Assembly: GCF_002095485.1 (NCBI RefSeq)
Contig: NZ_MLFS01000010.1
Span: forward strand, 1 to 64,000
Origin: Pantoea wallisii
GTDB taxonomy: Bacteria; Pseudomonadota; Gammaproteobacteria; Enterobacterales; Enterobacteriaceae
DNA length: 64,000 bases
Direction: 5' to 3'
Shown here: positions 1 through 64,000 of the stretch, piece by piece
How positions within the stretch are numbered: position 1 is the first letter of the stretch
Layout: every line of letters begins with the position of its first letter
Made by a program: the position numbers and the translations under genes
Notes under the pieces: model-generated
Database searches by the model: none
What the model was told of the DNA's origin: nothing
The model's input: the letters and a program-made list of their open reading frames with translations, nothing else

Positions 1-1024
1 GGCATGGCGCAGGCGGTGCCGGCGCTGCGTGCTCTGGCACAGGAGACCGGCATCCCATCGGTATCTACCTGAAAGGCTGGGCAGCGCTGATGTCAGCAGC
101 GATCTCTATCTCGGCATGCTGGGTATGCACGGCACTAAAGCGGCGAATCTGGCCGTGCAATCCTGCGATCTGCTGATTGCAGTAGGCGCGCGTTTCGATG
201 ACCGCGTAACCGGTAAGCTCGATACCTTCGCACCGCATGCCAGCGTGATTCACATCGATATCGATCCCGCCGAGCTGAATAAGTTGCGCCGTGCCCACGT
301 CTCTCTGCAGGGCGATCTTAATCAGGTGCTGCCAGCGCTGAGTATGCCGCTGCACATCGACGGCTGGCGCAGTGAAGTTAAAGCCATGAAAGCGGAGTTT
401 GACTGGCGTTACGATCATCCGGGCGAAGCGATCTATGCGCCGCTGTTGCTGAAGCAGCTGTCGGATCGCAAACCCGATAGCGCCGTGGTGACCACCGATG
501 TCGGGCAGCACCAGATGTGGGCCGCGCAGCATATGCACTTTACCGCACCTGAAAATTTCATCACCTCCAGCGGTCTGGGCACGATGGGCTTCGGCTTGCC
601 GGCAGCAATCGGTGCGCAGGTGGCGCGTCCTGACGATACCGTAATTTGCGTATCAGGCGATGGCTCCATCATGATGAACATCCAGGAGCTGGGCACCATT
701 AAGCGCGGTAAGCTGCCGGTAAAAATTCTGCTGCTGGATAACCAACGTCTCGGCATGGTGCGCCAGTGGCAGCAGCTGTTCTTTGGTGGCCGCTACAGCG
801 AAACCATCCTCACCGATAATCCCGATTTCCTCACGCTGGCCAGCGCGTTTGATATTCCTGGCCAACGCATTAGCCGTAAAGATCAGGTCGACGCCGCAAT
901 TGATGCGCTGCTGAACAGTGAAGGTCCTTACTTCCTGCATGTTGCGATTGATGAGCATGAAAACGTTTGGCCACTGGTCCCGCCAGGTGCCAGCAACGCA
1001 AATATGATGGAGAAAACCGTATGA
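1..1024 (+). CDS. ilvG: Acetolactate synthase II large subunit, partial, apparent frameshift
   Basis: C-terminal part of the thiamine-diphosphate enzyme that condenses two pyruvates, or pyruvate and 2-oxobutyrate, in the first common step of valine and isoleucine synthesis. The gene enters from the left edge in frame 1 ([17 protein letters not shown]...). That frame meets TGA at 70-72, and the family sequence resumes in frame 2 at GSADVSS. Two missing C's in about ten bases (CCC to CC at 68-69 and CC to C at 77) would give the expected STLKGLGS. Downstream the ThDP-binding signature [15 protein letters not shown] and the C-terminal LVPPGASN are intact. The stop overlaps the ilvM start (ATGA). 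E. coli K-12 ilvG also carries a frameshift, but at another site. Given the many similar indels here, I favour a sequence error. Confidence 0.93.
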
Positions 1025-1278
1025 ACCAGCATCAATTGTCTATCGAAGCCCGCTTCCGCCCTGAAATATTGGAGCGCATTTTGCGTGTTGTGCGCCACCG
1101 TGGTTTTCAGGTGTGCTCAATGAATATGGCGTCCGCCATCAACGCGGAAAATATTAATATCGAAATGACCGTTGCCAGCCAACGCTCCGTCGATTTACTG
1201 TCAACGCAGTTAAGCAAACTTATGGATGTCGCCTGTGTCGAGATCCAGCAACAGACAACACAACAAATCCGCGCTTAG
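1021..1278 (+). CDS. ilvM: Acetolactate synthase II small (regulatory) subunit
   Basis: 85-residue ACT-domain subunit that associates with IlvG and is needed for full activity of isozyme II. The ATG at 1021 overlaps the ilvG TGA in an ATGA junction, which implies translational coupling; the frame stays open further upstream but that part lies inside ilvG. The single ACT fold covers nearly the whole protein ([19 protein letters not shown] at the N-terminus). Length and position between ilvG and ilvE match the enteric ilvGMEDA operon. Confidence 0.95.
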
Positions 1279-1296
1279 TCGCCAAAGGAAATAACG

Positions 1297-2226
1297 ATGA
1301 GTACGAAGAAAGCAGACTTTATTTGGTTCAATGGCGAGATGGTTAAGTGGGAAGACGCGAAGGTTAGCGTTATGTCTCACGCACTGCATTACGGTACTTC
1401 TGTGTTTGAAGGCGTACGCTGCTACGACTCACACAAAGGTCCGGTGGTGTTCCGTCACCGTGAACACATGCAGCGTCTGCACGACTCCGCCAAAATCTAT
1501 CGTTTCCCGATTACCTCCAGCGTTGATGAGCTGATGGAAGCGTGCCGCGAAGTCATCCGCGTGAATAACCTGAAAAGCGCCTATATCCGTCCGCTGGCCT
1601 TTGTTGGCGACGTTGGTCTGGGCGTGAATCCGCCAGACGGCTACACCACCGATGTCATCATCGCCGCCTTCCCGTGGGGCGCTTACCTCGGTGCGGAAGC
1701 GCTGGAAAACGGTATTGATGCTATGGTCTCTTCATGGAACCGCGTGGCGCCAAATACCCTGCCAACCGCAGCTAAAGCCGGTGGTAACTACCTCTCTTCA
1801 CTGCTGGTGGGTAGCGAAGCGCGTCGTCACGGCTATCAGGAGGGGATCGCTCTTGATACTCAGGGTTACATCTCAGAAGGCGCAGGCGAAAACCTGTTTG
1901 AAGTAAAAGATGGCATTCTGTTCACGCCGCCGTTTACCTCTTCAGCCCTGCCGGGCATCACCCGTGATGCCATCATCAAACTGGCGAAAGATATGGGCAT
2001 TGAAGTGCGTGAGCAGGTGCTGTCGCGCGAATCACTGTACCTGGCTGATGAGATCTTCATGTCCGGTACGGCCGCTGAGATCACCCCGGTACGCAGCGTT
2101 GATGGCATCAAAGTGGGCGCAGGTAAACGCGGCCCGGTGACCGAGCGCATCCAGAAAGCCTTCTTTGGCCTGTTCACCGGCGAAACTGAAGACAAGTACG
2201 GCTGGTTGGATCAGGTTAATCCATAA
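1297..2226 (+). CDS. ilvE: Branched-chain amino-acid aminotransferase
   Basis: 309-residue fold-type IV PLP aminotransferase that makes the last step of leucine, isoleucine and valine synthesis by transfer from glutamate. The N-terminal KADFIWFNGEMVKWEDA and the PLP-lysine motif TAAKAGGNY (about residues 155-163) are present, as is the C-terminal SGTAAEITPVRSVDG phosphate-binding region. Length equals the E. coli enzyme. It starts 18 bases after ilvM with an AGGAAA ribosome-binding site and belongs to the ilvGMEDA transcript. Confidence 0.97.
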   Translation: MSTKKADFIWFNGEMVKWEDAKVSVMSHALHYGTSVFEGVRCYDSHKGPVVFRHREHMQRLHDSAKIYRFPITSSVDELMEACREVIRVNNLKSAYIRPLAFVGDVGLGVNPPDGYTTDVIIAAFPWGAYLGAEALENGIDAMVSSWNRVAPNTLPTAAKAGGNYLSSLLVGSEARRHGYQEGIALDTQGYISEGAGENLFEVKDGILFTPPFTSSALPGITRDAIIKLAKDMGIEVREQVLSRESLYLADEIFMSGTAAEITPVRSVDGIKVGAGKRGPVTERIQKAFFGLFTGETEDKYGWLDQVNP

Positions 2227-2236
2227 CAAGATCGCT

Positions 2237-2266
2237 ACGCGGGTGCAGCAGCGCCCGCGTCATTTT
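2237..2266 (+). terminator. Hairpin with T-run between ilvE and ilvD
   Basis: ACGCGGG (2237-2243) pairs with CCCGCGT (2254-2260) across a 10-base loop and is followed by CATTTTT. It sits in the only sizeable gap inside the ilvGMEDA operon. It could be a partial terminator or a transcript-stabilising hairpin tuning ilvDA relative to ilvGME; which one is inference. Confidence 0.45.
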
Positions 2267-2287
2267 TCAGACTGGAGTAAATAGAGC

Positions 2288-4138
2288 ATGCCAAAGTACC
2301 GTTCCGCCACCACCACCCATGGTCGTAACATGGCGGGTGCCCGTGCCTTGTGGCGCGCGACAGGAATGACCGACGATGATTTCGGTAAGCCGATTATCGC
2401 CGTGGTCAACTCATTCACCCAATTCGTCCCGGGCCACGTGCATCTGCGCGATCTTGGCAAGCTGGTTGCTGAGCAAATTGAAGCAGCGGGTGGTGTGGCT
2501 AAAGAGTTCAACACCATTGCGGTGGACGACGGTATCGCCATGGGCCATGGCGGCATGCTGTATTCACTGCCTTCACGCGAGCTGATCGCGGACTCCGTTG
2601 AGTACATGGTCAATGCACACTGCGCCGATGCCATGGTGTGTATCTCTAACTGCGATAAAATCACCCCGGGCATGCTGATGGCGGCACTGCGCCTCAATAT
2701 TCCGGTGATCTTCGTCTCCGGCGGCCCGATGGAAGCGGGGAAAACCAAACTCTCCGATCAGATCATCAAGCTGGATTTGGTGGATGCGATGATCCAGGGT
2801 GCGAACCCGAACGTCAGCGATGCCGACAGCGAGCAAATTGAGCGCTCAGCCTGCCCAACCTGCGGCTCCTGCTCCGGTATGTTCACCGCTAACTCCATGA
2901 ACTGCCTGACAGAAGCGCTGGGCCTGTCCCAGCCGGGCAACGGCTCGCTGCTGGCCACGCACGCCGATCGTAAAGAGCTGTTCATCAATGCCGGCAAACG
3001 CATTGTTAGCCTCACCAAACGCTACTACGAGCAGGATGACGTCAACATGCTGCCGCGTAACATCGCGACCAAAGCAGCGTTTGAGAACGCCATGACGCTG
3101 GATATCGCCATGGGCGGTTCCACCAATACCGTACTGCATCTGCTGGCGGCGGCGCAGGAGGGCGAGATCGACTTCAATATCTCCGATATCGACCGCCTGT
3201 CACGTAAAGTGCCGCAGCTGTGTAAAGTGGCGCCCAGCACCCCGAAATACCACATGGAAGATGTGCACCGCGCCGGCGGCGTAATCGGTATTCTTGGCGA
3301 ACTGGATCGCGCAGGGCTGATCGACACCAGCGCGCGCAATATTCTGCAGCAGACGATGCGTGAGACGCTGGATCAGTACGACATCATGCTGACGCAGGAC
3401 CAGGCCGTAAAAGATATGTTCCGCGCCGGCCCGGCGGGCATCCGCACCACGCAGGCTTTCTCGCAGAGCTGTCGCTGGGACACGCTGGATGACGATCGTG
3501 CTGAGGGCTGTATCCGTACGCGCGAACACGCCTACTCACAGGATGGCGGCCTGGCAGTCCTGTACGGTAACCTGGCGGAAGATGGCTGTATCGTTAAAAC
3601 GGCGGGCGTCGATAAAGAGATTCTGACCTTTAAAGGGCCGGCAAAAGTCTATGAAAGCCAGGATGATGCCGTTGAAGCGATCCTGGGCGGTAAAGTGGTG
3701 GCAGGCGATGTCGTCGTCATTCGCTACGAAGGGCCAAAAGGCGGCCCGGGTATGCAGGAGATGCTCTATCCAACCACCTATCTGAAGTCGATGGGCCTCG
3801 GCAAAAGCTGTGCGCTGATCACCGATGGCCGCTTCTCAGGCGGCACGTCCGGCCTGTCGATCGGCCATGCCTCGCCGGAAGCCGCAAGCGGTGGCACCAT
3901 TGCGCTGGTGAAAGATGGCGACATGATCGAGATCGATATCCCGAACCGCGGCATTAAACTCGCCGTGCCGGATAACGAACTGCATGCCCGTCGTGAGGAG
4001 GAGCAGGCGCGTGGCGAGGCGGCGTATACGCCACATGGCCGTGAGCGTCAGGTCTCCTTCGCGCTGCGTGCTTACGCATCTCTCGCCACCAGCGCTGACA
4101 AAGGCGCGGTGCGCGATAAGTCTAAGCTGGGAGGCTAA
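2288..4138 (+). CDS. ilvD: Dihydroxy-acid dehydratase
   Basis: 616-residue iron-sulfur dehydratase converting 2,3-dihydroxy-isovalerate and 2,3-dihydroxy-3-methylvalerate to the 2-oxo acids. Cluster-ligand cysteines are visible in SNCDKITPG (about residue 122) and [17 protein letters not shown] (about 193-210). The C-terminal [19 protein letters not shown] motif of the IlvD/Edd family is intact. Full length for enteric IlvD. It is followed after 6 bases by ilvA, so the two are surely cotranscribed. Confidence 0.98.
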
Positions 4139-4144
4139 TCTCTG

Positions 4145-5692
4145 ATGGCTGAGTCTCAACCGCTCTCCGCGTCGCCAAACGGCGCGGAGTATCTGCGCGC
4201 GGTGCTGCGTTCACCTGTGTATGAAGTTGCCCAGGTGACACCGCTGCAACCGATGGAAAAAATATCATCACGTCTTGGCAACACGATTCTGGTGAAGCGT
4301 GAAGATCGCCAGCCGGTGCACAGCTTTAAGCTGCGCGGGGCTTACGCGATGATTGCCGGGCTGACTGAAGAGCAGAAAGCGCGCGGCGTGGTGACGGCTT
4401 CGGCGGGTAACCATGCGCAGGGCGTGGCGCTCTCAGCCAGCCGGCTGGGCATTAAATCGCTGATTGTGATGCCGGTTGCCACGGCGGACATCAAGGTTGA
4501 TGCCGTGCGCGCATTTGGCGGTGAGGCTTACCTCTATGGTGCAAACTTCGATGAGGCCAAAGCGAAAGCGATTGAGCTTGCGGAGCAGCAGGGTTACACC
4601 TTCATACCGCCGTTTGACCACCCGGCGGTAATTGCCGGGCAGGGCACGCTGGCGATGGAGCTGCTGCAGCAGGATGCACATCTGGATCGCGTGTTTGTGC
4701 CGGTGGGCGGCGGTGGCTTAGCCGCAGGCGTCGCCGTTTTAATCAAACAGCTGATGCCGCAAATCAAGGTGATCGCCGTCGAGTCCGTAGATTCAGCCTG
4801 CCTGAAAGCGGCGCTGGAGGCCGGTGAGCCGGTCGATCTGCCGCGTGTCGGGCTGTTTGCCGAAGGCGTCGCCGTGAAGCGTATCGGCAACGAAACGTTC
4901 CGGCTGTGCCAGGCCTATATCGACGACATCGTTACCGTGGACAGCGATGCTATCTGCGCGGCGATGAAAGACCTGTTCGAAGACGTGCGGGCCGTGGCGG
5001 AGCCGTCAGGCGCGCTGGCGCTGGCGGGCATGAAAAAGTACATTCAGCAGCACGACATCAAGGGCGAACGCCTGGCGCACGTGCTGTCCGGCGCTAACGT
5101 GAACTTCCACGGTCTGCGTTATGTTTCTGAACGCTGCGAGCTGGGTGAACAGCGCGAAGCGCTGCTGGCGGTCACCATTCCGGAGCAGCAGGGCAGTTTC
5201 CTCCGCTTCTGTCAGACGCTGGGCGGCCGTGCTGTCACGGAGTTCAACTACCGGTATGCTGATGCGGATAACGCCTGCATCTTCGTGGGTGTGCGCCTGA
5301 CGCGCGGGCTGGAGGAGCGCAGCGAGATCATCAGCCAGCTAACCGAAGGCGGTTATCAGGTGGTGGATTTGTCAGATGATGAGATGGCGAAGCTGCACGT
5401 GCGCTACATGGTCGGCGGCCGGCCGTCGAAGCCCCTGCGCGAAAAACTGTTCAGCTTTGAATTCCCGGAAGCGCCCGGTGCGCTGCTGAAGTTCCTGCAG
5501 ACGCTGGGTGCGCACTGGAACATCTCCCTGTTCCACTACCGCAGCCACGGCACCGATTTTGGTCGCGTGCTGGCAGCGTTCGAGGCGAACGACAAAGAGC
5601 CGGATTTCGAAACCCATCTCAATGCGCTGGGCTACGAGTGGCACGATGAAGCGAATAACCCGGCGTTCCGTTTCTTCCTCGCCGGGCAGTAG
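4145..5692 (+). CDS. ilvA: Biosynthetic threonine deaminase
   Basis: 515-residue PLP enzyme that deaminates threonine to 2-oxobutyrate, the committed step to isoleucine. The PLP lysine is in HSFKLRGAY (about residue 62) and the glycine phosphate loop is VGGGGLAAGVA (about residue 190). The C-terminal third carries two ACT-like regulatory domains (about 337-411 and 432-503), the site of isoleucine inhibition and valine activation in the family. Last gene of ilvGMEDA; its stop abuts the stop of the convergent ilvY with no spacer. Confidence 0.97.
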   Translation: MAESQPLSASPNGAEYLRAVLRSPVYEVAQVTPLQPMEKISSRLGNTILVKREDRQPVHSFKLRGAYAMIAGLTEEQKARGVVTASAGNHAQGVALSASRLGIKSLIVMPVATADIKVDAVRAFGGEAYLYGANFDEAKAKAIELAEQQGYTFIPPFDHPAVIAGQGTLAMELLQQDAHLDRVFVPVGGGGLAAGVAVLIKQLMPQIKVIAVESVDSACLKAALEAGEPVDLPRVGLFAEGVAVKRIGNETFRLCQAYIDDIVTVDSDAICAAMKDLFEDVRAVAEPSGALALAGMKKYIQQHDIKGERLAHVLSGANVNFHGLRYVSERCELGEQREALLAVTIPEQQGSFLRFCQTLGGRAVTEFNYRYADADNACIFVGVRLTRGLEERSEIISQLTEGGYQVVDLSDDEMAKLHVRYMVGGRPSKPLREKLFSFEFPEAPGALLKFLQTLGAHWNISLFHYRSHGTDFGRVLAAFEANDKEPDFETHLNALGYEWHDEANNPAFRFFLAGQ

Positions 5693-6574
5693 CTACAGCA
5701 GGTTCCAGAACGCATTAATCAGCGGCTCACCGAGCCGCTTTTTTTGTACGCAGACGCCCAGCTCCAGCGGCGCCACCGACTCCACGTTCTCCAGCGTCAG
5801 CACGCGATTGCGCACCGGTTCAGGACTGTTCTCCAGCACCACGTCCGGCAGCAGCGCAATGCCGCAACCCAGCGCCACCATCGATACGATCGCTTCATGG
5901 CCCGAAACCGTGGCATAGATCACCGGATTAGCGATGCGCCGCCGGCGGAACCACAAATCAATGCCGCGCCGCACCGGGCCTTGTTCCGGTACGATAAACG
6001 GAATCTGCGACCAGTCTGGCTGCGCCTGCGTAGCCTGGCTGCGCACCGCACACGGCAGCGCGGGCGCGATCAGCACCAGCGGGAGAATGGCGAGCGGCGT
6101 GAAGTCGATGCTGGCGGGCAGCGATTCCGGGCGACCGGCAATCGCCAGATCGGCCTCACCGGACTGCACCATCTCAATTGCGTCGGCCGCATCGCCGGTA
6201 GTGAGCTTGATTTCCACCTGGGGATGCTCCGCACGAAAGCGGTCGAGAATCGGTGGCAAATGGCTGTACGCGGCCGTCACCGAACAGAACAGGCGCAGCT
6301 CGCCGCTCAGCGATGGCCCGTTCAGATCCATCACGTGGCGCAGCTGCTGGTATTGCAACAACGTTTGTTGAGCAAACTGACGCAGCCGTTCGCCGGCTTC
6401 GGTTAACGTCACCGTGCGGTTATCACGCAGAAACAGCGCGTGGCCCACATCCTCCTCAAGGCGCTGAATCTGGCGCGAGAGCGTGGACGGACTCACGTGC
6501 ATGGCACGCGCGGTGCGGCCAAAGTGGCAGCTCTCCGCCAGGTGGAGGAACAGTTTCAGGTCTCGTAAATCCAT
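5693..6574 (-). CDS. ilvY: LysR-type activator of ilvC
   Basis: 293-residue LysR regulator: N-terminal winged helix-turn-helix (LFLHLAESCHFGRTARAMHV, about 7-26) and C-terminal inducer domain. In enterics IlvY senses acetolactate and acetohydroxybutyrate and activates divergent ilvC. It is transcribed away from ilvC with a 161-base shared control region. Its last codons (KKRLGEPL) are encoded by the same DNA that forms the ilvGMEDA terminator on the other strand. Length and the C-terminal INAFWNLL agree with the family. Confidence 0.95.
   Translation of the reverse strand: MDLRDLKLFLHLAESCHFGRTARAMHVSPSTLSRQIQRLEEDVGHALFLRDNRTVTLTEAGERLRQFAQQTLLQYQQLRHVMDLNGPSLSGELRLFCSVTAAYSHLPPILDRFRAEHPQVEIKLTTGDAADAIEMVQSGEADLAIAGRPESLPASIDFTPLAILPLVLIAPALPCAVRSQATQAQPDWSQIPFIVPEQGPVRRGIDLWFRRRRIANPVIYATVSGHEAIVSMVALGCGIALLPDVVLENSPEPVRNRVLTLENVESVAPLELGVCVQKKRLGEPLINAFWNLL
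5721..5745 (+). terminator. Rho-independent terminator of ilvGMEDA inside the ilvY 3' end
   Basis: An 8-bp perfect stem AGCGGCTC (5721-5728) / GAGCCGCT (5732-5739) with a 3-base loop, followed by a run of seven T's (5739-5745). It lies about 30 bases past the ilvA stop and wholly within the coding sequence of the convergent ilvY. Confidence 0.88.
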
Positions 6575-6735
6575 GCGCGTTTACCCCGGCAGTGATGTTG
6601 CAAATATTGCAATGTGACGTTGTTAATATATCAATTTAAGCAACAGAATTCCTGTCATATGATGGGGTCATTCGCGGCGCTGCTTACAACGCCGTTACTG
6701 AACAAAAGCAAACACAACATCTGAGCGGAGTCCCC
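6575..6735. promoter_or_regulatory. Divergent ilvY-ilvC control region with IlvY operator candidates
   Basis: Between the two starts lie TGTTGCAAATATTGCAATG (6596-6614), a TTGCAA-type dyad like the IlvY operators of E. coli, and a second dyad GTTGTTAA (6619-6626) / TTAAGCAAC (6636-6644). A good -10 box TATGAT sits at 6658-6663 with a poor -35 (TTTAAG, 6635-6640) that overlaps the second dyad, as expected for an activator-dependent ilvC promoter. The assignment of individual sites is inference. Confidence 0.7.
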
Positions 6736-8211
6736 ATGGCTAACTACTTCAACACACTGAATCTGCGCAATCAGTTAGCGCAGTTAGGCAAATGTCGCTT
6801 TATGGCGCGTGATGAATTTGCTGACGGCGCCAGCTTCCTGAAAGGGAAAAAAGTGGTGATTGTCGGCTGCGGCGCGCAGGGCCTGAACCAGGGTCTGAAC
6901 ATGCGTGATTCCGGTCTGGACGTCGCCTATGCGCTGCGTGCTGAAGCCATTGCTGAGAAGCGCGCCTCGTTCCGCAAAGCCACCGAAAACGGTTTTAAAG
7001 TGGGGACTTACGAAGAGCTGGTTCCGCAGGCGGATCTGGTGGTTAACCTGACGCCAGACAAACAGCACTCCTCTGTTGTGCAGGCTGTTCAGCCGCTGAT
7101 GAAAGATGGCGCCGCGCTGGGTTACTCGCACGGTTTCAACATCGTTGAAGTAGGCGAAACCATCCGTAAAGACATTACCGTCGTGATGGTAGCGCCAAAA
7201 TGTCCGGGCACCGAAGTGCGTGAAGAGTATAAGCGTGGTTTCGGTGTGCCGACGCTGATCGCCGTTCACCCGGAAAACGATCCAAAAGGCGAAGGCATGG
7301 CGATTGCCAAAGCCTGGGCAGCAGCAACCGGCGGCGACCGTGCGGGCGTGCTGGAGTCCTCCTTCGTGGCCGAAGTGAAATCTGACCTGATGGGCGAGCA
7401 GACAATTCTGTGCGGTATGTTGCAGGCTGGCTCACTGCTGTGCTTCGACAAGCTGGTGGCAGAAGGGCACGATGCAGCCTACACCGAAAAACTGATTCAG
7501 TTCGGCTGGGAAACTATTACCGAATCGCTGAAGTTTGGCGGCATCACTCTGATGATGGATCGTCTCTCTAACCCGGCGAAAATCCGTGCTTATGCGCTGT
7601 CTGAGCAGCTGAAAACCATTATGGCACCGCTGTTCCAGAAGCACATGGATGACATCATCTCGGGCGAATTCTCCTCTGGTATGATGGCTGACTGGGCGAA
7701 CGACGACAAAAACCTGCTGACCTGGCGTGAAGAGACCGGTGCAACCGCATTCGAGAACGCGCCACAGTTCGAAGGCAAAATCGAAGAGCAGGAGTACTAC
7801 GACAAAGGCGTCGTGATGGTAGCGATGGTGAAAGCGGGCGTTGAGCTGGCGTTTGAAACCATGGTTGATGCGGGCATTATTGAAGAGTCAGCGTACTACG
7901 AATCTCTGCATGAGCTGCCGCTGATTGCGAACACCATTGCACGTAAGCGTCTGTATGAGATGAACGTGGTGATCTCCGATACCGCTGAATACGGTAACTA
8001 CCTGTTCTCCTTCGCCGCAGTTCCGCTGCTGGAAGAGTTTATGACCACGCTGCAGCCGGGCGATCTGGGCAAAGCGATTGAAGGTACGCAGGTGGATAAC
8101 GCGCAGCTGCGCGACGTGAACGAAGCGATTCGCCAGCATCCAATCGAAGCGGTTGGCCGTAAACTGCGTGGCTACATGACCGACATGAAGCGTATCGCTG
8201 TAGCGGGCTAA
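6736..8211 (+). CDS. ilvC: Ketol-acid reductoisomerase (NADP+), long class II form
   Basis: 491-residue enzyme converting acetolactate and acetohydroxybutyrate to the dihydroxy acids with NADPH and Mg2+. The Rossmann motif [17 protein letters not shown] is at about residues 45-61, and the length matches the enteric class II enzyme with its duplicated C-terminal knotted domain. Metal-ligand regions around [11 protein letters not shown] (about 217) and the [11 protein letters not shown] stretch (about 389) are intact. Divergent from ilvY and ended by a strong terminator. Confidence 0.98.
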
Positions 8212-8243
8212 GCCCCGAAAGACACGATTTTCAGCCCACAAAA

Positions 8244-8268
8244 AACCCCGGTTTGCCGGGGTTTTTTT
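8244..8268 (+). terminator. Terminator of ilvC
   Basis: CCCCGG (8246-8251) TTTG CCGGGG (8256-8261) preceded by AAAAA and followed by TTTTTTT, so it can also work in the opposite direction. Confidence 0.93.
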
Positions 8269-8303
8269 ATGTCCGCATGCAGAAGCGTCTCGCCATACAC
8301 GCA

Positions 8304-8326
8304 ATAAAAACCCGGCCAGCGCCGGG
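8304..8326 (-). terminator. Terminator of yhjE
   Basis: CCCGGC (8311-8316) CAGC GCCGGG (8321-8326). Read on the minus strand the hairpin is followed by TTTTTATT, and it lies just past the yhjE stop. Confidence 0.85.
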
Positions 8327-8348
8327 TTTCCCACTCAATCACTCTGCA

Positions 8349-9683
8349 TCACACCGCTTCATACAGCGTTTGATGGCGCGTCTCTTTACAGGCAATCAGC
8401 GCGATCAGCGTCAGCACGGCCATTGACGCCAGATAGAAGCCAACCGCCTGCAAGCCGTAATTCGCGTTCAGCCAGGTCGCGATATAGGGCGCAACCGACG
8501 CACCCAAAATTGACGACAGGTTATAGGAGAACGAGGCGCCGGTATAACGCACTTCAGTCGGGAACAACTCTGGCAGCAGCGCGCCCATCGGGCCAAACGT
8601 CAGGCCCATGATGCTGAGGCCCAGCAGCAGGAAGCCCATCACCAGGATCTGCGAACCCGATCCGAGCAATACCGGGAACATCAGCGCAAAAGCGATAATC
8701 ATCAGCGTAATCGTGATCATGGTTTTGCGACGGCCAAAGCGGTCCGCCAGCAGGCCGGCAATCGGCACCATCACACCAAAACCGATGACCGCCACCATCA
8801 GCATCCACAGGAAGCTGTTACGTGAATAACCCAGACCGACCGGCGCTGGCGCGGTGCCATAGCTCATTGAGTAGACGGTCATGATGTAGAACAGCGTATA
8901 GGTAGCCAGCATGATAAAGGTGCCAAGGATGGTCGCGGTCAGGTGCTTGCTCAGTAGCGTACCGATCGGCATCCGTACCTGTTTGTTCTCTTTCTGTACC
9001 TTCGCAAATACCGGGCTCTCGTGCAGCGACACGCGCACATACAGGCCGATCAGCACCAGAACGGCAGAGAGCACAAACGGAACGCGCCAGCCCCACTCCA
9101 TAAACTGCTCATCGGTCAGCAGCCAGGAGAGCAGCAGGAAAGTGCCGTTGGCAAAGAAGAAGCCGATCGGCGCGCCCAGCTGCGGGAACGATCCGTACAG
9201 CGCGCGCTTCTTCGCGGGGGCGTTCTCGGTTGCCAGCAATGCTGCGCCGCCCCATTCACCGCCCAGCCCCAGCCCCTGACCAAAACGCGCCAGCGCCAGC
9301 AGCAGCGGTGCGGCCACGCCAATGGTTTCATAGCCTGGCAGCAGGCCGATCAGTACCGTTGAGACGCCCATCGTCAGCAGCGAGGCAACCAGCGTGGCTT
9401 TACGACCCACGCGATCGCCAAAGTGGCCAAACAGCGCAGAACCAATAGGGCGCGCAACGAAAGCGATCGCGAAGGTCGCCAGCGACTGAAGCGTTGCGAC
9501 CGTGGCATCACCCTGCGGGAAGAAGATGTGCGGGAAAACAATCACCGCCGCCGTCGCGTAGATATAGAAATCGAAAAATTCGATAGCGGTGCCGACCAGC
9601 GAGGCGACAACCACTTTGCCACGTGAGTTAACCGGCGTATCGGCCTGTTGTTGATCAGATGATGTTGAGATAGAGGCTTGCAT
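8349..9683 (-). CDS. yhjE: MFS transporter, metabolite:H+ symporter family
   Basis: 444-residue, 12-helix permease near-identical along its length to my recollection of E. coli YhjE: EFFDFYIYATAAVIVFPHI at about 34-52, the GHFGDRVGRK loop 2-3 signature, and GQGLGLGGEWGGAALL. The family (with ShiA, ProP, KgtP) imports organic acids and osmolytes with protons; the YhjE substrate is not known to me. Inner membrane. It follows yhjD on the same strand after 289 bases without a gene, so it may have its own promoter. Confidence 0.93.
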   Translation of the reverse strand: MQASISTSSDQQQADTPVNSRGKVVVASLVGTAIEFFDFYIYATAAVIVFPHIFFPQGDATVATLQSLATFAIAFVARPIGSALFGHFGDRVGRKATLVASLLTMGVSTVLIGLLPGYETIGVAAPLLLALARFGQGLGLGGEWGGAALLATENAPAKKRALYGSFPQLGAPIGFFFANGTFLLLSWLLTDEQFMEWGWRVPFVLSAVLVLIGLYVRVSLHESPVFAKVQKENKQVRMPIGTLLSKHLTATILGTFIMLATYTLFYIMTVYSMSYGTAPAPVGLGYSRNSFLWMLMVAVIGFGVMVPIAGLLADRFGRRKTMITITLMIIAFALMFPVLLGSGSQILVMGFLLLGLSIMGLTFGPMGALLPELFPTEVRYTGASFSYNLSSILGASVAPYIATWLNANYGLQAVGFYLASMAVLTLIALIACKETRHQTLYEAV

Positions 9684-9972
9684 AATTGTTTCTTAATTGT
9701 AAATGTAAACAAAGAATCTTACGCACCTGTTTTGCGGCATTCAATGGCGAAAAACCGCGTGAAAACAGGCTTTTTCGGGGAAAAAGAGGATAATTTCTGA
9801 GTTAGGTTAATCGGCGGCGGATGGGCGCGGGAAGTGAGCGTTTTCTGGCGGGATTCTCTGCAAAAGGGCCAAATAAAAGTGACCCTTTAGCGTTTCCTGC
9901 TGGTTATTGCACGATTAATAACCAGCAGGGGATATTTTCAACTACGGCAATGCACGTAACCTGATTGTCGCC

Positions 9973-10974
9973 TCATGCGGAGTGACGCGGCTGCGATATC
10001 TCCGGATCGTCTTTGTATTTTGCGGTGGCGATCCACGCCGCGCAAAACAGCGTCAGGCGCGCAAAGAAGTAGAAGAAGGCCATTAACCCCAGCACGGAAC
10101 CAAAGGCCGCCCCGGAAGGCGAGGTCGCCAGTTTCGGCAGCGTCAGCGTCATGACAAACTTAATTACCTCAAACCCAATGGCCGCCAGCAGCGTGCCGCG
10201 CAGCAGCGCCTTTTTACGTGGTTTGTGGCGCGGTAAGATCCAGAATATCCACAGGAACAGCAGATAGTTGGCAAAGATAGAGATGGAGAGTGCAATGATG
10301 GTCATCGCCGGACGCAGCCACTCAATATCCTGCAGCCCCAGCGCAGTGACGATGGCCTCCTGCGCCGAACCGGCAATCGATGTCAGCGACAGGGTGATCA
10401 CCAGCGCCAGCATCAGGCCGAGCAGCGACAACAGATCGCGGGCATATTTCTTCCAGAACTTCTCTTTATCGTCCGGCTTGCGCTCCCAGACATCGCGCGA
10501 CTGGGCCCGTACCGCTTCACGCAGGTTGCCCATCCAGTTAATCCCGGAGTAAAGCGCCAGCAGTAAACCGGTCAGGCCGACGGTAGCGCGCTGCTGAATG
10601 GCTGTGTTCACCGTGTTCTTTAACGTGGTGGCCAGCGTCGGATCGCTAATGCTGTTAACGATCTTATTGATCAAGCCAGTAAGCAGATCCTGATTTGACG
10701 CCAGCACAAAACCTACTGCGGCAAATGACACCATCAGAATCGGTATCAGCGAGAGAAATGAAAAATAGGTAATTGCTGCGCCAAACTGGCTACCGAGACG
10801 ATCGTTAAAGCGCTCCAGCGCGCGCATAAAGTGCGCAACGGCCGGAATGGCCTGAAACCAGGCAGCAAAGCGCGACACGTTCTGAATTGAGCCGTCCACG
10901 GTTTTATTGCCGGTTTTAATATCGATCAGCGGCTTGGTCTCTGCCGCACGCTCTTCTGCATGTTTGTCCGTCAT
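9973..10974 (-). CDS. yhjD: Inner membrane protein of the YihY/BrkB (RNase BN-like) family
   Basis: 333 residues with about six membrane helices; the family motif GAAITYFSFLSLIPILMVSFA is at about 61-81. The N-terminal acidic tail and overall length match E. coli YhjD (337), where gain-of-function changes were reported to suppress loss of Kdo, suggesting a role in lipid A or envelope transport. The family name RNase BN is historical; the real RNase BN gene is at 62.9 kb. Same order as E. coli yhjC-yhjD-yhjE. Confidence 0.93.
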   Translation of the reverse strand: MTDKHAEERAAETKPLIDIKTGNKTVDGSIQNVSRFAAWFQAIPAVAHFMRALERFNDRLGSQFGAAITYFSFLSLIPILMVSFAAVGFVLASNQDLLTGLINKIVNSISDPTLATTLKNTVNTAIQQRATVGLTGLLLALYSGINWMGNLREAVRAQSRDVWERKPDDKEKFWKKYARDLLSLLGLMLALVITLSLTSIAGSAQEAIVTALGLQDIEWLRPAMTIIALSISIFANYLLFLWIFWILPRHKPRKKALLRGTLLAAIGFEVIKFVMTLTLPKLATSPSGAAFGSVLGLMAFFYFFARLTLFCAAWIATAKYKDDPEISQPRHSA

Positions 10975-11115
10975 AGACGATAACCATCCTGTTCACTGCG
11001 AAAATGAAATTATATACCCTAAATTGCGGGTGAGGCAGGAGAGCGACAATCGGCCGCCTGGCAAAGCCACTCTTTGGAATAATGCGCGCACTATTTGGAC
11101 AGGGCGGAGAAGCGC

Positions 11116-12015
11116 TCAGGTTACATACTCCTGCAGCACATGGCTCAGCCACTCCATAAATACGCGTACGCGGCGCGCCACGTTGCGGCGATGCGGATAG
11201 AGCAGCGAAATCGGCATGGGTTTCGCCGGGAAGTGGTGCAGCACCTCCACCAGCTGTCCGGACTCCAGCAACGGCTGTACGCCAATGGCCGGCACCTGAA
11301 TGATGCCCAGCCCGGCAATGCAGGCCGCGCGATAGGTCTCCGTGCTGTTTACCGTGACGACGCCGCCGGTTTGGACATAGTGGCTCTGCTTACCGTCAAA
11401 ATATTCAAATCCCGACGAAGGCTGACCGAGCTGTTGGGTGTAGTGGACCATGGCGTGCTGCGACAGATCTTCCAGCCGTACCGGCATCCCGAAGCGGGAG
11501 AGGTAACCCGGACTGGCGCAGTTGATTAATGCATGTGAGCCGATTTTGCGCGCAATCAGCCCGGAATCTTTCAGCTCACCGACGCGGATAACGCAGTCAA
11601 AGCCTTCCCGAATTACATCAACCTGACGGTCGCTGCTGCTGAGCTCAATCTCGATACCGGGATAGTGCTGCAAGAACTCCGGTAAACGCGGCAGGATAAA
11701 GCCTGTCGCCATGGCCACCGACATATCAACGCGCAGCTTGCCGCTCAGGGTAGTGGGATCGTGCTGGAAGAGGCTGTCCATATCATCCAGCATTGAGAGC
11801 AGATCGAGACAGCGGTCGTAATAAACTAACCCATCCTGCGTCAGATGTACGCGTCGGGTAGTACGGTGTAACAGACGCGTTCCCATCTGATTCTCCAGCG
11901 CCTGCAGCTGCCGCGACACGCTGCCTTTTGGCAGGCCAAGGCTCTCAGCCGCCCGGGTAAAGCTGCCCATCTCTGCCACCCGCACAAAAACCTGCATTGC
12001 GTGAATTTTATCCAT
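11116..12015 (-). CDS. yhjC: LysR-type regulator
   Basis: 299 residues from ATG at 12015 (MDKIHAMQVFVRVAEMGSFT), equal in length to E. coli YhjC; a GTG three codons upstream is the alternative. N-terminal winged HTH (about 17-36) and a CrgA-like effector domain. Sits upstream of yhjD and divergent from a short-chain dehydrogenase at 12131, which by LysR logic is a likely target. The effector is unknown. Confidence 0.88.
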   Translation of the reverse strand: MDKIHAMQVFVRVAEMGSFTRAAESLGLPKGSVSRQLQALENQMGTRLLHRTTRRVHLTQDGLVYYDRCLDLLSMLDDMDSLFQHDPTTLSGKLRVDMSVAMATGFILPRLPEFLQHYPGIEIELSSSDRQVDVIREGFDCVIRVGELKDSGLIARKIGSHALINCASPGYLSRFGMPVRLEDLSQHAMVHYTQQLGQPSSGFEYFDGKQSHYVQTGGVVTVNSTETYRAACIAGLGIIQVPAIGVQPLLESGQLVEVLHHFPAKPMPISLLYPHRRNVARRVRVFMEWLSHVLQEYVT

Positions 12016-12130
12016 GTTGTTCACCGATTGTTGTTGTTAGTGAAACAGTGCTGCGTATTTCCCTGCGTTTATAGATCAATTATTCGCGAATATCCTTAAT
12101 GCGTGTTCAATTTTCCAACCGGAGCGAAGC

Positions 12131-12889
12131 ATGTCTCACAAAATTGCATTGATTACTGGCGGTAACCGCGGTCTGGGCAAGAATGGTGCGCTGAAACTGG
12201 CGGCAAAAGGTATCGATATTCTGTTTACGTATCGCGGCCACGCGGAGGAAGCGCAGGCAGTCGTGAAGGAGATTGAAGCGCTGGGCGCGCATGCCGTGGC
12301 GCTGCAGCTGGATGTTAGTGACAGCTCGCAGTTCGACGCCTTTGTTGCGCAGGTGAAAGAGACGCTGCAAACCACCTGGCAACGCGACAGCTTTGATTAT
12401 TTAGTGAACAACGCTGGCCACGGGCACTACAAGCTGTTTGCAGAAACCACCGAGGATGAGTTTGACGCGCTGGTAAATGTCCATCTGAAAGGTCCGTTCT
12501 TCCTGACGCAGAAGCTGCTGCCGCTGATTATTGATGGCGGACGTATCCTGAATATCTCCAGCGGCCTGACGCGCATGACGCTGCCGGGTTCAGGGACATA
12601 CGCCGCTGTCAAAGGCGCGATGGAAGTGCTCACGCGCTATCAGGCCAAAGAGTTGGGTGAGCGCCGCATTCGCGTCAACATCCTGGCACCAGGTGCGATC
12701 GAGACCGATTTTGGTGGCGGCCGCGTGCGGGATACGCAGGATCTTAACAACCATATCGCTTCCGTGACCGCGCTGGGCCGCGTTGGCCTGCCGGATGATA
12801 TCGGCGATGCGATTAGCGCCATTCTCAGTGAAGAGACCGGCTGGATCACCGCGCAGCGCATTGAGGCTTCCGGCGGCCAGGCGTTATAA
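12131..12889 (+). CDS. Short-chain dehydrogenase/reductase
   Basis: 252-residue classical SDR: cofactor motif TGGNRGLGKNG (about 9-19), NNAGHG (about 96), catalytic serine in ISSG and the YxxxK pair in GTYAAVKGAMEVL (about 157). The RGHAEEA segment after the second strand suggests NADPH preference. Start has GGAG 10 bases upstream. Divergent from the yhjC-type regulator. Substrate not deducible. Confidence 0.9.
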   Translation: MSHKIALITGGNRGLGKNGALKLAAKGIDILFTYRGHAEEAQAVVKEIEALGAHAVALQLDVSDSSQFDAFVAQVKETLQTTWQRDSFDYLVNNAGHGHYKLFAETTEDEFDALVNVHLKGPFFLTQKLLPLIIDGGRILNISSGLTRMTLPGSGTYAAVKGAMEVLTRYQAKELGERRIRVNILAPGAIETDFGGGRVRDTQDLNNHIASVTALGRVGLPDDIGDAISAILSEETGWITAQRIEASGGQAL

Positions 12890-12904
12890 ACCGGTGTGAT
12901 TTTG

Positions 12905-12981
12905 CCAGGTGCGCATCAATGCGCACCCTACATACCCAAAACGACGCTATTCATGTAGGGTCAGCATTCATGCTGACCTGG
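12905..12981. repeat. Composite intergenic palindrome (two hairpins nested in a larger inverted repeat)
   Basis: Two perfect 9-bp hairpins, GGTGCGCAT-CA-ATGCGCACC (12908-12927) and GGTCAGCAT-TC-ATGCTGACC (12959-12978), enclosed by longer-range pairs CCAGGT/ACCTGG and ACCCTACAT/ATGTAGGGT. It lies between the convergent SDR and PhzF-like genes. Related elements occur at 47.6 and 50.95-51.02 kb. Confidence 0.8.
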
Positions 12982-13001
12982 TAAAAAAGCATGCTGCCTT
13001 T

Positions 13002-13850
13002 TTATATTGCTATCGTTCCGTCAATCACTGTCACCGTCTGCCCGCCGATCCAGATCGCCTCATCAGCAAACGTCACCTCAATACGGCCGGCGCGCTGAAT
13101 GGCGCTCCCCTGACGCGCACGGTAATCGCGCGTCTGGCCTTGCGCCGCCAGATAGCGTGCCAGACAAGCATTTGCGCTCCCGGTAACCGGATCCTCCGTC
13201 AGACTGCCGCCCTCTACCAGCAAGGCGCGAACCTCATACTGCTCACTCTCTCCTTGCGGCAGCGCACCAAACAGCGCCGCGCCGTTCACATCTGCATGCT
13301 GCAGTAAGCGCTGCAGATCTGCCGCGCTGGCCGCGACATCCAGTACCGCCTGCGCACTGCGCATCGGAATCATCAGCCAGCGGATCCCCATATCTACAAT
13401 GGCTGGGGTCTGACTCAGGTCAAACGCTTCACTGTTAAACGCGCTACTCATCAGCGCATCACTGAACGGCGTCAGCGTTGCCGCTGGCGCAGCAAAGGCC
13501 AGCGCGCCGTCATCGCTGATGCTGACTTCGACCAAACCGATACCGCACTCCTGCACGATTTTACCGGGCGTTTTTAGCGGCCAGCCCGCTTCCAGCAGCG
13601 CGTGCGCGGTACCCAGCGTGGGGTGGCCGGCAAAGGGCAACTCACCTTCCACGGTAAAAATACGTACGCGGTAGTCCGCTGCGGCATCCTGCGGCGGCAA
13701 GACAAACGTGGTTTCGGAGAGGTTAGTCCAGCGTGCAATTGCTGCCAGCTGCGCATCGTCATACCCGCGCGCGTCCATGATCACCGCCAGCGGATTGCCT
13801 TTGAACGGTATTGAGGTAAAGACATCCACTTGTTTAAACGCGACCTTCAT
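13002..13850 (-). CDS. PhzF-family isomerase/epimerase-like protein
   Basis: 282 residues from ATG at 13850 with AGGAG seven bases upstream; a GTG two codons earlier is less likely. PhzF fold signatures: FKGNPLAVI near the N-terminus, the catalytic glutamate in NLSETTFVLPP (about 45), GHPTLGTAHALL (about 74) and the C-half repeat EDPVTGSANACLARYL (about 213). Family members isomerise small hydrophobic acids; PhzF itself acts in phenazine synthesis, but isolated copies like this (compare YddE) have no settled substrate and there are no phz neighbours. Confidence 0.88.
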   Translation of the reverse strand: MKVAFKQVDVFTSIPFKGNPLAVIMDARGYDDAQLAAIARWTNLSETTFVLPPQDAAADYRVRIFTVEGELPFAGHPTLGTAHALLEAGWPLKTPGKIVQECGIGLVEVSISDDGALAFAAPAATLTPFSDALMSSAFNSEAFDLSQTPAIVDMGIRWLMIPMRSAQAVLDVAASAADLQRLLQHADVNGAALFGALPQGESEQYEVRALLVEGGSLTEDPVTGSANACLARYLAAQGQTRDYRARQGSAIQRAGRIEVTFADEAIWIGGQTVTVIDGTIAI

Positions 13851-13963
13851 TGCCACTCCTTTCTCATTAAGGTTGTCTGAAACCCGGATTTACATCCTGC
13901 TGATTGCGTATCACATCGAACAGGGCTATGAATAGATTAAGAATTCTGGAAGCGGAGTCCGCC

Positions 13964-14587
13964 ATGTTAAAAGTGTTAGGTCGTAACTCTTCAATCAACG
14001 TGCGTAAAGTACTGTGGCTGTGCGCTGAGCTGGATATCGCTTATGAACACGAACCCTGGGGCGAAGATCCACAATCGCTGCATTCAGCACAGTTTATGGC
14101 GCTCAATCCCAACGCCATGGTGCCGGTGATCATTGAAGATGATCTGGTCCTGTGGGAATCCAATGCTATCCTGCGCTATCTGGCCAACAGCAATGGCGGC
14201 GAGTGGCTTTACTCCGATAACCCTCGCGCACGCGCGCCGGTTGATCAGTGGATGGACTGGCAAGCCACAGAACTTAACACCTCATGGCGCTACGCGTTTA
14301 TGTCGCTGGTGCGAAACTCGCCAGCCCATCAGGACCCGCGCCTGCTGGCCGCTGCCGTAAAGGGCTGGACGCACACCATGGGCATTCTCAATCAACAGCT
14401 GGAGAAAACCGGCCGCTATGTCGCCGGACGCAATTTCACGCTGGCGGATATTCCGGTGGGCCTGGCGGTGAATCGCTGGTTTGAAACCCCGCTCGACCAT
14501 CCCGATCTGCCGGCGGTGCGCAACTATTATGAGCGCCTGACCGAGCGTGAGGGTTACACCACCTGGGGCCGCAACGGCAAACCCTGA
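13964..14587 (+). CDS. Glutathione S-transferase
   Basis: 207 residues from ATG at 13964 (AGCGGAG upstream), rather than a start 60 bases earlier. N-terminal thioredoxin-like domain (LGRNSSINVRKVLW; cis-proline region MVPVIIEDD; ESNAILRYLA glutathione-binding motif at about 64-73) and an all-helical C-terminal domain with the N-capping FTLADIPVG motif at about 160. Cytosolic detoxification enzyme of unknown substrate. Its 3' end overlaps the convergent MocR gene by 34 bases. Confidence 0.88.
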   Translation: MLKVLGRNSSINVRKVLWLCAELDIAYEHEPWGEDPQSLHSAQFMALNPNAMVPVIIEDDLVLWESNAILRYLANSNGGEWLYSDNPRARAPVDQWMDWQATELNTSWRYAFMSLVRNSPAHQDPRLLAAAVKGWTHTMGILNQQLEKTGRYVAGRNFTLADIPVGLAVNRWFETPLDHPDLPAVRNYYERLTEREGYTTWGRNGKP

Positions 14588-16055
14588 TCCTGTCCTGGTG
14601 CGATGCCGGTGATTTCGCAGGCCAGCGCACCGGTGCGCTTCAGCGCCCAGGTATAACGCTCGTCAAACGGATAGCAGCAGGAGAGGCGTAGCGCATGTTT
14701 ATAGCGTTCGCTAAGCGAGTAAAGCGCGCCTGGCGTGACGCAAATCTGCTCCTGCAGTAACCGGTGAAACATCTCTACGGTATCCACGTTTCCCGGCAGC
14801 TCTACCCAAAACACAAAACCGCCGCGCGGCAGCGTGGCGCGGGTTCCCTGCGGGAAGTGGCGTGCAATAATGCCACGCGCCGCATCAAGATTGGCGGCAT
14901 AGCGGCGCCGCAGCGAGCGCAGATGGTGATCGTAACCGCCGTTAGCGAGAAACTCCGCCAGCGTTTCACTCAGCAGCTTTGATTCCGTCATGGAGGAGAC
15001 CGCTTTCAGCCGGGCAATCGCCGCGTGAAAACGCCCGGCGGCAGTCCAGCCAATGCGGAAATCCGGTGCGACGGTTTTCGTAAAGCTGGTGCAGTAAATG
15101 ATCCAGCCATCCTCATCAAAGGCTTTTGCCGGCGGTGAGAGGGGCCAGTCGAACTGCAACTCGTCATACAGGCCATCTTCAATGAGCGGACAGTGGTAAG
15201 TATTCACTAACTTTGCCAGCCGTTTTTTGTTTGCCAGCGGCATGACATACCCCAACGGGTTCTGTGCGCCCGGCATGGCGATCAGCGTCTGGATGCGCTG
15301 CTCCTGCAGCAGCATCTCCAGCGCGTCCAGCGACAGGCCATTTTGTGGATCGGTGGGAATCTCCAGCGCTTTCAGCCCCAGCGACGCCAGTAGCGGAAAC
15401 AGGAAGAAGTAAGTCGGGGACTCCAGCCCTACGCAGTCGCCCGGTTTGGTCACGGCGCGCAGGGCCAGCTGCAGCGCCTCCATACAGCCGTGGGTGAGGG
15501 TGATATCCTGCACGGCGAGATTCAGCCCGGTATGCAGACTGCGGCGCGCAATCTCCTCCCGTAAGCGCTCACTACCCGGCGGAAGCGCGTAACGTCCAAT
15601 GATGTCGTTATCACGCCGGATAATCGAGGCCGTAATACGGCCTAATTTTGCCGCCGGGAAAAGCTCACTGTCCTGCGGGCAGGCCAGCGAAATGTTAGTA
15701 TAATCAGGATGGTTCTGCGCGGCAAAAACCTGCTCAATCAGCGCGAGCTTCTGCGTGCTGGGATCGTTAACCTTTGCCGTTAACGGTTTTAACGGCGGCT
15801 TAATCGCGGGCAACACGCCACGCACGTAATAGCCCGATTGCGGCCGGGCTTCAATCAAACCGCGATCTTCAAGAATTTGCCAGGCATTGAGCACGGTATT
15901 GATGCTCACCTGATGCGCCTGGGCAACGCGGCGAATGGCCGGCAGCCGTTTACCCGGCTTTAGCGTGCCTGATGGATGGATTCGGCAAAGCTATCGGCCA
16001 GTTGCTGGTAGAGCGTCTGACCGGATGAAGCAGCAAGGGACACAAAAGCCTCCAT
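14554..16055 (-). CDS. MocR-type GntR/aminotransferase-fold regulator, apparent frameshift
   Basis: A GntR winged-helix N-terminus (from ATG at 16055: MEAFVSLAASSGQTLYQQL) fused to a fold-type I aminotransferase domain. The PLP-lysine motif is SFTKTVAPDFRIG. The first frame hits TAA in the HTH, and the rest resumes one base off at LKPGKRLPAIRRVAQAHQV. Restoring one C at 15968-15969 (CC to CCC) gives 500 continuous residues, usual for MocR. Divergent from a LysE exporter 126 bases away, a pairing typical of MocR regulators that sense an amino acid and control its export; that role is inferred. Confidence 0.85.
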
Positions 16056-16181
16056 GCACCATGGGTACAATTGAATGATCAGTAAACTGTATCCATTACA
16101 ATAGTCATTTTGTGTCTCTGTTTCCATTACGCTGCGCGCATTAGCATGATGAGCACTACTGGTTCATCAAGGAAACGCCCC

Positions 16182-16769
16182 ATGCTCGATCCCTCTTTCT
16201 TTAGCTATGTCACGGTTATGTCGATCACGCCCGGCCCCAATAATCTGCTGCTGGCGACGTCAGGGGTCAACTTCGGCTTCAGGCGTACCCTGCCGATGCT
16301 ATTTGGAATACTGCTGGGATGCGCGCTACAGATGCTGCTGGCGAGCGTGGCGCTGGAGATGCTGCTGCACTGGATGGCCTCAATACGCCTGCCGCTGACG
16401 GCGATAGGGTGCAGTTACCTTTTATGGCTATCGTGGAAGATCTTTCGTGCCGGAGCTCCTCAAACGCGCGAGCGCCCACGGCCGATGACGCTGATGGGCG
16501 GTATCTGCTTCCAGGCCGTGAACCCCAAAGCCTGGCTGATGGTCACCAATGTCGCGCTGATGTACGCCAACAGTAATGGGGTGCTCACGGTGATACTCGG
16601 ATTTGCCGCGCTTAATCTGCCGTGCATTCTGATTTGGGCCGCGCTGGGTGACCAGCTACGCAGTCACCTGCAGGTGGCGTGGAAACGTCAGGCGTTTAAT
16701 AGCGTGATGGCGCTGTCGCTGGTGGCGACAACGGGATGGATGCTGTATGACGCGGTGCAGTTAAGTTAA
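16182..16769 (+). CDS. LysE/RhtB-family amino-acid exporter
   Basis: 195 residues from ATG at 16182 (AAGGAA upstream), about six helices, with the family signature SITPGPNNLLLATSG near the N-terminus and the conserved GGICFQAVNPKAWLM at about 108-122. Inner-membrane efflux of an amino acid or derivative; substrate unknown. Divergent from the MocR-type regulator, which probably controls it. Confidence 0.87.
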   Translation: MLDPSFFSYVTVMSITPGPNNLLLATSGVNFGFRRTLPMLFGILLGCALQMLLASVALEMLLHWMASIRLPLTAIGCSYLLWLSWKIFRAGAPQTRERPRPMTLMGGICFQAVNPKAWLMVTNVALMYANSNGVLTVILGFAALNLPCILIWAALGDQLRSHLQVAWKRQAFNSVMALSLVATTGWMLYDAVQLS

Positions 16770-16795
16770 GGTCAGCAGGATGCCATGTGTGCCAA

Positions 16796-16821
16796 CCCGG
16801 TTTGCCATGAAGCAAACCGGG
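16796..16821. terminator. Hairpin between convergent LysE-type gene and mqo
   Basis: Perfect 10-bp stem CCCGGTTTGC (16796-16805) / GCAAACCGGG (16812-16821) with loop CATGAA. No strong T-run on either side, but placed to end both converging transcripts. Confidence 0.6.
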
Positions 16822-16828
16822 CTGCTAT

Positions 16829-18435
16829 TTACTTGCCTACACTGTGCCGTTCGCGCGCTTCGTCGTTGGCGGCCAGCGGTGTAACAACCGGCGCGTAATC
16901 GAGTTGCAACACGCGGCTGGTTTCGGCCAGCACTTTCTCGGTCAACGCCACATCGCCGTTCAGCTTACGGCCCCATGATGGGATCACGTTACGGATTTTG
17001 GTCTGCCACTCCGGTGAGCGCATCTGCTCAGGGAAAGCTTTCGCCATCAGCTCCAGCATAATTGGTGCAGCGGTTGAGGCGCCGGGAGAGGCACCCAGCA
17101 ACGCGGAGATCGAGCCGTCAGCAGACGTGACCACCTCCGTGCCCAGACGCAGCACGCCGCCCTCTTTCTCATCATTTTTGATGATCTGAACACGCTGACC
17201 AGCCGTGACTAAGCGCCAGTCCTCCTGCTTCGCCTGCGGTACATAGGCGCGCAGCGCTTCCATACGATCGGCATCGCTTTGCAGTACCTGATCAACCAGA
17301 TATTTCACCAGGTCAAAACTCTTCAGACCCACCTGCATCATAGGCAGCAGGTTGCTGGTGTTCATGGCACCAAACATATCCAGCAGCGAACCCTGCTTCA
17401 GGAATTTGGTTGAGAAGGTCGCAAAGGGACCGAACAGGAGCACCTGCTTACCATCCAGCACGCGCGTATCCACATGCGGTACCGACATGGGCGGGGCACC
17501 GACGCTGGCTTTGCCATACACCTTCGCCATATGCTGCGCGACCACGTCCGGGTTCTCGGTAACCAGGAAAGAGCCCCCCACCGGGAAGCCGGCGTAACCT
17601 TTCACTTCCGGAATGCCGGTTTTCTGCAGCAGCGGGAGCGCTGCACCGCCGGCACCAATAAATAGCTGACGCGCGATAAGCTGGCGATGCTCACCGCTGG
17701 CCAGGTTGTGCAGGCTTACCTGCCAGCGGCCATCGCGCAGGCGCTTGATATCCCGGACTTCCTGGCGCAGGCGCAGACGGAAATGCGCTTTCTTCTCCAG
17801 CGCGGCAATCAGCTGGCGCGTCACTTCACCGAAGTTAACGTCGGTGCCCATTTCGGTCCAGGTAGCCGCAACCTTCTGTTTCGCATCGCGTCCGTTCATC
17901 ACCAGTGGAATCCACTGACTGATTTGATCGCGATCTTCAGAGTAGTTCATGCCGCGGAACAGGGTGCTTTTTTGCAGCGCCTGAAAGCGTTTGCGCAGGA
18001 ACTCAACGTTTTCATCGCCCCAGACGAAGCTCATGTGCGGCGTACTGTGGATAAAGCTTTTGGGATTACGCAGATTGCCCTTCTGGACATGATACGCCCA
18101 GAACTGGCGGGAGATCTGGAACGACTCATTGATCGTCACGGCTTTGGCAATATCAATGCTGCCATCCGCCTTTTGCGGCGTATAGTTCAGCTCTGCCAGC
18201 GCGGCGTGTCCGGTGCCGGCATTGTTCCAGCCGTTAGACGATTCGACCGCCACGTCATCAAGGCGCTCTACCATCTCAATTAACCAGTCCGGCTCCAGAT
18301 CCTGCAGCCACGTGCCCAAGGTCGCGCTCATCACACCCGCGCCGATCAGCAGCACATCAACGTCTTTTCGTTCCTGAGGTTTGCGCTTTCCTTGCCAGCG
18401 GCGGCCAGCGCCAGATTTACCGCAGTATTGCTCAT
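16829..18435 (-). CDS. mqo: Malate:quinone oxidoreductase, apparent frameshift near the N-terminus
   Basis: FAD-dependent, membrane-associated dehydrogenase oxidising malate to oxaloacetate and passing electrons to quinone. The FAD dinucleotide motif is [16 protein letters not shown] and the substrate region [17 protein letters not shown] follows. The correct start is ATG at 18435 ([18 protein letters not shown]), a typical Mqo leader. One missing base in a T/A run at 18380-18382 shifts the frame before PQERKDVDV. With it restored the protein is 535 residues. The extra N-terminus read in the uncorrected frame ([11 protein letters not shown]...) is an artefact. Confidence 0.93.
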
Positions 18436-18949
18436 GAGGCGACATCTCCTCTCTCTGTTGCCCTGAAGCTCAACAGGTTCGCAGGCGAAATAGCCACGCT
18501 TCTTGCGAGCGCGTTGCGCTATCTCTCAAAGGTTAAGACTCAGGTTAAGCCATGGGGCGATAACGGTTAACTACACGTTATGCATATGCATCTGAATATA
18601 ACATTCTCGTATCGGAATTAAACGTTTGTTTATTTTTTAAATGCAGAAATGATTCAGCATAAGAATTAATCAGCCAGAACCTGGCGTCATAAGGGATTTT
18701 TATCCCGTAATCAGTCGCTTATGTTAACGCAGTTGTTATGGCGTTGTAGGAGGAGAAGAAACAGGCAGTGAGCAGGATCACAATGTAATTCATTGAAATT
18801 AAAGGCTGTGATAGAAATTGCTTTTTAATGCGGATTTTCTGTTGCGCAATGTGTCGCCCACTTGTGTAAGAAAAATGTTACGTTTTTGTGATTCTGATTT
18901 TGGGCGCGGTGAACACGCTCTGTACAGAGGAGAGTGAGCGACTGAGACC
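18436..18949. other. 514-base gap upstream of mqo
   Basis: Moderately AT-rich, no convincing ORF or RNA. It must hold the mqo promoter on the minus strand. I see no strong hairpin or repeat in it. Confidence 0.5.
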
Positions 18950-19195
18950 TTAGCGCGGTTGAGACCAGCGGCGCCAGGCGAAGCGAATGATGAAAAACTC
19001 AATCGTGCCCAGCAGTAAAAACCACAGGCAAAAAACGATGGTATAGAGCTGGCTGAGATCCTGCAGATGCAGACTCTCCTGCAGCTGTTTTGCCAGCGCA
19101 AGACCAAATGAGGGGGCAGGCAGCAGCAGCGCGGAAAAAAAGCCCAGCAGCAGAATACCGCCTGGGATGATCAGCGTTTCGAACGGGTTTTTCAT
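18950..19195 (-). CDS. Small membrane protein, unknown function
   Basis: 81 residues with two hydrophobic segments (about 7-30 and 48-70) separated by a polar loop (LAKQLQESLHLQDLSQLY), ending in a basic tail RFAWRRWSQPR. ATG at 19195 with GGAA upstream. I do not recognise the family. It lies between mqo and mntP, divergent from mntP. Coding seems real from the clear membrane topology and Enterobacterales-like codon use. Confidence 0.65.
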   Translation of the reverse strand: MKNPFETLIIPGGILLLGFFSALLLPAPSFGLALAKQLQESLHLQDLSQLYTIVFCLWFLLLGTIEFFIIRFAWRRWSQPR

Positions 19196-19326
19196 TGCAC
19201 ATTTCCAAATCTGTTAGCGCAGGCATTAGCGCATAAAACCGCGGCACGACGCAATCCCCATGCCCCGCAGTCGCCAGAAATTTCTTCTATTCCATCTACT
19301 TAGCGCCATAATTAGCGCAAGTTAAG

Positions 19327-19348
19327 AGTTATAGCCTTTGCTATACTT
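19327..19348. promoter_or_regulatory. MntR box upstream of mntP
   Basis: The near-palindrome TATAGCCTTTGCTATA with flanks matches the MntR operator of enterics (E. coli consensus AAACATAGCAAAGGCTATG, read on the other strand). In E. coli MntR with Mn2+ activates mntP, so this supports manganese-induced efflux here. It is about 130 bases before the mntP start. Confidence 0.8.
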
Positions 19349-19480
19349 AAACCCATGATTTTGTTGTCTTTTTATTCGTGTTTTTGCGTGTTAGACTGCG
19401 CGCACTTTTTCATTACTGAACAACAAATGCGGACAAAGTGCAGGCTTAATCGTCTTTTCCGCCATGTTAGTTGAAAACCC

Positions 19481-20052
19481 ATGACATTTATCGCAACCCT
19501 GATTCTGGCTTTAGGCATGTCGATGGACGCCTTCGCTGCCGCACTTGGCAAAGGCGCGTCGCTGCATCGCCCGGGATTCAAAGAAGCCTTGCGTACGGGT
19601 TTGATCTTCGGCGTGATCGAAATGCTGACGCCTCTGCTTGGCTGGGCAATCGGACTGGCTGCCAGTCACTACATTATGGCGTGGGATCACTGGGTCGCCT
19701 TTAGCCTGTTGAGCGTACTGGGCGGCCGTATGATTATGGAAGGGTTCCGCCAGACGGCAGATGAACCCTGCGAAGCGCCACAGCGCCATGGCTTTATGGT
19801 GCTGGCCCTCACCGCCGTGGCAACCAGCTTGATGCGCTGGCTGTCGGCGTGGGGCTGGCCTTCCTGCAGGTGAATATTGTTTTAACCGCGCTGACTATCG
19901 GTGCGGCCACAACCGTCATGGCCACCACGGGTGTGCTGGTCGGGCGCTTTATTGGTCCGGTACTGGGGAAATGGGCCGAAGTGCTGGGCGGCGTGGTACT
20001 GATTAGCATCGGCTGCACCATTTTGCTGGAGCATTTAGGGCTGTTTCGTTAA
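19481..20052 (+). CDS. mntP: Manganese efflux pump, apparent frameshift
   Basis: Six-helix Mn2+ exporter with two DUF204 repeats, each normally having an acidic helix ([14 protein letters not shown] in the first, [17 protein letters not shown] in the second). One G is missing at 19831 (TTGGAT to TTGAT), which removes the second aspartate and shifts the frame; the remainder is read at 19849-20052. With the base restored the protein is 190 residues, against 188 in E. coli. Protects from manganese toxicity in the inner membrane. Confidence 0.93.
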
Positions 20053-20091
20053 CGTCTGATTCGCTCCAGGATACCCGAAACAGCTCAATTT

Positions 20092-20141
20092 TGTGATCTG
20101 GTTCAAAAATATTTGCGTGAAAAACACGCGGAAGTTATACT
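20092..20141 (+). promoter_or_regulatory. CRP-like site and sigma70 promoter of the AzuC-like gene
   Basis: TGTGA-TCTGGT-TCAAA (20092-20107) is a 9/10 match to the CRP half-sites. A promoter with -35 TTGCGT (20113-20118), 17-base spacer and -10 TATACT (20136-20141) follows. The site just overlaps the region upstream of -35, so CRP could activate or repress. Confidence 0.55.
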
Positions 20142-20181
20142 TTTCGCGTATTTCTTCAACAATTTTTGAATCAGGTGCACC

Positions 20182-20259
20182 ATGAAACGTTTTTTCCGCT
20201 ACGTGTTTCGTTCTTATGTAGAGACGTTTAAACACGTACCGCCGGGCGCATTACACTAA
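20182..20259 (+). CDS. AzuC-like small amphipathic protein, 25 residues
   Basis: ATG at 20182 with AGGTG upstream; reads MKRFFRYVFRSY followed by VETFKHVPPGALH. The basic N-terminal helix and the ending TFKxVPPG match the pattern of E. coli AzuC (28 residues, ending TFKDVPPG...), a membrane-associated small protein encoded by the dual-function AzuCR RNA and reported to affect GlpD. Resemblance is from memory and limited to a short protein, but the block Y..TFK.VPPG is specific. Own promoter with a CRP-like site, like AzuCR. It may act both as mRNA and as an sRNA. Confidence 0.65.
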   Translation: MKRFFRYVFRSYVETFKHVPPGALH

Positions 20260-20453
20260 GCGCTCTGCAAGTAACCCTCGATAATCGCGGTCAGGGATCG
20301 ACCTGTGGTTATCACCCTCTGCTTTGCCCCTGCCTGACCTCTCCCGATACCAAAACTCACAAACATTAATTACTTTACCCTCAGGTGGTACCGCTTTTCC
20401 GTCGGGCTTTTGGTAACCTGCGCGCAAATTTTTTATAACAATTGAGGCAAGCC

Positions 20454-21290
20454 ATGCAGCTCTGCAGTTTTTCTCTTTCTGACCAGGCAACCAAACGTTA
20501 CGGCATTGTGCAATCAACGGGCGTGATCGATCTCACTTCACGTCTGGGCGCAGAGTGCCCGGATCTTAAAACGCTGTTGCAGCGCGGTGGCATAAGTGAT
20601 TTGCGCGCGTTTGATGACCAACCGGTAGATCATCCATTCAGCGCAATTCGCTTCCTGCCGGTCATTGAAAACCCGGGCAAGGTATTTTGCGTTGGTATGA
20701 ATTACGCTGATAAACGTCAGGAGTTTGCTGCCACGCTCGACGCGCCAACTCTGTTTGTGCGCTTTGCTGATTCGCTGGCGGCCCATGAACAACCGCTGCT
20801 CAAGCCGGCCACGACCTCAGAGTTCGACTATGAAGGCGAGCTGGCCGTTATCATCGGCAGTGCGGCTTATCAGGTAAAAGCGCAGGATGCTCTGCAGCAT
20901 GTGGCGGGCTACAGCTGCTTTATGGATGCCACCGTACGCGATATGCAGTTTACCTGGTTTACCGCCGGGAAGAACTGGCAGCAGACCGGCGGTTTCGGGC
21001 CATGGATGACTACGGCAGATGAGATCCCCAATCCGCAGCAGCTGAGCATCAAAACCTGGCTAAACCAGCGTGAAGTTCAGAACGATACCACTGCCAGCAT
21101 GGTGCATCCGGTGGCAAAGATCATTGAATACATCTCTGCTTTCAGCCCGCTGTCACCGGGTGATGTGATCATCACGGGTTCACCTGGCGGCGTTGGCAAG
21201 AAACGCACGCCTCCGCTGTTTATGTTCCCGGGTGATGAGATCGAAGTCGAAATTGAGAAAATTGGCCGACTGCGCCACCGGATTGCCTGA
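20454..21290 (+). CDS. Fumarylacetoacetate hydrolase (FAH)-family enzyme
   Basis: 278 residues from ATG at 20454 (GAGG upstream). C-terminal FAH domain with metal ligands in SEFDYEGELAVIIG (E and E) and SCFMDATVRDMQ (D), and the conserved SPGGVGKKRTPPLFMFPGD near the end, as in 2-keto-3-deoxy sugar-acid hydrolases/dehydratases and acylpyruvases. Likely acts on a 2-oxo acid from sugar or aromatic breakdown; no pathway partners adjoin. Ends in a GC-rich hairpin. Confidence 0.88.
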   Translation: MQLCSFSLSDQATKRYGIVQSTGVIDLTSRLGAECPDLKTLLQRGGISDLRAFDDQPVDHPFSAIRFLPVIENPGKVFCVGMNYADKRQEFAATLDAPTLFVRFADSLAAHEQPLLKPATTSEFDYEGELAVIIGSAAYQVKAQDALQHVAGYSCFMDATVRDMQFTWFTAGKNWQQTGGFGPWMTTADEIPNPQQLSIKTWLNQREVQNDTTASMVHPVAKIIEYISAFSPLSPGDVIITGSPGGVGKKRTPPLFMFPGDEIEVEIEKIGRLRHRIA

Positions 21291-21310
21291 AAGCATTCTG
21301 GCAAGCGGGG

Positions 21311-21334
21311 CGGGTGTGCAGTAATGCGCACCCG
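21311..21334. terminator. Hairpin after the FAH-family gene, related to the dispersed palindromes
   Basis: CGGGTGTGCA (21311-21320) pairs with TGCGCACCCG (21325-21334) with one G.T pair, then ATTTAATAAAT. Similar to the GGTGCGCAT...ATGCGCACC hairpins at 12.9 and 47.6 kb. Confidence 0.5.
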
Positions 21335-21411
21335 ATTTAATAAATAAACCCATGCGAACTGTCCCGAAATATATTTAATTTCCTCATAAGGCGTTAGGGA
21401 AATAAATATCG

Positions 21412-21550
21412 CTTGTTATAATATTTTACTGCATCTGTATAAAAACGGATTTTTTGTGACCGTCATTAAAGTCCCTGCTTCTGTCGCATTTAAAAATAAA
21501 CTTCACGGCGTATTATATTTTCCTGCCGCATCCGGGCAGGAAAATAAGGG
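21412..21550 (+). promoter_or_regulatory. treB promoter and leader hairpin
   Basis: Extended -10 TGTTATAAT (21414-21422) with a poor -35, suggesting an activator. Immediately before the Shine-Dalgarno AAGGG (21546-21550) is a perfect 9-bp inverted repeat TTTTCCTGC (21518-21526) / GCAGGAAAA (21536-21544). It could be an operator or an mRNA hairpin controlling ribosome access. Confidence 0.6.
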
Positions 21551-21556
21551 ACGATA

Positions 21557-22999
21557 ATGAAAAAGAGTCATGAAGGGATCATTGATGATCTCATTAACTA
21601 CGTGGGTGGTCGGGAAAATATCGCGTCGCTAACGCACTGCATTACGCGCCTGCGTTTTGTGCTGCAGGATATGGCGCGTGCAGATGTCGAGGCGATACGC
21701 GCGCTGCCGGCCGTGAAGGGTTGCTTCAGTGCCGCCGGGCAGTTTCAGGTTATTATCGGCACCGACGTGGATATTTATTACAAAGCGTTAGTCGAAAAGC
21801 TAAATATTAGCGAATCATCACGCGAACAGATTAAATCGGCCGCGCGCAGTCAAATGAAATGGCACGAGTCGCTATTATCGCACTTCTCGGAGATATTTTT
21901 CCCGTTACTGCCTGCGTTAATTAGCGGCGGATTGATTCTCGGCTTTCGTAACGTGCTGGGCGATATTATGGTTGCCGATAATAAGACGCTGGTGCAGCTC
22001 TATCCTGGCGTAAAAGGGCTGTATGATTTCCTCTGGTTAATCGGTGAAGCCATCTTTTTCTATTTACCGGTGGGCATCTGCTGGTCGGTGGTGCGTAAAT
22101 TGGGCGGCACGCCGGTGCTGGGGATTGTGCTGGGCATTACCCTGGTTTCACCGCAGCTGATGAACGCTTACCTGCTGGGCAGCCAGCTGCCGGAAGTGTG
22201 GCATTTTGGCTGGTTCAGCATTGAGCGGGTCGGGTATCAGGCGCAGGTAATCCCCGCGCTGCTGGCGGGTCTGGCACTGGCGAAAATAGAGCTGGAGATA
22301 AAGCGCCTGGTGCCGGCCTGGCTGACGCTGGTTGTTGTGCCGGTCAGCGCGCTGCTGCTATCGGTATTTCTTGCCCACAGCATCATAGGGCCGTTTGGCC
22401 GACTGCTGGGCGACGGCATCGCGTTTGCCGTGCGCCACTTGATGACCGGCAGCTTTGCCCCGATTGGCGCGGCACTGTTTGGTTTTCTGTATGCGCCTAT
22501 GGTGATCACGGGTGTACATCAAACCACGCTGGCAGTGGATTTACAGATGATTCAGAGTATGGGCGGCACGCCGGTATGGCCGCTGATCGCGCTGTCCAAC
22601 ATTGCGCAAGGCGCAGCGGTTGTGGGGATCATTATCGCCAGTAAGAGCCGTGCTGAACGTGACCTCACGGTACCGGCCGCGATCTCCGCATGGCTGGGAG
22701 TGACCGAACCGGCGATGTACGGCGTTAACCTCAAATATCGCTATCCGATGCTGTGCGCCATGATAGGTTCCGCCATGGCCGCGCTGCTCTGTGGCCTGAA
22801 CGGTGTGATGGCGAACGGGATTGGCGTGGGCGGCTTGCCAGGGATTTTGTCAGTCCAGCCGCAGTTCTGGACCGTCTATGCCATGGCTATCCTGGTGGCG
22901 ATTCTGGTACCGATGGGGCTCACGATTGTTATCACCCGGCGCAAAGCGGTGGTTGCACAGGTACAGCAGTCAGCGCTTGCCGATCCTCCACAGTCGTAA
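21557..22999 (+). CDS. treB: PTS trehalose-specific EIIBC component
   Basis: 480 residues. N-terminal EIIB domain with phosphocysteine in THCITRLRFVL (about 26-36) and VKGCFSAAGQFQVIIGTDV; then EIIC with the hallmark FFPLLPALISGGLILGFRN and a GITLVSPQLMNAYLLG stretch, and the C-terminal VTEPAMYGVNLKYR sugar-binding region. Near-full match to E. coli TreB (473). No EIIA domain, as in the family, which borrows EIIA-Glc. It takes up trehalose as trehalose-6-phosphate. No treC (trehalose-6-P hydrolase) or treR flanks it. Confidence 0.93.
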   Translation: MKKSHEGIIDDLINYVGGRENIASLTHCITRLRFVLQDMARADVEAIRALPAVKGCFSAAGQFQVIIGTDVDIYYKALVEKLNISESSREQIKSAARSQMKWHESLLSHFSEIFFPLLPALISGGLILGFRNVLGDIMVADNKTLVQLYPGVKGLYDFLWLIGEAIFFYLPVGICWSVVRKLGGTPVLGIVLGITLVSPQLMNAYLLGSQLPEVWHFGWFSIERVGYQAQVIPALLAGLALAKIELEIKRLVPAWLTLVVVPVSALLLSVFLAHSIIGPFGRLLGDGIAFAVRHLMTGSFAPIGAALFGFLYAPMVITGVHQTTLAVDLQMIQSMGGTPVWPLIALSNIAQGAAVVGIIIASKSRAERDLTVPAAISAWLGVTEPAMYGVNLKYRYPMLCAMIGSAMAALLCGLNGVMANGIGVGGLPGILSVQPQFWTVYAMAILVAILVPMGLTIVITRRKAVVAQVQQSALADPPQS

Positions 23000-23127
23000 G
23001 GCGGTTGTACGGTACGGAGAGATCGTTACGGTTAAGGCTGCAAAGCCAAAATCCCGGCTTCTTATCTGGCGGCCCGCAGGTTTGATGGCTTTCGGGCCGC
23101 CACGACGAAACGGTGAAAAACCGCGCC

Positions 23128-23913
23128 TTACCGGCACTCTCCGGCTTCGGCCACGGCGATGTAATCGGTATAGAGCTGCGGAGATCCGGAGAAGGAGGCC
23201 AGCTGCTTCCACTCCTCATACATCTGTTTGGTGTCACGATGCGCGCGGGCAAAATCTGCCGCGCTGTCGGTTGCGATATCTGGCTGAGGATAAAACACAT
23301 TCAGTGCCGCTTCGCTCTCAATCTCCATCATGACCACATATCCATCCAGCCGGTTGCCGCTATGGCCCTTTAACAGATGAAACTTCCAGCCGGGGTAGTC
23401 CACGATGCGCCCGGCATTCTCCGCAATAAACCGCTCAAACGTCTGCGGCTGGACGCCCGGCTTCAGGGCCAGATAATGGGTGCCAAGGATACGCGCAGTA
23501 CCGTTGCGGGCGTCAAAACGCGGGCCCGGCACAACGGTGCTCAGCGTATTCTCTGCCAGCAGGGTGAAATGGGTAAACAGGGTAGGACGATGTGCAAAGG
23601 TGGCCAGCTGGCGCCACCCGGCCAGTAAGGCATCGGCCTCCGGGTGCTGCTGCCAGAAACGGGTGGCTTCAGCGGTCAGCTCGCCATCATCCTGCATAAA
23701 GCGCGCGCGCTGTGCCGCGTCTTTCATCTCAAACAGCATCAGGTATTGATCAACACGCTCACCGCGCAGCCCGCGGAACAGCGTCCAGCGCCAGCCAGGA
23801 TAACAGGGTAAATTCACGCCCTTTTCCCGCACGAACGCTTCAAATTGCTGATGCGTAACACCAGCTTCGGTATCAATGGCGATATAGAAAAAACTGTAGA
23901 CGGATGATGACAT
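23128..23913 (-). CDS. Unknown protein with internal duplication, last gene of the GT/radical SAM operon
   Basis: 261 residues made of two similar halves of about 125. Each half has an N-terminal strand (FYIAID / HYLALK), an FExFxxE/FERFIAE helix, a YPGW motif (CYPGWRWTLFRG at about 37, DYPGWKFHLLKG at about 163), a D.Y..M.E strand and a terminal WRQLATF / WKQLASF helix. The pattern resembles a tandem ferredoxin-like (antibiotic-monooxygenase-type) barrel; that fold is inference. I do not recognise the family. It is 46 bases downstream of the radical SAM gene on the same strand. Confidence 0.72.
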   Translation of the reverse strand: MSSSVYSFFYIAIDTEAGVTHQQFEAFVREKGVNLPCYPGWRWTLFRGLRGERVDQYLMLFEMKDAAQRARFMQDDGELTAEATRFWQQHPEADALLAGWRQLATFAHRPTLFTHFTLLAENTLSTVVPGPRFDARNGTARILGTHYLALKPGVQPQTFERFIAENAGRIVDYPGWKFHLLKGHSGNRLDGYVVMMEIESEAALNVFYPQPDIATDSAADFARAHRDTKQMYEEWKQLASFSGSPQLYTDYIAVAEAGECR

Positions 23914-23959
23914 AGCGAACTCCAGGCACGCCGCAGCGTGCCGGTAAAAGATGAAGGGA

Positions 23960-25364
23960 TTAACCGAACTGCGTATTGATAATGGCTTCGACCAGTACGC
24001 GGCCGGCGGGCGTCAGCGTCACGCTTCGGCCATCGCTGATGAGCAAACCGCGCTGCTGCAGATCGCGCAACGCGCGAGCAATCACCGGCTGAGCAAACAG
24101 CTGACGCCAAATTTCTGCTGAAACAGCGCATCATCAAGCGGGATCAGCGTTGAGAGCGCCATCTTGCAGCCGTTAATCGCCTGCTGGTCTGGCGACATAC
24201 CGCGCACCGATGCCACAGGCAGTTGACCGCTATCCAGCGCCCGCTGATAGTCAGCGTAATCGGTCAGGTTGATCAGCTCCGCGCCCGCGCACTTTGAACT
24301 GCCGCCAAGACCTATCGCCACCTCCGGCGCCTGCTGATCCAGATCGGTAATGATCGCTTTCCACTTCTCGGGCTGCGCTGTGCGATGGTGGAAATACATG
24401 GTCGGATGTTCAAGGTAGTCGCCATCCAGCCACTGCTCCGCCAGGGCGCGCATCTGGTACTGCTGGCCAAGGCTGGGCATGGTCGCCTCTTTACGCTGCC
24501 AGGTATTTTCACCCTCTGCCGACACGCCGGTGCGGCTCTCGGCAAACGGCTTCATGTGCAGCTTGGTAAAGACCAGATGCGACAGATCCAGCGCGCGCGC
24601 CTGCTGTAAATCATCCCGCACGTCATCCACCGTTTGCCCCTGCAGGCCATACATCAGATCAACACTGACCAGTGCAAATCCCAGCTCGCGCGCATCGCGG
24701 ATAACCTGGTAGCAGGCTTCGGCACTGTGCATCCGGCCGCAGCCCTTAATCAGGCGATCGGAAAACGACTGCGCACCAAACGAAAGCTTACTGAAGCCAA
24801 GTTCACGCAGCTGCGCCAGGAATGCGCGCGTCAGCGTGCCCGGTTCGCCCTCGAAACGCAGCGTGGCATCGCGAAAATTGAAGTGGTTACGGTAAAAGGT
24901 CATCAGCCGTTGCAGCTCTTCGGGTGGCAGCAGCGACGGCGTGCCGCCGAACAGATTAAATTCCCCGACCGGCACTTCACCCAGCGCGGGTATCTGCGCC
25001 AGCCACAGTTTGGCTTCATGAATATTGCGGTCAACGATGTCGCGGAACAGCGCCGGCGCCCGCGCTGAGGCCGGATTAACGATCACCGTGGAAACTGGCA
25101 AAAGTGACATTTGTAGCGGCAGGTTGGAATATAGGCCCACAGATGGATATGCGGGGCGCGCTGCAGGCTGTGCTGCATTGCGCGAAAGAAATCTGGCAGC
25201 GGAAAGTCATCAATGTCACCAGGAAACACATGGCAGCCGAAAGGATCGCGTACCACGTACTCAAGCAGATCGGCGTTTTCCGGGCGGCTTAGCACCTCAC
25301 AGATCGCCGGTCGCGGGTAGTTGCGGTCAATATCCTGCAGGGATTGCAGCCAGGCAGCGCGCAT
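23960..25364 (-). CDS. HemN-like radical SAM enzyme, two apparent frameshifts
   Basis: The radical SAM cluster motif CRYKCHFCQFP (CxxxCxxC) is at about residues 83-93, preceded by a long leader (RAAWLQSLQDIDRN). Then come FNLFGGTPSLLPP, FEGEPGTLT, KLSFGAQSFSDRLIKGCGR and DLMYGLQGQT, all HemN/HemW/HutW-type signatures, and a C-terminal winged-helix-like tail (ARALRDLQQRGLLISDGRSVTLT). The frame breaks just after CQFP (near 25087-25093) and near 24100. Two restored bases give 468 residues. Closest described relatives are the HutW/ChuW heme enzymes, but the leader and neighbours differ. The start overlaps the upstream glycosyltransferase stop by one base. Confidence 0.85.
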
Positions 25365-26638
25365 CAGAACACCCCGCCGTTTGCAAAATAGTTATGGGCT
25401 TCACCGGATTCGCGATCCTCACAGTAGTACCAGACGAAACGGCTGAAATCCTCTTCCGCGACACGGGCGAAGCAGGCGGGCAACGGCGGAGGTGCTCCAA
25501 TGTCTTCTCCCACTGCACGACGCAGCGCGGCAAACAGCGCATGATGAAACTCAAAGTAGAGGCGGAAAGCCGGGGTTTTGTAGCTGTGAATCGGCAGAAA
25601 ATCGGTGACGCTCATCTCCTGCATTATGCAGTGAATGCGTGCATACATCTGCTCAGCCACCGCAGGCGTAAAGAAGTCGATTACGGCGGTATTGTCCCGC
25701 AGCAGCGAGGGATTAAGCAGCACTGGCAGCACCAGATTCTTCGGCACATAATCTTTAATCGAGTAGTCCCAGGCTTGCTGCGCCTGCTCCGGGGTAACGT
25801 CGGTAAACGGCGTCAGCGCGGCCAGCGCCGGGCGGACATCTTTCATGATGATGGTGCCGTTGTGCCCGTAAGCCACGCCTTCAATGACCTCATGCAGCAG
25901 GTTATCCACGCGACGACTATTAATCTGCACCCGCGAATGCGGCGCGTACACCGGTTTGCCACCGGCAGCAATCACCTTGATGCCAAAGTCCCAGTCATCG
26001 GACAGATGTTCAACAAACTCGCCGTTCTTCAGCTGGCAGAAGATCTCAATGCCGCCCACTTTGTCATACAGCTGCTTCTCCACGGCAAAACCTTTGCCAT
26101 CGGGAAAGCCGCCAAACAGTGAAAACGAAGCGTGCCGGCAGCGCAGGGTCTTTTCGATTTCGCTATACAGACGCGGACGCTCATGGAAATCTGCGGTTTC
26201 GTAGTAGTAGTTGCAGGTACCGAGATCGCCCTGCTGTGCGATCATGGTGCTGACCAGTTCGTCAATCCACAGATCATCGACAGTGCAATCGGCATCGGCA
26301 GAGAGGATGTAGTGTTTGCGCGGATAGCCGCTGGCTTCATCGCGCGCCCCGGCGCGCTGCGAGGCGAAATCCATCCCTTTTTTGCGCGCCGATGAGACCC
26401 CCTGTACAGCTTCATGCAGCAGATGCACGCGCAGCTGAGGATGCTGTGCGGCAAATGCGGTGATTAACGCCACCGAGTTATCAGTGGAGTTGTTATCCAC
26501 CATAATGACTTCAAGATTATCAAAACTGAACAATCCGCCGGGTGAACGCTGCTGTAATATTGAGGCCATTACCGCATTAATTCGCGCGGCTTCGTTATAA
26601 ACGGGCAGCACAACTGAAATAAAACATGGGTTATCCAT
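25364..26638 (-). CDS. Family 2-like glycosyltransferase
   Basis: 424 residues from ATG at 26638 with AAGGAG seven bases upstream (a GTG two codons earlier is less likely). GT-A fold: VVLPVYNEAARINAVMASI at the N-terminus, VIMVDNNSTDNS (about 46-57) and the metal motif SADADCTVDDLW (about 113). The acceptor half with DDWDFGIKV (about 215) is followed by a 150-residue C-terminal extension without membrane helices. Transfers sugar from a nucleotide donor to an unknown acceptor. Coupled to the radical SAM gene downstream and 13 bases from the gene upstream. Confidence 0.85.
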   Translation of the reverse strand: MDNPCFISVVLPVYNEAARINAVMASILQQRSPGGLFSFDNLEVIMVDNNSTDNSVALITAFAAQHPQLRVHLLHEAVQGVSSARKKGMDFASQRAGARDEASGYPRKHYILSADADCTVDDLWIDELVSTMIAQQGDLGTCNYYYETADFHERPRLYSEIEKTLRCRHASFSLFGGFPDGKGFAVEKQLYDKVGGIEIFCQLKNGEFVEHLSDDWDFGIKVIAAGGKPVYAPHSRVQINSRRVDNLLHEVIEGVAYGHNGTIIMKDVRPALAALTPFTDVTPEQAQQAWDYSIKDYVPKNLVLPVLLNPSLLRDNTAVIDFFTPAVAEQMYARIHCIMQEMSVTDFLPIHSYKTPAFRLYFEFHHALFAALRRAVGEDIGAPPPLPACFARVAEEDFSRFVWYYCEDRESGEAHNYFANGGVF

Positions 26639-26651
26639 CGTCACTCCTTAA

Positions 26652-28025
26652 CTACCTGTGAAATATCGTGTGGAAAATATGATCTGAAAGCAAAGATTTA
26701 CCTTTATGATAATTGCGCAGGGCCATGGCTAAACGCCGCTCATCATCATGTAATAAGCGATCAACGCGCTGTATAAATTCGCTGTCTGGTAATCCATCCT
26801 GGCCGGCGGAAATATCCATCAGCTCGCCCTCAAATCCATGCTGGCCATAAACTTCGTGGTAATATTCATAACGCGTGGCGATATAGCTGCGCTGGTGGCT
26901 AATGGCCTCGCCAATCGGGTTGCCATAACTGTCGTAATCCCACGCGGTTAAAAAAGAGAGCAGATCGCAGGCGTGATAGAGATCCTGAATGGTAGTCGCA
27001 TGCGGATTATGCTCCATAAAATCATGGTTCAGCGCGCCGAAAAAGATGACATAAGGTTCCAGTTGCAGAGCGTTAATCTGCTTTTTCAGCGTGGCAAAAT
27101 GGCGCTCATCTTCCAGCGGATCGCCGGCTACCATTAAATAGACGCGATGGGGTAAATGCTGTTCAATTAACCTTCTGTTTATGGCCTGTAATAGATATAT
27201 ATCCCGATCGAGGCGCTTGGCCGGAATAATACGCGTAGTGCGCGCAATCACTTTATCCTGCGGCTGCAGGCCAAACAGCTGGCGCAGATCTTTACGCGGA
27301 TGCTGTGGATCGAACGGATAGGTGTTGCGCATCACCTCAATATTCACCTGATGATCGCACCAGGCTGCCAGCTGCGAAGCCAGCGCCTGATTGAGCGCCA
27401 CATAGGTGATGTGCGGCGAAGGCTGTGGTTTTACGGCATGGAGCCAGGGCGCCTCACCGTAGCGTGATGAGGTCGATTCACTGTTCCACATCAAATCGTG
27501 ATCGCGCCATAATACATAGCGCTCAAGCTGTCTCTCTTCGCCATAGTGGGCAATGGCCAGATAGAGCGCCCGCGTAAAAATAATATTGTCCGGTAGCGTG
27601 CCGTTTTCGATGATTAAATAGTGAATATCCAGCGCCCGCCACTTCTCACACAGCTTTTGCGCGACATCAGCCGCCATCTTGTGACTGATATTCAGCAGGT
27701 GCTGTTCTGCATCGTGCGTGACTTTTTCACTGCGATTAATGAATACGTCGTGAATATATTGCAGAAAAGAGGGTGTATACCCTTCAACCTGACGAATAGC
27801 ATCGTGACGCACTAATGTGAAGTGATGCTGCAGGGCTGCTATTTCATGATCTGAATAAGGGCGGGCGAAATTGCCTTTATCCAGTTTAATGTCATAGCCA
27901 ATATCCAGATAGCAAAGCGTATTTTCATCGCGTAAGCGTACGGCAATCTTAGCCGCTTCTACGGTAATTCCGGAGAGGGCAACAGCATCAAAAGAGATAA
28001 AAAGGGCCTTGCGTTGTAATTCCAT
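26652..28025 (-). CDS. GT-B fold glycosyltransferase (GT4-like), first gene of operon
   Basis: 457 residues. N-terminal half opens with KALFISFDAVALSGITVEAAKIA; the C-terminal half has the donor-binding segments ARTTRIIPAKRLDRDIYLL (about 265-283, R and K of GT4 enzymes), YVIFFGALNHDFM and the acidic SYGNPIGEAISHQRSY (E-rich donor loop). No membrane segment, so cytosolic. Codons and base composition look more AT-rich than in neighbouring blocks, hinting at transfer. With the next three genes it forms a four-gene minus-strand operon of unknown product. Confidence 0.8.
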   Translation of the reverse strand: MELQRKALFISFDAVALSGITVEAAKIAVRLRDENTLCYLDIGYDIKLDKGNFARPYSDHEIAALQHHFTLVRHDAIRQVEGYTPSFLQYIHDVFINRSEKVTHDAEQHLLNISHKMAADVAQKLCEKWRALDIHYLIIENGTLPDNIIFTRALYLAIAHYGEERQLERYVLWRDHDLMWNSESTSSRYGEAPWLHAVKPQPSPHITYVALNQALASQLAAWCDHQVNIEVMRNTYPFDPQHPRKDLRQLFGLQPQDKVIARTTRIIPAKRLDRDIYLLQAINRRLIEQHLPHRVYLMVAGDPLEDERHFATLKKQINALQLEPYVIFFGALNHDFMEHNPHATTIQDLYHACDLLSFLTAWDYDSYGNPIGEAISHQRSYIATRYEYYHEVYGQHGFEGELMDISAGQDGLPDSEFIQRVDRLLHDDERRLAMALRNYHKGKSLLSDHIFHTIFHR

Positions 28026-28267
28026 TTTTGGTCACCACGCTCATACCTGAACATTAACGGTGACTGAACGTTAAGTGAATTTATTAGGTTAAACTATGAT
28101 CTCATCCACAAAACGTTATTGCTGCTGATCTATTAAGTCTTACTAATGCATTTATGGATAAATTAATCAGGCCGAATATTTTTATTATTTAATTGGCTTT
28201 AAGCCTTGTCTCAAAAAAATAATTATTAAATGCGCTGCTATATATTTCGCTGTGGATAAGTGCGCAA
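28026..28267. promoter_or_regulatory. AT-rich promoter region of the GT/radical SAM operon
   Basis: About 240 bases, markedly AT-rich, between the operon start and the lgoT terminator. It must carry the operon promoter on the minus strand. I see no confident operator. Confidence 0.4.
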
Positions 28268-28292
28268 TAAAAAAAGCCTCCCGCAGGAGGCT
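28268..28292 (-). terminator. Terminator of lgoT
   Basis: AGCCTCC (28275-28281) CGCA GGAGGCT (28286-28292); on the minus strand it is followed by TTTTTTATTG. Confidence 0.9.
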
Positions 28293-28316
28293 CTCACACT
28301 GGCGATGGATCAGAAC

Positions 28317-29663
28317 TCAGGCGCCATCGGTAATGGGTTTTCTCACCAGCAGCAGATAGGCCAGCGCACCCACCACCGTGACACCGGCACAGATCATCAG
28401 TGCAAGGCTGAACGATTTAGTGGTATCCAGCACCCAGCCGGTGATGATTGGCGCGAAGGAGGCAAACACAAAGCTGGCAAAGTTCTGGATACTGCCGACC
28501 GACGCCGTCATACGCGCTGTAACGTTGGCATGAATCAGACCCCAGCAGGAGGTGCCGGCAAAGTGGATGCAGAACAGTGCCATCCCAATCAGCGCGACGG
28601 CGCTGGTGGTATCCGTGGCGCGCGTAACAAGGGTGGTGAACGCGGCTGACAGCAGCATGCCGCTTACGATCGACACTTTGCGCACCTTCACGGCATCCAT
28701 ACCGCGGCGCACCAGCGCATCCACCGCGTAGCCATTCAGCAGCATACCGGCGGCGCCAAACAGGAAGGGAATCGCCGCCAGCAGGCCCGTACTTTTTAAA
28801 TCCAGATGATAGGTTGATTGCAGATATCCCGGCAGCCAGGCGATGTAGAGCCACGCCGTGTAGTTGATGCCGCTAAAGCCAATCATCATGCCCCACATGG
28901 TGCGCTGCTTAAACAGGCCGCGCCACTCGGCAAAGCTCAGCGGCTCTTTGCGGGATGCTACGCTGCCAGCCTGCAGATAGTGGATCTCTTCACCGCTCAG
29001 CGTGTTGTTATCACGGTCGCGGTAAGTCAGATACCAGCCAATCGCGAGGAACATCCCCAGTACGCCGATGGTGACAAACATGCCGCGCCAGCCCATTACC
29101 AGCATCATGGCGGCGAGAATCGGCGGGGCAATCGACAGGCCAATCATCGAGGCGGCGTTAAACATGCCCATCGGCATACCGCGATCTTTGATATTGAACC
29201 AGTCATTGATCACTTTAACGCCGCAGGGGTTCATCGGTGCTTCACCGATCCCCAGGCCAATACGCACCAGCACAAACTGGGTAAAGTTATGCACCAGGCC
29301 GGCTGCCGCCTGGAACAGCGACCAGAAAAACATCCCGATCGCCAGCATAATGCGCGGGCCTTTGCGGTCCAGCAGCGCTCCGCACGGCAGCTGCGCTAAT
29401 CCGTACGCCAGCGAGAAGGCTGAAAGCAGCACGCCGATCTCCGTCGCGGAGAGTCCCAGCTCTTCGCGAATGGTCATGTTCGCCACCGAGAGCGAACTGC
29501 GGTCAAGGTAGTTAATGATGGCGGCAAACAGCAGCAGCAGCATAGCCGTAATCTGGATCTTGCGGATGCGCGGTGAACGCACCACATCACCGCGTGCCGG
29601 AACGAACTCCTGCCCTTGGTGTTCGGGCGCGTTCTGGCGACCACGCGTCGATGTATTTTCCAT
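28317..29663 (-). CDS. lgoT: MFS sugar-acid transporter, probable L-galactonate permease
   Basis: 448 residues from ATG at 29663, which has GGGAGG upstream; the longer frame from 29720 lacks this. Twelve-helix anion:cation symporter family protein with INYLDRSSLSVANMTIREELG (helix 1-2), GALLDRKGPR loop and GIGEAPMNPCG. The adjoining LgoR- and LgoD-type genes identify it as the L-galactonate transporter by context; paralogues for other hexonates (GarP, DgoT) are the alternative. Inner membrane. Confidence 0.82.
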   Translation of the reverse strand: MENTSTRGRQNAPEHQGQEFVPARGDVVRSPRIRKIQITAMLLLLFAAIINYLDRSSLSVANMTIREELGLSATEIGVLLSAFSLAYGLAQLPCGALLDRKGPRIMLAIGMFFWSLFQAAAGLVHNFTQFVLVRIGLGIGEAPMNPCGVKVINDWFNIKDRGMPMGMFNAASMIGLSIAPPILAAMMLVMGWRGMFVTIGVLGMFLAIGWYLTYRDRDNNTLSGEEIHYLQAGSVASRKEPLSFAEWRGLFKQRTMWGMMIGFSGINYTAWLYIAWLPGYLQSTYHLDLKSTGLLAAIPFLFGAAGMLLNGYAVDALVRRGMDAVKVRKVSIVSGMLLSAAFTTLVTRATDTTSAVALIGMALFCIHFAGTSCWGLIHANVTARMTASVGSIQNFASFVFASFAPIITGWVLDTTKSFSLALMICAGVTVVGALAYLLLVRKPITDGA

Positions 29664-29838
29664 TGCAACCTCCCGGGTGGGGTACTTATCGTTATCAGTC
29701 GTTGGCTCCTGCGGCAGCAAAGCGGTACTGCCGCAATGGATTGTTTCCGAGACTAGAAGTAAACCGGCGGAGATGTTGCAAACATGTTTCTGATTCGTGC
29801 GGGCGCTTATGCTTTGTGGTTTTTAATCGGTTTTTAAT
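29664..29838. promoter_or_regulatory. lgoT upstream region with GGTTTTTAAT direct repeat
   Basis: GGTTTTTAAT occurs twice in tandem (29818-29827, 29829-29838), the second overlapping the lgoR stop. It equals the half-site of the dyad upstream of lgoR/lgoD at 30747-30768. A palindrome AAACATGTTT lies nearer lgoT. Candidate LgoR control sites. Confidence 0.45.
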
Positions 29839-30736
29839 TGTACTGCCGAAGAGAACGGATCATCGATGTTTTGGCCGTGGCAAGGTGCGCGTGCAGTGCG
29901 CATAGCGCATCCACATCCTGACGGCTGATCAGCGCAGTCAGTATCGCCATGTGCTCCTCAAGCGCGACAATATTCCGCTGCTTGAGATCGCTCTCATCCC
30001 ATTGATAGTGTGAGTGGAAAATCACAGAGATAATCTCCAGCGACTGGTTGAAAAAGGGGTTGTTGGCGGCTGAGAGAATCAGGGTATGCATCTCCTTATC
30101 CAGCGCCGCAAACTGCCGGTAGTTGCTGGCGATGGTGTCACGCAGGGTACGATGGCGATCCAGCAGATCGCGCGCCTGCATCCAGCGCTCATCATCCGCA
30201 GCGAGGTTCAGGAAGCGTGTTAACGCGTGGGTCTCCAGCATTTCGCGCAGCTCAAACAGCTTCGCGGCGTAATCCTGATCGAACTTTTTCATGCGCCACT
30301 GGCCACGCTTAACCGGCTCAAGCAGGTTATAGCGCATAAAGCGCAGCAGAAATTCACGTACGACAACCGGGCTGACTTTAACCCGCTGCGCCAGCTGCAG
30401 TTCGGTGAAGCTGTCGCCCGGTACCAGCTGGCGTTGGTTAATCAGATTAAAAAATGCCTGCTCAAACTGCAGCGCCTGCTGATCAATCGGCAGCGTCAGG
30501 TCGCTGAATCCATCCTCTTCGTCCGGAGCGCGCACGATCACCCACGTCTCTTCGACCTTCTCCAGCACACCGCGCAGATGCAGGTGGTGCAGGGTATGGC
30601 GCACCGTAGTCCGGCTGATATTGAACATCTCTGCCAGCGCCGCCTGCGGCGGTAACGGCGAGCGAATATGGCCGCGGGCGATAGCCTCCAGCATCTGGTT
30701 AATGACGTTCTGGCGCAAATTCTGACTTCGGCTCAT
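29834..30736 (-). CDS. lgoR: GntR/FadR-type regulator of L-galactonate genes
   Basis: 300 residues from ATG at 30736 (MSRSQNLRQNVINQMLEAIARG), matching E. coli LgoR/YjjM nearly throughout. It carries two winged-helix-like segments (ALAEMFNISRTTVRHTLHHL at about 33 and LAQRVKVSPVVVREFLLRF at about 127) and a C-terminal all-helical FCD ligand domain (LFELREMLETHALTRFLNL). The 15 extra upstream codons of the open frame have no counterpart. Same strand as lgoT; divergent from lgoD. Confidence 0.9.
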   Translation of the reverse strand: MSRSQNLRQNVINQMLEAIARGHIRSPLPPQAALAEMFNISRTTVRHTLHHLHLRGVLEKVEETWVIVRAPDEEDGFSDLTLPIDQQALQFEQAFFNLINQRQLVPGDSFTELQLAQRVKVSPVVVREFLLRFMRYNLLEPVKRGQWRMKKFDQDYAAKLFELREMLETHALTRFLNLAADDERWMQARDLLDRHRTLRDTIASNYRQFAALDKEMHTLILSAANNPFFNQSLEIISVIFHSHYQWDESDLKQRNIVALEEHMAILTALISRQDVDALCALHAHLATAKTSMIRSLRQYN

Positions 30737-30746
30737 CCGCTTCTCC

Positions 30747-30768
30747 GGTTTTTTATGCATTAAAAACC
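30747..30768. promoter_or_regulatory. Candidate LgoR operator in the lgoR-lgoD divergent region
   Basis: A 22-base dyad, GGTTTTTTATG followed by CATTAAAAACC, palindromic at 20 of 22 positions, 11 bases from the lgoR start and about 105 before lgoD. The half-site GGTTTTT(A)AT recurs before lgoT. Confidence 0.55.
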
Positions 30769-30872
30769 ACACAAAGCCCAAAAAAATCGTCCTGCTTCAC
30801 ATTTCCCACCGCGCATTAAACGGCAGCGCCTGATTTTCGCCATAACTGCGACATCAGCACAGGAGAGCAGCA

Positions 30873-31901
30873 ATGACAAACATGAGAACCCTGGTGGTCA
30901 CCGAGCCGCGCCATATGGTGTGGCAGCAGCGCGTAAAACCGACACCCGGTGCGCACGACGTTTTAATCAAACCGCTTACCGCCGGCATCTGCGGCACGGA
31001 TATTCACGCCTGGGCCGGGAATCAGCCGTTCTTCTCCTATCCACGCGTGCTGGGCCATGAGCTGTGTGGAGAAGTGGTGACGCTGGGCGCTGAAGCACAA
31101 GGGTTCCGGGTAGGACAGCGTGTGGCGCTGATCCCGTATGTCGCCTGCCAGCGCTGCGATGCGTGCCTGAGCGGGAAAACCAACTGCTGTGAGAACATTT
31201 CAGTGATCGGTGTGCACGAAGATGGGGGATTCTGTGAATTCCTCTGCGTGCCGGAGAGCAACCTGCTGGCAGTAGATGATGTGGCGCCGGAAGCGGCGGC
31301 GCTGATTGAGCCTTTTGCCATTAGCGCCCATGCGGTGCGGCGTGCTGCCGTCATCGCCGATGAGCAGGTGCTGGTGGTGGGTGCCGGTCCGATTGGCCTC
31401 GGCGTGGCCGCCATCGCCGCGGCAGCGGGCGCACAGGTGGTGGTCGCCGATACCAGCGCGCAGCGCCGCGAGCATGTGACGCAGCAGCTCCGGCTGGCCA
31501 CCGTCGATCCTCTGGCGCACGATTTTGACGCGGCGTTGCGCGCAGAGTTTGGCGGACGCCTGGCGGCAAAAGTGATTGATGCCACGGGCAATCCGGCGGC
31601 GATGAACGGCGCGGTAAAACTGATTCGCCATGGCGGCACCATTGTGTTTGTCGGCCTGCATAAAGGCGACCTGGTGATTCCGGATACCGAGTTCCATAAG
31701 AAAGAGACGACCCTGATGGGGAGCCGCAACGCCACGCGCGAAGATTTTGATAAAGTGCGCGAACTGATGGCGAACGGCCAGCTGCGTGCCGACATGATGC
31801 TGAATCGTCACTATGATTTCTCCGGGCTGGCCGACTGTTTTGAGACGGAAGTGATTAACAATCGCGCGCTGATTAAGGGCGTGATTCATTTCACGCGGTA
31901 G
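30873..31901 (+). CDS. lgoD: L-galactonate 5-dehydrogenase (zinc alcohol dehydrogenase family)
   Basis: 342 residues, AGGAG before ATG. MDR fold: catalytic zinc ligands C and H in GICGTDIHAW (about 40) and GHELCGEVV (about 63), structural-zinc cysteines in CQRCDACLSGKTNCCEN (about 93-109), and coenzyme motif VVGAGPIGLGVAAIAAAAG (about 167). Very close to my recollection of E. coli LgoD/YjjN, which oxidises L-galactonate to D-tagaturonate. Divergent from its regulator. Confidence 0.92.
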   Translation: MTNMRTLVVTEPRHMVWQQRVKPTPGAHDVLIKPLTAGICGTDIHAWAGNQPFFSYPRVLGHELCGEVVTLGAEAQGFRVGQRVALIPYVACQRCDACLSGKTNCCENISVIGVHEDGGFCEFLCVPESNLLAVDDVAPEAAALIEPFAISAHAVRRAAVIADEQVLVVGAGPIGLGVAAIAAAAGAQVVVADTSAQRREHVTQQLRLATVDPLAHDFDAALRAEFGGRLAAKVIDATGNPAAMNGAVKLIRHGGTIVFVGLHKGDLVIPDTEFHKKETTLMGSRNATREDFDKVRELMANGQLRADMMLNRHYDFSGLADCFETEVINNRALIKGVIHFTR

Positions 31902-32075
31902 CGGCGCACAGGCATTCAGAGCGGGCCCGGACACTGAACACGGTCAGAAGGCATGGATGCCGTTGTGGCTGAAAACCCTCTCTCTTCAGGCTCTTGTCAT
32001 GGCCAGCCCACGGCTCACACCTTGTCACCTTTACCCATATTGTCTCCTTTCTGCTGCCAGCGTATTATCGTGCGC
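31902..32075. other. Non-coding stretch between lgoD and the fluoride riboswitch
   Basis: No ORF supported. Contains a possible crcB -10 box TATTAT at 32063-32068; no strong -35 seen. Confidence 0.4.
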
Positions 32076-32142
32076 CTGAGGTGATGGCGTGCCACCTTAC
32101 CCAACCGCCGTTCTGGTAACCAGACGGCTGATGACGCCTGAC
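32076..32142 (+). ncRNA. Fluoride riboswitch (crcB motif)
   Basis: The conserved blocks of the crcB RNA are present in order: CTGAGGTGATGGCGTGCCACC (within 32076-32095) and GGCTGATGACGCCTG (32126-32140), with the hairpin ACCGCCGTTCTGGTAACCAG-type stem between. Downstream, CTGACAACACAC can pair with GTGTGTCAG at about 32172-32181, a plausible expression platform ahead of crcB. The class binds fluoride and turns on fluoride export. Confidence 0.88.
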
Positions 32143-32233
32143 AACACACGTATCCTTGCGCGGGAGACGGCGGTGTGTCAGGTGACTCTCCTGCCGCGGC
32201 CCTGCGCGTATCCCATTTCAGGAGCTTCATAAG

Positions 32234-32611
32234 ATGTTGAAATCGCTGTTTGCGGTGATGATCGGTGGCGCGGCGGGCTGTACGTTACGCTGGCTTATCT
32301 CGTTACGTTTCAATGCTTTTTTTCCGAATTTGCCGCCGGGCACGCTAATCGTAAACCTTGTCGGTGGCTTTATCATCGGTGCGGCGATGGCGTTCTTTGT
32401 GCGCAACCCGCATATCGATCCCGCCTGGAAATTGTTAATCGTCACCGGCCTGTGTGGCGGGCTCACCACGTTCTCTACCTTCTCGGCGGAAATTGTCACC
32501 TTGCTACAATCAGGGAAGTATCTCTGGGCGATGACCAGCGTCATGGTGCATGTGATCGGCTCACTGCTGATGACCTTCGCCGGTTTTGCCGCGGTGACCC
32601 TGCTGGGCTAA
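32234..32611 (+). CDS. crcB: Fluoride channel/exporter CrcB (Fluc)
   Basis: 125 residues, four helices, inner membrane dual-topology dimer. Family signatures GGAAGCTLRWLIS (N-terminal), NLVGGFIIG (about 36) and TGLCGGLTTFSTFSAE (about 76-91), which carries the Na+ and phenylalanine-box residues. Preceded by a fluoride riboswitch, so probably induced by fluoride. Confidence 0.96.
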   Translation: MLKSLFAVMIGGAAGCTLRWLISLRFNAFFPNLPPGTLIVNLVGGFIIGAAMAFFVRNPHIDPAWKLLIVTGLCGGLTTFSTFSAEIVTLLQSGKYLWAMTSVMVHVIGSLLMTFAGFAAVTLLG

Positions 32612-32711
32612 TCGGCGCTTGAAATCCCCCTTAAGAGGTAGATACTGATCGAGGTTCTGTCCGCCCCAGGGCAGAACCCTCACCGATTATCCGGACGATT
32701 AAGGAGCCTTT

Positions 32712-33509
32712 ATGCCGCAAAATCCCAAATTCCTTAACCTGGTGCTGTTGAGCGGTGAACCTGAGCACAAGCTGCGTGCCGCGCGCGCGGCGGGTTTCGG
32801 GCAGGTTGAGATATGGCGCGAAGACATTGATGCCAGCACGCCGCAGCTGGCGAACGCGTTGAACCTTGGCTTTACTAATGTGCAGGTACTGCGGGATTTC
32901 ACCGGCGCACCGGGGGATGAACGGCTGCAAAAACGTGCCGAACTGCGCGAGTTTATCCGGCTGGCACAGACAATTGGCTGCGACACTATTCAGGCTCCTG
33001 CTACCACCCGTGAAGATTGCATTCCTGAACGTATCGATGAAGATTTGCGCTGGCTGGCGTCAGAAGCAGCACGCTACAACATGCGCATCATGTACGAGCC
33101 CATGGCGTGGTGCAGCGTTGATAACACCCTGCCGCTGGCGTGGCAGCGCCTGCAACGGCTGGATCAGCCCAACATCGGGCTGGTGGTCGATCTGTTCCAC
33201 ATCTGTGCATTAGGCGGCGACGCTTCGCAGCTCGACGGCATCCCCGCCGATCGCATCTACGAAGTACAGCTGTGTGACATGGCCGACGTGCCGCCGCAGG
33301 GCAAAGAGGCGCTAAGCGAGTACGCGCGCCACCAGCGGCTGCTGCCGGGTGACGGCATTATCGATGTCGCGCGCTTTGTCGATAAGCTGAAGAGCGCGGG
33401 CTATTGTGGGCCGGTCGGCATTGAAGTCTTCAATGACGATCTTAAAGCGCAACCCGCTGACGTCGCCGCACAGCGAGCCTGGCAGGCGCTGAACCGCTAC
33501 TGGCCCTAA
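32712..33509 (+). CDS. Sugar phosphate isomerase/epimerase-type TIM-barrel protein
   Basis: 265 residues of the AP-endonuclease-2/xylose-isomerase-like superfamily: YEPMAWCSV (metal E at about 133), GLVVDLFHICALGG (D and H at about 159), YEVQLCDM (about 184) and PVGIEVFND (E near the end). AAGGAG eight bases before ATG. Related to hydroxypyruvate isomerase and IolE/IolI; no partner genes fix the substrate. Stop overlaps the convergent esterase stop by a few bases. Confidence 0.82.
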   Translation: MPQNPKFLNLVLLSGEPEHKLRAARAAGFGQVEIWREDIDASTPQLANALNLGFTNVQVLRDFTGAPGDERLQKRAELREFIRLAQTIGCDTIQAPATTREDCIPERIDEDLRWLASEAARYNMRIMYEPMAWCSVDNTLPLAWQRLQRLDQPNIGLVVDLFHICALGGDASQLDGIPADRIYEVQLCDMADVPPQGKEALSEYARHQRLLPGDGIIDVARFVDKLKSAGYCGPVGIEVFNDDLKAQPADVAAQRAWQALNRYWP

Positions 33510-34110
33510 TCCTGCAAACACTGCGCGATATACGCCGCCGCCTGCATCGCGCCCTGCGCCGAGATGGTGTGGCCGGTGGCGGCTTCGTAATGCGCCTCAA
33601 CATGCACGCCCGCGGCCTGCAAACGCTGCGCGGCAGATTCGCTCTCGCTAAACGGAATCACATCATCGGCTTTGCCGTGCACAATCAGGCTGAAGCGAAC
33701 GGCTGCGGCGCCGGTATCCCGTCAAAGGAGAGGCGACCGGAGAAGGCTACTACGCCCGCCAGCGGATAGCGCCCGGAGGCCAGCGCGTCCAGCGCCATGA
33801 TTGAGCCCTGGGAAAAACCAACCAGAATCACCTTATCCCATGCATCCGCCATACCGTGCTGTGCCATCAGCTGTTGTAGCGTCTGATCGAACGCCGCCCG
33901 CGCTGCCCGCACGCGTGCCGGACGATTTTCCGGCGTGATGCCGGTCAGACTAAACCACTGATACCCCATCGCATGTTCAAACGGAAAGGGCGCATCAGGC
34001 GCAGCAAAAGCCACATCCGGCAGCAGCGAGGCCCAGTGCTGTCCCAGCCCCGCCAAATCCGCGCCATTGCTGCCCACGCCATGTAAAAAGATCGCTAATG
34101 CTTTTGCCAC
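33506..34110 (-). CDS. Alpha/beta-hydrolase carboxylesterase (YpfH-like), apparent frameshift
   Basis: Phospholipase/carboxylesterase family: IFLHGVGSNGADL at the N-terminus (oxyanion hole), nucleophile serine in LVGFSQGSIMAL (about 97), then after a frame break HGKADDVIPFSES (catalytic D) and ATGHTISAQGAMQ (catalytic H). The break is a missing G at 33688-33689 (GG, expected GGG; C on the coding strand). With it restored the protein is 201 residues. GTG start at 34110 with AAGGAG upstream. Shorter than E. coli YpfH (232) and not certainly its orthologue. Confidence 0.82.
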
Positions 34111-34319
34111 AGTCCAGCTCCTTATTAACCTTATGCGCCATAATCGGTAAGCGATGCCATCCCGCGCGCATGGCGCAATCGCAAACCGCCAGCATACGCG
34201 GTGAAGGGCAATTGTGCACCGGCCGTAGTGCGCTTAGTCATTCAGTGCGCCGCACCTTTCGCCGCGCGGAAAAACCTGCTGAACTACAGATTCGCTTTTT
34301 CGCTGGCCGGGAGCCATGC

Positions 34320-35444
34320 ATGTCTTTACTTCATCTGCCTTCGCTGGCAGACATTTCTGCCGCCGAATGGGATGCGCTGTTACCGGACGATCAGCCGTTT
34401 TTACGCCACGCGTTCCTGCTAACGCTGGAAGAGAGCGGCAGCGTGCGCGCCGAAAACGGCTGGCAGCCCGACCATCTGCTGTGGCACGAAAACGGCGCGG
34501 TACGTGCCGCCTTGCCGGGCTATCGCAAACGCAACTCATGGGGTGAGTATGTCTTCGATCACGCGTGGGCCGATGCCTGCCAGCGCGCGGGGATTGCCTA
34601 TTACCCTAAATGGCTCGGTGCCATTCCGTATAGTCCGGTAACCGGTGCGCGCCTGCTGGGCGATCGCGACGCCATCAGCCAGTTACTGACCGCGCTGCCG
34701 GACAATCTGTTACGGCACGGCCTGAGCGGGGCGCACATCAACTTCACCACGCCCGATGCCGGTGACCTGCTGGCGCAGCAGCCCGCGTGGCTGGCGCGCC
34801 TCGGCGTGCAGTATCACTGGCACAATAAAGGCTACCGGGATTTTCAGGACTTTCTCGACACGCTGATGTCGCGCAAGCGCAAACAGCTGCGTAAAGAGCG
34901 TGAGCAGGTTACGCACAGCGGATTTGATTTCACCTGGTATCGCGGCGATGCGTTACGCGAAGATCAGTGGGATTTCGTCTACACCTGCTACGCCAACACC
35001 TATGCGGTGCGCGGCCAGCATCCCTACCTGACGCGCAGCTTCTTTAGCCTGCTGGCCGAACGCATGCCGCAGGCGATTCGCGTGGTGATTGCCACCGTCC
35101 AGGGTCAGCCAGCCGCGATGGCGTTTTATTTAAAAGACAGCACCACGCTCTACGGCCGTTACTGGGGCTGCCTGGCGGAGTTTGATCGTCTGCATTTTGA
35201 AACCTGTTTCTATCAGGGCATGGCGTTCGCCATTGCGGAGGGATTGCAGCGCTTTGATGCCGGTGCCCAGGGTGAGCACAAGCTGGTGCGTGGTTTTGAG
35301 CCGCAGCTAACGCAATCCTGGCACTATCTGTGCCATGAAGGATTACGCGCTGCGGTAGAGGATTTTCTCGTGCAGGAGCGGGCAGGAGTGCGCGCCTGGG
35401 CGCTGGAGGCGTGCGAATCCCTGCCATACCGGCGCGGCGATTAA
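34320..35444 (+). CDS. GNAT-fold peptidogalycan biosynthesis-type protein (DUF482/COG3146)
   Basis: 374 residues from ATG at 34320 with GGGAG upstream; the open frame extends 222 bases further left without family similarity. Motifs of the family: SWGEYVFDHAWADA (about 83), SRKRKQLRKEREQV (about 183), YTCYANTYAVRGQHPYLTRSFF (about 222) and RYWGCLAEFDRLHFETCFYQG (about 280). COG3146 members look like FemAB-type acyl- or aminoacyl-transferases; the reaction is unknown. Ends overlapping the convergent ABC transporter stop by 4 bases. Confidence 0.8.
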   Translation: MSLLHLPSLADISAAEWDALLPDDQPFLRHAFLLTLEESGSVRAENGWQPDHLLWHENGAVRAALPGYRKRNSWGEYVFDHAWADACQRAGIAYYPKWLGAIPYSPVTGARLLGDRDAISQLLTALPDNLLRHGLSGAHINFTTPDAGDLLAQQPAWLARLGVQYHWHNKGYRDFQDFLDTLMSRKRKQLRKEREQVTHSGFDFTWYRGDALREDQWDFVYTCYANTYAVRGQHPYLTRSFFSLLAERMPQAIRVVIATVQGQPAAMAFYLKDSTTLYGRYWGCLAEFDRLHFETCFYQGMAFAIAEGLQRFDAGAQGEHKLVRGFEPQLTQSWHYLCHEGLRAAVEDFLVQERAGVRAWALEACESLPYRRGD

Positions 35445-37273
35445 TCTGCGCCGACAAAACCGCCGGTCTGATGTTGCCACAGTCGCGCGTACAAGCCACC
35501 GTGCGCCAGCAGCTCGCGGTGGTTACCCATCTCAACGATTTCGCCTTTCTCCAGCACGACCAGGCGATCCATCTTCGCGATGGTTGATAAGCGGTGGGCA
35601 ATGGCGATTACCGTTTTCCCCTGCATCAGCGTCTCCAGACTCTCCTGAATTGCCGCTTCCACTTCGGAATCCAGCGCGGAGGTGGCCTCATCCATGATCA
35701 GGATCGGCGCATCCTTCAGCAGCACGCGGGCAATGGCAATACGCTGACGCTGGCCGCCGGAGAGCTTCACGCCGCGCTCACCCACGTGAGCACCCAGCCC
35801 GGTGCGGCCCTGGGGATCGGAGAGCAGCGGAATGAACTCGTCGGCGCGGGCGCGAATAATCGCCGCCTGCAGCTCGGCCTCGGTGGCATCCGGGCGACCA
35901 TAGAGCAAGTTCTCACGAATCGAGCGGTGCAGCAGAGAGGTGTCCTGCGTGATCATGCCAATCTGGCTGCGCAGACTCTCCTGCGTGACCTCTGCGATGT
36001 TGTGATCGTCAATCACGATGCGCCCGCCGTTGATGTCATACAGCCGCAGCAGCAGGTTCACCAGCGTTGATTTTCCTGCCCCAGACGGACCAATCAGACC
36101 GATCTTCTCGCCCGGTTTGATGTTCAGGTTCAGGCGATTAATCACCTGACGGCTGCCGCCGTAATCAAAGCGCACATCCTCAAACCGGATCTGACCACGC
36201 GTCACCTGCAGCTTCTGCGCTTTGGGCGCATCCTGCACGCTGAGCGGCTGCGCAATGGTGTTCAGGCCATCCTGCACCATACCAATATTTTCAAAGATGC
36301 CGTTCACCACCCACATGATCCAGCCGGACATGTTAACCAGGCGAATCACCAGCCCGGTGGCCAGCGCAATCGCGCCGACGCTGATCAGCGACTGGCTCCA
36401 TAACCACAGCGCCAGGCCCGAGGTGCTGACAATCAGCAGGCCATTCAGCGTAGAGAGCGTGATGTCCATGGTGGTCACCATACGGCTGGCGTGCTGCGTT
36501 TTGTTGGTCTGCTCCTGAATCGCCTCGCGCGCGTAGCGCTTTTCCAGGTCGTTATGCGCAAACAGTTTGATGGTGGCAATATTGGTGTAGCCATCAACGA
36601 TGGTACCCATCAGTTTAGAGCGCGCTTCAGAAGAGACCACCGAACGCTGCTTAACGCGCGGCACAAAGAAGCGCAGCGACAGGCTATAGGCGACGATCCA
36701 GATAATCAGCGGAATCATCAGGCGCCAGTCCGCCTCCGCGAACAGCACCAGCGAGGTGACGGCGTAGATCACCACGTGCCAGATAGCATCCACCAGCTGT
36801 ACGGCAGAGTCACGCAGTGAGTTACCGGTCTGCATAATGCGCTGGGCGATGCGTCCGGCAAAATCATTCTGGAAGAAGTTCAGGCTCTGGCGCAGCACAT
36901 AGTTGTGGTGCTGCCAGCGGATCATGCTGGTCATACTGGGGTTAATGCTTTGATGCACCAGCATATCATGTACCGCGATCACCACCGGCCGCAGGATCAG
37001 CGCCACCGCGGCCATCCACAACAGAATTGACCAGTTTTCACGGAACAGCGTGGCGGGTGTGGAGTGATTGACCAGGTCGATAATGCGGCTGAGATAGCTG
37101 AACAGCGCCACTTCGATCAGCGCCTGCGCCAGCCCGACCACCAGCAGCGCGAGGAAGCTTGGCCACACCTGGCGCAGGTAGTAGAGGTAAAACGGCCACA
37201 CGCGCGTGGGCGGCGAGTCGGTGGGGGCATCCTGGAAAATATTGATAAAACGTTCAAAACGACGATACAACAT
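35441..37273 (-). CDS. ABC exporter half-transporter (membrane domain fused to ATPase)
   Basis: 610 residues: six-helix type I exporter domain (about 25-330) and a nucleotide-binding domain with Walker A GPSGAGKST (about 395), Q-loop MITQDTSLL, signature KLSGGQRQRIA (about 500), Walker B LIMDEATSALD and switch IAHRLST. Works as a homodimer or with a partner; the substrate is unknown (lipid, drug or peptide). Alone on its strand, so a homodimer is likely. Confidence 0.9.
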   Translation of the reverse strand: MLYRRFERFINIFQDAPTDSPPTRVWPFYLYYLRQVWPSFLALLVVGLAQALIEVALFSYLSRIIDLVNHSTPATLFRENWSILLWMAAVALILRPVVIAVHDMLVHQSINPSMTSMIRWQHHNYVLRQSLNFFQNDFAGRIAQRIMQTGNSLRDSAVQLVDAIWHVVIYAVTSLVLFAEADWRLMIPLIIWIVAYSLSLRFFVPRVKQRSVVSSEARSKLMGTIVDGYTNIATIKLFAHNDLEKRYAREAIQEQTNKTQHASRMVTTMDITLSTLNGLLIVSTSGLALWLWSQSLISVGAIALATGLVIRLVNMSGWIMWVVNGIFENIGMVQDGLNTIAQPLSVQDAPKAQKLQVTRGQIRFEDVRFDYGGSRQVINRLNLNIKPGEKIGLIGPSGAGKSTLVNLLLRLYDINGGRIVIDDHNIAEVTQESLRSQIGMITQDTSLLHRSIRENLLYGRPDATEAELQAAIIRARADEFIPLLSDPQGRTGLGAHVGERGVKLSGGQRQRIAIARVLLKDAPILIMDEATSALDSEVEAAIQESLETLMQGKTVIAIAHRLSTIAKMDRLVVLEKGEIVEMGNHRELLAHGGLYARLWQHQTGGFVGAD

Positions 37274-37336
37274 AGGGGCACTCTTTCCGATCGGTGAGAG
37301 TTAACAGCTTAGTGCAACTGAACAGGGAATACCGAC

Positions 37337-37831
37337 ATGGAACTGAAGATTCGCGGTCGTGAACCGGCCGATGCTGCGGCTTATCAACGCCTTTACAGCC
37401 ACCCGGAAGTGTATCGCTGGACCACCCAGCTGCCGTTCCCCAGCGTGGCAACCTGGCAGAAAAAGTTTGAGCGCATGGACGCAGAGGGTTACATCGCCTT
37501 TATTGCCGAGATCGACGGGCAGATGGTGGGCGAGCTCACGCTGTTTACCGAACAACGCCCGCGCACGCGCCACAGCCTGAGCTTTGGCATTAGCGTAGAT
37601 CCGGCTTTTAGTGGACGCGGCATTGGCGAGCAGCTGATTCGCACCGGCATCGATTACGCCTTCAACTGGCTGGGCATCGTGCGCGTTGAGCTGGAGGTGT
37701 TTCACGATAATCAACGTGCGCTGCGGCTGTATCAGCGTCTGGGATTCGAGCAGGAGGGCGTCAAGCGCAAAGCCTGCCTGCGTGAAGGCGAGTATCACGA
37801 CATCATCGTGATGGCGAAATTGCGGGATTAA
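37337..37831 (+). CDS. GNAT acetyltransferase, YhhY-like
   Basis: 164 residues with the acetyl-CoA pyrophosphate loop DPAFSGRGIGEQLIRTG (about 93-109) and the C-terminal NQRALRLYQRLGFEQEG motif (about 128). Resembles E. coli YhhY (an amino-acid N-acetyltransferase) in length and in HPEVYRWT...PFPS. Orthology is not certain. Followed by a long palindrome. Confidence 0.8.
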   Translation: MELKIRGREPADAAAYQRLYSHPEVYRWTTQLPFPSVATWQKKFERMDAEGYIAFIAEIDGQMVGELTLFTEQRPRTRHSLSFGISVDPAFSGRGIGEQLIRTGIDYAFNWLGIVRVELEVFHDNQRALRLYQRLGFEQEGVKRKACLREGEYHDIIVMAKLRD

Positions 37832-37879
37832 GAAGAAGGGCGATATATCGCGCTGCTTTGCATCACGGCACTCGCGAAC

Positions 37880-37954
37880 CTGGCGGCCCTGCGGGTCGCC
37901 ACTACCAAAACCGGAAGAGAATATGTCGTAGTGGCGACCCGTCAGGGCCGCCAG
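37880..37954. repeat. Long inverted repeat between convergent genes
   Basis: Left arm 37880-37904 (starts CTGGCGGCCCTG, ends GGTCGCCACTA) and right arm 37929-37954 (starts TAGTGGCGACCC, ends CAGGGCCGCCAG) pair almost perfectly over about 25 bp with a 24-base loop. The inner GGTCGCCA / TGGCGACC block is shared with palindromes at 47.6 and 50.95-51.02 kb. May end or protect both converging transcripts. Confidence 0.8.
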
Positions 37955-38012
37955 CGCAGAAATACATAGCCTGGCTTTAGGTGTTAAGAGATCGTCAGCT
38001 GCACTACCCGAA

Positions 38013-38927
38013 TTACTGCCCCTTCTCCACATACTTCTGCATATTCTCTTTGGTTACCAGCTCAAACGGAATCCAGACGTGTGAATCAACTTTCTCCCCC
38101 TTAATCAGCTTCTGTGCCACATCCACTGAGGCTTTGCCCTGGCCGATGGCATCCTGAAACACCGTCACCTGGATCTTGTTCTGCGCCAGCGCTTTCAGGC
38201 CATCCGGCGTGGCGTCAATGCCGCCAACCAGCACCTTTTTATTGCTCTTCGCTAACGCCATCGCGGCACCGATCGCCATCTCATCATTATTGGCGGCCAC
38301 AATATCAATCGCTTCGCCGTTACCTATCCAGTTCAGCATCAGATCCATTCCTTCATTGCGCGCATAGTTCGCCGGCTGTTTCTGTACCACTTTCATGCCC
38401 GGATACTTCGCCACCACCTGCTCAACATCTTTCGTACGCTGTAGCGCGCCAGCATCGGTCAGGTTACCGATCATGATGGCAACATTGCCTTTGTAGTTAG
38501 CCATTTTTGCCAGCGCTTCCATCTGCAGCGTGCCGGATTCCCGCTCATCGGAGCCGACAAACACCACGCCCGCCGGTAGCGTTTTATCACCCGGCGTGCG
38601 GTTAACGTACACCAGCGGGATCTTCGCCTGCTGCGCCAGTTTGGTCAGCTGCGGCGTGCTGGCGGAGTCCACCGGATCAACGATGATCGCGTCCACGCCT
38701 GCACCGATAAAGCTCTGAACCTGATCCGTCTGGCGGCCGACATCACCACGCGCATCTTCAAACTGTACCTCCAGCCCGCGCGCTTTGGCTTCTTTATCAA
38801 TCGCCTGGCGAATAATGGTCAAAAAGTTTTGGTCGAAGTAAGCCATCGATACACCTATTTTCTCTGCCAGCGCGGAGGCTGAAACGGATAACAGGCCAAG
38901 CAATACCACTGCCTTGAGGGTTCTCAT
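38013..38927 (-). CDS. Periplasmic sugar-binding protein of an ABC importer (orphan)
   Basis: 304 residues with a cleavable signal peptide (MRTLKAVVLLGLLSVSASALA, cut before EKIG). Type I periplasmic binding protein of the ribose/galactose cluster B: AYFDQNFLTIIRQAIDKEA, IIVDPVDSASTP, VGSDERESGT, ANNDEMAIGAAMAL, VGGIDATPDGL. These fit pentose, hexose or inositol-type ligands. No permease or ATPase gene adjoins, so it must work with a transporter encoded elsewhere or act as a chemoreceptor ligand carrier. Confidence 0.87.
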   Translation of the reverse strand: MRTLKAVVLLGLLSVSASALAEKIGVSMAYFDQNFLTIIRQAIDKEAKARGLEVQFEDARGDVGRQTDQVQSFIGAGVDAIIVDPVDSASTPQLTKLAQQAKIPLVYVNRTPGDKTLPAGVVFVGSDERESGTLQMEALAKMANYKGNVAIMIGNLTDAGALQRTKDVEQVVAKYPGMKVVQKQPANYARNEGMDLMLNWIGNGEAIDIVAANNDEMAIGAAMALAKSNKKVLVGGIDATPDGLKALAQNKIQVTVFQDAIGQGKASVDVAQKLIKGEKVDSHVWIPFELVTKENMQKYVEKGQ

Positions 38928-39362
38928 CGCGGACTCCAGGGTAAGATTATATTTAGAATATAAATTTCATCGTTTTGAAAAATGGATAAATGAAATCATT
39001 TGCAGATTACGAGGCGCTTTTCAGCCTGACAATCAGGACGTGAGGAATTTGCTGCTAAGCGCACACTTTGCCGTTTGCGCACAGTTTCTTTGCCTGCTCA
39101 TAGTTATAGCGCGAACTAATTTCTCAGCGCTGGCGCACACTCCGGTGAAAAAACCACGGGATATTTAAGGTTCTGTGCGGCACCGCACCTCAGTTTGTGG
39201 CAGATGCCAAAACCGCCGCAATTTTACCGCGCGGATTCCTTCATTCGCACAATGACCCACGCCCGCCTGGCTCTCTATAGTTGCTAAACAGTGAAATCCG
39301 AGCGGTATTCCTGAACATCATCGCGTTGGGGCAGGATGCTCCCCTTTCGAGGAATTCAGCCT
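38928..39362. other. 435-base divergent intergenic region
   Basis: AT-rich near the binding-protein gene, where ATTATA (38946-38951) reads TATAAT on the minus strand. A perfect hairpin GTGCGG-CA-CCGCAC lies at 39175-39188. No supported ORF. Confidence 0.45.
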
Positions 39363-40756
39363 ATGTTGCAAAGTCAAAACCGCAGCCAGAACAGCCATGT
39401 GCGCATCTGGATTCTCTGCCTGATCCTGTTTCTCTCCGTTGTGGCTTATGCCGATCGCTCGATCCTGTCGATCTCGGGATCGGCGATCAAAGATGAGTTC
39501 GGATTGTCAGCGATCCAGCTGGGTCTGATCCTGTCTGCCTTTAGCTGGGCCTATGTGATCGGCCAGATCCCCGGCGGCCTGTTCCTGGATCGGTTCGGCA
39601 CGAAAAAGGTGTATGGCGTCACGCTGGCCTTGTGGTCGGTCTCAACCATTTTGATGGGATTTGTGGGCGAATTTTCTACCGGCATGACCATGGCGCTGAC
39701 GCTGATGTTCGTGCTGCGCTTCGCCCTTGGTTTGATTGAGGCGCCGAGCTTCCCGGCAAATGCGCGCACCGTCATCATGTGGTTCCCGGGCGCTGAACGC
39801 GGTCGCGCCTCATCGCTGTTTGCCTCCGCGCAGTACTTTGCCGTTGCCATCTTCTCACCCCTCTCTGGCTGGCTGGTCTCGCGTTATGGCTGGGAGTGGC
39901 CGTTCTTTGTGCTTGGCGGCATCGGTGTCGTGGCGGTGTTTGTCTGGGCCTGGTACATGCGCAGCCCGAAACAGCATCCGCACGTGTCGGAAAACGAGCT
40001 GCACTATATCGAGCAGGGTGGCGCGCTGGTGGATATTGATGCGGCGCAAACCCTGAAAGCCCGACCACCGCTGAGCAAAGCGATGTTCAAAACGCTGCTC
40101 AGCAATCGCATGCTGTGGTGCGCTTATCTCGGTCAGTACTGCATCATCGCGCTGAGTTACTTCTTCATCACCTGGTTCCCGATCTACCTGGTGCAGGCGC
40201 GCGGCATGAACATTATGGAGGCGGGCTTCGCCACTATCGCCCCCGCGCTGTTCGGCTTTCTCGGCGGCATCAGCGGCGGTTACATCTCCGATAAACTGCT
40301 GGCGCGCGGCTGGAGCCTCTCCTGGGCGCGCAAGGCACCCTACATCGTCGGCATGCTGATGGCGGCCTCACTGGTACTGGCCGCCATCATCCCCACTAAC
40401 ACCGGCATTATCGCCATCATGTCTTTCGCGTTCTTTGGTAAAGGCGTGGCGGCAGGCGCAGGCACCTGGACCATCGTCAGCGATACCGCGCCCAAAGAGG
40501 CGGTGGGTCTGGCAGGCGCTATCTTCAACGGCATCGGCAATATGGCCGGCTTTATCACGCCGCTGCTGTTTGGCGTGATTGTTGGCCTGACCGGCAGCTA
40601 CAGCATCGGACTGGTGTTTGTCGGCGCGCATTGCATTGTTGCTGCGCTGCTGTTCCTGCTGGTGATGGGGCCGATTGAGCGTGTGGGCGATGAGCAGCAG
40701 ACTTCTGCAGGCACCTATAAATCACAGGGGGAGAATCATGCATCAAAGCCGTTTAA
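39363..40756 (+). CDS. MFS hydroxyacid/sugar-acid transporter, stop codon masked by an indel
   Basis: About 464 residues from ATG at 39363 (GAGGA upstream); 12 helices of the anion:cation symporter family: FLSVVAYADRSILSISGSAIK, GGLFLDRFGTKKVYG, LGLIEAPSFPANARTV. As printed, the frame runs on into the next gene to make 788 residues. One missing A at 40745-40747 (CAAAG for CAAAAG) explains this: restoring it ends the transporter at TAA 40754-40756 and gives the dehydrogenase its own frame. Likely imports a hydroxy- or sugar acid for the next enzyme. Confidence 0.87.
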
Positions 40757-41702
40757 CGTACTGCTGAAAGGTCCGCTGTTACCGCAGCGGCTGCAGGATA
40801 ACCTTGACGCGCACTTCACGACATTCCGGTTGTGGCAGCAGGATGATAGTGAAGCCTGGCTGGCGGAGCACGGCAGCCAGATCGATGCGCTGGTCACCAG
40901 CGGTAATGCGTTGATGGGAGCCAGCGCGGCGCTGATAGCGCAACTGCCCAATCTGAAGGTGATTTGCAGTAACGGTGTCGGCTACGACGCGATTGATATC
41001 GCCGCCGCTGAAACGCGCGGCATCGTGGTGACAAACACGCCTGGCGTACTCAACAGCTGCGTGGCTGATACCGGCATGGCGCTGATGCTGGATGTGGCAC
41101 GCCGTATCAGCGCGGCGGATCGCTACGTGCGCGCCGGGTCGTGGCAGAGTCAGGGGCGCTATCCGCTCACTACCAAAGTGGGAGGCAAAGTCTGTGGCAT
41201 TGTTGGCTTAGGCGGCATCGGTAAAGCGCTGGCGAAGCGCGCGCAGGCGTTTGATATGGATATCCATTTCTATAACCCGCGTTCGCGCCCGGATGTGCCT
41301 TACCAGCGGCATGATTCGCTGCTGTCGCTGGCGAAACAGGCCGATTTTCTGGTGCTGACAATACCGGGCGGTGCGGCCACCCACCATTTGATCAACGCTG
41401 AGGTGTTGCGCGCCCTCGGGCCACAGGGCTTTCTCATCAACATAGCACGCGGAAGCGTCGTGGATGAACAGGCGCTGATCGCCGCGCTGGAAGCCAGCGA
41501 AATCGCCGGCGCAGGCTTAGATGTCTTCGAACAGGAGCCAGCAGTACCGGCGGCGCTGCGCCAGCGTGATGATGTGGTGATCACCCCGCATCTTGCCAGC
41601 AGTACCATTGAAACCATGGCTGCCATGGCCGATCTGGTGTTTGAAAACCTGCTGGCCTTTTCACAAGGTGAAGCGGTACTGACCAGAGTGGTGTCGCGCT
41701 GA
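40738..41702 (+). CDS. D-isomer specific 2-hydroxyacid dehydrogenase
   Basis: ATG at 40738 behind GGGGGAG. After restoring one A (40745-40747) it reads MHQKPFNVLLKGPLL and runs 321 residues. NAD(P) motif GIVGLGGIGKALAKRA (about 150), catalytic R in NIARGSVVDEQAL, E in GLDVFEQEPAVP and H in VITPHLASST, as in GhrB-like glyoxylate/hydroxypyruvate reductases. Overlaps the transporter end by 19 bases, so the two are translationally coupled. Substrate not deducible. Confidence 0.87.
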
Positions 41703-41911
41703 TGCATTAACTGGCGCTCCCTGCAGGCGCGCCATCCTTTATACCCTCTCAACCGTCGCGGCGCTGACGCCTCGCCACAACGGGCGCGCTAAATAAGGTG
41801 GCCGCACAAGCCACGCATGTTTGCCCGTTTTAGCGCACAAATCCCCTGAAGATTTTTTGCTCAGCTGCCGATATCTCTCCTTACCATCCACTGATATTAA
41901 GGAGCGATATC

Positions 41912-43075
41912 GTGATAAAGCTGATTACCGTTGACGAATTGCGCCAGGGAATGTTTATCCACAAGCTCGAAGTTTGGTGGCTGAAAGACAAGCGCATTCG
42001 CAACCAGATGCTGATCACTGATAAACGCCAGATCGCCATGATCCGTAACGAGGGGATCCAGCAGCTTTGGATCGATCTTGATAAATCGGTACAGGCGCCC
42101 GCCGTGCCTGAGCCAAAGAAAGCGATCCCGGCTACGCCGTTCTTCCGCGAGCTGGATCAGGCGCAGAGCATCTTCAATCAGGGCAAGCCGAAGGTGCTGG
42201 CGATGTTCAATGAAGCGCGCATGGGGCAGGGGCTCGATCTGGGTTTTACCCTCGATATCGTGGATGAAATCGCCGGTTCCATCACCCGTGAACCCACGGC
42301 GCTGCTCAGCGTTGCCCGGCTAAAAAACCATGACGATTACACGTATCTGCACTCCATGGCGGTGTGCGGACTGATGATCTCGCTCGGCAAAAAAATGGGG
42401 CTGGATGAACACCAGCTGCGGCGTGTTGGCATGGGTGGATTGCTGCATGACGTAGGCAAAGCGGCGGTACCGCTGGAGATCCTCAACAAGCCAGGCAAGC
42501 TGAGCGAAGAGGAGTTCAGCATTATGCGCCAGCACCCGATTGTCGGTGCCCAGATATTGATGGAAGCGGAGGCCGGTGAAGACCTGCTGGATATCGCGCT
42601 GCATCATCATGAAAAGTTCGATGGCAGTGGCTATCCGCACGGCCTGAAAGGCGAAGAGATCACCCTGTTTTCCCGTATGGCGGCCGTGTGTGATGTCTAC
42701 GATGCGGTAACCTCAGATCGCCCCTATCGCAAAGGCTGGACCCCCGCCGAGGCGATGCACAATATGCTGAGCTGGCGCGGCCACTTTGATAACAACTTGC
42801 TGCACGCTTTTGTGCGTACCATTGGCATCTATCCGGTGGGATCGCTGGTGCGACTGGCGTCCGGACGCGTGGCGCTGGTGGTACAGGGCGGTGAAAAGTC
42901 GCTGCTTAAACCCAAAGTGCATGTCTTCTGGTCGCTGCACTCACAACGCGAGGTGAAGCCGCAAGCGCTGGACCTTGGTGACAGCTTCTGCACCGACACG
43001 ATTACCGGCGCGGAAGACACCACGCTGTGGCAAAACATTGATATGAACCGCATCTGGGCGCTGGAAACCGCATAA
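41912..43075 (+). CDS. HD-GYP domain cyclic-di-GMP phosphodiesterase
   Basis: 387 residues, GTG start with AAGGAG upstream. N-terminal DUF3391-type region (about 1-130: [17 protein letters not shown]), then [25 protein letters not shown] (HD at about 180), [15 protein letters not shown] (GYP at about 238) and [17 protein letters not shown]. All metal and GYP residues are present, so the enzyme is probably active in hydrolysing c-di-GMP. Cytosolic; no other signalling gene adjoins. Confidence 0.9.
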
Positions 43076-43084
43076 ATTCACCCC

Positions 43085-43138
43085 GTTTTTATACTTTCTT
43101 TACGCCCGCATCCCGCCTTTTTACCTCTTCTTTACGCC
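43085..43138. promoter_or_regulatory. Direct repeats upstream of kdpF, KdpE-operator-like
   Basis: TTCTTTACGCC occurs at 43096-43106 and 43128-43138, exactly 32 bases (three helical turns) apart, each preceded by a TTTTTA-C tract (43086-43094, 43117-43124). T-rich TTTAC repeats before kdpFABC are the KdpE-binding pattern in E. coli, so this is the likely KdpE operator. Confidence 0.65.
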
Positions 43139-43183
43139 GCTCCGCGCATGCTTGCAGCACGATTAAATCCTCTGGAGGTTGCT

Positions 43184-43273
43184 GTGAGCGTGGGCGTGAT
43201 AGCCGGCATCGTGCTGGTCTTTTTACTACTGGGCTACCTGATTTATGCCCTGCTAAATGCGGAGGCGTTCTGA
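43184..43273 (+). CDS. kdpF: KdpF small membrane subunit of the Kdp K+ pump
   Basis: 29 residues with GTG start and TGGAGG upstream: one membrane helix [20 protein letters not shown] and a short NAEAF tail. Its TGA overlaps the kdpA ATG. KdpF stabilises the KdpABC complex. Length equals E. coli KdpF. Confidence 0.93.
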
Positions 43274-44952
43274 TGGCGGCGAATGCTTTTTTACTGATCG
43301 CGCTGTTTTTGCTGGTGCTGATGATACTGGCGCAGCCGCTGGGACGCTTTCTGGCGCTGTTGGTGGCCGATAAGCCGCTGCTGCCCCGCACAGAAGGGGG
43401 GCTGTGGCGCCTGGCGGGCGTGGAGGCGCAGGCAATGCGCTGGCCGCACTACCTGCTGGCGCTTCTGCTGTTTAACGCGCTGGGCTTCCTGGCACTGTTA
43501 ACCACCCTGCTGCTGCAGGGGGCGCTGCCGCTTAACCCACAACATTTGCCTGGCCTGAGCTGGGACCTGGCGCTGAACACCGCGATCAGCTTTGTCACCA
43601 ACACCAACTGGCAGGCGTACGGTGGCGAAAGCACTGTAAGCTACTTCAGTCAGATGGCCGGTTTAACCGTGCAAAACTTCCTGTCAGCGGCAACCGGTAT
43701 TGCAGTGGCCTTCGCCCTGATGCGCGGCTTCGCTAACCGCTCGCTGGCAACCCTCGGGAACGCCTGGCGCGACCTGACGCGCATCACCCTCTATGTGCTG
43801 CTGCCCATCAGCCTGGTGATTGCGCTGTTTTACGTCAGCCAGGGCAGTATTCAAACCTTTGCGCCGTATCATGCGCTCACCACGCTGGAAGGCGCACAGC
43901 AGACGCTGCCGCTCGGTCCGGTGGCCTCGCAGGAAGCGATTAAGATGCTCGGCACTAACGGCGGCGGGTTCTTTAACGTCAACTCGGCACATCCGTTTGA
44001 AAACCCGACCGCGCTAACCAATTTTGTGCAAATGCTGAGCATCTTCCTGATACCGGCGGCGCTCTGCTTCGCCTTCGGTCAGCACCCTGGCGCTCGCCGG
44101 CAGGGCCACATGCTGCTCTGGGCGATGAGCATCATGTTTGTGCTGGCGGTGGTTGCGGTGATGTGGGCCGAAGTGCGCGGTAATCCGCACTTCCTGGCAT
44201 TGGGGGCAGACAGCGCCATCAACATGGAGGGCAAAGAGACGCGCTTTGGCATCCTCAACTCCAGCCTGTTCGCGGTGATCACCACGGCAGCGTCCTGCGG
44301 TGCGGTCAACGCTATGCATGACTCCTTTACCGCGCTGGGTGGCATGGTACCGATGTGGCTGATGCAGCTCGGTGAAGTGGTGTTCGGCGGCGTGGGCGCG
44401 GGCCTGTACGGCATGCTGCTGTTTGTGCTGCTCGGGGTGTTTATCGCCGGTCTGATGATTGGCCGCACGCCAGAGTACATGGGTAAAAAGATTGATGTGT
44501 GGGAGATGAAGATGACCGCGCTGGCGATTCTGGTGACGCCAACGCTGGTGCTGCTCGGTAGCGCGCTGGCCATGATGACCGATGCCGGTCGTGCCGGCAT
44601 GGCCAACCCCGGCATTCACGGCTTTAGCGAAGTGCTGTACGCCGTCTCATCCGCTGCGAATAACAACGGCAGCGCCTTTGCCGGGCTGAGCGCTAACACA
44701 CCGTTCTGGAACCTGCTGCTGGGCTTCTGCATGCTGGTGGGCCGCTTCGGCATCATCATTCCGGTAATGGCGATTGCCGGCTCGCTGGCGGTGAAGAGAA
44801 TCCAGCCGGTGGGCAACGGTACGCTGCCTACGTACGGTCCACTGTTTATCGCGCTGCTGATTGGCACCGTACTGCTGGTGGGGGCACTGACGTTTATCCC
44901 CGCGCTGGCACTGGGCCCGGTAGCGGAACATCTGCAATTAATTCAGGGATAA
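43273..44952 (+). CDS. kdpA: K+-transporting ATPase subunit A (channel-like)
   Basis: 559 residues, ten helices, four pore repeats of the superfamily of K+ transporters: [12 protein letters not shown] (first filter, about 112), [19 protein letters not shown] (about 231), [15 protein letters not shown] and [14 protein letters not shown] (about 469). Binds and conducts K+ in the high-affinity KdpFABC pump. Eight bases before kdpB. Confidence 0.97.
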
Positions 44953-44959
44953 CGGAAAG

Positions 44960-47008
44960 ATGAGTCGTCAACAGCTGGCGTTGTTTGATGCAACGCTGAC
45001 GCGTACAGCCATGCTGGATGCGGTAAAAAAACTCGATCCGCGCGTGCAGTTTCGTAACCCGGTGATGTTCCTGGTGTGGATGGGCAGCGTGCTGACGTCG
45101 CTGCTGGCCGTGGGCATGGCGAGCGGCCATCTCAGCGGCAGCGCCGGTTTTACCGCGGCGGTTGCCATCTGGCTCTGGTTCACCGTGCTGTTTGCCAATT
45201 TCGCCGAAGCGCTGGCCGAAGGACGCAGCAAGGCGCAGGCCAACAGCCTGAAAGGGGTGAAAAAAACCAGCGACGCGAAAAAACTCAGCGGGGCGCATTA
45301 TGGTGCGAGCTGGCAGAGTGTCTCTGCCGATACGCTGCGCAAAGGCGATGTGGTGTTGGTGGAGGCGGGTGACATCATCCCGTGCGACGGCGAGGTGCTG
45401 GAGGGCGGAGCATCGGTGGATGAGAGCGCCATTACCGGCGAATCGGCCCCGGTGATCCGCGAATCCGGCGGGGATTTCGCGTCCGTTACCGGCGGCACGC
45501 GCATTCTCTCTGACTGGCTGGTGATCCAGTGCAGTGTCAATCCCGGCGAGACGTTCCTCGACCGGATGATCGCCATGGTGGAAGGGGCCAAACGCCGCAA
45601 AACGCCGAACGAGATCGCGCTGACTATCCTGCTGGTGTCGCTCACCATCGTCTTCCTGCTGGCAACTGCCACGCTGTGGCCGTTCTCGGCTTACGGCGGC
45701 ACGCCGGTCAGCATTACGGTGCTGGTGGCGCTGCTGGTGTGCCTGATTCCTACCACCATCGGCGGCCTGCTGTCGGCAATTGGCGTGGCCGGCATGAGCC
45801 GTATGCTCGGCGCTAACGTCATCGCCACCAGCGGACGCGCGGTGGAAGCGGCGGGTGATGTGGATGTGCTGATGCTGGATAAAACCGGCACCATCACGCT
45901 CGGCAATCGTCAGGCCACGCAGTTCCTGCCTGCGCCGGGCGTCACCGAACAGCAGCTGGCCGATGCCGCACAGCTGGCGTCGCTGGCGGATGAGACGCCG
46001 GAAGGGCGCAGCATCGTGGTGCTGGCGAAGCAGAAATTTAACCTGCGCGAGCGCGATCTGAGCAGCATGGGTGCCAGCTTTATCCCCTTCTCGGCGCAAA
46101 CGCGTATGAGCGGCGTCAACGTACAGGATCGCCTGATTCGTAAAGGCGCGGTCGATGCGGTGCGGCGCTATATTGAGGCCAGTAATGGCCGCTTCCCGGC
46201 AGAAGTGAACGCCAGCGTTGAAGAGGTCGCGCGCGCTGGCGGCACGCCGCTGGTGGTGGCGGAGGGCGCGCAGGTGCTGGGCGTGGTAGCGCTGAAAGAT
46301 ATCGTTAAAGGCGGCATCAAGGAGCGCTTTGCGGAGCTGCGTAAGATGGGCATTAAAACGGTGATGATCACCGGTGATAACCCGTTAACCGCCGCGGCGA
46401 TTGCGGCAGAAGCGGGCGTGGATGATTTTCTGTCAGAAGCGACGCCGGAAGCCAAACTGGCGCTGATTCGTCAGTACCAGGCCGAAGGGCGTTTAGTCGC
46501 CATGACCGGCGATGGCACTAACGATGCGCCGGCGCTGGCGCAGGCTGACGTCGCGGTCGCCATGAACTCCGGCACTCAGGCGGCGAAAGAGGCCGGCAAC
46601 ATGGTCGATCTCGACTCCAACCCGACCAAGTTGCTGGAGGTGGTGCACATCGGTAAACAGATGCTGATGACGCGCGGCTCGCTAACCACGTTCAGTATCG
46701 CCAACGATGTGGCGAAGTATTTTGCCATTATTCCGGCGGCGTTTGCGGTGACCTATCCGCAGCTCAACATGCTTAACGTAATGGGGCTGCACTCTCCCGG
46801 CTCGGCAATTCTGTCGGCCGTGATTTTTAACGCGCTGGTGATTGTGTTCCTGATCCCGCTGGCGCTGAAGGGCGTGAGTTACCGTCCGATGAGTGCCGCC
46901 GCGCTGCTGCGCCGCAATCTGTGGCTGTATGGCGTGGGCGGTTTAGTGGTGCCGTTTATCGGGATTAAAGCGATCGACCTGCTGCTCACGCTGTCGGGCC
47001 TGGTGTAA
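44960..47008 (+). CDS. kdpB: K+-transporting P-type ATPase subunit B
   Basis: 682-residue P-type ATPase: actuator loop ITGESAPV (about 159), phosphorylation motif [13 protein letters not shown] (D at about 307), [12 protein letters not shown] and hinge [11 protein letters not shown] (about 515). Hydrolyses ATP to drive K+ uptake by KdpA. Length equals the E. coli subunit. Confidence 0.98.
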
Positions 47009-47019
47009 GGAGAAGAGAA

Positions 47020-47592
47020 ATGAGTCAGTTACGTCCGGCTATTGTATTGTTAATCCTGCTGACGCTGTTAACCGGCGCAGTCTATCCGCTGCTGACCACC
47101 GGCCTGGCGCAGTGGTGGTTTCCCTCGCAGGCCAGCGGTTCGCTGATTGAGCGCGACGGTGCGGTGCGCGGTTCGGCGCAGATTGGTCAGGCATTTAGCC
47201 AGCCGGGCCACTTCCAGGGCCGTCCGTCGGCCGCCGGCGATACGCCGTACAATGCGCTGGCCTCCAGCGGCAGCAACCTGGCGGCCAGCAATCCGGCGCT
47301 GGACAAAGCGGTAGCGGAACGGGTGGCTGCGCTGCGTGCCGCCAATCCACAAGCCCCGACGGCGATACCGGTAGAGCTGGTCACCGCATCGGCCAGCGGA
47401 TTAGATCCGGATATCTCGCCGGAAGCGGCACGGTGGCAGGCACCGCGCGTGGCGGCCGCGCGTAACATGGCGCTGAAGGATGTGGAGGCGCTGATTGCGC
47501 GTCATACCGAGCGCCCGCTGCTGCCGTTTATCGGGGAAGAGACGGTGAACGTGCTGCGGCTGAATCTGGCGCTGGATGATTTGCAGGGATAA
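47020..47592 (+). CDS. kdpC: K+-transporting ATPase subunit C
   Basis: 190 residues with one N-terminal membrane helix ([21 protein letters not shown]) and a periplasmic domain with the family motifs [32 protein letters not shown] and [18 protein letters not shown]. Chaperone-like part of KdpFABC. Followed by palindromic repeats before kdpD, where E. coli has an overlap. Confidence 0.97.
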
Positions 47593-47598
47593 GGTGAA

Positions 47599-47650
47599 CC
47601 CGGTGCGCATGCATGCGCACCCGGGCCGGAGGTCGCCATTTATGGCGACC
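47599..47650. repeat. Two adjacent palindromes between kdpC and kdpD
   Basis: A GC-rich palindrome centred on GGTGCGCATGCATGCGCACC (47602-47621) and GGTCGCCAT-TT-ATGGCGACC (47631-47650), both perfect 9-bp or longer. Same families as at 12.9 and 50.95 kb. It separates kdpFABC from kdpD. Confidence 0.82.
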
Positions 47651-47687
47651 GTTTCCATGACCGTACGGAACTTACTATTTGAACGAC

Positions 47688-50363
47688 ATGAATGACGAAC
47701 TCCCCCGGCCCGATCCTGATGCGCTGCTGCTGAATCACAGCGACAGCCATCGTGGCAAACTCAAAATCTATTTCGGTGCCTGTGCCGGCGTAGGAAAAAC
47801 CTTTGCCATGCTGCAGGAGGCGCAACGCCTGCGCGCGCAGGGGCTCGACGTACTGGCCGGCGTGGTGGAGACCCACGATCGTGAAGAGACCGCAGCGCTA
47901 CTGTCAGGGTTGACGGTGTTGCCGCGCCGCGCCACCGGGCGTTCCCGGCATGCGGAGTTTGACCTCGATGCAGCGCTGGCGCGCCATCCGGCGGTAATTC
48001 TGATGGACGAACTGGCACACACCAACGTGCCGGGCTCGCGTCATCCCAAACGCTGGCAGGATATCGAAGAGTTACTCGACGCCGGCATTGATGTGATCAC
48101 CACCGTCAACGTACAGCATCTGGAGAGCCTTAATGACGTGGTCGGTGGCGTCACCGGGATTCAGGTGCGTGAAACCGTGCCCGATCCCTTCTTCGACAGC
48201 GCCGATGAAGTCGTGCTGGTGGATCTGTCGCCGGACGATCTGCGCCAGCGCCTGAAAGAGGGCAAAGTCTACGTGGGCGATCGCGCCGAGCGGGCCATTG
48301 AGAACTTCTTTCGCAAGGGCAACCTGTTTGCGCTGCGCGAGCTGGCGCTGCGGCGCACCGCCGATCGCGTGGATGACCAGATGCGCGCCTGGCGCGATCG
48401 GCAGGGGCGCGACAAAGTGTGGCACACGCGTGATGCCATTTTGCTCTGCATCGGTGACGACACCGGCAGTGAAAAGCTGGTACGCACCGCGGCACGTCTG
48501 GCGGCGCGACTGGGCAGCGTGTGGCACGCAGTATATGTTGAAACGCCGCGCCTGCACCGTCTGCCGGAGGCGCGGCGCCGCGCCATTCTGCGTACGCTAC
48601 AGCTGGCGCAGGAGCTGGGGGCGGAAACCGCCACGCTCTCCGATCCGGATGAAGCCCGCGCGGTACTGCGTTACGCGCGCGAGCACAACCTGGGAAAAAT
48701 CGTCACCGGTCGCCAGCCGCAGCGGCGCTGGCGGCGTGACAGTTTTGCCCGGCGGCTGGGCGATCTCGGGCCGGATCTCGATCTGCTGGTGGTTGCCCTG
48801 GATGAACCCGTCCGTGATGCTCCGCACCCGCTGAGCGGGCAGCGCGCCAGCAACGAAAAGTGGCGGCTGTTTCTGCGCGGCTGTCTGATGGCTCTGGTGC
48901 TGTGCATTCTGGTGACCGTTGTAGGCCGCTGGCTGCTGGTGGCCTTTGATCCGGCTAACGGCGTGATGATCTATCTGCTGGCGGTGGTGCTGGTGGCGCT
49001 GCGTTTCGGTCGCTGGCCGTCGGTGTTTGCCACGGTGATTAATATCCTCGCGTTTGACCTATTTTTCGTTGCGCCAACCGGCACCGTCGCGGTCTCGGAT
49101 CTGCAATATCTGGTGACCTTTGCAGTGATGCTGGCGGTGGGCGTGATTGTCGGCAACCTGACGGCGGGCGTGCGCTATCAGGCCAACGTGGCACGCCACC
49201 GTGAGCAGCGCGCCCGGTATCTGTATGAGATGGCAAAATCGCTCGGCAGCGCACTGACGCCGCAGGATATTGCCGCCACCAGCCAGCGGGTGATCGACGT
49301 TACGCTCCAGGCGCGCAGCCAGCTGCTGCTGCCGGACGAGCAGGGCGAGTTGCGATCGGCCGGAGAGACTCGCCTCACCGCGCCGCCCGATCCGGGCATT
49401 GCCAAATGGAGCTACAGCAAAGGCCAGCCGGCAGGTGCCGGCACCGATACCCTGCCGGCGGTGCCATACCAGATACTGCCACTGAAGAGCGGCCATCACT
49501 GTGTGGGTTTACTGGTGGTAGAGCCGGAAAACCTGCGTCAGCTGATGATTCCGGAGCAGCAGCGGCTGGTGGAGACCTTTACGGTGCTGATTGCCAACGC
49601 GCTGGAGCGCATGGCGCTGTCACACAGCGAGGCCGCTTCGCGTCTGGCGGCGGAGCGGGAGAAGCTGCGCAACGCGCTGCTTTCCGCACTCTCCCACGAT
49701 CTGCGCACGCCGCTGACCGTGCTGTTTGGTCAGGCGGAGATGCTGATGCTCGATCTCGCCAGCGAGCAGTCGAAATATGCCGGTCAGGCTGGTCAGATTC
49801 GCGAACAGACGCTCAGCACCATCCGGCTGGTCAGTAACATGCTCGATATGGCGCGCATTCAGTCTGGCGGCCTGAATCTGCGTGAGGAGTGGGTGGCGCT
49901 GGATGAGGTCATTGGCGGTGCGCTCAGCAGCATGGGGCCGTCGCTGAAAGGGCACGATTTTGTGCTGGATATGCCTGAGGACCTGGTGCTGATCAAAGGC
50001 GATAGCGCTATGCTGGAGCGGGTGTTTACCAATCTTGTCGAAAATAGCCTGAAATATGCCGGTAATGCGGCGCAGCACGGTATTCGCGCGTGGCGCGAGC
50101 CGTCGCGGCTGGAGATTGCCGTGTGGGATAACGGGCCGGGTATCGCGCCGGAGAATCTGACGCGCATTTTTGACAAGTTTGCGCGCGGCGATAAAGAGTC
50201 GGCGGTGCCGGGCGTTGGCCTTGGTCTGGCTATCAGCAAAACCATTGTTGAGTCGCATGGCGGGCGCATCTGGGCAGAAAATCGGGTGGAAGGGGGCGCG
50301 CTGTTCCGTTTATCGCTGCCGTTGCCGGACGCCCCTGAAATTTCTGAAGAGGGGCTGAAATAA
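47688..50363 (+). CDS. kdpD: Osmosensitive K+ sensor histidine kinase
   Basis: About 891 residues from ATG at 47688; a TTG three codons earlier gives 894. No clear Shine-Dalgarno. N-terminal KdpD domain with Walker A GACAGVGKTFAM and LMDELAHTNVPGSRHPKRW, a universal-stress-protein domain (about 250-370), four membrane helices (about 400-500), GAF-like region, and kinase core with H-box SALSHDLRTPLTVL, N-box NLVENSLKYAGN and GVGLGLAISKTIVESHGG. Senses low K+ and phosphorylates KdpE, yet no kdpE follows. Confidence 0.96.
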   Translation: MNDELPRPDPDALLLNHSDSHRGKLKIYFGACAGVGKTFAMLQEAQRLRAQGLDVLAGVVETHDREETAALLSGLTVLPRRATGRSRHAEFDLDAALARHPAVILMDELAHTNVPGSRHPKRWQDIEELLDAGIDVITTVNVQHLESLNDVVGGVTGIQVRETVPDPFFDSADEVVLVDLSPDDLRQRLKEGKVYVGDRAERAIENFFRKGNLFALRELALRRTADRVDDQMRAWRDRQGRDKVWHTRDAILLCIGDDTGSEKLVRTAARLAARLGSVWHAVYVETPRLHRLPEARRRAILRTLQLAQELGAETATLSDPDEARAVLRYAREHNLGKIVTGRQPQRRWRRDSFARRLGDLGPDLDLLVVALDEPVRDAPHPLSGQRASNEKWRLFLRGCLMALVLCILVTVVGRWLLVAFDPANGVMIYLLAVVLVALRFGRWPSVFATVINILAFDLFFVAPTGTVAVSDLQYLVTFAVMLAVGVIVGNLTAGVRYQANVARHREQRARYLYEMAKSLGSALTPQDIAATSQRVIDVTLQARSQLLLPDEQGELRSAGETRLTAPPDPGIAKWSYSKGQPAGAGTDTLPAVPYQILPLKSGHHCVGLLVVEPENLRQLMIPEQQRLVETFTVLIANALERMALSHSEAASRLAAEREKLRNALLSALSHDLRTPLTVLFGQAEMLMLDLASEQSKYAGQAGQIREQTLSTIRLVSNMLDMARIQSGGLNLREEWVALDEVIGGALSSMGPSLKGHDFVLDMPEDLVLIKGDSAMLERVFTNLVENSLKYAGNAAQHGIRAWREPSRLEIAVWDNGPGIAPENLTRIFDKFARGDKESAVPGVGLGLAISKTIVESHGGRIWAENRVEGGALFRLSLPLPDAPEISEEGLK

Positions 50364-50380
50364 CTTCACATAAGTTCGGT

Positions 50381-50417
50381 TATACTCGCAGGCTTGTCTG
50401 TTGATAAGTGGGAACTT
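50381..50417 (+). promoter_or_regulatory. Probable yqhA promoter
   Basis: -10 TATACT at 50381-50386, just after the kdpD stop; no good -35. The gap of 54 bases and a distinct -10 suggest yqhA is not simply read from kdp. Confidence 0.4.
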
Positions 50418-50915
50418 ATGGAACGTTTTACCGAAAACCTGATGTATGCATCACGCTGGTTGCTGGCACCGGTTTACATTGGACTTTCGCTGGGGCTGCT
50501 GGCGCTGACCGTTAAATTTTTTCAGGAAATTTTTCACCTGTTGCCCAATATCCTCAGCATCGCGGAAAACGATCTGATTCTGCTGCTGCTTTCGCTGGTG
50601 GATATGACCCTGGTTGGCGGCTTGCTGGTGATGGTCATGCTCTCCGGCTATGAAAACTTTGTCTCTAAACTGGATATTGATGAGGGCAAAGAGAAGCTGA
50701 GCTGGCTGGGCAAAATGGATTCCGGCTCGCTGAAGAACAAAGTGGCGGCATCGATTGTAGCGATTTCCTCTATCCATCTGCTGCGTATTTTTATGGATGC
50801 GCGCAATGTCGCGAATGAAAAGCTGATGTGGTACGTCATTATTCACCTGACGTTTGTGCTCTCGGCATTTGTCATGGGCTGGCTGGATAATATGTCGAAG
50901 GTGGATAAGAAGTAA
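50418..50915 (+). CDS. yqhA: UPF0114 family inner membrane protein
   Basis: 165 residues, four helices, from ATG at 50418 ([20 protein letters not shown]), near-identical to E. coli YqhA through [16 protein letters not shown] and [17 protein letters not shown]. Function unknown. It occupies the position after kdpD where kdpE would be expected. Confidence 0.95.
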
Positions 50916-50951
50916 GCCTGCGCCCCCTGGAAAAACCCGCACCGCCTGTAG

Positions 50952-51020
50952 GGTCGCCATTCATGGCGACCTGCCAATGACCGCACCACTTTCCAGGGTC
51001 GCCATTCATGGCGACCCTGG
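50952..51020. repeat. Two copies of GGTCGCCATTCATGGCGACC between convergent genes
   Basis: GGTCGCCATTCATGGCGACC at 50952-50971 and again at 50998-51015, the second extended to a perfect 13-bp-arm palindrome (50993-51020, flanks CCAGG/CCTGG). The copies share the core exactly. Between yqhA and a convergent LysR gene. Confidence 0.88.
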
Positions 51021-51024
51021 TTGA

Positions 51025-51954
51025 TCACCGCACCGGCTGCGTCCCCGTTAACTGCGGCATCACTTCCCTGATCATGGCAAAAAACTGGCGTAACCGGGCA
51101 GGGTAATAGCTGGCCCACGGATAGGTCAGCCAGACCGGCAGCGGCGGTGCCTGCCACTCCGGCACCAGCTGAATCAGATCACCGTTTGCCAAATCCTCCT
51201 GTACCACCCACGACGACACCACCGCGGCGCCCATGCCGGCTAAGGCTGCTTTGCGTACCGCGTAAAGACTGTCGCTGGCAAGACGCGGAGCGATCGCCAG
51301 ATTTACCGGCTGGCCGTCGCTGATACGCTGCAGCGCAATTTCATTATGGTAAAAGCTGGTCAGCGCCAGCCACGGCAGCGTGACAAGCTCAGAAACCTCT
51401 TCGACCGGCGGATGCGCCGCCAGCAGGGCAGGCGCAGCAACCACAAAGCGCGGTACCTCGGCCAGCAGCACGGCCACCACAGAGGGATCGCCCGGCGCGC
51501 CCACCTGAATTGCGCAATCTATATTCTCGCTAATGAAGTCTGGCGTGCGGTCATTTAGCATCCACTCAACGTTAAGCCGTGGATAGCGCTGCAGGTAATC
51601 CACCAGCGGCGCGATCAGCTGATCCTGGCCAAACGCATGCGGCGCACGCACCCGCAGTGTGCCAACCGGATCATCCCCTGAACCGGTCAGCGCATCCTCC
51701 AGGGCATGCCACGTTGCCACCAGCTGACGCGCCTGCGCATAACAGCGCTCGCCATCGTCCGTCAGTTTCAGGGCGTGCGTGGTACGCAGAATCAGTTTCA
51801 GGCCCAGCCGCTGCTCCAGCGCCTGCAGGCGGCGACTGACGGTTGGCTGTGTGGTGCCCAGCTGCACGGCGGCGGCAGAGAGCGAACCGCTTTCAACAAT
51901 GCGGATAAACGTCTGCATCAGTTCGATGCGATCCACGCTGGTAAGATTGCCCAT
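51025..51954 (-). CDS. LysR-type regulator
   Basis: 309 residues: winged HTH (MQTFIRIVESGSLSAAAVQL, about 13-32) and substrate-binding-like C-terminal domain (DCAIQVGAPGDPSVVAV). CrgA-like subgroup. Divergent from an MFS exporter 93 bases away, its likely target. Effector unknown. Confidence 0.87.
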   Translation of the reverse strand: MGNLTSVDRIELMQTFIRIVESGSLSAAAVQLGTTQPTVSRRLQALEQRLGLKLILRTTHALKLTDDGERCYAQARQLVATWHALEDALTGSGDDPVGTLRVRAPHAFGQDQLIAPLVDYLQRYPRLNVEWMLNDRTPDFISENIDCAIQVGAPGDPSVVAVLLAEVPRFVVAAPALLAAHPPVEEVSELVTLPWLALTSFYHNEIALQRISDGQPVNLAIAPRLASDSLYAVRKAALAGMGAAVVSSWVVQEDLANGDLIQLVPEWQAPPLPVWLTYPWASYYPARLRQFFAMIREVMPQLTGTQPVR

Positions 51955-52047
51955 ACGTAATCCGTATAACAGTTCTGTGTTTCAGCAGTCTACCGCGTAT
52001 GGCGGTGACGCGCTTTAATAAGCGCACTTTCACGGGAGAAACCGATT

Positions 52048-53257
52048 ATGTCTGCTATTTCACACTCAGCTGCACTGCCAGCTGAAAAGCTGCCCACTCC
52101 GCTGGTCTTTACCCTGGCCGCAGGCGCCGGACTGAGCGTGGCGTCAATCTATTACAGCCAGCCGATGCTGGATATCATCAGCAAACAGTTCAACGTCGGG
52201 ATTGGCAGCGTCGGTATGGTGCCGATGCTGACCCAGGCGGGCTACGCACTCGGCATTCTGCTGCTGGCCCCGCTCGGAGACCGCCACGATCGGCGTACCA
52301 TTATTCTGGTTAAGGGCTTACTGCTGATGGCCGCGCTGCTGCTGTGCGGCTTCTCTGGCGGACTCAACGCGTTACTGATCGCCAGTTTCGCTACTGGCTT
52401 AACCGCCACCGTGGCGCAGGATATTGTGCCGGCCTCCGCTGCACTGGCCCCTGAACGCAGCCGGGGTAAAACCGTTGGCACGGTGATGACCGGGCTGCTG
52501 GTTGGCATTCTGCTGTCACGCGTGGTGAGCGGCGTCGTCGCCGAGTATTTTGGCTGGCGCACCATGTATATGATCGCGGCGGCGGCCGTGCTGTTCAGTA
52601 GTCTGGCGCTGTGGCGCGCTTTACCACGCTTCACGCCGGGTACCTCGGTCAGTTATCCGCGCCTGCTGCTGTCGCTGGCTCATTTGTGGCAGCATCACCA
52701 GACACTACGCCGCGCCGCGCTGGCACAAGGTTTACTCTCGGTGAGTTTCAGCGCCTTCTGGTCGACGCTGGCGCTGATGCTGAGCGAGCGCTTCCATCTG
52801 GACAGTGCCGTAGCCGGAGCCTTTGGCCTGGCGGGTGCGGCGGGCGCGCTGGCGGCAGCCGCTGGCCGGCAGCTTTGCCGACCGCATTGGCCCGGCCCGC
52901 GTAACGCAGTACGGCGCCACGCTGGTGATCGCCTCGTTCGCGCTGATGTTCCTGCTGCCGCTTCTGCCGGTGCCGGCCCAGCTTGGTCTGATTGTCATCA
53001 GCACCATCGGCTTTGACCTGGGCGTACAGGCTACGCTGGTGGCGCACCAGACCCTGGTGTACAGCCTGGCGCCGGAAGCGCGCAGCCGTTTAAATGCGCT
53101 GATGTTCACCGTGGTCTTTATCGGTATGGCGGCCGGTGCGGCGCTGGGCAGCCTGGCGCTGGCGCATTTCGGCTGGACGGGCGTCGTTACGCTTGCCACC
53201 TTCGCCGCTGTGCTTGCCTTGCTGATTCGCCTGGCAAGTCGCCATCTGAAAAACTGA
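52048..53257 (+). CDS. MFS drug-efflux-type transporter, apparent frameshift
   Basis: Twelve-helix DHA-type permease: SIYYSQPMLDIISKQFNV, APLGDRHDRRTIILVKG loop 2-3, ATVAQDIVPASAALAPERSRGKTVG. The frame changes near 52856-52862; the second part continues LAGSFADRIGPARVTQYGA and ends RLASRHLKN. The shift equals +1 (an extra G in GCAGCCG) or -2 (CCCC collapsed to CC), giving 402 or 403 residues when corrected. GGGA before ATG. Probably regulated by the divergent LysR gene. Confidence 0.85.
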
Positions 53258-53310
53258 TCGCAAATCCTGTGCCAGGCTTAAGGGAGAATGTTATTTAAAA
53301 ACGGAGCGTT

Positions 53311-54660
53311 ATGAACTTCCTGGCCTGGACCGCCGCCACTGGCGGTCTGTTACTGTTAATGTCACTGGCTTCCGGCTGGATTCACCGGGGGCCAGTGACC
53401 TCGTTTGGTCTCTACCTGTTCGCGGGCGTCCTGTGCGGCCCGTGGATGTTCAATCTGCTGCAAATCGATATCATCGGTCACGCTGAGCTCGCTGCGCACA
53501 TCACTGAAATCACCATGGCAGCCTCACTGTTTATCACCGGGCTCAAGCTGCGTCTGCCGATGAGCGCCCATGCGTGGCGTGTGGGCGTCAGGCTGGCCTT
53601 CCCGGCCATGCTGCTGACGGTGGCGGGCATGGCATGCCTGATTCACTGGATTACCGGCTTCTCCTGGCCGCTGTCGCTGGCGTTCGGGGCCATCGTCGCA
53701 CCCACCGATCCGGTGCTCGCCAGCCTGATCTCGGTGAACGATGCGCGGGACGATGACGCACTGCGCGTGGCGCTCTCCAGCGAAGCCGGAATGAATGATG
53801 GATCGGCGCTGCCGCTGCTGATGCTGGCGCTGCTGCTGATCCAGCCCGAAGCCTTTCAGCTGGGCGATTTTTCCACCTGGGCGGTAAAAGATGTGATCTG
53901 GGCGATTGGCGGCGGTCTGGCCATCGGATACCTGTTCGGGCGCGTGATCGGCGTGCTGGCAACGCACCTGCGCAGCGCCCATGAGGATGTGGCGCCGAAC
54001 GATTTTCTGGCGCTGGCGCTGATTGCGCTGAGCTATGCGGCAGCGCAGGCGGTGGATGCCTCCGGTTTTCTGGCTACCTTTGCGGCCGGTGTCGGCCTGC
54101 GTCGTGCTGAACTGCGCGTAACAAAACGTTTTCCGCTGGAGGAGCTGCCGGAAGAGAAGCGCTATTTGCCGGCGGAAGCGCTGGTCAATCCCAACCAGCG
54201 CCTGACACAACGCGGTGGCAGTATGGTGAAGTCGGTTGGCCTGGTGGTCAGTGATGCGCTGTCGTTTGGTGATACGATGGAGCGTCTGCTGGCAGCGGGC
54301 ATGATGGTGGTACTGGGCATTACGCTGGCACATCACTGGAACCTCACCGGAATCGGACTCGGGCTACTGCTGTTTGTGGTGGTACGGCCGTTAGCGGTCT
54401 GGCTGACCACCTGGCGCTGTGAAATGCCGCCAATGCGCCGCCTGCTGATTGGCTGGCTGGGGATTCGCGGTATTGGCAGTATTAACTACATCGCCTATGC
54501 CTGGGTGCACGGTCTGCATGGCCCGCAGGCGGAACAGATGGTGGATATGGCGCTAACGTTAGTGGTGTGCAGCATCATACTGCATGGCATAACGGTGACG
54601 CCGTTATTAAACTGGCGTGCGGCCCGTCAGGCGGCGCGCGCAGAACACGACGAAACGTGA
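53311..54660 (+). CDS. CPA1-type cation:proton antiporter
   Basis: 449 residues, about 12 helices: GAIVAPTDPVLASLIS with TDP motif (about 129), SSEAGMNDGSALPLLML (ND motif at about 158) typical of Na+/H+ and K+/H+ exchangers, and GWLGIRGIGSINYIAYA (about 387). Inner membrane; exchanges Na+ or K+ for H+. Near the kdp pump but with its own GGAG and no shared operon. Confidence 0.9.
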   Translation: MNFLAWTAATGGLLLLMSLASGWIHRGPVTSFGLYLFAGVLCGPWMFNLLQIDIIGHAELAAHITEITMAASLFITGLKLRLPMSAHAWRVGVRLAFPAMLLTVAGMACLIHWITGFSWPLSLAFGAIVAPTDPVLASLISVNDARDDDALRVALSSEAGMNDGSALPLLMLALLLIQPEAFQLGDFSTWAVKDVIWAIGGGLAIGYLFGRVIGVLATHLRSAHEDVAPNDFLALALIALSYAAAQAVDASGFLATFAAGVGLRRAELRVTKRFPLEELPEEKRYLPAEALVNPNQRLTQRGGSMVKSVGLVVSDALSFGDTMERLLAAGMMVVLGITLAHHWNLTGIGLGLLLFVVVRPLAVWLTTWRCEMPPMRRLLIGWLGIRGIGSINYIAYAWVHGLHGPQAEQMVDMALTLVVCSIILHGITVTPLLNWRAARQAARAEHDET

Positions 54661-54686
54661 TTTTCTGGAAATTACTGGAGCCTATT

Positions 54687-55034
54687 ATGAAAGCATTGCT
54701 TATCGCCCTGTTTGGGCTTTCCCTGTCGGCCAGCGCCCTGGCTGATGATACGGACGCCGATGCACAGGAAAATGTCTACGCCAGCCAGCTTTGTCATATC
54801 GTCAGCAGCGAACAAAAAACCGGTGATATGCAGAGCTATACCGAAAAAATGAAAACCCAGCTGGCCGGGGGCCAGTCACCTTCCGCCATGAATAAGCCTT
54901 CGTTTAACGAAGAGACCGCGCAGGAAGTGGTGAATGGCTGGCTGGAGCTGGGTGAAGAGGAGCGGGCAAAACTGCGTCACGATCAGCAGCAGTGCGAGCA
55001 GACGGTCATGACACAGTTCCAGCAGCAGGATTAA
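54687..55034 (+). CDS. Small secreted protein, unknown
   Basis: 115 residues with a clear signal peptide (MKALLIALFGLSLSASALA, cut before DDTD), two cysteines in the mature part (SQLCHIV, QQCEQTV) that could form a disulfide, and a helical acidic body. CTGGAG before ATG at 54687; 26 bases after the antiporter, so probably cotranscribed. I do not recognise the family. Confidence 0.75.
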   Translation: MKALLIALFGLSLSASALADDTDADAQENVYASQLCHIVSSEQKTGDMQSYTEKMKTQLAGGQSPSAMNKPSFNEETAQEVVNGWLELGEEERAKLRHDQQQCEQTVMTQFQQQD

Positions 55035-55107
55035 GTCATTGTTAACGGGTTTGTTAACATGACCGGAACAGGACATTTATCGTAATCCGCCGGATTACAG
55101 ATAGAAT

Positions 55108-55133
55108 ACGCGCCTTTTCAGGCGCGTTTTTTT
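55108..55133 (+). terminator. Rho-independent terminator after the secreted protein gene
   Basis: ACGCGCC (55108-55114) TTTTCA GGCGCGT (55121-55127) followed by seven T's. Just upstream is another small palindrome GTAATCCG-C-CGGATTAC (55082-55098). Confidence 0.93.
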
Positions 55134-55246
55134 ATGGCTTTTTTGTACGAAATGCGTACATTATCGCCAAATCGAAATCAGACATGCATCACATAACGAG
55201 ACGCAGCCCTCAAGGCTGCCATTTTTCATATCGGCTACCGGGCAAG

Positions 55247-56143
55247 ATGATTACACGTCGTGGTTTTATAATGGCTGGCACTGCCACTCTCCTTTCAATG
55301 ACAACGGGCAAACTATTTGCGCGCGATGACATCATTCCGCTGTGGCCGGACGACCCGCCGGGCGGCGGTGGCCCCTCGGGCTTGCTGAAAGTGAGTGCCA
55401 ACGGTTCATGGACCAATATTGTCTCGCCGGCGATTCAGCGCTTTCGTCCGGAAAACCCCAACGGCGAAGCGGTGATTGTCGCGGCAGGCGGCGGCTACCG
55501 TTTTATCGGCATGGGGCGTGAAGCCTGGCCGGTGGCACGCTGGCTGAACGCCAATGGCTATACCGCATATGTGCTGAGCTACCGTTTACCCGGCGAAAAG
55601 TGGCAGGCGGGCAATCTGGCGCCGTTACAGGATGCGCAGCGCGCCATTCGCATGGTGCGATCGATGGAGCAGAAGGTGCATCTGCTGGGCTTCTCCGCCG
55701 GCGGGCATCTGCTGGGCATGGCGGCGGCGCGCCCTGGTTTTACCTCCTATCCGGCGCAGGATTCACTGGATGACATCATCCCCAGCGCAGACAGTGTAGG
55801 GCTGATCTATCCGGTGATTACCCTTGAGGCGCCCTATCAGCACACCCGCACGCACCAGATGATGGTGGGCAACAACGCTACGCCCACTCAGGAAGCGAAC
55901 TGGTCGGTGCAAAATTACGTCACCCGTGATTTTCCCGCGACTTTTCTTGCTCAGGCGGAGGACGACCGCACCTCCAACCCGCACAATACCGAGCTGATGC
56001 GCGATGCCTGCCGCCGGATGCGCGTGCCGGTCGAACTGATTGAATTGAGCAGCGGCGGCCACGGTTTTGGCCTGGGTAAAGCGGGCACGCCTGCTGCGCT
56101 GTGGGATCAGGCCTACGTACGCTGGCTGGATAAGCTGGGTTAA
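55247..56143 (+). CDS. Exported alpha/beta hydrolase (BD-FAE/acetyl-esterase type)
   Basis: 298 residues from ATG at 55247: MITRRGFIMAGTATLLSM is a twin-arginine-like signal (RRGF). Then PLWPDDPPGGGG, the oxyanion region VIVAAGGGYRFIGMGREAWPVARWLN, nucleophile in LLGFSAGGHLLGMAAARP (about 167) and late HGFGLG (catalytic H, about 270). Resembles pectin/xylan acetylesterases and endo-xylanase-associated hydrolases. Probably periplasmic; substrate unknown. Confidence 0.87.
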   Translation: MITRRGFIMAGTATLLSMTTGKLFARDDIIPLWPDDPPGGGGPSGLLKVSANGSWTNIVSPAIQRFRPENPNGEAVIVAAGGGYRFIGMGREAWPVARWLNANGYTAYVLSYRLPGEKWQAGNLAPLQDAQRAIRMVRSMEQKVHLLGFSAGGHLLGMAAARPGFTSYPAQDSLDDIIPSADSVGLIYPVITLEAPYQHTRTHQMMVGNNATPTQEANWSVQNYVTRDFPATFLAQAEDDRTSNPHNTELMRDACRRMRVPVELIELSSGGHGFGLGKAGTPAALWDQAYVRWLDKLG

Positions 56144-56369
56144 ATGGCCGCACTGATGCTCTTCAGGGCGGCTTTACTCATCTTCATTTCCGCTTTTACA
56201 GGGCATAAAAGCGCGGGTTTTTAGATAAATATCTTTAATTATCAATCTTCTAAAAAGGCTTTGAACAAGTCGTAAAATTCTTTGCGTTATCTCTTCAGCG
56301 CAGCTTTCTCTAAAGTTCATTTCAGCAGCACGACACCCAAATTTGAACATCACTTTAGAGGAACACACC

Positions 56370-57011
56370 ATGTCTAAACTTGACCTGCTCGACCCACAGA
56401 ACTCCACCCTGATCTTCATCGACCACCAGCCACAGATGGCATTTGGTGTGGCCAATATCGATCGCCAGCAGCTCAAAAATAATACTGTCGCTTTGGCGAA
56501 AGCGGGCAAAATTTTCGACGTGCCGGTGATTTACACCTCTGTTGAAACCGAAAGTTTTAGCGGCTACATCTGGCCGGAACTGCTGGCGGTACATCCTGAA
56601 TCGCAGCCAATTGAGCGCACCTCAATGAACTCATGGGAAGATGAGAAATTTGTTGAAGCGGTGAAGAAAACCGGCCGTAAGAAACTGATTATCTCTGCAC
56701 TGTGGACGGAAGTGTGCCTGACCTTCCCGGCCCTGATGGCGCTGAAAGAGGGGTTTGAGGTGTACGTAGTGACCGATACTTCAGGTGGTACCAGTGTGGA
56801 TGCTCATGAGCGCTCTGTTCAGCGTATGGTGCAGGCCGGTGCCGTACCGGTGACCTGGCAGCAGGTGCTGCTGGAGTATCAGCGTGACTGGTCACGCAAA
56901 GAGACCTATGACGCGGTGATGGATCTGGTGCGTGAGCACAGCGGTGCCTACGGAATGGGCGTAGATTACGCTTACACCATGGTGCACAAAGCCCCGCAGC
57001 GCCAGGGCTGA
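56370..57011 (+). CDS. Isochorismatase-like cysteine hydrolase (YcaC-like)
   Basis: 213 residues from ATG at 56370 (AGAGGA upstream). Catalytic triad pattern of the family: D in LIFIDHQPQMAF (about 19), K in KKTGRKKLIISA and C in WTEVCLTFPALMA (about 118). Similar layout to E. coli YcaC, whose substrate is unknown; biuret, N-carbamoyl and nicotinamide hydrolases are related. Ended by a GC hairpin. Confidence 0.87.
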   Translation: MSKLDLLDPQNSTLIFIDHQPQMAFGVANIDRQQLKNNTVALAKAGKIFDVPVIYTSVETESFSGYIWPELLAVHPESQPIERTSMNSWEDEKFVEAVKKTGRKKLIISALWTEVCLTFPALMALKEGFEVYVVTDTSGGTSVDAHERSVQRMVQAGAVPVTWQQVLLEYQRDWSRKETYDAVMDLVREHSGAYGMGVDYAYTMVHKAPQRQG

Positions 57012-57026
57012 ACAATCATCGAACAC

Positions 57027-57050
57027 GAGGGCCTTGCGGGGCCCTCTTGT
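57027..57050 (+). terminator. Terminator after the isochorismatase-like gene
   Basis: GAGGGCC (57027-57033) TTGCGG GGCCCTC (57040-57046), followed by TTGTATT; moderate T-run. Confidence 0.65.
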
Positions 57051-57051
57051 A

Positions 57052-57480
57052 TTACTGCCATGGGCTGCTATAGACCTGTACTTTTATCTCATTGAGCGTA
57101 TCTGATTTAATCACGGTAATGACGTCTTTATGGGAAGCGCTACGCCAGCAGTCGGCTACCACATCGCAGCTGCTCTGACGCGTATAACCTATTGAAGTAA
57201 GCCAGGTATTGACCGGATTAATGTCATTAACACCATAAAATGTTATTGATGCAATTTTTGCTTCAGGACCACTGACATTATTAAAGTCGAAATCATAATG
57301 AGGAGAAATTCTTGGCATGTCTTTCAGCAGTTGTGGTGTGTAAAAATTATATTCACTTATATTTTGCTCACTATAATGTGCGCTGCCCGCCAGTGCCATT
57401 CTAAGGGTTGGCCAAAGGAAGATAGCTGCGATAACAATCAGTAGCATTATCACAACGAAGATTTTACCCATCCGCGTCAT
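57052..57480 (-). CDS. Unknown membrane-anchored protein, second gene of a pair
   Basis: 142 residues: one N-terminal helix (KIFVVIMLLIVIAAIFLWPT, about 6-25), then a polar domain with a cysteine pair SSCDVVADCW (about 103-112). Overlaps the upstream gene by ATGA. AT-richer than the surroundings. Not recognised; an anchored periplasmic partner of the 232-residue protein is plausible. Confidence 0.7.
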   Translation of the reverse strand: MTRMGKIFVVIMLLIVIAAIFLWPTLRMALAGSAHYSEQNISEYNFYTPQLLKDMPRISPHYDFDFNNVSGPEAKIASITFYGVNDINPVNTWLTSIGYTRQSSCDVVADCWRSASHKDVITVIKSDTLNEIKVQVYSSPWQ

Positions 57481-58175
57481 AATATCAGATCACTCTTTCC
57501 GCTTTGAATAAAAGAACCATCCCGTGTTGCAATCGCAACGTTACCCGATTTGAAATCAGAGTAGGGGCGGATTGTTTGCATAAATTCCGGTAACTGACCC
57601 CGGTAGGGCGATGCATGTCGAAAGCGTTGCGGGTCAGGAAAGAGCAGAGGAAGGAAGGTTTCGTTTTTAAAAGAACCTATCGGTCCATAATGATCCCAAC
57701 GCCGCAGGGCCTGCTCTTTACTGACGGGTTGTAACATTGGAAAAGGATTAGTTGTTGTCACAATCCGATAAAAACCCAGTAGATCGGACACTAAATCCTC
57801 GCCACTAAAACCGCTATCAGTCAGCAGATTATTAGGGAATGCTCCCTGAAAAGCTTCAAAGCGACGCGCAATGGTCATCATCATTGCCAGAGCAATACTC
57901 TGCCTTTCACGGTAAGGCCGTCCTCTGCGAATGCGCCATTTAATACTTTTGCCCACACGCAGGATGCGCCATGGGTCTGACATGGTTTGAGCATAGACAA
58001 CATCATAACGATCCTGAGTTGATGCTTCGCCATGATTGATTCGGTTCAACAACATTCTGATATCGGTACCCTGAGCATGCCCTAAATCAATCCATCCCAA
58101 AACTTCAGTATAAATCAATCCATTCCTTGAATTCGCAGCATAGCTGCCATCTATGATTTCGTTACGTTTACTCAT
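57477..58175 (-). CDS. Unknown protein (YTEVLGWIDLGHAQG motif), first gene of a pair
   Basis: 232 residues, no signal peptide or membrane helix. Opens with DGSYAANSRNGLIYTEVLGW, then IDLGHAQGTDIR, a basic patch KWRIRRGRPYRERQS and ENLVSDLLGFYR-like GEDLVSDLLGFYR. I have a weak recollection of DUF4056-type proteins with a similar ending but cannot assign it. It forms a two-gene operon (ATGA overlap) with the membrane protein that follows. An effector/partner or envelope module is possible but unproven. Confidence 0.7.
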   Translation of the reverse strand: MSKRNEIIDGSYAANSRNGLIYTEVLGWIDLGHAQGTDIRMLLNRINHGEASTQDRYDVVYAQTMSDPWRILRVGKSIKWRIRRGRPYRERQSIALAMMMTIARRFEAFQGAFPNNLLTDSGFSGEDLVSDLLGFYRIVTTTNPFPMLQPVSKEQALRRWDHYGPIGSFKNETFLPLLFPDPQRFRHASPYRGQLPEFMQTIRPYSDFKSGNVAIATRDGSFIQSGKSDLIL

Positions 58176-58878
58176 CCCTGATGCTCGCTATTTCATATGT
58201 CTGCTTGCTTAAAGGCACTAAGATAGTGTGCCTATAGATAAACATCAATAGCGGTACGCTTAAGTCAAATCACTAATGCGTATCAGATCTCAAATGTTGC
58301 TGTCTTTTTTACCTGAATACCTTAAAACTTACTGCTTTTACTAACACATATGTCTTTAATCCAAATGCTGTTTATATCCAAAACACAGATATCGTGTCAG
58401 CCATGGGGTAAGAATGTTCCGGATATGACTTTAAAGCTGTTCTGAAATTATATAATAACAACAACTATTTGATAAATTTAGTTTTTATATCCTGTTGTAG
58501 GATTTTAAGATTGAGGGAGTCTGTTTTTTCTTAATGTTACCAATAAAGTAACGCCAGGTTATGTCATCGATAATGCTCTTAATGCATCCATTTGCCTTAA
58601 TTTGTGATTTGTATCAATTAATCGCTTTAGCCGATGTTTTGTACTTTGATTTTTTTTGTTAAATGTAATCCAATCCTGAAATCTTCGTAGGTCACAGTTT
58701 AATGTCTCTTTTGCTTCATGGTTTCAGTTTATGGCTACTTGATTAATTTAAAGGGGATAGCTCTGTTCTCGCACTAAATGATAGTTAATCCCGATCAAGA
58801 AGTGCTTTGGTGTTTTCTCCCAATATTGATAGTAAATACTACCACCGCATAGATGGATAAAAATTAAGGAGAAGTAAA
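58176..58878. other. 703-base AT-rich gap
   Basis: No ORF with support. Strongly AT-rich against the rest of the window, consistent with acquired DNA. At its right end the dyad TAGTAAATACTA (58830-58841) precedes the nuclease gene by 38 bases and may be its operator. Confidence 0.5.
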
Positions 58879-59956
58879 ATGGAAATCAGTGAAAAATTAG
58901 CTGCGCTTTCTGGAAAAATTAAAAACCAGGCGCATATGATTCAAACCGAAGAAGCAACCAAAGCCGCTTTTGTTATGCCATTTATTAGCAACGTGTTGGG
59001 GTATGATGTTTTTGATCCTGAGGAAGTAACGCCTGAATACATCTGTGATATAGGCACAAAAAAAAGGTGAGAAAATTGATTATGCCATCAAAAAAGACGG
59101 CAACATTCAAATACTGATCGAATGTAAAAAAATTGGTGAGTCACTTTCAATTAATCATGCAATGCAGCTTTTCAGGTACTTCCATGTAACCAGTGCAAGA
59201 GTCGCCATATTGACTAATGGTCAGCATTACAAATTCTTCACTGATCTGGACACACCCAATAAGATGGATGAAAAGCCTTTCCTTGAACTTGATATGCTGG
59301 ATATTGATGATTATGTTATACCCGAGATTGTAAAGCTTAATAAAAAAACATTTGATGTCGAGTCTATTGTTAACGCAGCTGGTGAACTCAAGTATGTCAG
59401 CCAGATAAAAAAGGTTATCAGTCTTATTCTTAATGAAGGGGATGAAGACTTTACTAAGTATGTCGCATCAAGAGTCTATGATGGTGTTGTCACGCAGAAG
59501 GTTAGAGATCTCTTTTCAGTACTGATAAAAAAGGGTGCAGCTCAGTATCTTAATGATCAACTCAATATCAGATTGAAAAGCGCCATGTTTAACACCAACT
59601 CAATAGCTGACGAAACTGTCACTAATAAAGAGGTAATTAATGAAGTTCTGGACGATGAAGGTATAGAAACGACAGAGGATGAAATCAATGGCTTCCTGAT
59701 TGTAAAAGCAATAGCCAGTAGAGTTGTATCACCATCCAAAGTTTTTATGCGGGATTCTAAATCATACTGTGCAATACTTTTTGATGATAATAACAGGAAG
59801 CCAATTTGTCGTTTTAGATTCAATACATCTCAAAAATATTTAAGCCTGTTTGATGCAGAAAAGAAAGAGATTAAGCATGCTATCAATGGACTGGAGGAGA
59901 TATATATCCATGCTGAAGCGATTGTTGCCACGATAGAAGGTTACAAGGAAGGTTAA
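58879..59956 (+). CDS. Solitary HsdR-N-type restriction endonuclease-like protein, apparent frameshift
   Basis: The N-terminus (KNQAHMIQTEEATKAAFVMPF, then VLGYDVFDPEEVTPEY) and the PD-(D/E)xK core KIDYAI...ILIECKK match the COG4748 'HsdR N-terminal domain' proteins. These are stand-alone nuclease-like genes often seen in mobile or defence regions. A run of eight A's at 59058-59065 (seven expected) shifts the frame after DIGTKK; removing one gives 358 residues. No HsdM or HsdS adjoins. Own AAGGAG. AT-rich, so probably acquired. Confidence 0.83.
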
Positions 59957-60416
59957 CAGAGTATCCTGTAGAAATCAGTGCGTCGTTAAATTAACATTCG
60001 GCGTGATACTATTTATTGAGTAAAAAAGGTATCACGCCAGTGCGCATCCCCTCTATTCATCCCTTTATAATGAGTATGTGGTTGTCCAGCATTAGCGTAC
60101 CGGGGACATTACTCTCTTTACTTACCTCTGCTTTTGCATACTTCAACCGATAGCGTTTGCCGCCCGGTAAGCGCGCGCGGCGCCTCGGTATGGAAGATGA
60201 GCAGCCTGCCAAAGGTTATCCTGCGGCACGTCTTCAGGTAGCCGGAGACATACATATAAACTGACTGCATTGATTTTACTATTTGCGGTGACGCCGGAAA
60301 TTGCGTTGAGGCGATGAATACCACACTGGATCGTGCGCAGATGTCGTTGCGACTGACGCCAGGTAGCACGGCTTATGAAAAATCGAAACTGCGCTGATGG
60401 AACGGTTGGCCGGCGT
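59957..60416. other. 460-base gap, possible gene remnants
   Basis: No intact gene supported. A 27-codon frame at about 60070 resembles a signal peptide and a frame ending at about 60397 (LDRAQMSLRLTPGSTAYEKSKL) has coding-like composition, so a decayed gene is possible. Confidence 0.35.
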
Positions 60417-61349
60417 TCAAAACAGCAGCGTATGCGCGGTGGCGCGCAGCGCGATACCCAGCACAATACCGGGCACCGCGAAGCGGAACAGGCGGGGAAA
60501 CCGGCTGGAGAGCCCAAGGAAAATACCGATACCGGGCAGATCGAAGGTCTGGATTAGTAAGCCCGCCGAGGCGTTAACGTTATGCACGCTGTACAGACCT
60601 TTCTCGATCAATCCCGCCACGACACCGTAATAGGCTGTCCCGCCGGCCAGGCATTTTGTCAGGGCCGGCAGCACATAAACCTCTGCGATATGCAGCTTAT
60701 CCAGCAGCGGCGTCAGCACGCGCGTTAGCCATTCGATACTGCCGGACTCCCTCAGAATGCCCACCACCGATAGCGAGAGAATCAGCATCGGTAAAGAGCC
60801 AAGCGCCAGGCGAATCGCATCCGCGCCGGAGGTATTGATGATGGCAATCAGCCCCAGCTTGCTGTCGTTGCTGGTGGCAGCTTCATCCTCATTACGCAGC
60901 GCGGCATCAGAGAGCCGGCGACCAAAAAGATGGTAGGTAGAGGCTGCCGCCAGCACGCCGCCGCAAATCGAAAACAGCAGCGCGGCGCTCCAGTTGAGCC
61001 CGGCAGGAATCAGGGGATAGAAAGCGTTGGCCTGGCCCATACAGAACAGCATCGCCAGCGTTGCGGCCATGTGGCGATCTGACGTGCCGCGTTTTTCCAT
61101 GATCGCCAGGGCGGCCAGCGGCGCAGCAAAACTGACGAAGTTAAGCTGAATCAGGGCAAAAAATGCCAGCCCGGTAATACCTAAAGGTTTCAGCAGCGGC
61201 GTTGAGTGGCGCACCACAAAATCCAGCACGCCTTTCACTTCCAGGTATTTCATGATGAATAACATCACCACCATGATCGGAATCAGCGTGTAGAGCGCCA
61301 CATCAACTGCGGCTTTGCCGGATGCCATAATTATGCTGATGATGTTCAT
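60417..61349 (-). CDS. Nucleoside-recognition (Gate) domain membrane protein
   Basis: 310 residues, about eight helices, two Gate-domain halves: IPIMVVMLFIMKYLEVKGVLDF and PLGITGLAFFALIQLNFVSFAAPLAALA in the first, and LPMLILSLSVVGILRESGSIEWL with PALTKCLAGGTAYYGVVAG in the second. Gate proteins are linked to transport or to spore-maturation-like roles; E. coli YjiG/YjiH are relatives. Substrate unknown. 78 bases upstream of the gor stop in opposite flow is a terminator. Confidence 0.83.
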   Translation of the reverse strand: MNIISIIMASGKAAVDVALYTLIPIMVVMLFIMKYLEVKGVLDFVVRHSTPLLKPLGITGLAFFALIQLNFVSFAAPLAALAIMEKRGTSDRHMAATLAMLFCMGQANAFYPLIPAGLNWSAALLFSICGGVLAAASTYHLFGRRLSDAALRNEDEAATSNDSKLGLIAIINTSGADAIRLALGSLPMLILSLSVVGILRESGSIEWLTRVLTPLLDKLHIAEVYVLPALTKCLAGGTAYYGVVAGLIEKGLYSVHNVNASAGLLIQTFDLPGIGIFLGLSSRFPRLFRFAVPGIVLGIALRATAHTLLF

Positions 61350-61378
61350 GCAGTGTTATTTCCCTGACAATTAAGACG

Positions 61379-61406
61379 AAAAAAGGCTAACCGAGGTTAG
61401 CCTTTT
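61379..61406 (-). terminator. Terminator of gor
   Basis: AAAAGGCTAAC (61381-61391) CGAG GTTAGCCTTTT (61396-61406), an 11-bp perfect stem; on the minus strand six T's follow the GC core. Confidence 0.92.
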
Positions 61407-61427
61407 AAGTCAGCGGATAGCCAGCAC

Positions 61428-62779
61428 TTAACGCATGGTGACAAACTCTTCCGCCGCAGTCGGGTGGATCGCCACGGTATTGTCGAAGTCTTTTTTGGTT
61501 GCGCCCATCTTCAGCGCCACCGCAAAGCCCTGCAGCATCTCATCCATGCCGTTACCGATGCCGTGAATGCCGACAATTTTCTCCTCCGGCCCCACGCACA
61601 CCAGCTTCATGCGGCACGGCTGGCGGTGCTGCGTTACCGCGGTGTACATGGCGGTAAAGGAGGATTTGTACACCTTCACCTGATCATCGCCATACTGCTC
61701 GCGCGCCTGGGGTTCGGTCAGGCCAACGGTACCGATGGGCGGGTGGCTGAACACCACGGTCGGCACATTGCTGTAGTCCAGATGCTCGTCAGGCTTGTTG
61801 TTGAACAGGCGCTCAGACAGGCGACGTCCGGCAGCAACGGCCACTGGCGTCAGCTCGACCGCACCGGTGTTATCGCCCACCGCATAGAGGCCTTTAACGT
61901 TGGTATTCTGGAACTTATCGACCTGAATATAGCCTTTTTCATTCAGGCTACGCCGGTGACCTCCAGGTTCAGGTTGTCCGTAGCCGGTTCGCGACCAATT
62001 GCCCAGACCAGGCAATCCACGACCTGTTCGTGACCGCTCTCCAGCTGCAGCGTCAGGCTGCCGTCGGCATTTTTGATCACCGCTTTAGGCTGTGACTCAG
62101 TGTGCAGCATTGGGCCTTCCGCCTGCATCACCTCGACCAGCGTCTCGACAATCAGCGGATCAAAGCTGCGCAGCGGTGCGTGCTTACGCACAAACAGATG
62201 CGTTTCTGCGCCCAGCGCATTGACCACGCCAGCCAGTTCAACCGCGATATAGCCTGCGCCAACTACGGCAACGCGCTTAGGCAGCGCATCCAGCTCAAAG
62301 AAGCCGTCAGAGTCGATACCGTACTCTGCGCCCGGTACGTCCGGATGGCTTGGGCGGCCGCCGGTGGCGATCAGAATGTGATCGGCCGTAATGGTTTCGC
62401 CGTTCACCTCAACGGTATGCGCATCAATAAAACGCGCAAAGCCTTTGATCACTTCGACGTTATTTTTGCCCAGCACGTTATCGTATGAGGTGTGGATGCG
62501 ATCGATATAGGCGCTACGGTTCTTCACCAGCGTGGACCAGTCAAAGCGATTTACCGTGGTATCAAAGCCGTAGTCCGGGCCATACAGGTGAATAGCTTCA
62601 GCAATTTGCGCCGCATGCCACATCACCTTTTTCGGGACGCAGCCGACGTTTACGCAGGTGCCGCCCAGCTCTTTCGCTTCAATCAGCGCGCACTTCTGGC
62701 CGTACATTGCCGCACGGTTAATGGAGGCGATACCGCCGCTGCCGCCGCCAATGGCGAGGTAGTCAAAATGTCTGGTCAT
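61428..62779 (-). CDS. gor: Glutathione reductase, apparent frameshift
   Basis: FAD- and NADPH-dependent disulfide reductase keeping glutathione reduced. FAD motif [16 protein letters not shown], redox pair [16 protein letters not shown] (about 39-54), NADPH motif [13 protein letters not shown] (about 172) and C-terminal [12 protein letters not shown] with catalytic His. The frame breaks after LEVTGVA: one base missing at 61946-61947 (GCCTGAAT for GCCCTGAAT on the coding strand). With it restored the protein has 450 residues, the E. coli length. Cytosolic. Confidence 0.95.
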
Positions 62780-62927
62780 CCGTTATGTCCATCTGAAAGA
62801 GGAAAACTGGCATAGAGTGTAACGCCGGAGTAGCGAAGGGCGCAAAGTTTGCATCTATAAGTGTAATAGGGTTGAATTTTGGCATCCGCCCGCCTGTGAC
62901 GGGCTGTCGGCTATTAAAGGATATATG

Positions 62928-63839
62928 ATGCATCTGACTTTTCTCGGTACCGGCGCGGGCGCGCCAAGCCTGCAGCGTAACGTCACCGCCATCGCGCTCA
63001 CGCTCTCTAAAGGTGGTGAAACCTGGCTATTTGACTGCGGTGAAGCCACGCAGCATCAATTTATGCGTTCGGCGCTTAAACCGGGCAAGCTGGAAAAAAT
63101 CTTCATCACCCATCTGCACGGCGACCATATTTTTGGTCTGCCGGGCCTGCTGACCAGCCGCTCCATGGCGGGCATTCCGGAGCCGATGACCGTTTACGGG
63201 CCAAAGGGTATCCGGCAATTTATCGACACTGCACTTAGCCTGAGCGGCTCTTACACCACCTATCCGCTGGAGATCGTGGAGATTGAAGCCGGCCCGGTGC
63301 TGGATAACGGTGCGTTTCGCGTCATCGCTTATCCGATGAACCATGTGGTGGAGTGTTACGGCTATCGCATCGAACAGCATGATAAACCCGGCTTCCTGGA
63401 TGCGCCGCGCCTTAAGGCGGAGGGCGTCCCGCGCGGGCCGTGGTATCAGGAACTCAAGCAGGGCAAGCGCATTACGCTGGAGGATGGGCGTGAAATCAAC
63501 GGGGCGGACTATCTGGGGCCGGCAACCAGGGGCAAAGTGCTGGCGATTTTTGGCGATACCGCGCCGACTGAAGCCGGGCTGCAGCTGGCGGCTAACGCCG
63601 ATGTGATGGTGCATGAAACCACGCTGGAAGCCGCGATGGCGGAGAAGGCAAACGGGCGCGGACACTCAACCACGCTTCAGGCGGCGGAGCTGGCAAAACA
63701 GGCGGGCGCGAAACGCATGATCGCCACGCACTTCAGCTCACGCTATCTGGCGCATGATCGGGAGAGATTGCTGCAGGAGTGCCAGTCAGTGTTTGCGGCC
63801 ACCGAGCTGGCACATGATTTTGCGATTTTTGACGTATAA
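62928..63839 (+). CDS. rbn: Ribonuclease BN/Z
   Basis: 303 residues from ATG at 62928; the ATG three bases earlier is too close to AAAGGA. Metallo-beta-lactamase fold with zinc motif [13 protein letters not shown] (about 61), [10 protein letters not shown] (about 210) and [12 protein letters not shown] / [11 protein letters not shown], and C-terminal [12 protein letters not shown] as in E. coli ElaC. Processes tRNA 3' ends. This is the true RNase BN. Confidence 0.94.
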
Positions 63840-63842
63840 ACG

Positions 63843-64000
63843 TCAGTGCTGTAACGCCGGATAAGTAAAAAACAGCAGGTGCGTCAGGTTAAACAGGAAG
63901 TGCACGGCAGTGGCGACCCACAGGCGGCCGCTCCAGTGCCATGCCAGGCCGTAAATCACACCGGCCAGCGCGGCAAAAATCGCCAGCAGCGTGCCGCCAG
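63843..64000 (-). CDS. CPBP-family intramembrane protease, C-terminal part
   Basis: 52 codons up to the right edge on the minus strand, ending in TGA at 63845-63843. Reads GGTLLAIFAALAGVIYGLAW then a helix with AVHFLFNLTHLLFF. The pattern GxxLA..AG..YG...... and HxxxN fits the last motif of CPBP (Abi/CAAX protease-like) membrane proteins. The catalytic EE motif would lie outside the window. Convergent with rbn, 3 bases apart. Confidence 0.7.
   Translation of the reverse strand, partial: GGTLLAIFAALAGVIYGLAWHWSGRLWVATAVHFLFNLTHLLFFTYPALQH

Follow-up and report, generated by a model that had tools for sequence, protein, structure and literature searches.

What would be made by a compact operon encoding two glycosyltransferases, a radical SAM enzyme and an internally duplicated protein, given that no described pathway with such a gene set was found in the literature searched? 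The operon lies on the minus strand of the window, by which we mean the whole 64,000-nucleotide stretch of Pantoea wallisii DNA that was analysed, and its genes and immediate surroundings are as follows.

21557..22999, plus strand: treB, trehalose-specific PTS IIBC, convergent neighbour of the operon (NCBIfam)
23128..23913, minus strand: 261-residue internally duplicated protein, labelled NIP (profile self-alignment)
23960..25364, minus strand: HemN/HutW-like radical SAM gene with two frameshifts in the assembly (ORF pieces, comparison with P. dispersa)
25364..26644, minus strand: GT-A (GT2) glycosyltransferase, intact, 426 residues from a GTG at 26644, with an ATG at 26638 (Pfam)
26652..28025, minus strand: GT-B glycosyltransferase, first gene of the operon, intact, 457 residues (Pfam, family alignment)
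28026..28316, no strand: AT-rich leader ahead of the first gene (64% AT); a hairpin resembling a terminator lies at 28272-28295 (consensus matches only)

The operon in the window is real. The spacing given in the first-pass annotation for four packed genes (a 13-base gap, a 1-base overlap and a 46-base gap) was reproduced, the first gene is AT-richer as stated there (GC 48.8% versus 56.5% for the window), and none of the eight window neighbours scanned, a part of all the neighbours, is heme-related, in agreement with its remark that no heme genes adjoin. The expectation that the genes act as a unit is borne out in other genomes: at 79 of 80 loci the GT-B, GT2 and radical SAM genes are contiguous and their order is kept. 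These loci are the best 80 of 117 confirmed relatives, the other 37 lying outside the survey, and all counts out of 80 below refer to them. The claim of a four-gene set held in part: the trio is nearly universal, but the 261-residue gene follows it in only 32 of these best 80 loci.

The third gene, described earlier as an intact frame of 468 residues, proved to occupy three frames in the window (pieces at 25083-25364 and 24082-25140 and a tail to 23960), and therefore two frameshifts break it; an intact 468-residue copy exists in Pantoea dispersa (locus L004, protein P0081). Assembly indels are a likely cause, because other genes close by are also split: among 17 ORFs compared in the window, 5 are in pieces, the radical SAM gene included, two of them weakly. 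The operon of this P. wallisii strain could instead be a decaying, functionless gene set, as the two frameshifts might suggest, together with a P. dispersa treC ORF that has no match in the window and a major facilitator superfamily (MFS) gene elsewhere in the window genome (at C5) that is split in two frames. We consider decay unlikely, as the splitting of other window genes argues against it, and the radical SAM pieces show purifying selection: of the 198 base changes counted, 167 fall on the third position of a codon.

The GT-B and GT-A types named in the first-pass annotation agree with Pfam, but a GT4-like placing of the GT-B protein is tentative, its score lying just under the cut-off (Glycos_transf_1, PF00534, E 8.7e-6, 25.8 bits against 26.4); PF00534 is precomputed on many of the listed relatives. 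The GT2 protein belongs to its family, with Glycos_transf_2 (PF00535) at 77 bits against a cut-off of 23.3 and a D-A-D form of the DxD motif in at least 23 of the 24 loci picked for alignment. In 58 of the 80 loci the two are joined in one frame. No close solved structure was found for the GT-B profile; in P0255, a relative of GT-B, the protein carries a fused radical SAM domain that does not resemble HemN. A soluble glycoside, as first proposed, fits as the product of this pair. For making a modified oligosaccharide, a HemN-like radical SAM enzyme working with two glycosyltransferases that share a frame would be an uncommon route.

The third protein is a member of the radical SAM superfamily: its CxxxCxxC cysteines sit in the window piece 25083-25364, C82, C86 and C89 are invariant in 23 sequences, and PF04055 is above its cut-off (72.5 bits on P0081 and 53.2 bits on the window piece). 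The HemN/HutW-like core noticed at first is reflected in the best family matches, HutW, HemW, STM4012 and HemN, and these matches are what would favour heme use or heme repair by this enzyme with accessory genes. We disfavour that explanation as highly improbable, since P0081 scores far under every curated HemN, HutW and HemW NCBIfam cut-off (HutW 119 bits against 400, HemN 100 against 325, HemW 103 against 205), which places it outside the known heme equivalogs, and since its companions in 79 of the best 80 loci are glycosyltransferases. A defence system was considered and rejected, as PADLOC gave no match except a weak one to the radical SAM protein (E 1.8e-4).

The internal repeat of the 261-residue protein was recovered, its halves aligning by profile with a probability of 99.8 (E 6e-30, 30% identity). 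No credible Pfam family was found for it, and NIPSNAP, the UniRef name on some relatives, was rejected, as 25 members gave no Pfam NIPSNAP match at E 0.1. The 32 loci with this family after the trio belong to Gammaproteobacteria and Pseudoduganella, and the gammaproteobacterial loci have one or two copies of the gene, often with an MFS transporter. In Streptomyces abyssalis the 261-residue gene is about 60 kb from the trio, on a contig equal in length to that of the trio, and the 16 kb around it gave no tblastn match to trehalose seeds.

The hosts of the trio include Enterobacterales, Pseudomonas, rhizobia, Frankia and Streptomyces, and among them are symbionts of legumes, bacteria associated with insects and bacteria of plants. 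Among 61 genomes of the window genus, the radical SAM gene and the 261-residue family are present in the same two, and E. coli has no near match. The rhizobial loci have nothing but the trio common to all, and the actinobacterial loci have the trio, with an MFS gene in 7 of the 31 among the best 80. On our best reading, the trio is a unit that moves horizontally between very different bacteria. Phage cargo was rejected, as seven phage records showed only 25-27% identity.

The first-pass annotation missed the convergent neighbour of the operon, which is TreB (PRK11007, 840 bits, cut-off 409; TIGR01992, 667 bits, cut-off 592), and the link to trehalose genes is a new observation, spotted post hoc and with no prior prediction. 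In 11 of the best 80 loci, genes for trehalose use or synthesis (treB/treC, thuA/thuB or otsB/otsA) are found no more than about 10 kb from the unit, a state that changes at least four times on the radical SAM tree. Four of nine plasmid stretches have trehalose genes as well. P. dispersa has treB and treC at the place corresponding to that of the window treB, and in Pantoea these genes are on the strand opposite to the unit. On two plasmids of Duffyella, treR-treB-treC is directly upstream; in the Pseudomonas argentinensis group, treB-treC is present at four loci, 3-4 kb away; and Arsenophonus has a treB split between frames near the unit. Two Pseudochrobactrum have, ending 15 bases before GT-B, a gene with a ThuA domain and one for an oxidoreductase, and at four Lonsdalea loci otsB-otsA is accompanied by genes for a GMC oxidoreductase, an aminotransferase and a sulfotransferase. 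P. sabiae has treS near the unit, behind an IS element. Elsewhere in the window genome (G000:C5), the MFS gene and a second 261-residue gene follow treB-treC. Of 34 genomes, 23 have just one TreC above the cut-off; three of these lie in the fetched stretches where 0.09 would be expected by chance, all in one clade. The second OtsA of Kosakonia sacchari is on another contig.

Against the link, no trehalose gene occurs in the fetched DNA of 69 of the best 80 loci. These 69 include 11 of the 15 Pseudomonas loci and all 31 actinobacterial loci, bar a glucosidase of 34% identity (L079) and a LacI-type regulator of 26% identity (L078). Short flanks affect at least 12 of all 80. A palindrome scan of 12 stretches found no shared TreR-like operator.

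A compact mobile unit found repeatedly beside trehalose genes may well make an exported trehalose-like compound, and we tentatively propose, giving the idea close to an even chance, that the unit is a pathway, spread horizontally, whose small exported glycoside would be derived from trehalose or mimic it. From the families present, GT-B and GT2 would build a short oligosaccharide from nucleotide sugars, either on trehalose or trehalose-6-phosphate as acceptor or else with a trehalose-like linkage in the product. The radical SAM enzyme might then alter a carbon centre by methylation or C-C bond formation, a step suggested because NocN and HutW, to which it is related, carry the name methyltransferase. 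The MFS protein would export the product, and the 261-residue protein may assist or protect. No relative with a known product was found.

The same 69 loci could be read as pointing to a glycoside with a different core, for example on an amino acid or lipid acceptor, with the trehalose neighbours reflecting shared regulation or chance landing; in Xenorhabdus (L050) the unit adjoins a maltose operon, and therefore sugar operons generally may be landing sites. We regard this as possible but rather less than likely, given that treBC, thu and otsBA recur in separate lineages and that, at the second site of the window genome, the MFS gene and the second 261-residue gene follow treBC too. Decoration of a surface or capsular glycan, in which the glycosyltransferases act on an envelope polymer or lipid, would suit the low-scoring resemblance of GT2 to polysaccharide glycosyltransferases. 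It is quite unlikely, as conserved polymer export genes are absent beside the trio (in the gene clusters compared, besides the trio, the 261-residue protein, MFS and overlapping frames, no family of at least 90 residues is in more than nine loci) and the gene content common to the rhizobial and actinobacterial loci is so small. Clusters for ribosomally made, modified peptides (RiPPs) can hold both radical SAM enzymes and glycosyltransferases, and a glycosylated peptide with an unlisted small precursor gene was thus weighed. It appears very improbable: 2144 small frames lying up to about 1.2 kb from the 80 loci were compared, and in the ten largest conserved groups all listed members (up to 12 per group) are downstream of the radical SAM gene, at the site of the 261-residue gene, with none upstream of GT-B.

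For the proposed trehalose-like glycoside, an ecological role can be imagined in which the product acts on how a neighbouring plant, insect or microbe metabolises trehalose, and the producer itself relies on TreC or ThuAB, for which no trehalase is needed. In nodules of Paraburkholderia phymatum, one study reports lower expression of both the fused glycosyltransferase gene and the radical SAM gene (Bphy_7707 and Bphy_7706 in strain STM815) without NifA (PMC8305402). Given this lower expression, the product may be an overlooked bacteroid metabolite. Trehalose levels were unchanged in nifA-mutant nodules, a point against the proposal. A scan of 24 loci for nod-box, NifA and sigma-54 patterns gave scattered upstream matches at some of them and none in P. 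phymatum, and the dependence on NifA reported there may therefore be indirect. The parts consulted of two Frankia nodule papers (PMC8951365, PMC10252897) name no such radical SAM protein. The fullest version of the idea, a mobile three-enzyme pathway in two phyla for a radical-SAM-tailored trehalose analogue that would disturb the trehalose metabolism of the partner, NifA-dependent in nitrogen-fixing nodules and with producers using trehalase-free routes, is doubtful. If the proposal is true, it would assign the product of an orphan pathway to a class of compounds, those related to trehalose, and tie it to a few enzymes that can be tested.

Among known systems, the best NCBIfam match of the radical SAM protein is the HutW/ChuW anaerobic heme-degradation methyltransferase (TIGR04107), which aligns with residues 64-457 of P0081 and has the HemN-like core in common; the protein studied here differs in about 30 extra residues ahead of the core and in its GT-B and GT2 neighbours. 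NocN (PDB 9p2u) matches at 102 bits over profile positions 68-269, with HemN (1olt) at 106, and this sequence likeness suggests a possible kinship with class C radical SAM methyltransferases. NocN is an enzyme of a thiopeptide pathway, but a peptide precursor was not seen beside the trio. GT-B aligns over about 300 residues with mannosylglucosylglycerate synthase (NF041101) but, with 30 bits where the cut-off is 640, is only distantly related to it. Several lineages have members of the treR-treB-treC and thu operons next to the unit or to a paralogue of it, with TreB, TreC and TreR above curated cut-offs and the ThuA-domain protein above that of Pfam, whereas trehalose operons known to us lack two glycosyltransferases and a radical SAM enzyme. 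We know of no trehalose-derived natural product made by this enzyme set, and none was found in the literature searched. Trehazolin, the trehalosamines and the lentztrehaloses are trehalose-derived natural products, and the proposed compound would belong to the same product class.

The genes for a GT-B glycosyltransferase, a GT2 glycosyltransferase and a HemN/HutW-like radical SAM protein form a conserved unit that is widely spread and is repeatedly found in contact with trehalose genes. In the window a fourth gene follows, and the ORFs bear out both the order and the spacing that the first-pass annotation gave for the four:

26652-28025, minus strand, GT-B glycosyltransferase, 457 aa
25364-26644, minus strand, GT2 glycosyltransferase, 426 aa counted from GTG
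23960-25364, minus strand, radical SAM gene, frame broken
23128-23913, minus strand, 261-aa gene, internally duplicated protein

The 13-base gap described earlier results from an alternative GT2 start, an ATG at 26638. GT-B is indeed AT-richer than its surroundings (GC 48.8% vs 56.5% for the window; GT2 54.8%, radical SAM region 59.4%, 261-aa gene 57.5%), and 5' of the operon lie a 291-base AT-rich stretch and a terminator-like hairpin. Of the neighbouring window proteins, eight were scanned. Two belong to transporter families (TreB and MFS), three to the enzyme families FAA hydrolase, zinc dehydrogenase and malate:quinone oxidoreductase, and one to the GntR regulators; the other two are a TIM-barrel and a FemAB-like protein. 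No heme gene is among the eight, in keeping with the earlier remark that no heme-uptake genes adjoin.

The intact 468-residue radical SAM frame of the first-pass annotation is not present in the window, which instead holds three frames (25083-25364, 24082-25140 and a tail that stops at 23960), with an internal TGA and with the CxxxCxxC cysteines in piece 25083-25364. The gene is intact in Pantoea dispersa (locus L004, 468 aa, 100% identical to database protein P0081) and in genome G331. Mechanical ORF calling in P. dispersa gave 17 ORFs that match the window (one an antisense frame); five of these are split between frames, namely the radical SAM gene and four others:

33509-34110, window gene split between frames vs P. 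dispersa
19481-20049, window gene split between frames vs P. dispersa
16832-18486, likewise split, weak or at the locus edge
15760-16070, likewise split, weak or at the locus edge

These splits suggest indel errors in the draft assembly; the MFS gene of a second locus in the same genome (G000:C5) is likewise split. Within the radical SAM pieces, 167 of the 198 base changes relative to P. dispersa fall at third codon positions, and 29 of 181 changed codons are nonsynonymous. Because other genes are split too, the radical SAM changes are mostly third-position and the assembly is a draft of 149 contigs, the radical SAM frameshifts are likely indel errors, with recent gene loss a possible alternative.

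Scanning genome contigs once with the alignment of the radical SAM protein yielded 117 confirmed relatives, the best 80 of which served as the locus set. Conservation of all four genes together was upheld for the first three, which are contiguous in 79 of the 80 loci (in the exception, Pseudoduganella L012, GT-B belongs to the same cluster but stands at its end), but not for the 261-aa family, which follows the radical SAM gene in only 32. In 58 of these best 80 loci the two glycosyltransferases are read in a single frame; in 25, two 261-aa family genes flank an MFS gene (NIP-MFS-NIP); and seven actinobacterial loci have an MFS gene upstream on the opposite strand. The hosts named in the records are Enterobacterales, Pseudomonas, Arsenophonus, Xenorhabdus, Ensifer, Sinorhizobium, Rhizobium, Paraburkholderia and Cupriavidus, together with Frankia, Streptomyces, Amycolatopsis and others; several of these groups are associated with insects. 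The radical SAM protein is matched by 10 of 72,556 plasmid records with an E value no higher than 1e-60, and nine of the matches cover at least 80% of it. Near home the unit is rare: of 295 genomes in the order, only that of the window has the radical SAM piece, and P0081 is matched in 2/61 genomes of the genus, the 261-aa family being found in exactly the same genomes. A quick tree of 85 rows, on which the long branches L049 and L050 are uncertain in place, requires five label changes for Gamma-, three for Alpha- and three for Betaproteobacteria (two, three and two, respectively, forced by starred branches), a pattern that fits horizontal transfer of the unit, short of proof.

Streptomyces abyssalis (L094/L098) encodes a member of the 261-aa family (P0040, sharing 63% identity with the window's protein) at a distance of about 60 kb from a unit of the actinobacterial type, perhaps as the result of a separate transfer. 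On the Pseudochrobactrum sp. XF203 plasmid p.QF3 (L105, 10871-11650) GT-B is annotated, but the radical SAM match covers just 44% of the protein; the unit there seems degraded.

The contact with trehalose genes differs from lineage to lineage. The operon neighbour at 21557-22999 is TreB, over two curated cut-offs, and P. dispersa has treB and treC at the same place. Two Duffyella plasmids carry treR-treB-treC directly upstream of GT-B, and the second locus of the window's genome (L099, 7242-13511) has treR and then, on the opposite strand, treB-treC-MFS and a 261-aa paralogue. In two Pseudochrobactrum loci GT-B is preceded by genes for a sugar ABC transporter, a ThuA-domain protein and a Gfo/Idh/MocA oxidoreductase, the last of which ends 15 bases before GT-B; this order is known as a thu operon. 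In Pseudomonas argentinensis and three relatives, treB-treC lie 3-4 kb upstream of the unit (with a LamB porin in L040); Arsenophonus has treB in two frames, the scanned piece passing one of two cut-offs; and in P. sabiae treS lies on the far side of an IS element. Upstream of the unit and on its strand, four Lonsdalea loci carry otsB and otsA together with GMC oxidoreductase, class III aminotransferase and sulfotransferase genes (family scans cover L005 and L006); the L005 otsA is split and is a second OtsA copy in that genome. The Xenorhabdus stockiae unit (L050, 11558-19059) adjoins the maltose operon genes malM-lamB-malK and malEF rather than trehalose genes.

Trehalose genes were found by tblastn in 11 of the best 80 of 117 loci and not in 69, at least 12 of the 80 having short flanks, and by annotation in four of nine plasmid stretches (L084-L087, L105-L109); the count excludes an L079 glucosidase at 34% identity and an L078 LacI-type regulator at 26%. 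On the tree the trehalose-neighbour state changes at least four times, with 12 short loci left out. One TreC passes the cut-off in 23 of 34 genomes of a base-rate sample; 0.09 would be expected by chance in the fetched stretches, and three were observed, all of one clade. For three hits (Pantoea, Duffyella and P. argentinensis) in 14 lineages taken as independent, the chance is about 2e-5, a rough figure because the link was spotted post hoc, 14 is an estimate, and Pantoea dispersa and Duffyella lie outside the 34-genome sample.

In the Lonsdalea set, trehalose synthesis stands together with families for oxidation, amination and sulfation, a combination that points to trehalose as a putative scaffold. 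The two glycosyltransferases would build an oligosaccharide on or like trehalose, the radical SAM enzyme would next alter a carbon centre of it, and the MFS protein would export the product; treBC and thu could either provide trehalose or take it away, or might let the producer use trehalose spared by a trehalase inhibitor. The main rival to a trehalose scaffold is that the product is a non-trehalose glycoside. We found no described pathway with this gene set in the open-access literature searched, and we rate the unit as a small biosynthetic gene cluster that pairs its enzymes in an unusual way and whose chemistry we infer.

In P. phymatum STM815, Bphy_7707 (BPHY_RS38025) encodes both glycosyltransferases in one CDS and Bphy_7706 (BPHY_RS38020) the radical SAM protein. 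Two papers give log2 changes of -4.98 and -4.07 for these genes in nifA-mutant bacteroids (PMC8305402) and place Bphy_7707 at -3.6 in rpoN-mutant nodules (PMC5979394); a literature search on the two locus tags returned no further paper. A pattern search of about 700 upstream bases found no sigma-54 or NifA site.

The 261-aa protein is internally duplicated, as first described, and no credible Pfam family was found for it; the UniRef name NIPSNAP, given to some relatives, finds no support. The D-A-D motif of GT2 is conserved in no fewer than 23 of the 24 loci that we selected for alignment. GT-B belongs to a divergent family, the window copy scoring just below the Pfam cut-off and the best match of the profile to solved structures being marginal (18.7 bits). 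One GT-B relative, P0255 from a database contig (38% identity), carries a fused radical SAM domain that does not resemble HemN; the partners of this glycosyltransferase family may therefore include more than one kind of radical SAM enzyme. Against HutW the intact radical SAM protein reaches 119 bits (cut-off 400), against HemN 100 (cut-off 325) and against HemW 103 (cut-off 205), and we take it, on these sequence comparisons, as a probable separate subfamily with a HemN-like core. Among solved structures, HemN (1olt) and NocN (9p2u), a methyltransferase, lie at about the same distance from it.
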